14,153 bases of DNA from Candidatus Helarchaeota archaeon. Its GTDB lineage: Archaea; Asgardarchaeota; Lokiarchaeia; Helarchaeales; JABXJV01. Location of the stretch: contig JABXJV010000363.1 in the NCBI GenBank assembly GCA_013375355.1, positions 1 to 14,153 of the forward strand, in the 5' to 3' direction. Below the pieces are notes generated by a model. It worked only from the letters and a program-made list of their open reading frames with translations, was not told the origin of the DNA and ran no database searches. Position numbers and translations under genes: made by a program. Below are positions 1 through 14,153 of this stretch, in pieces. Position 1 is the stretch's first letter. Every line of letters begins with the position of its first letter.

Positions 1-370
1 TATGGTAGGTGAGCGAGGAAAATTATTGTCTATGGGACAACGGCAATTAGTGGCATTTGCTCGAGTTTTACTTGAAAACCCTTCAGTCTTTATTTTAGAT
101 GAAGCTACTGCATCCGTAGATCCATTCACTGAAACTCGAATTCAAGAAGCCCTTCAAACTATCTTAAAAGAACGCACATCTATTATTATCGCTCATCGGC
201 TCTGGACTGTTCGACATGTGGACCGAATAATAGTTTTAGATCATGGTAAGATAGTTGAAGAAGGGAATCATGAAGAGTTAATGAAGAAATGTGGGGTATA
301 TGCTAATCTCTATAATACTTATTTCAGGCATCAATCTTTAGAATATATAGAAAAAGCGAAAAATTTGTAG
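1..370 (+). CDS. ABC transporter ATP-binding protein, C-terminal fragment (5' end outside window)
   Basis: This is the C-terminal part of an ABC-type ATPase that would power transport across the cytoplasmic membrane. Numbering from the first in-window Met, the signature motif is LSMGQRQ (residues 9-15; M replaces the second G of the usual LSGGQ). The Walker B stretch is VFILDEA (29-35), followed by a D-loop SVD and the H-loop histidine at 65 in IIAHRL. The lead-in VGERG and the tail pattern VLDHGKIVEEGNHEELM are typical of fused exporter half-transporters (multidrug, lipid or peptide type), so a membrane domain and Walker A probably lie upstream. The ATG at position 2 is internal, not a start. 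The gene ends 20 bases before the convergent zinc-ribbon gene. Substrate cannot be told. The family is certain; the exporter subtype is inferred. Confidence 0.93.
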   Translation, partial: MVGERGKLLSMGQRQLVAFARVLLENPSVFILDEATASVDPFTETRIQEALQTILKERTSIIIAHRLWTVRHVDRIIVLDHGKIVEEGNHEELMKKCGVYANLYNTYFRHQSLEYIEKAKNL

Positions 371-390
371 TATATTTCGGCTAATTTTCA

Positions 391-846
391 TTATTTTATA
401 AATGATCCACAATATTCACATTCACAAGGGGGTGTTTTTCTTAAAGGCGCTTTACAGGCAGGACAATATCTAGTCGATAAAGCCTTTCTTGTTCTATCAA
501 GATAATATATTTTTACTGGTCTATGTCCTGGACTTCCAATAGATGTTGATTCTGTTATTAAAATTTTTAAACCTATTATTGAAATGATTGTTCCAACAAC
601 TCCAATGATTATCATTACAACTCCAGAAACGTAATATGAAAAATTTGGACCTTGTCCTCCAGCTATTAGGTATCCAAATATAAAAATTGAACTAGAAGGA
701 TCATCCATGAATATCCCAAGTGAAAGAATAAATAGTCGATCTTTCTTTATGACAGAATTTAATGTAATTCCTATTCCAATAATTAAAGAAATAATACAAG
801 CAATTATTAAAACAATAAGAATTAATTTTTTTTGTTTTTTTTTCAA
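391..846 (-). CDS. Small membrane protein with C-terminal zinc ribbon, paralog 1
   Basis: A 151-residue protein of unknown function. It has hydrophobic segments near residues 8-30, 38-62 (interrupted by an acidic DDPSSS stretch) and 71-97, then a short basic linker and a C-terminal cysteine cluster: C128, C131, C141, C143 and C146. The CPAC...CEC..CG pattern is a zinc-ribbon type knuckle, probably cytoplasmic. The start is TTG at 846; the next Met is residue 47 and would delete the first membrane segment. A GGGCG lies ten bases upstream as a possible weak ribosome site. The protein is a paralog of the next two genes: the C-terminal 25 residues are nearly the same in all three. It is separated from paralog 2 by 187 bases. 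No named family was recognised; a membrane-anchored sensor or adaptor role would be a guess. Confidence 0.8.
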   Translation of the reverse strand: MKKKQKKLILIVLIIACIISLIIGIGITLNSVIKKDRLFILSLGIFMDDPSSSIFIFGYLIAGGQGPNFSYYVSGVVMIIIGVVGTIISIIGLKILITESTSIGSPGHRPVKIYYLDRTRKALSTRYCPACKAPLRKTPPCECEYCGSFIK

Positions 847-922
847 GTTTTTTAAACGCCCAATTATCTAAATCCTATAAAAGATTCAAAGAATCAGAAA
901 TTTATATTTATTTATTTAGGAA
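847..922 (-). promoter_or_regulatory. Upstream region of paralog 1, similar to that of paralog 3
   Basis: Read on the minus strand, this region shares with 2336-2408 a TTCCTAA-like start about 70 bases upstream, an AT-rich TATA-like stretch, TGATT.TTTGA, and TTGGG(C/A)GTTTAAAAA next to the TTG start. The spacing is nearly equal. The TATA-like AAATATAAAT near 900-910 is the best promoter candidate. The shared sequence is seen; its promoter role is inferred. Confidence 0.45.
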
Positions 923-1033
923 CAGTTGAATGATTTACTATCTTAATTTAACTTCCATTTAATTTTTTTCTTTATAATGTATATTTCTCTACTTAATGCT
1001 TTTTTTATTGATAAAATAAATAATAGGTTTTTG

Positions 1034-1795
1034 TTATTCTAAAATTGCCCCGCAATATTCGCATTCACAAGGTGGTTTTTTTCTTAAAGGGGCATGACAA
1101 GCAGGACATTTTCTCATAGTCATTTTTCTTCGTGGTTCTATCTTGTACCTTGCCGACGGTTCAAATGCCCTATATGCAGGTCTTATATATTTATAACTTA
1201 CCATTCCAGAGACTATTTTTGATTGTTCATACATAATTAACTGAAAAATTAGACCAACAATACCAATACCAATCATTACAAATCCAATAATTGAAGTTGA
1301 ATAATAGGGTTTTAGTGCTTCAAATAATAAAATAATTCTTATAAGAGATCTCTCTATGAAATATGCTAGCATTGCCGTTAAAACATTAATAGCAACTCTG
1401 TCATTTTGGATATTAATTAAAGTTGTTATTCCAATGATTATTGATACTATACAGACTATAATTAATATGGGTTTAAGTATTGTTTTCTGTTTATCTCCCA
1501 ATTTAGAGCTCAGAAATGAAAGATTTTTACCAATTATAATACATGTACCAACAACACCAATACCTAATAATACAATTCCTGCAATAAATGTCTGAAAATT
1601 AGGTCTAGTCCCACTAAATATTAATCCCATTATGAGTAAATCCTCATGTTTTGCAAAATAGAAATATACTGTCATAAATGCTAATTCATTTTGTCTTGCA
1701 AAGGAAATAATTATTGCATTTATACCACCAATTGCTAAAAAAACATTAATGATGATACCGATAATAATAAAATATATTTTTTTCCAATTCTTCAA
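1034..1795 (-). CDS. Membrane protein with duplicated transmembrane module and C-terminal zinc ribbon, paralog 2
   Basis: A 253-residue protein of unknown function. It is the long version of its neighbours: the membrane module appears twice, at about residues 5-95 and 105-190. Each copy ends in a glycine-rich hydrophobic helix (GIVLLGIGVVG at 73-83; GFVMIGIGIVG at 171-181) that matches GVVMIIIGVVG in paralog 1. A basic linker leads to the zinc ribbon C230, C233, C243, C245, C248. The start is TTG at 1795, with an AGAAGGAG ribosome site ten bases upstream; the next Met (residue 41) would remove the first helix. It sits 57 bases downstream of paralog 3, so the two may share a transcript. The internal duplication is visible by eye; the function is not. 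Confidence 0.8.
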   Translation of the reverse strand: MKNWKKIYFIIIGIIINVFLAIGGINAIIISFARQNELAFMTVYFYFAKHEDLLIMGLIFSGTRPNFQTFIAGIVLLGIGVVGTCIIIGKNLSFLSSKLGDKQKTILKPILIIVCIVSIIIGITTLINIQNDRVAINVLTAMLAYFIERSLIRIILLFEALKPYYSTSIIGFVMIGIGIVGLIFQLIMYEQSKIVSGMVSYKYIRPAYRAFEPSARYKIEPRRKMTMRKCPACHAPLRKKPPCECEYCGAILE

Positions 1796-1805
1796 TCTTA
1801 TCTGA

Positions 1806-1813
1806 CTCCTTCT
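1806..1813 (-). promoter_or_regulatory. Ribosome binding site deciding a TTG start (paralog 2)
   Basis: Minus-strand AGAAGGAG lies ten bases before TTG 1795. It supports that start over any downstream Met. Confidence 0.75.
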
Positions 1814-1852
1814 ATATAAACTTGCTTTAGAATAATAAAGGATTTATATTTT

Positions 1853-2335
1853 TTATCCAACAATTCTTCCGCAATATTCACATTCACAAGGTGGCGATTT
1901 TTTTAAAGGTGCTTTACAAGCGGGACAATAATTTGTCTTATATTTTTTCCTTTTCTTTACTCTGTATATTCTTCTTGGTTTACTTGGCTGATAACTAGAA
2001 AAAATTGGTTTAGATTCCCTTGTTTTATTAAAAATTATTAATGAAACGATCAATACAATTAGACTTATTATAATCATTACAACTCCAGAAACAAAATTTA
2101 AATAATACGGACCTTCTCCAAACATTAAGTACATCATAATAAAAAACATTGAATCAAATGTTGAATCAAATGATGAATCAAATGGATCAGTAAAAAATAT
2201 TATATAAAATGGTAAATTCATTAGTTGCATTCTACCTCTGAAAGCATTTACGACAGTAAATATACCAATAATTATAAAAATAATGCAAGTTATTATTATA
2301 GCTGCAAAAATTATTATTTTTATTTCATTTTTCAA
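1853..2335 (-). CDS. Small membrane protein with C-terminal zinc ribbon, paralog 3
   Basis: A 160-residue protein of unknown function. It is organised like paralog 1: hydrophobic stretches at about residues 6-30, 41-48 plus 64-72, and 81-102, then a very basic linker (VKKRKKYK) and the zinc ribbon C137, C140, C150, C152, C155. Residues 52-63 are a tandem FDSS-FDST-FDSM repeat made by a 12-bp DNA repeat in the loop between the first two hydrophobic regions. The start is TTG at 2335, with GGGAG nine bases upstream; the next Met (36) would delete the first helix. Its upstream region resembles that of paralog 1, which points to duplication of the gene with its promoter. It is the first gene of the three-gene minus-strand array. 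Confidence 0.8.
   Translation of the reverse strand: MKNEIKIIIFAAIIITCIIFIIIGIFTVVNAFRGRMQLMNLPFYIIFFTDPFDSSFDSTFDSMFFIMMYLMFGEGPYYLNFVSGVVMIIISLIVLIVSLIIFNKTRESKPIFSSYQPSKPRRIYRVKKRKKYKTNYCPACKAPLKKSPPCECEYCGRIVG
2149..2184. repeat. 12-bp tandem repeat, three copies, in-frame
   Basis: Three consecutive 12-base units (TTGAATCAAATG twice, then ATGAATCAAATG) lie inside paralog 3 of the zinc-ribbon family. The unit is four codons, so copy-number change keeps the frame. On the minus strand it encodes FDSS-FDST-FDSM in a loop between hydrophobic segments. Confidence 0.9.
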
Positions 2336-2408
2336 GTTTTTAAACTCCCAATAACTCCATCACATAGAATCATCAAAAAATCAAAATTTTAAATATAATG
2401 AATTAGGA
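2336..2408 (-). promoter_or_regulatory. Upstream region of paralog 3, probable promoter of the zinc-ribbon array
   Basis: Counterpart of 847-922. On the minus strand it holds TTATATTTAAAAT (about 2388-2400) as a TATA-like element, TGATTTTTTGA, and TTGGGAGTTTAAAAA ending at the TTG start. The GGGAG could also serve as ribosome site. The 193-base gap up to ogg (2336-2528) shows nothing else recognisable. Confidence 0.45.
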
Positions 2409-2528
2409 AATTGTTAATTTATTTTAATGATTTGAATTAATATTAATTTTTCAAATTATCAAATTATAGAATTACAAAATCCAACTACGGAATATATAGA
2501 ATAAAATAAGGATTTTTTATATCTAACG

Positions 2529-3158
2529 TTATTTCAATATTTTTCCAGTTTCCATATACCATAGATATAAATCTAATTCCCCAAGAGTTAAATTCAATTC
2601 TTCTGCAATCTTTTTTAATATACTTTCGATTTCCAAATATTTTGTTTTGGATAAAGATTTTGGTTTTTTATCAATTAATTTTTGTTTAATCAATAAATCA
2701 ATTATATGGAAATCAATAATAGCGAGACCTTTAAAACCAATATTTCTTAAAAAATGGCTAGCTTCTTTATAACCTAAACCTTTAATATTTTTAACTAGCC
2801 AATCCCTTAATTCACTCTCTTTCTCATAGGATTCAACAATTTCTTTGATATCATCTTTATATTTTCTACTAACTTCGATGTAATTTGCTCGTTTATTATA
2901 AAAACGATATCCAACCTCTTTTAAGCGTTTTGCCAGATCTACTTCCTGAAGAGTTAGAAAGCCATCATCAATTTCATCTTGGACTCTAATACACATTTCT
3001 GCACTACAATTTGCGGTCATTATACAGAAACAAAGCTCTTTAAAAATTTCATTAGATTTTTTTTCCCCCACTTCTTTAAACTCTTTGATACGATTATCTA
3101 CTAAGTCTTTAATCTTACTTTGTTTCAATTCTTGAATAAATTCTAACAAGTTTTGCAT
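2529..3158 (-). CDS. ogg: 8-oxoguanine DNA glycosylase/AP lyase, archaeal Ogg2 type
   Basis: A base-excision repair enzyme that removes 8-oxoguanine from DNA and cleaves the abasic site. The 209-residue length and the motif order fit the archaeal Ogg2 family. An N-terminal helical region carries MTANCSAEMCIRVQ (residues 47-60). The helix-hairpin-helix IKGLGYKEASHFLRNIG supplies the catalytic lysine K131, and AIIDFHIIDLL supplies the aspartate D149, 18 residues later. The chain ends in a lysine, K209. From memory, the Methanocaldococcus enzyme has the same spacing (K129, D147, terminal K207), with the C-terminal lysine contacting the damaged base. A TTG directly before the ATG (3161) is a possible alternative start, adding one residue. 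The gene is divergent from the DUF72 gene across a 128-base gap. Confidence 0.92.
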   Translation of the reverse strand: MQNLLEFIQELKQSKIKDLVDNRIKEFKEVGEKKSNEIFKELCFCIMTANCSAEMCIRVQDEIDDGFLTLQEVDLAKRLKEVGYRFYNKRANYIEVSRKYKDDIKEIVESYEKESELRDWLVKNIKGLGYKEASHFLRNIGFKGLAIIDFHIIDLLIKQKLIDKKPKSLSKTKYLEIESILKKIAEELNLTLGELDLYLWYMETGKILK

Positions 3159-3210
3159 CAAATGTTAAAGATAAAATTCATTTAAATTACCTTTTACATA
3201 GAAATTTCAT

Positions 3211-3239
3211 TTTTATAATGCTCTCCACTTATTTATATC
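3211..3239. promoter_or_regulatory. Divergent TATA-like elements between ogg and the DUF72 gene
   Basis: The 128-base gap between the two divergent starts holds TTATTTATATC on the plus strand (3229-3239), about 50 bases before the DUF72 start. On the minus strand CATTATAAAA (3211-3220) lies about 50 bases before the ogg start. Both positions suit archaeal TATA boxes with short leaders. This is pattern matching only. Confidence 0.4.
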
Positions 3240-3286
3240 AAAATTAACATTAATTCTATTGACTAATGAAATAGGAAATAGTGCTA

Positions 3287-4258
3287 ATGAACCAACTATA
3301 TATCGGTTGTGGAGGATGGGCATATGCAGATTTTGGAGATTCTCCGGGGACTCAGCTGGAGAATTATGCGAAACTATTTAATTTTGTTGAAATTAATTCG
3401 ACTTTTTATAGCATTCCAAAGATAACACTATGTGAAAGATGGAGAAAATCCGTGCCTGCAGATTTTTCTTTTGCTATTAAATGCAATAGAGGCGTATCTC
3501 ATCTAGGTCTTCTTAAATCCAGCAATCAGGTAATTAAACTTTTTAAAAAAATGATAGAAATTTGTAAAACTTTAAAAGCTATGGCGCTAGTTATACAGAC
3601 TCCACAAAGTTTTTTGAATAAACCACAAAACTTAAAAAATGCAAACGATTTTTTTGCTAGTATTGAATCCCCTATTGATCTGGTATGGGAAGTTAGAGGC
3701 TATCAACGATCTCCTCAATTAAAATCAGAATTGCTACAGACTTTTTCAGAATATAACATTTCACATTGTACTGATATTTCGAAAGATGTTCCCCTTTACA
3801 CAGCAAATTTAGTTTATTCTCGTATTTTTGGTCATGGAAAGCAAAATATGTGGCAATTCAGCGATGAAGAAATCAAGAGCATTCATAATACAGTAGAAAA
3901 TCTAAGAAAAGAAAAAAAAGTAGTACTTTCTTTTCATACTATGCGAATGGAAAGAGATTCTGCTCGATATCAAGAATTTTCAAATAAAAATGTCTTAATT
4001 CCGGCTACCAATTCCATCGGTTTACAATCTTTTATGGATGTAATAAAAGAATATAATAAATTTCCTATTTCAAAGAAAGAATTACTAGAAGCACATGGTT
4101 GGAAAATCGTTGATATGACTTCTAATTTGAGGATTAGAGCTTCAGAATTGCTTAAAAAACTACCTAATCAAAAATTTTCGAATTTTGGATTAATAGAAAA
4201 AAGTCTACAAAACATTATTGGTAATAAGAATCAAAAGAAGTTAGAACAGTTTATTTGA
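3287..4258 (+). CDS. DUF72 (YecE-like) TIM-barrel protein
   Basis: A 323-residue member of the DUF72 family, a TIM-barrel fold whose biochemical role is not established. Family landmarks are the N-terminal YIGCGGWAY (residues 5-13), VEINSTFYSIP (34-44), FAIKCNRGVSH (62-72), VWEVRG in the middle and YSRIFGHGK further on. The last ~70 residues form an extension containing GWKIVDMT and LLKKLPNQ, of a kind I associate with archaeal members (from memory). ATG 3287 was chosen because AGGA at 3273-3276 sits ten bases upstream. GTG at 3281 is an in-frame alternative adding two residues, but only four bases from that motif. The stop is 49 bases from the convergent surface-protein gene. No neighbour reveals a substrate. 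Confidence 0.9.
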   Translation: MNQLYIGCGGWAYADFGDSPGTQLENYAKLFNFVEINSTFYSIPKITLCERWRKSVPADFSFAIKCNRGVSHLGLLKSSNQVIKLFKKMIEICKTLKAMALVIQTPQSFLNKPQNLKNANDFFASIESPIDLVWEVRGYQRSPQLKSELLQTFSEYNISHCTDISKDVPLYTANLVYSRIFGHGKQNMWQFSDEEIKSIHNTVENLRKEKKVVLSFHTMRMERDSARYQEFSNKNVLIPATNSIGLQSFMDVIKEYNKFPISKKELLEAHGWKIVDMTSNLRIRASELLKKLPNQKFSNFGLIEKSLQNIIGNKNQKKLEQFI

Positions 4259-4287
4259 AATTTATCTACAGCCTTAAGTTTATAATT

Positions 4288-4305
4288 AAAAAAAGAAAAA
4301 AAAAA
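4288..4305 (-). terminator. Oligo-T terminator after the surface-protein gene
   Basis: The minus strand reads ten T, one C, then seven T, starting two bases after the stop codon. Archaeal RNA polymerase terminates at such T tracts without needing a hairpin. On the plus strand the same tract is A-rich, so it would not stop the convergent DUF72 transcript. Confidence 0.55.
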
Positions 4306-4307
4306 GA

Positions 4308-5822
4308 TTATTTACCTCTTTTTCTTATTCCTAAACCTATTAACAAAGGAATAAAGAAGATTCCAGCAGTAATACCTATTCCCATGAAATCGCCACTTAT
4401 AATATCTCCACCACTAGCTGCCATCATTATTAATAATAACAAATCAAGTTGTGATAATTCTTCTTCTACTCCAATTTTTGCTTCAAAAACTAACTGCCAA
4501 CCACTAACTCCACCAAAATACATAGCACTTCTAGTACAAATTCCCATTGAATTAAATGTAAATTCTACCTTAAAAGCCCAAGGATCATTTTCGGTTCCAT
4601 TGATTAATATCCAGGTACCTGGAATACCAGCAGGATCTGTATGATTGAATTGGGCTGCACCACTCATTAATATAGATGTATAAGTTTGGTTTACAATAGT
4701 ATGATTAACTGCATTGTAGTCTAATGGAATAAAATCCATCAACGGTAATCCTTGACCAGATAATGTGTTAATTAGTAAGAAAGAATAAAAATTATACGTC
4801 CCTGATAGATTATAATATGGATACATTGAGTGATATGCTGCGAGTAATATTTCAGAGCCATTATTTATAGTGGTCCAATTTTTCTGTGCTGAATTGTATG
4901 CTGATACACGACCGAATAACGCATATGATGTCCATCCCGAAGTAGAAAGACTGGATATCCATGTATAATTAATCGTTGAAACATCAATTTTAAATTTATC
5001 GCCAACTGAATAGTTTGAAACCATAGGACTAGAAACAGTAATTGTAGTTACAAATGAATCACCCACAGTTACAGCAAATCCTACTGAATGAGTTAAAGTT
5101 CTGCTTTCATAAACTAGTTGCCAACTCGCTCCACCAAAATACATAGCATTTCGAGTACAAAATCCTTCTGCGTTAAACGAAACCTCTAACTTAATGCCCC
5201 AAGGATCATTTTCAGTACCATTTGTTATCACCCAAGTCCTATTACTTGCTGTATAATAATGATTGAAATTTGTAGGTCCCATACTTGAAAAGAGCCAATA
5301 AGTCATGTTTACAATAGTATGATTAGCTGCCGAGAAGTTTTGGGGTATAAAATCCATCAAAGGAGCTTGAAACGACATAAAACCTTGCATTAATCCTGTA
5401 GAATAGTAGAAATATTCCCCTGAGAAGTTATAGTTTGGGTTTGTATTATTATATCCCCCAACAATTGTTTCACCAGACCAATCGGTCCATGTTCCTTCGG
5501 AGGTATTGTAATATTGATAATGTCCAAAAATTGTGTCTGCTATCCAAAAGGGAGGAAAACTAGTTAAAATAGTATTATTTGTTTTTGTAACATTAATTCT
5601 AATTCGATCTCCAACAGAAAAATTTGCATTAAGGGCAGGATGACTAGTATTACAAACAGTAATGTCTTGTATCCAAATATTGCTATCGGTGACATTAAAT
5701 TGTTCGTTATTAGGAGCTTCAAATACAGCTCCAACTGCTCTAACAGGTTGAACAGAAGGAAGCAATAGGATTAGACCAAAGACAATAGTAGATAGAATTA
5801 AAAATAAACTGATTTTTTTCAA
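4308..5822 (-). CDS. Secreted, membrane-anchored surface protein with two copies of one domain
   Basis: A 504-residue predicted extracellular protein of unknown function. An N-terminal signal peptide (about residues 1-29, basic MKK then a hydrophobic core) leads into two homologous halves, about 31-240 and 255-447. Shared landmarks are PLMDFIP (154 and 360), NHTIVN (167 and 373), NGTENDPW (201 and 408), CTR.AMYFGG (222 and 429, holding the conserved cysteine of each half) and WQLV.E (234 and 442). About twenty N-x-S/T sequons suggest heavy N-glycosylation, as in archaeal cell-surface proteins. The C-terminus is a hydrophobic anchor (about 477-498) with a basic IRKRGK cytoplasmic tail. The start is TTG at 5822 with AGAAGGT six bases upstream; the next Met is residue 145 and would lose the signal peptide. 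Adhesion or surface-layer roles are guesses. Confidence 0.88.
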   Translation of the reverse strand: MKKISLFLILSTIVFGLILLLPSVQPVRAVGAVFEAPNNEQFNVTDSNIWIQDITVCNTSHPALNANFSVGDRIRINVTKTNNTILTSFPPFWIADTIFGHYQYYNTSEGTWTDWSGETIVGGYNNTNPNYNFSGEYFYYSTGLMQGFMSFQAPLMDFIPQNFSAANHTIVNMTYWLFSSMGPTNFNHYYTASNRTWVITNGTENDPWGIKLEVSFNAEGFCTRNAMYFGGASWQLVYESRTLTHSVGFAVTVGDSFVTTITVSSPMVSNYSVGDKFKIDVSTINYTWISSLSTSGWTSYALFGRVSAYNSAQKNWTTINNGSEILLAAYHSMYPYYNLSGTYNFYSFLLINTLSGQGLPLMDFIPLDYNAVNHTIVNQTYTSILMSGAAQFNHTDPAGIPGTWILINGTENDPWAFKVEFTFNSMGICTRSAMYFGGVSGWQLVFEAKIGVEEELSQLDLLLLIMMAASGGDIISGDFMGIGITAGIFFIPLLIGLGIRKRGK

Positions 5823-5828
5823 AATTGT

Positions 5829-5835
5829 ACCTTCT
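5829..5835 (-). promoter_or_regulatory. Ribosome binding site deciding a TTG start (surface protein)
   Basis: Minus-strand AGAAGGT lies six bases before TTG 5822, which opens the signal peptide. Confidence 0.75.
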
Positions 5836-5870
5836 AATCGTATTTAATTGATTGTTATAAAATATGAAAG

Positions 5871-5885
5871 ATATTATAAAAACTT
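5871..5885 (-). promoter_or_regulatory. TATA-like element of the surface-protein gene
   Basis: Minus-strand AAGTTTTTATAATAT follows an A-rich run that could act as a BRE. It lies about 50 bases before the TTG start, giving a leader of roughly 25-30 bases that includes the ribosome site. A second candidate, TTTTATAAC, lies at about 5854-5862. Confidence 0.4.
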
Positions 5886-5931
5886 TTTTTTTCTCACAAA
5901 TTGCAGAAAAATAATAGTTCATAATTCTATA

Positions 5932-5946
5932 AAAATAAAAGATTAA
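5932..5946 (-). terminator. Possible T-rich terminator after purB
   Basis: The minus strand has CTTTTATTTTTATAG about 25 bases after the purB stop. It could end the purine transcript. The match is weak in such AT-rich DNA. Confidence 0.3.
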
Positions 5947-5969
5947 ACTATAATATTAAGAAGAAAGCA

Positions 5970-7310
5970 CTAATCATATTTCTTAATAATTCGTTCAACT
6001 TGTTGAACAGCAGTCCCTATGTAATTTTTTGGATCTAGCAATTGATCTAATTCGTTAGATGAAATTTTCTGATTTAATTCAGAATCATCTAAAAGTCCTT
6101 TTCTAAAATCAATATTTTCTTTTTTGCATCTAATTGCTATTTTTCTTAATTTTTCGTGAGCTATTTGTCTGCTAAAGCCTTTTTCAACTAACTTAATCAT
6201 AATATTTTCCGCAAAAATTTGACCTTTAGTTAGTGCTAAATTTCTATTTATATTTTCATAATTAAATTCAAGCCCCTGAATAATTGAAATCATTTGGGTC
6301 AACATATAATCGAGCAAAATGAAAGTTTGGGGATAAATGACTCTTTCACAAGCAGAGTTTGAAAGATCACGTTCATGTTCTTGAAGAGCAGCATTATCGA
6401 GAACAGGGATCAAATTTGAATAAATTACACGGAATAAACCACAAATCCGCTCGGACTTGTGCGGATTGCGTTTGCTGGCCAAGGTAGAACTCCCTACTTG
6501 CGACTTTTTGAAAGGTTCGAACATTTCAGCTATTTCAGATCTTTGAAGATTTCTTATTTCCTTCGCGATTTTTGATAAAGTTGTTCCAACTAATGCAAGA
6601 AAGAAAAAAATTTCTGAATGTAAATCTCTTGGAACAATTTGGTTTGAAATCTCACTTTCTTTTATATCTAATTCAGACATAACTAATTTTTGAATTTCAA
6701 AGCCTTTTTCTCCAAAACTAGCCATTGTACCCACCATTCCGCTCATTTTTCCTGCAATACTTCTATGTAAAATATCTTTATTTCTTTCTAAATGTCTATT
6801 AATTTCACTTGCCCAAAGTGCAAATTTCATTCCATAGGTTGTAGGTACTGCATGCTGTCCATGTGTTCTGCCTACGCAAACTGTATTTTTTTCACGTCTG
6901 GCTATATTGATTAATTCTTTTTTTAAATCTAGTAACCTATTTTCAATAATTTTTAAAGCATCTTTTAAGATCAAAGCCCAAGCTGTATCCACTATGTCAT
7001 AACTAGTTGCTCCTAGATGTATGTAGCCCCCTGCACCTTCCTCACAGCCTTCTGCAAATGCTCGAACCATTGCCATTATATCATGATGGATTTGATTTTC
7101 AATTTCTTTTACCCTTTCTAACTTAACAAATTTTGTAGAACCTTTTTTTTGAATAATCTCAGACACCCCTTTAGAAATATTACCTATTTTTGCATGTGCT
7201 TTCGCCAAGGCGACTTCTACATCTAACCATTTTTGTAATTTATATTCTTCAGTGAATAGTGATTTCATTTCTTTTGTAAAATATCTATATTCAATTGGAC
7301 TTACTGACAT
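5970..7310 (-). CDS. purB: Adenylosuccinate lyase
   Basis: PurB performs two fumarate-releasing eliminations in purine synthesis: SAICAR to AICAR, and adenylosuccinate to AMP. The 446-residue length is normal. The fumarase/ASL superfamily signature is QVGSSTLASKRNPHKSE (271-287), a mobile loop with serines 274/275 as candidates for the catalytic base. Other landmarks are GRTHGQHAVP (147-156, catalytic histidine H150), IHHDIMA (74-80, second histidine region), HLGATSYD (98-105) and ERDLSNSACER (313-323). The start is ATG 7310 with GGGTG about eight bases upstream. It is the last gene of the purE-flavoprotein-purB set, 46 bases after the flavoprotein stop, so co-transcription is likely. No key residue appears lost. 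Confidence 0.97.
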   Translation of the reverse strand: MSVSPIEYRYFTKEMKSLFTEEYKLQKWLDVEVALAKAHAKIGNISKGVSEIIQKKGSTKFVKLERVKEIENQIHHDIMAMVRAFAEGCEEGAGGYIHLGATSYDIVDTAWALILKDALKIIENRLLDLKKELINIARREKNTVCVGRTHGQHAVPTTYGMKFALWASEINRHLERNKDILHRSIAGKMSGMVGTMASFGEKGFEIQKLVMSELDIKESEISNQIVPRDLHSEIFFFLALVGTTLSKIAKEIRNLQRSEIAEMFEPFKKSQVGSSTLASKRNPHKSERICGLFRVIYSNLIPVLDNAALQEHERDLSNSACERVIYPQTFILLDYMLTQMISIIQGLEFNYENINRNLALTKGQIFAENIMIKLVEKGFSRQIAHEKLRKIAIRCKKENIDFRKGLLDDSELNQKISSNELDQLLDPKNYIGTAVQQVERIIKKYD

Positions 7311-7356
7311 TAATTTACACCCAATAATTTCTTCATATCCTTCAAATTATTATTTA

Positions 7357-8727
7357 TTAATTGCATTTATTTAAAATACCCTCTGCAGCTATTAATCCGG
7401 ACAGTGCAGCTGCAACAATTCCTCTAGTTAAACCTGCACCATCTCCAGCCATAAATAAATTATTAACACTCGTCTCTAAAAAATGATTGGTAATAACACG
7501 TTTAGCAGAATATTTTAATTCAGGAGCATATAGCAATGTTGAATTATTAGCCACTCCCGGAATCAATTTATCTAACTTTTCCAAAGCTTCGATGATATCG
7601 ATGAAGATACGATGAGGCAAGGCCATGCTGATATCTCCAGGGGTCACATTTTTAAGAGTTGGTTGTATAAAATTATTTTTTAATTTGCTCCACTTGGACC
7701 TTCTATTTTTTCTGATATCTCCTAATCGTTGTATTAAAGGCTTTCCTCCTCCTAATGTGGCACAATTGAAAGAAATAGTTTCTCCATAGGCAGTTGTGTC
7801 TTCTAATGGTTCAGTCAAAGATATCTTCACAAGTAAGGCAAAATTTGTATTGTTTGATCGCTCTGAAAGAAAAGAATGACCGTTTGTAGTAATGTTTTTT
7901 TCTCCATAAACCTCTTGGACTACAAACCCTTGATGATTCACACAAAAAGTCCTGACAAAATCATCATATGTAGGGGTAAAAATATGAAATTTTGGATCTC
8001 TTGCAATAGAACAAATTGGATCCATTACTGTACTTGGAACTTCAATTCTTACCCCAACATCTAACGGCTCATACCTTGTTTCTACGCCTAATTCATTCAT
8101 TTGTTCCGAGAGCCAAGCCATCCCAGATCTACCTGGGGCTGCTAGACAAAAATTGTATGAAATTTCTTTCCCTCTTTTTGTTATTATTTTATCGGGCTTT
8201 ATAGTATCAATTTCAGTATTTAAAATGAATTTGATTCCATTATCTTCTAATTTTTTCTGGATAGCACCGATAACTTTTGGGGTGTTTTCGGTGCCGATAT
8301 GTCTTTGAGTTATAGGTATAAAATGTATTCCAACTAAATTTGCCTTGTTTTGTATCTCCTCAATTTGTGATTTTGAAGCTTGATACAAATTTTTAGGAGC
8401 TCCGTTATTTACAAAAACATTATCAATATAATTTATTATTTCTAGAGCTTTTTCTTTGCTTCCAGCTAAGCTGGTTAATTCTCCTCCAATTTCAGGATTT
8501 AAATTAAGCAAAGCCGAAGAAAATAAACCTGCACCACCTACTCCAGATAATGTCCGACATGGTTCACAATTAGAACAATATTTAAAATCTTTTTGTAATT
8601 CACAATGCCGATTTTTAACCGGTGGTCCTTTATCTATAATTTTAATTTCTAATTTTTTATTTTCCATTAATTTATATGCTGCAAATAGTCCTGCAGAACC
8701 TGCTCCTATAATTACAACCCTTTGCAT
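7357..8727 (-). CDS. FAD-dependent oxidoreductase, COG2509 type
   Basis: A 456-residue flavoprotein of the uncharacterised FAD-dependent dehydrogenase group (COG2509-like). The N-terminus has the Rossmann FAD motif VVIIGAGSAGLFAAY (4-18) and an acidic/basic turn IIDKG. A cysteine cluster C42, C51, C54, C57 follows, then GVGGAGLFS (62-70), a layout characteristic of the family. The C-terminal FAD contact is LFMAGDGAGLTRGIVAAA, with GD at 428-429. Where I expect an SDGKL-like stretch after the GGAG motif (from memory of the family), this protein has SSALL. The substrate is unknown, and the cysteines could be redox-active or metal-binding. It lies between purE (65 bases upstream) and purB (46 bases downstream) on one strand, suggesting co-expression with purine synthesis without showing a biochemical link. 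Confidence 0.88.
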   Translation of the reverse strand: MQRVVIIGAGSAGLFAAYKLMENKKLEIKIIDKGPPVKNRHCELQKDFKYCSNCEPCRTLSGVGGAGLFSSALLNLNPEIGGELTSLAGSKEKALEIINYIDNVFVNNGAPKNLYQASKSQIEEIQNKANLVGIHFIPITQRHIGTENTPKVIGAIQKKLEDNGIKFILNTEIDTIKPDKIITKRGKEISYNFCLAAPGRSGMAWLSEQMNELGVETRYEPLDVGVRIEVPSTVMDPICSIARDPKFHIFTPTYDDFVRTFCVNHQGFVVQEVYGEKNITTNGHSFLSERSNNTNFALLVKISLTEPLEDTTAYGETISFNCATLGGGKPLIQRLGDIRKNRRSKWSKLKNNFIQPTLKNVTPGDISMALPHRIFIDIIEALEKLDKLIPGVANNSTLLYAPELKYSAKRVITNHFLETSVNNLFMAGDGAGLTRGIVAAALSGLIAAEGILNKCN

Positions 8728-8792
8728 TTGATTAAGACCCGAATTGAATTTAGATGAAAATCATAGGTTGAAAGGAGTTCAATTAAATCTAT

Positions 8793-9272
8793 TTATTCAT
8801 ATTTTTTCCTTTTTTGTTCTCTATATAATTTCAGTTTGTCAGTCAATTCTTCGTTATATATCGATATAATTTGAATAGCCAAAAGAGCTGCATTAATGCC
8901 ATTATCAATTCCTACAGTTGCTACAGAAACTCCTGGTGGCATTTGTACAATAGAAAATAGAGCATCTAATCCACTTAATTTAACATTAACAGGAACTCCA
9001 ATTGTAGGTTTAATTGTTTTTGAAGCAATAACTCCCGGCAATGCAGCTGAAAGCCCAGCAATAGCTATAAAAACTTGTGCAGGAGAAGAATTTACATAAT
9101 TTTCTAATAAATATGGGCTTCGATGGGCTGAAAGAATTTTTGTCTCGTATGGAATTTCGAATTCATCTAAAATATCGGTAACTTGCTTTAAAACCTCTTT
9201 ATCAGCTTTACTTTTACTACCCGCAATAACTGAAATTACACTATCACTTTTTTTTACATCGATCTCTGACAA
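8793..9272 (-). CDS. purE: PurE-type aminoimidazole ribonucleotide carboxylase/mutase
   Basis: PurE makes carboxyaminoimidazole ribonucleotide (CAIR), either from N5-CAIR (class I mutase) or from AIR and CO2 (class II). The 159-residue length is normal for a single-domain PurE. Seen: [12 protein letters not shown] (15-26) in place of the usual GS.SD loop, apparently two residues longer; SAHRSP (48-53, catalytic histidine H50); [11 protein letters not shown] (70-80), where class I enzymes have AAHLPG, so that histidine is absent (A77); and [19 protein letters not shown] and GI.NAALLA towards the end. The start is TTG 9272 with GAAGGAG six bases upstream; the next Met is residue 111. First gene of the purine cluster, divergent from the 1230-residue gene. 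PurE identity is secure, but which reaction it performs is not, and no purK is in the window. Confidence 0.95.
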
Positions 9273-9278
9273 GTTAAA

Positions 9279-9285
9279 CTCCTTC
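9279..9285 (-). promoter_or_regulatory. Ribosome binding site deciding a TTG start (purE)
   Basis: Minus-strand GAAGGAG lies six bases before TTG 9272. It is the strongest Shine-Dalgarno match in the window. Confidence 0.8.
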
Positions 9286-9396
9286 GAAAGTTTTTTGATA
9301 ATTTTTTTATTTATGTATTTAATAATTATTATTCTAATCCTATTAATAAAGAAAAAATACTATTTTCAATTTCATATTTAAATCGAGAGAAATTCA
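9286..9396. promoter_or_regulatory. Divergent promoter region between purE and the giant gene
   Basis: A very AT-rich gap that must hold promoters for the purine cluster (minus) and the giant gene (plus). On the minus strand ATTAAATACATAAATA is a TATA-like candidate. On the plus strand ATTAATAAAG (about 9342-9351) is at a workable distance, while TTTAAATC at 9377-9384 is too close to the ATG. No element stands out clearly. Confidence 0.3.
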
Positions 9397-12300
9397 ATGG
9401 TCAGTTTAATAGAATGGATACCAGATTTTTCTTATTTTGCATATAAAGTGGCAAATCCTATTAATTTAGCGAGAAGTTTAAAATATTTAGAAGAAAAAAT
9501 CAAAAAAGGTGATATATTTCAATCTCTCGATGCCTTATTTTGGACAGTTGTTTTAATTCACCATCTAGATAAAAAAGAATTGATGGATAACAAATTAGTT
9601 AAAAAATATATTTCTGAATTAAAGCACGAAGACGGCGGTTATAAATTCTCGTCTAAATTAGAAAGTCCAGACACTTTATCTACTTTCTATTCCATAGCTA
9701 TTTTGAAAATATTAGGAATAGATGAGCTTATCGACGATAAGGATGCAAATTTTATTATAAATTCTCAAATTGAGGGAGGATTCATTCATTGTAATTCTAA
9801 GAGTTGCCATATTAATTGTAAAGGAAGAACTTCATTTGAATTTAGTTTATTTGCCCTTACTGCATTAATTTTATTAGGTAAACTTGAAAAAATAAATAAA
9901 AAACGATTAATTGATCACTTAAAAAGAGAGGCGAAGGATAATATAGAGTTAATATACCAAATTCTAGGATTGAAATTAATTAATTCACTTGACATTAATG
10001 ATTTTGAGAGAAAAATTCCAATTTTAACATCTTGGCAATTACCAAATAGCGGATTTGGAATTAATACCAAATTTCCATCGGCAGAAGATACGTATTGGGT
10101 TGGAATCTGTTTAGGGTTATTAAATAAACTGGATTTAATAGAGTTTAATGGAGTAATCGATTTTATAAAGGGTATGCAACAAGATAATGGGGGTTTTACA
10201 GGTCAATATACAAGCATAAGTTCGCAAAAACCAACTTTAATCAATACAACCCAATGTATTATAAGCTTATTTTATATTTGGAATAATATAATTGAGATAA
10301 TTGAAAATGAAATTCTTTATCATGCTCATAAATATTTTGATATTTATTTGATTCCAATCACTAAAAAATACTTGGTATCTATGGATTTAGTGGCAGAAAT
10401 TGCCGAATGGCTTTTATCAAATAAATGGATTGAAGGAGAAATAATAGATAGGGAAGTGATGTTTGAAAGTTATTTTAAAAATCAGAATCAAATCTCTCAA
10501 CAAATAATAAATGCAATTATGAAACATGTAAAATCTTTCCAAAAACAAAAAGAACTCGATTTGAAAGAATTAAGCAAAAATTTTGATTTTTCGAATCCTC
10601 TAGAGAGGGTAAAACTAGTTGTAAATGATTTACTCATCAATAAATTTTTAACAGGGGATGTAAAAACGTATAAGAAAAGATATATCCTTGAAAATTTTGC
10701 GCTACCTGGCAAATATATTCACATTACTAAACCCATTTCTTATGCGGAGATTATAGGCGAAAAAAAACGAATGGAAGTAGATAAACAAAAATTAATAGCT
10801 CTTCGTGCGGAATTAATTGAAACACCAAGACGTATTTTAAAAGAAATTCAAATAATAATAGATAAAGAAGAAATTTCTGAAGCAAATAATAAATTGAAAG
10901 ATGAAATTAAATCCACAAGAGAAAAAATATTAAAATTAGAAGAATTGATGAAAAAAATTAATTCTGAATATAAAATCATTGATTTTAAATTATCTAATTT
11001 TAAATTTCAAAAAAACTGGCCATCCATAAAAACCGCAATTATAAAAGAGCTCAGTGCAACAAAATTAAAAATAGAGGAAATAATCAAGAAAAAAGGAGAA
11101 GATATTTCGAAACGCTCCCAAGAGAAGGAAGAACAAGAAGCTATTAGTCTTATACGTTCAAAAATAAGAGAAATTAAAAAGAAATTGAATTTGTATCAAG
11201 TCGAAATTAAGAATTTCTTTCCAAAAAATTTTACAGATCATGAAAAAACACTGAAATTAATTAATTCTATTTCTGATTATGTTATTAAATCTGATTCTGA
11301 CCTCAATTCTGATTTTTCAAATTTTTCCACTAAATTTCAGCTTGAGAATTTTAAAAAAGAGCTTGAACAAGTTAAATCGTCTTGGGAGAAGGAAAGAAAC
11401 GATAGAAAAGAGTTTATCAAATCCTACCATATTAAAATTGAAAAACGCATTGAATTAGAAAAATTAATAGATAAACTCACCTCAGAACTGGGAGACTTCT
11501 CTAATAATAAAAATGAACAAATCATAAAATTAACAAATGATGATAAATTAGATGAAGGTTCTAAATTATTAAATGATTCAATTAGTAACTTCAAAGAATT
11601 GAGTTTAAAACAAAGTAAAGCTGTTTCTGATTTTCTAGAGAAAATAAGTGAAGAAATTCCCGATTTTTCTAAATATTCTGACGATCTTGAATCAGTTTGG
11701 CAAAAAAAATTTAAAACTGAAGAAGAAAGATGGGAGAAATTTGTATCTGAATTAAATAAAAAACTTCATTCAAGCTTTGAAATTGAAAATAAAAATGAAT
11801 TGGATGAAAAATTAAAAAATAATATTGAAGAAATAAAAAACTCAATAGAAAATATGAAAGTTACTGTATTAGATTTAATGGAAGCTAAAAATGTAATTGA
11901 TGCTGGAAATAATACTAAAGAATTGACTAAAAATATAGATGAAAAAATAAAAACGTATAATCAGGAATGTAAGGATTTTGTAAAGGATAAAAGTCGTGAA
12001 TTTAAAAATTTTCGTGAAACTGTAAATTCTATGATAGATAATTGGGAATCGGAATGTGAAAAATTAGCCCAATTTTTAGAAGAAACAAAAGTTGAATTGA
12101 TGAAGAAAGTAAATGAAAAAGGATCAGATTTAAGAAAAATTCAATTAGAAGAATTAATTAAAAAGGAAATTTCTGAAATTGAAGATAAAGTTGATAATTT
12201 TACACTAAATTTTAATCAAACCATTGATTTTGGAAAAAAATTAGACGATTTTGAAGAAAAATTTGAAACGGATTTATCTCAAATAAAGAATTCTTTAAAA

Positions 12301-13089
12301 GTATCAGATGATAAAATAAAAGATTTTATTAAAACTGCATCAAAGATTTATGAAATATTTGAAGAAATTGCCTTAAAAGAAATAAAATATTGGGCTGAAT
12401 CAAAATCTTCAATTGAAAATCAGATAGATACAATCTCTGAAAAAGTCAATATTGAAATACTCATTGTAAGGATTCAAACAATAGTCCGTGCATTCAAAGG
12501 TAATAAAGTAGACTTAAGTTATTTATCCAAGGCGGTAAAAGTCAAATTGGAATCTCTCAAATTAAAAATAATTGAATTGATTTCGGAAAAAAGACTTGTT
12601 GGTGAGCTAGATACCTTTGATATGTTTATTTTAAAAGAAGAGGTTAGTCCTAGGAAATTATTGGTGGAAGAAGTTGATGAAATAAAAAAGGACATTATTA
12701 GAATACGTTATTTGATGGTGATACATAATGAAGTAGGAGCTTCTGTTTATAATAGACAATTAGGGGATTGGGACCTTGATCCAAACCTGATGAGTGGGTT
12801 TTTATCAGCAATCCAAACTTTAAGTTCAGAAATCAAAAAGAAAATGATCCCTATGAAGAGGATGGAGTATAAAGATTTTGAGATAATAATGGAACAAGGG
12901 GATTATGTCTTAGTAGCTTTATTCATAGATGGAAGAGAATCTGACTGGCTTCGCAGTAAACTAAAATCATACGTTATAGAATTTGAAAAAGAATACGGAG
13001 AACAACTAGAAGGATGGAGTGGCGAGCTTACTACATTCAGAAAATCTGGTTTTTTAGTAGATAAAGCATTTGAATTATTTAGAATATGA
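9397..13089 (+). CDS. Giant protein: prenyltransferase-like toroid, long coiled-coil repeats, C-terminal longin-like domain
   Basis: A 1230-residue composite of unknown function. About residues 40-300 look like a prenyltransferase/squalene-cyclase alpha-alpha toroid, with glycine-turn repeats EDGGYKF (78-84), QIEGGFI (124-130), LPNSGFGIN (215-223) and QQDNGGFTG (261-269). The zinc triad of protein prenyltransferases is not evident; a separate Cys/His cluster lies at 131-141. Residues 325-445 may hold small winged-helix-like units (inference). Residues 455-1065 are charged, helical and coiled-coil-like, with Trp-marked repeats of roughly 105-116 residues (W663, W768, W779, W883, W999). Residues 1100-1215 follow the beta-beta-alpha-beta-beta-beta-alpha order of longin domains of the MON1/FUZ type. 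No signal peptide or membrane segment is seen, so it is probably cytoplasmic. ATG 9397 follows a weak GAGAGA. A scaffold acting with small GTPases is speculation. Confidence 0.85.
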   Translation: MVSLIEWIPDFSYFAYKVANPINLARSLKYLEEKIKKGDIFQSLDALFWTVVLIHHLDKKELMDNKLVKKYISELKHEDGGYKFSSKLESPDTLSTFYSIAILKILGIDELIDDKDANFIINSQIEGGFIHCNSKSCHINCKGRTSFEFSLFALTALILLGKLEKINKKRLIDHLKREAKDNIELIYQILGLKLINSLDINDFERKIPILTSWQLPNSGFGINTKFPSAEDTYWVGICLGLLNKLDLIEFNGVIDFIKGMQQDNGGFTGQYTSISSQKPTLINTTQCIISLFYIWNNIIEIIENEILYHAHKYFDIYLIPITKKYLVSMDLVAEIAEWLLSNKWIEGEIIDREVMFESYFKNQNQISQQIINAIMKHVKSFQKQKELDLKELSKNFDFSNPLERVKLVVNDLLINKFLTGDVKTYKKRYILENFALPGKYIHITKPISYAEIIGEKKRMEVDKQKLIALRAELIETPRRILKEIQIIIDKEEISEANNKLKDEIKSTREKILKLEELMKKINSEYKIIDFKLSNFKFQKNWPSIKTAIIKELSATKLKIEEIIKKKGEDISKRSQEKEEQEAISLIRSKIREIKKKLNLYQVEIKNFFPKNFTDHEKTLKLINSISDYVIKSDSDLNSDFSNFSTKFQLENFKKELEQVKSSWEKERNDRKEFIKSYHIKIEKRIELEKLIDKLTSELGDFSNNKNEQIIKLTNDDKLDEGSKLLNDSISNFKELSLKQSKAVSDFLEKISEEIPDFSKYSDDLESVWQKKFKTEEERWEKFVSELNKKLHSSFEIENKNELDEKLKNNIEEIKNSIENMKVTVLDLMEAKNVIDAGNNTKELTKNIDEKIKTYNQECKDFVKDKSREFKNFRETVNSMIDNWESECEKLAQFLEETKVELMKKVNEKGSDLRKIQLEELIKKEISEIEDKVDNFTLNFNQTIDFGKKLDDFEEKFETDLSQIKNSLKVSDDKIKDFIKTASKIYEIFEEIALKEIKYWAESKSSIENQIDTISEKVNIEILIVRIQTIVRAFKGNKVDLSYLSKAVKVKLESLKLKIIELISEKRLVGELDTFDMFILKEEVSPRKLLVEEVDEIKKDIIRIRYLMVIHNEVGASVYNRQLGDWDLDPNLMSGFLSAIQTLSSEIKKKMIPMKRMEYKDFEIIMEQGDYVLVALFIDGRESDWLRSKLKSYVIEFEKEYGEQLEGWSGELTTFRKSGFLVDKAFELFRI

Positions 13090-13117
13090 AACACATTCAA
13101 TTATTGGTAATTTAAAT

Positions 13118-13151
13118 AACTTTTTAGATTATTTTCTATAACATTAATTTT
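13118..13151 (+). terminator. Possible T-rich terminator after the giant gene
   Basis: A series of T runs (CTTTTTAG, ATTTTCT, AATTTTTATT) lies 29-62 bases after the stop. It may separate the giant gene from its downstream paralog, but read-through and co-transcription cannot be excluded. Confidence 0.3.
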
Positions 13152-13237
13152 TATTGTTGGTTTTAGTAATACTGATTAATATATTATTAATAACAAAATA
13201 TTATTTCTGGGTAATAATATTAATTCTGGGATTTTCT

Positions 13238-14153
13238 ATGTCATTTAAAAAAAATTTGGATAATAATTATAAATTATCCCAAAAAAAAGGTCTTAGTGAA
13301 GTTGATATAAAAGACGCTATGGAGACTTTAAGGAAAGAAATAAAAGACAATGTTAAAATGTTAACTCAATTACAAGCAGATTTAAAAAAATATTTTCATC
13401 GAAACTTTAAAGACCATTTATCTACAAAAGATTATATTGATTCATATTCAGAATTTATTGAAAAATCTGATTCTATTCTAAGTTATAACATTTCAAAAAT
13501 ATCTGATATTATTCAGGAGGATAAACATAAAAAATTACTATTAAAATTTAAGACCTTTTGGGCGAAAAATCGGAAAAGATGTTTGGATATACTTCACTTT
13601 TACCAAAGTAGAATTAATAAACGAATTGAATTTGAAGAATTTATCAATGAAAGGATGTCTGAACTACAAAATTTTTCTGATGAATTAGATAACCAAATAA
13701 ATAACATGATAGATGAAGATAAATTGACTGGAGCGATTCAAATATTAAATGAATCCACTAAAAAGTATAGTGATATTGTTTTAAAACATAATATAGAATT
13801 TAAGAATTTTAAAGGTGAGATAAATAGGAATTTTTCTGACTCAATTAAATTCTTCGTTGATTTAAAATCAACTTGGATTAATAAAAATAATGAAGAGAAA
13901 AGAAGATGGAGAAATTTTGTTTTAGAATCAAGAAAAAAACTTTCAACTAGCAAAGAAATAATATGGAAAGACGAATTAGATCAAAAAATAGGAGCTTATA
14001 TTGATGATTTAGATAACCAAATTAATAATATGATAAATGAAGATAAATTGACTGGAGCGATTCAAATATTAAATGAATCCACTAAAAAGTATAGTGATAT
14101 TGTTTTAAAACATAATATAGAATTTAAGAATTTTAAAGGTGAGATAAATAGGA
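13238..14153 (+). CDS. Coiled-coil repeat protein, tandem paralog of the giant's helical region (3' end outside window)
   Basis: An open frame of 305 codons running off the right edge without a stop. The product is charged and helical throughout. It aligns without gaps, at a constant offset of 555, to residues 579-813 of the preceding 1230-residue protein. Matching landmarks are W108/W663, N56-F57-x-D59-H60/N611-F612-x-D614-H615, D161-K-L/D716-K-L, W213/W768 and W224/W779. Over a ~98-residue core about a third of positions are identical. It lacks the toroid. Residues 161-197 recur exactly at 269-305, a 108-residue period. ATG 13238 is the first Met, with no strong ribosome site; an in-frame TTG at 13154 would add a hydrophobic N-terminus. 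It is 148 bases after the giant's stop. Whether it ends in a longin-like domain cannot be seen. Confidence 0.85.
   Translation, partial: MSFKKNLDNNYKLSQKKGLSEVDIKDAMETLRKEIKDNVKMLTQLQADLKKYFHRNFKDHLSTKDYIDSYSEFIEKSDSILSYNISKISDIIQEDKHKKLLLKFKTFWAKNRKRCLDILHFYQSRINKRIEFEEFINERMSELQNFSDELDNQINNMIDEDKLTGAIQILNESTKKYSDIVLKHNIEFKNFKGEINRNFSDSIKFFVDLKSTWINKNNEEKRRWRNFVLESRKKLSTSKEIIWKDELDQKIGAYIDDLDNQINNMINEDKLTGAIQILNESTKKYSDIVLKHNIEFKNFKGEINR
13713..13829 (+). repeat. Direct repeat, copy 1 (perfect match to copy 2, period 324 bp)
   Basis: These 117 bases are identical to 14037-14153. The offset is 324 bases, or 108 codons, so both copies are read in the same frame of the coiled-coil gene. Upstream of 13713 the copies still align but show point differences. 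This copy encodes residues 160-197 of the truncated gene. Confidence 0.95.
14037..14153 (+). repeat. Direct repeat, copy 2, cut by the window edge
   Basis: Identical to 13713-13829 at every base up to the last base of the window, so the match may continue beyond it. Identity at synonymous positions implies a recent duplication or gene conversion, or an assembly effect at a repeat. Confidence 0.95.

Follow-up and report, generated by a model that had tools for sequence, protein, structure and literature searches.

Results

The locus and its relatives

The window, a stretch of 14,153 nucleotides from a Candidatus Helarchaeota archaeon contig, carries one intact gene for a large protein of a kind that we call type A and the beginning of a tandem partner. 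Its features, all on the forward strand, are as follows:

9397..13089, + strand: type A gene for a 1230-aa toroid-rod-longin protein (uninterrupted ORF; relative P0002, 84% identical over the full length, at a locus with the same gene order)
9448..10332, + strand: alpha-alpha toroid, residues 18-312, in which two protein prenyltransferase zinc ligands, Asp and Cys, are missing
9787..9819, + strand: toroid-loop motif H131-C132-x4-C137-x3-C141, a possible metal site, its HC-x4-C part conserved in types A and B
10333..10737, + strand: pair of winged-helix-like domains following the toroid, residues 313-447 (AF2 secondary structure, pLDDT 83-94 in blocks of ten)
10738..12447, + strand: rod of about five tandem helical repeats of ~115 residues (W541, W663, W768, W883, W999; invariant tryptophans and hhalign)
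12448..12639, + strand: PCI-like winged helix, residues about 1018-1081
12682..13086, + strand: longin domain, residues 1096-1230
13238..14153, + strand: tandem partner gene, start only, cut by the window end (relative P0016)

The closest relative, P0002 from a Helarchaeota MAG, matches over its full length and lies in the same gene order, namely purB, an FAD gene, purE, the type A gene and then the paralogue. P0016 (708 aa, locus L001), the relative of the partner gene, consists of rod, PCI-like winged helix and longin without a toroid. Protein searches with residues 1-470 returned 13 more proteins of 1080-1368 aa, and residues 990-1230 returned ten more (P0016 and P0019-P0027); a precomputed PF00432 domain was present in all relatives from both searches except P0016. 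The type A set used below comprises 22 proteins including the window protein and the 1191-aa P0025, which is labelled partial; it excludes P0016 and P0004, the latter ending before the longin. Every organism named among the source names shown for these relatives is an Asgard archaeon, in line with the Asgard setting proposed in the earlier note. A non-exhaustive search of genome contigs with two peptide patterns yielded at least seven loci, one from Helarchaeota and six from Lokiarchaeota. A viral origin was also considered and rejected: seven viral-contig stretches matched one of six short patterns and none encoded a relative. The family is conserved in Asgard archaea and is a new arrangement of known domains, and no description of a toroid-rod-longin family was found in the open-licence literature searched.

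The toroid head

The N-terminal toroid proposed in the earlier note was borne out by a PF00432 profile match above the curated cut-off and by a toroid fold. Its top fold and sequence matches were the beta subunits of RabGGTase and GGTase3, and the match of the window protein to RabGGTase beta in a PDB search had an E-value of 1.7e-4. RabGGTase beta was likewise the best PDB match of all three other Asgard toroids compared (L122, L152 and L098, with E-values of 6.7e-21, 1.8e-17 and 3e-9), the second of which belongs to a longin-toroid fusion from genome G013. Since the window protein is a weaker match to RabGGTase beta than any of these toroids, the resemblance is to be read as "toroid" and not as "Rab". 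At 1e-10, PF00432 matches occurred in 92 of 195 Asgard genomes.

Protein prenyltransferase beta subunits use an Asp, a Cys and a His, which we take to be the catalytic zinc ligands. Sequence alignments to RabGGTase beta placed the ligand columns in 26 rows (22 type A and 4 type B, the sister form described below). The Asp column holds S (18), T (3) or V (1) in type A and E (2), D (1) or Q (1) in type B, so that the Asp is absent from 25 of 26 rows, and no row has Cys at the Cys column. The sequence alignments do not extend as far as the His ligand; within residues 270-300, a His is found in 2/22 type A and 3/4 type B proteins, at differing places. Further, PPTA, the alpha-subunit family (PF01239), scored above cut-off in a single one of the 195 genomes, one match being counted with its in-frame neighbours, and sub-threshold matches were seen in 123 of 195 genomes but also in 4 of 14 control genomes. 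The head is probably inert as a protein prenyltransferase, judging by these sequence comparisons, and the specific link to Rab geranylgeranylation suggested in the earlier note was abandoned. The family also departs from protein prenyltransferase beta subunits in that its toroid has no clear alpha subunit, carries an HC-x4-C motif instead and is fused to winged helices, a rod and either a longin or a transmembrane hairpin.

The HC-x4-C motif is found in all 22 type A proteins and in all 120 type B proteins examined (120 listed of 212 matches). Among 33 type B genome loci it occurs in 30; the exceptions are L092 and L096, which read HC-x3-C, and L087, where both forms are missing. A further cysteine follows in every type A protein, with x3 spacing in 21 and x2 in one, and 72 of the 120 listed type B proteins read HC-x4-C-x2-C. 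In the AF2 model the motif sits between a GG turn and the next helix. It was found in none of 30 ORFs from other Asgard toroid loci, some of these ORFs being cut by locus ends. The motif is a likely metal site, and a toroid which lacks the prenyltransferase ligands yet keeps HC-x4-C represents an unexplained use of the fold.

Winged helices and rod

Residues 313-447, modelled as two winged helices, gave no Pfam match above cut-off. The rod that follows is built of units of 105-122 residues with one conserved tryptophan each; the five tryptophans are invariant in 14/14 aligned rows, the units align in register with one another by hhalign, and three relatives carry one extra whole unit. The helical middle described in the earlier note, with toroid and longin at its opposite ends, was thus confirmed and found to consist of about five tandem repeats. 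Spectrin is made of three-helix repeats, which the tandem, tryptophan-bearing helical units of the rod resemble in pattern; at E-values up to 1, the Pfam matches of the window protein included no spectrin family. The rod profile matched a three-helix bundle in the PDB, but other helical entries were matched as well. After the rod, PF01399 (PCI) exceeded the 22-bit cut-off in 5/7 type A relatives and 2/3 type B proteins, with scores of 15.7 bits for the window protein and 17.9 for its paralogue P0016.

A sister form with a transmembrane end

A second form, type B, was first seen in loci L005 and L007. It shares head, rod and winged helix with type A, lacks the longin and ends in a transmembrane hairpin in its place. 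A hydrophobic C-terminal segment is present in 118 of the 120 listed type B proteins and in none of the 22 type A proteins; the two type B exceptions are short, at 1194 and 1215 aa. All 33 whole-genome type B genes, which may overlap the 120, also end in such a segment. The pre-terminal winged helix is homologous between the two types (hhalign 97.5%, 4.9e-12; score 74.6 versus at most 18.7 in 50 shuffles), whereas the longin gave no hhalign match to the type B end (score 18.8).

The earlier note had proposed a survey of Asgard genomes for this architecture, which found type A in 5 and type B in 52 of 195 genomes. In case of type B, a five-protein model was used with E up to 1e-25, and some of the matches are contig-end fragments. 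The type A model at 1e-60 matched six genomes, five of them with type A (that of G003 truncated at its N-terminus) and the sixth, G161, with type B alone; this cut-off was chosen to keep out most longin-only matches, and more diverged type A genes could score below it. Type B sequence is present in all five type A genomes, in G186 as fragments only. As a separate observation, the type B genes of G001 and G003 contain an in-frame TAG.

A tree of 47 toroid-and-winged-helix regions places the 24 type A rows on one side of a branch and the other 23 rows on the other (support 100/99). Four type B genes (L084, L085, L086 and L089) group with type A (100/100) under a midpoint root that was set for drawing only, a grouping by which the transmembrane form may have come first.

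The longin end

The AF2 model of residues 1096-1230 has the element order of a longin (two strands, a helix, three strands and two helices) at low confidence, with pLDDT 36-74 in blocks of ten and a pTM of 0.38 for the piece modelled. Foldseek ranked AP sigma chains (6e-4) and Sec22b best, followed at lower rank by Mon1-Ccz1 and roadblock proteins (MglB, LAMTOR). The corresponding VIA scores were 9.8 for Sec22b, 9.7 for a TRAPP chain, 9.6 for synbindin, 9.1 for Fuzzy-Inturned and 8.9 for Mon1-Ccz1.

Profile comparison was carried out between six ends of this kind (A6: the window protein, P0016, two type A relatives and two short membrane longins) and seven other Asgard longins (A7), and gave an hhalign match of 98.4% with an E-value of 4.6e-15. 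The score of 74.6 compares with at most 17.0 for shuffled A7 columns (n=50). The A7 set was not selected for resemblance to the type A end: five members came from a search with half of another protein, its longin part, a sixth is the query protein and the seventh is a bystander gene; one member, L161, is also a weak match of the type A model. Another, L144, is encoded beside a Ras-family GTPase. Together with the modelled element order, this comparison upholds the C-terminal longin proposed in the earlier note. In the longin profile search that the note called for, Pfam longin models remained below their cut-offs throughout (for example Fuz_longin_1, in 4 of 25 members of profile A5). The A5 profile, built from 25 such domains, had weak PDB matches, with AP-4 sigma at 0.034 and ribosomal eL8 nearly as good.

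Longins of this kind are abundant in genome G001, where the type A model has 63 matches, mostly to the longin region alone. After the paralogue, those closest to the type A longin are 276-288-aa proteins that start with hydrophobic stretches (E-values of 1e-64 and 5e-62) and, by their sequence, are possible membrane-bound partners of type A. In G013, a 428-440-aa protein with a longin followed by a toroid (PF00432 6.2e-30; Fuz_longin_1 0.022, below cut-off) is a second longin and toroid fusion with the domains in the opposite order; its full form occurs in one of 195 genomes.

Gene neighbourhoods

We clustered 38 regions (35 from whole genomes plus L001-L003), 33 of them type B regions. The commonest neighbours, labelled by inspection of their N-terminal residues, were helicase-like (22/38), Fe-S-like (19/38) and FAD-like (17/38). 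They look like ordinary synteny, and an operon-based function was set aside. GTPase-like neighbours occurred in three regions, and only in G150 did one lie directly beside the type A gene. Type A genomes contain 30-80 Ras-family matches each (n=5), with 80 in G001; G150 has 38, so its adjacency is explicable by chance. At the Lokiarchaeota locus L005, a toroid and ABC-ATPase fusion and a longin protein with a transmembrane segment are encoded upstream of the type B gene; the cluster containing this longin gene recurs several genes upstream in 9 of the 33 type B regions. In G002 the gene immediately before type B matches the longin (5.9e-11), and a similar-looking gene is present in G003. Since longins are so common, these placements are only suggestive of a link between toroid and longin. 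The 38 neighbourhoods, annotated in part, gave no firm partner gene for the family.

Discussion

We tentatively read types A and B as a family of cytoplasmic, rod-shaped, membrane-associated scaffolds or tethers, a proposal that in our estimate falls a little short of an even chance. The head would bind a partner protein or a lipid-like ligand, HC-x4-C would provide a binding site or an edge stabilised by metal, and the rod of three-helix-bundle-like repeats would set the distance. In type B, the C-terminal hairpin would fix the rod to the membrane permanently. In type A, where the longin would have replaced the hairpin, we infer that this domain serves as the attachment, the rod being held reversibly by pairing with another longin, by a small GTPase or by both. 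Since types A and B diverge at the membrane end, we favour a rod that associates with membranes and whose head binds without catalysis. The earlier note had thought of a soluble scaffold in a GTPase-linked or membrane-remodelling system, and the hairpin of the sister family makes the link to membranes stronger than that note could know. According to the available text of PMC10933270 and PMC10936438, Asgard longins should form dimers and act in the service of GTPases. A GTPase link of type A would follow by analogy with this behaviour of longins elsewhere, and longin pairing is as likely a route of recruitment, given that the nearest G001 longins sit in short proteins with hydrophobic starts. 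Several observations weigh against a scaffold or tether: longins are so common that finding one beside or within a toroid protein may carry little meaning, the longin model is of low confidence with no Pfam longin model reaching its cut-off, the winged helices could bind nucleic acid instead, and chance is enough to account for the few GTPase-like neighbours. The mechanism as a whole is a well-motivated guess.

The PCI-like winged helix could also point to a scaffold akin to the proteasome lid, COP9 or a UFM1 ligase, in which such domains would assemble subunits, the toroid would be a structural ring and membrane contact would be secondary. We consider this unlikely, though still worth weighing. 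A working protein prenyltransferase or prenyl-binding factor, whose toroid would modify or carry a GTPase recruited by the longin, would suit the best matches of the head, the wealth of Ras-family proteins in type A genomes and the isoprenoid nature of archaeal lipids as given in the available part of PMC9385802. The missing Asp (D in 0/22 type A and 1/4 type B) and Cys ligands speak against it, as do the rarity of PPTA above its cut-off and the finding that RabGGTase beta is also the best match of other Asgard toroids; residues 270-300 lack a His in 20/22 type A proteins, while three of four type B proteins have one. We regard this reading as distinctly unlikely, although the head may bind prenyl groups without catalysing their transfer. 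Slightly less probable still is an ESCRT- or adaptin-linked cargo adaptor like the Asgard proteins combining Vps28-C, adaptin appendage, longin and HTH/PCI domains that appear in the accessible portion of PMC10936438. Winged-helix and longin proteins do occur in G001 (L135 and L153), but Vps28-C, steadiness-box and appendage families are all missing from the Pfam matches of the window protein (E up to 1). With its three winged helices and extended helical middle, the protein would also be compatible with a membrane-attached rod that organises nucleic acid or chromosomes, and "SbcCD ATPase subunit" appears in a jgi source name for P0007. This name is probably a helical-repeat artefact, no ATPase families are among the Pfam matches, we know of no precedent for a longin in such a rod, and the chance of this reading is very slim.

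With the scaffold or tether as the preferred reading, two groups of known proteins invite comparison. Asgard longin proteins (stand-alone, GTPase-linked or ESCRT-related) share the longin with type A and, in the available text of PMC10933270 and PMC10936438, are elsewhere too joined to winged-helix/PCI domains. That text has no mention of prenyl or toroid in PMC10936438 and none of prenyl or coiled in PMC10933270; type A adds the toroid head and the repeat rod, and in the sister form a transmembrane hairpin stands where the longin would be. Golgins such as golgin-84, the GRIP-domain golgins and GMAP-210 resemble the family in combining a long rod with a C-terminal attachment, which according to the part of PMC5267433 available is either a transmembrane domain or a GTPase-binding domain. 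No sequence relation to golgins was found. The golgin rod is plain coiled coil whereas that of the family is made of tandem repeats, and the family has a toroid head and a longin in place of GRIP, with vesicle capture proposed only by analogy. A golgin principle that predates eukaryotes, in which archaeal rods with an inert toroid capture head would be docked by a transmembrane hairpin or by a longin bound to a GTPase or a transmembrane longin, would amount to a switchable tether on membranes that predate those of the Golgi; we think this rather unlikely.

In conclusion, Asgard archaea are the closest known archaeal relatives of eukaryotes, and the type A tail is of a kind used in eukaryotic membrane traffic. 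Their genomes encode many GTPases and longins while little is known of what these attach to, and the family described here offers a concrete, conserved candidate scaffold. The same rod with either a fixed anchor or a longin is a natural experiment on the role of longins in the Asgard cell, and this role is directly testable by comparing types A and B.

Variants of the type A and type B genes

The type A gene, which ends in a longin domain, is followed in the window by a tandem paralogue:

13238-14153, + strand: tandem paralogue of the type A gene, incomplete (window ends inside)

Its final 152 bases (14002-14153) are a 97% copy of 13678-13829 at a spacing of 324 bases, reflecting either a recent duplication of a repeat unit or, since the contig stops here, an error of assembly. 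In the type A gene of genome G150 (locus L083), which is adjoined by a Ras-family GTPase gene in opposite orientation, a Cys-rich, zinc-ribbon-like segment is inserted in the toroid region. For type B, the sister form with a TM hairpin instead of the longin, the genome search reported one in-frame TAG inside the matches of L035 (G001:C11) and L044 (G003:C338). Upstream of a Lokiarchaeota type B gene lies a gene row:

L005:142-5788, Lokiarchaeota: toroid + ABC-ATPase fusion, 573-aa protein, longin + TM protein

Similar ORFs are present at L007:270-5925; Pfam was run on L005 only.

Other longin and membrane proteins

A complete fusion of the other order was found in 1 of the 195 Asgard genomes searched:

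L152:986-2272, - strand, G013: short fusion protein, longin then toroid

Many longin-ended proteins are encoded by G001 (e.g. L135-L151 and L153; open frames of about 200-2600 aa), several starting like secreted or membrane proteins, and two that were scanned carry an N-terminal winged helix.

Elsewhere, the window encodes:

391-2335, - strand: three small membrane proteins, side by side (translated sequence)

All three translations share the C-terminal Cys-rich, zinc-ribbon-like motif CPACxAPLxKxPPCECEYCG.
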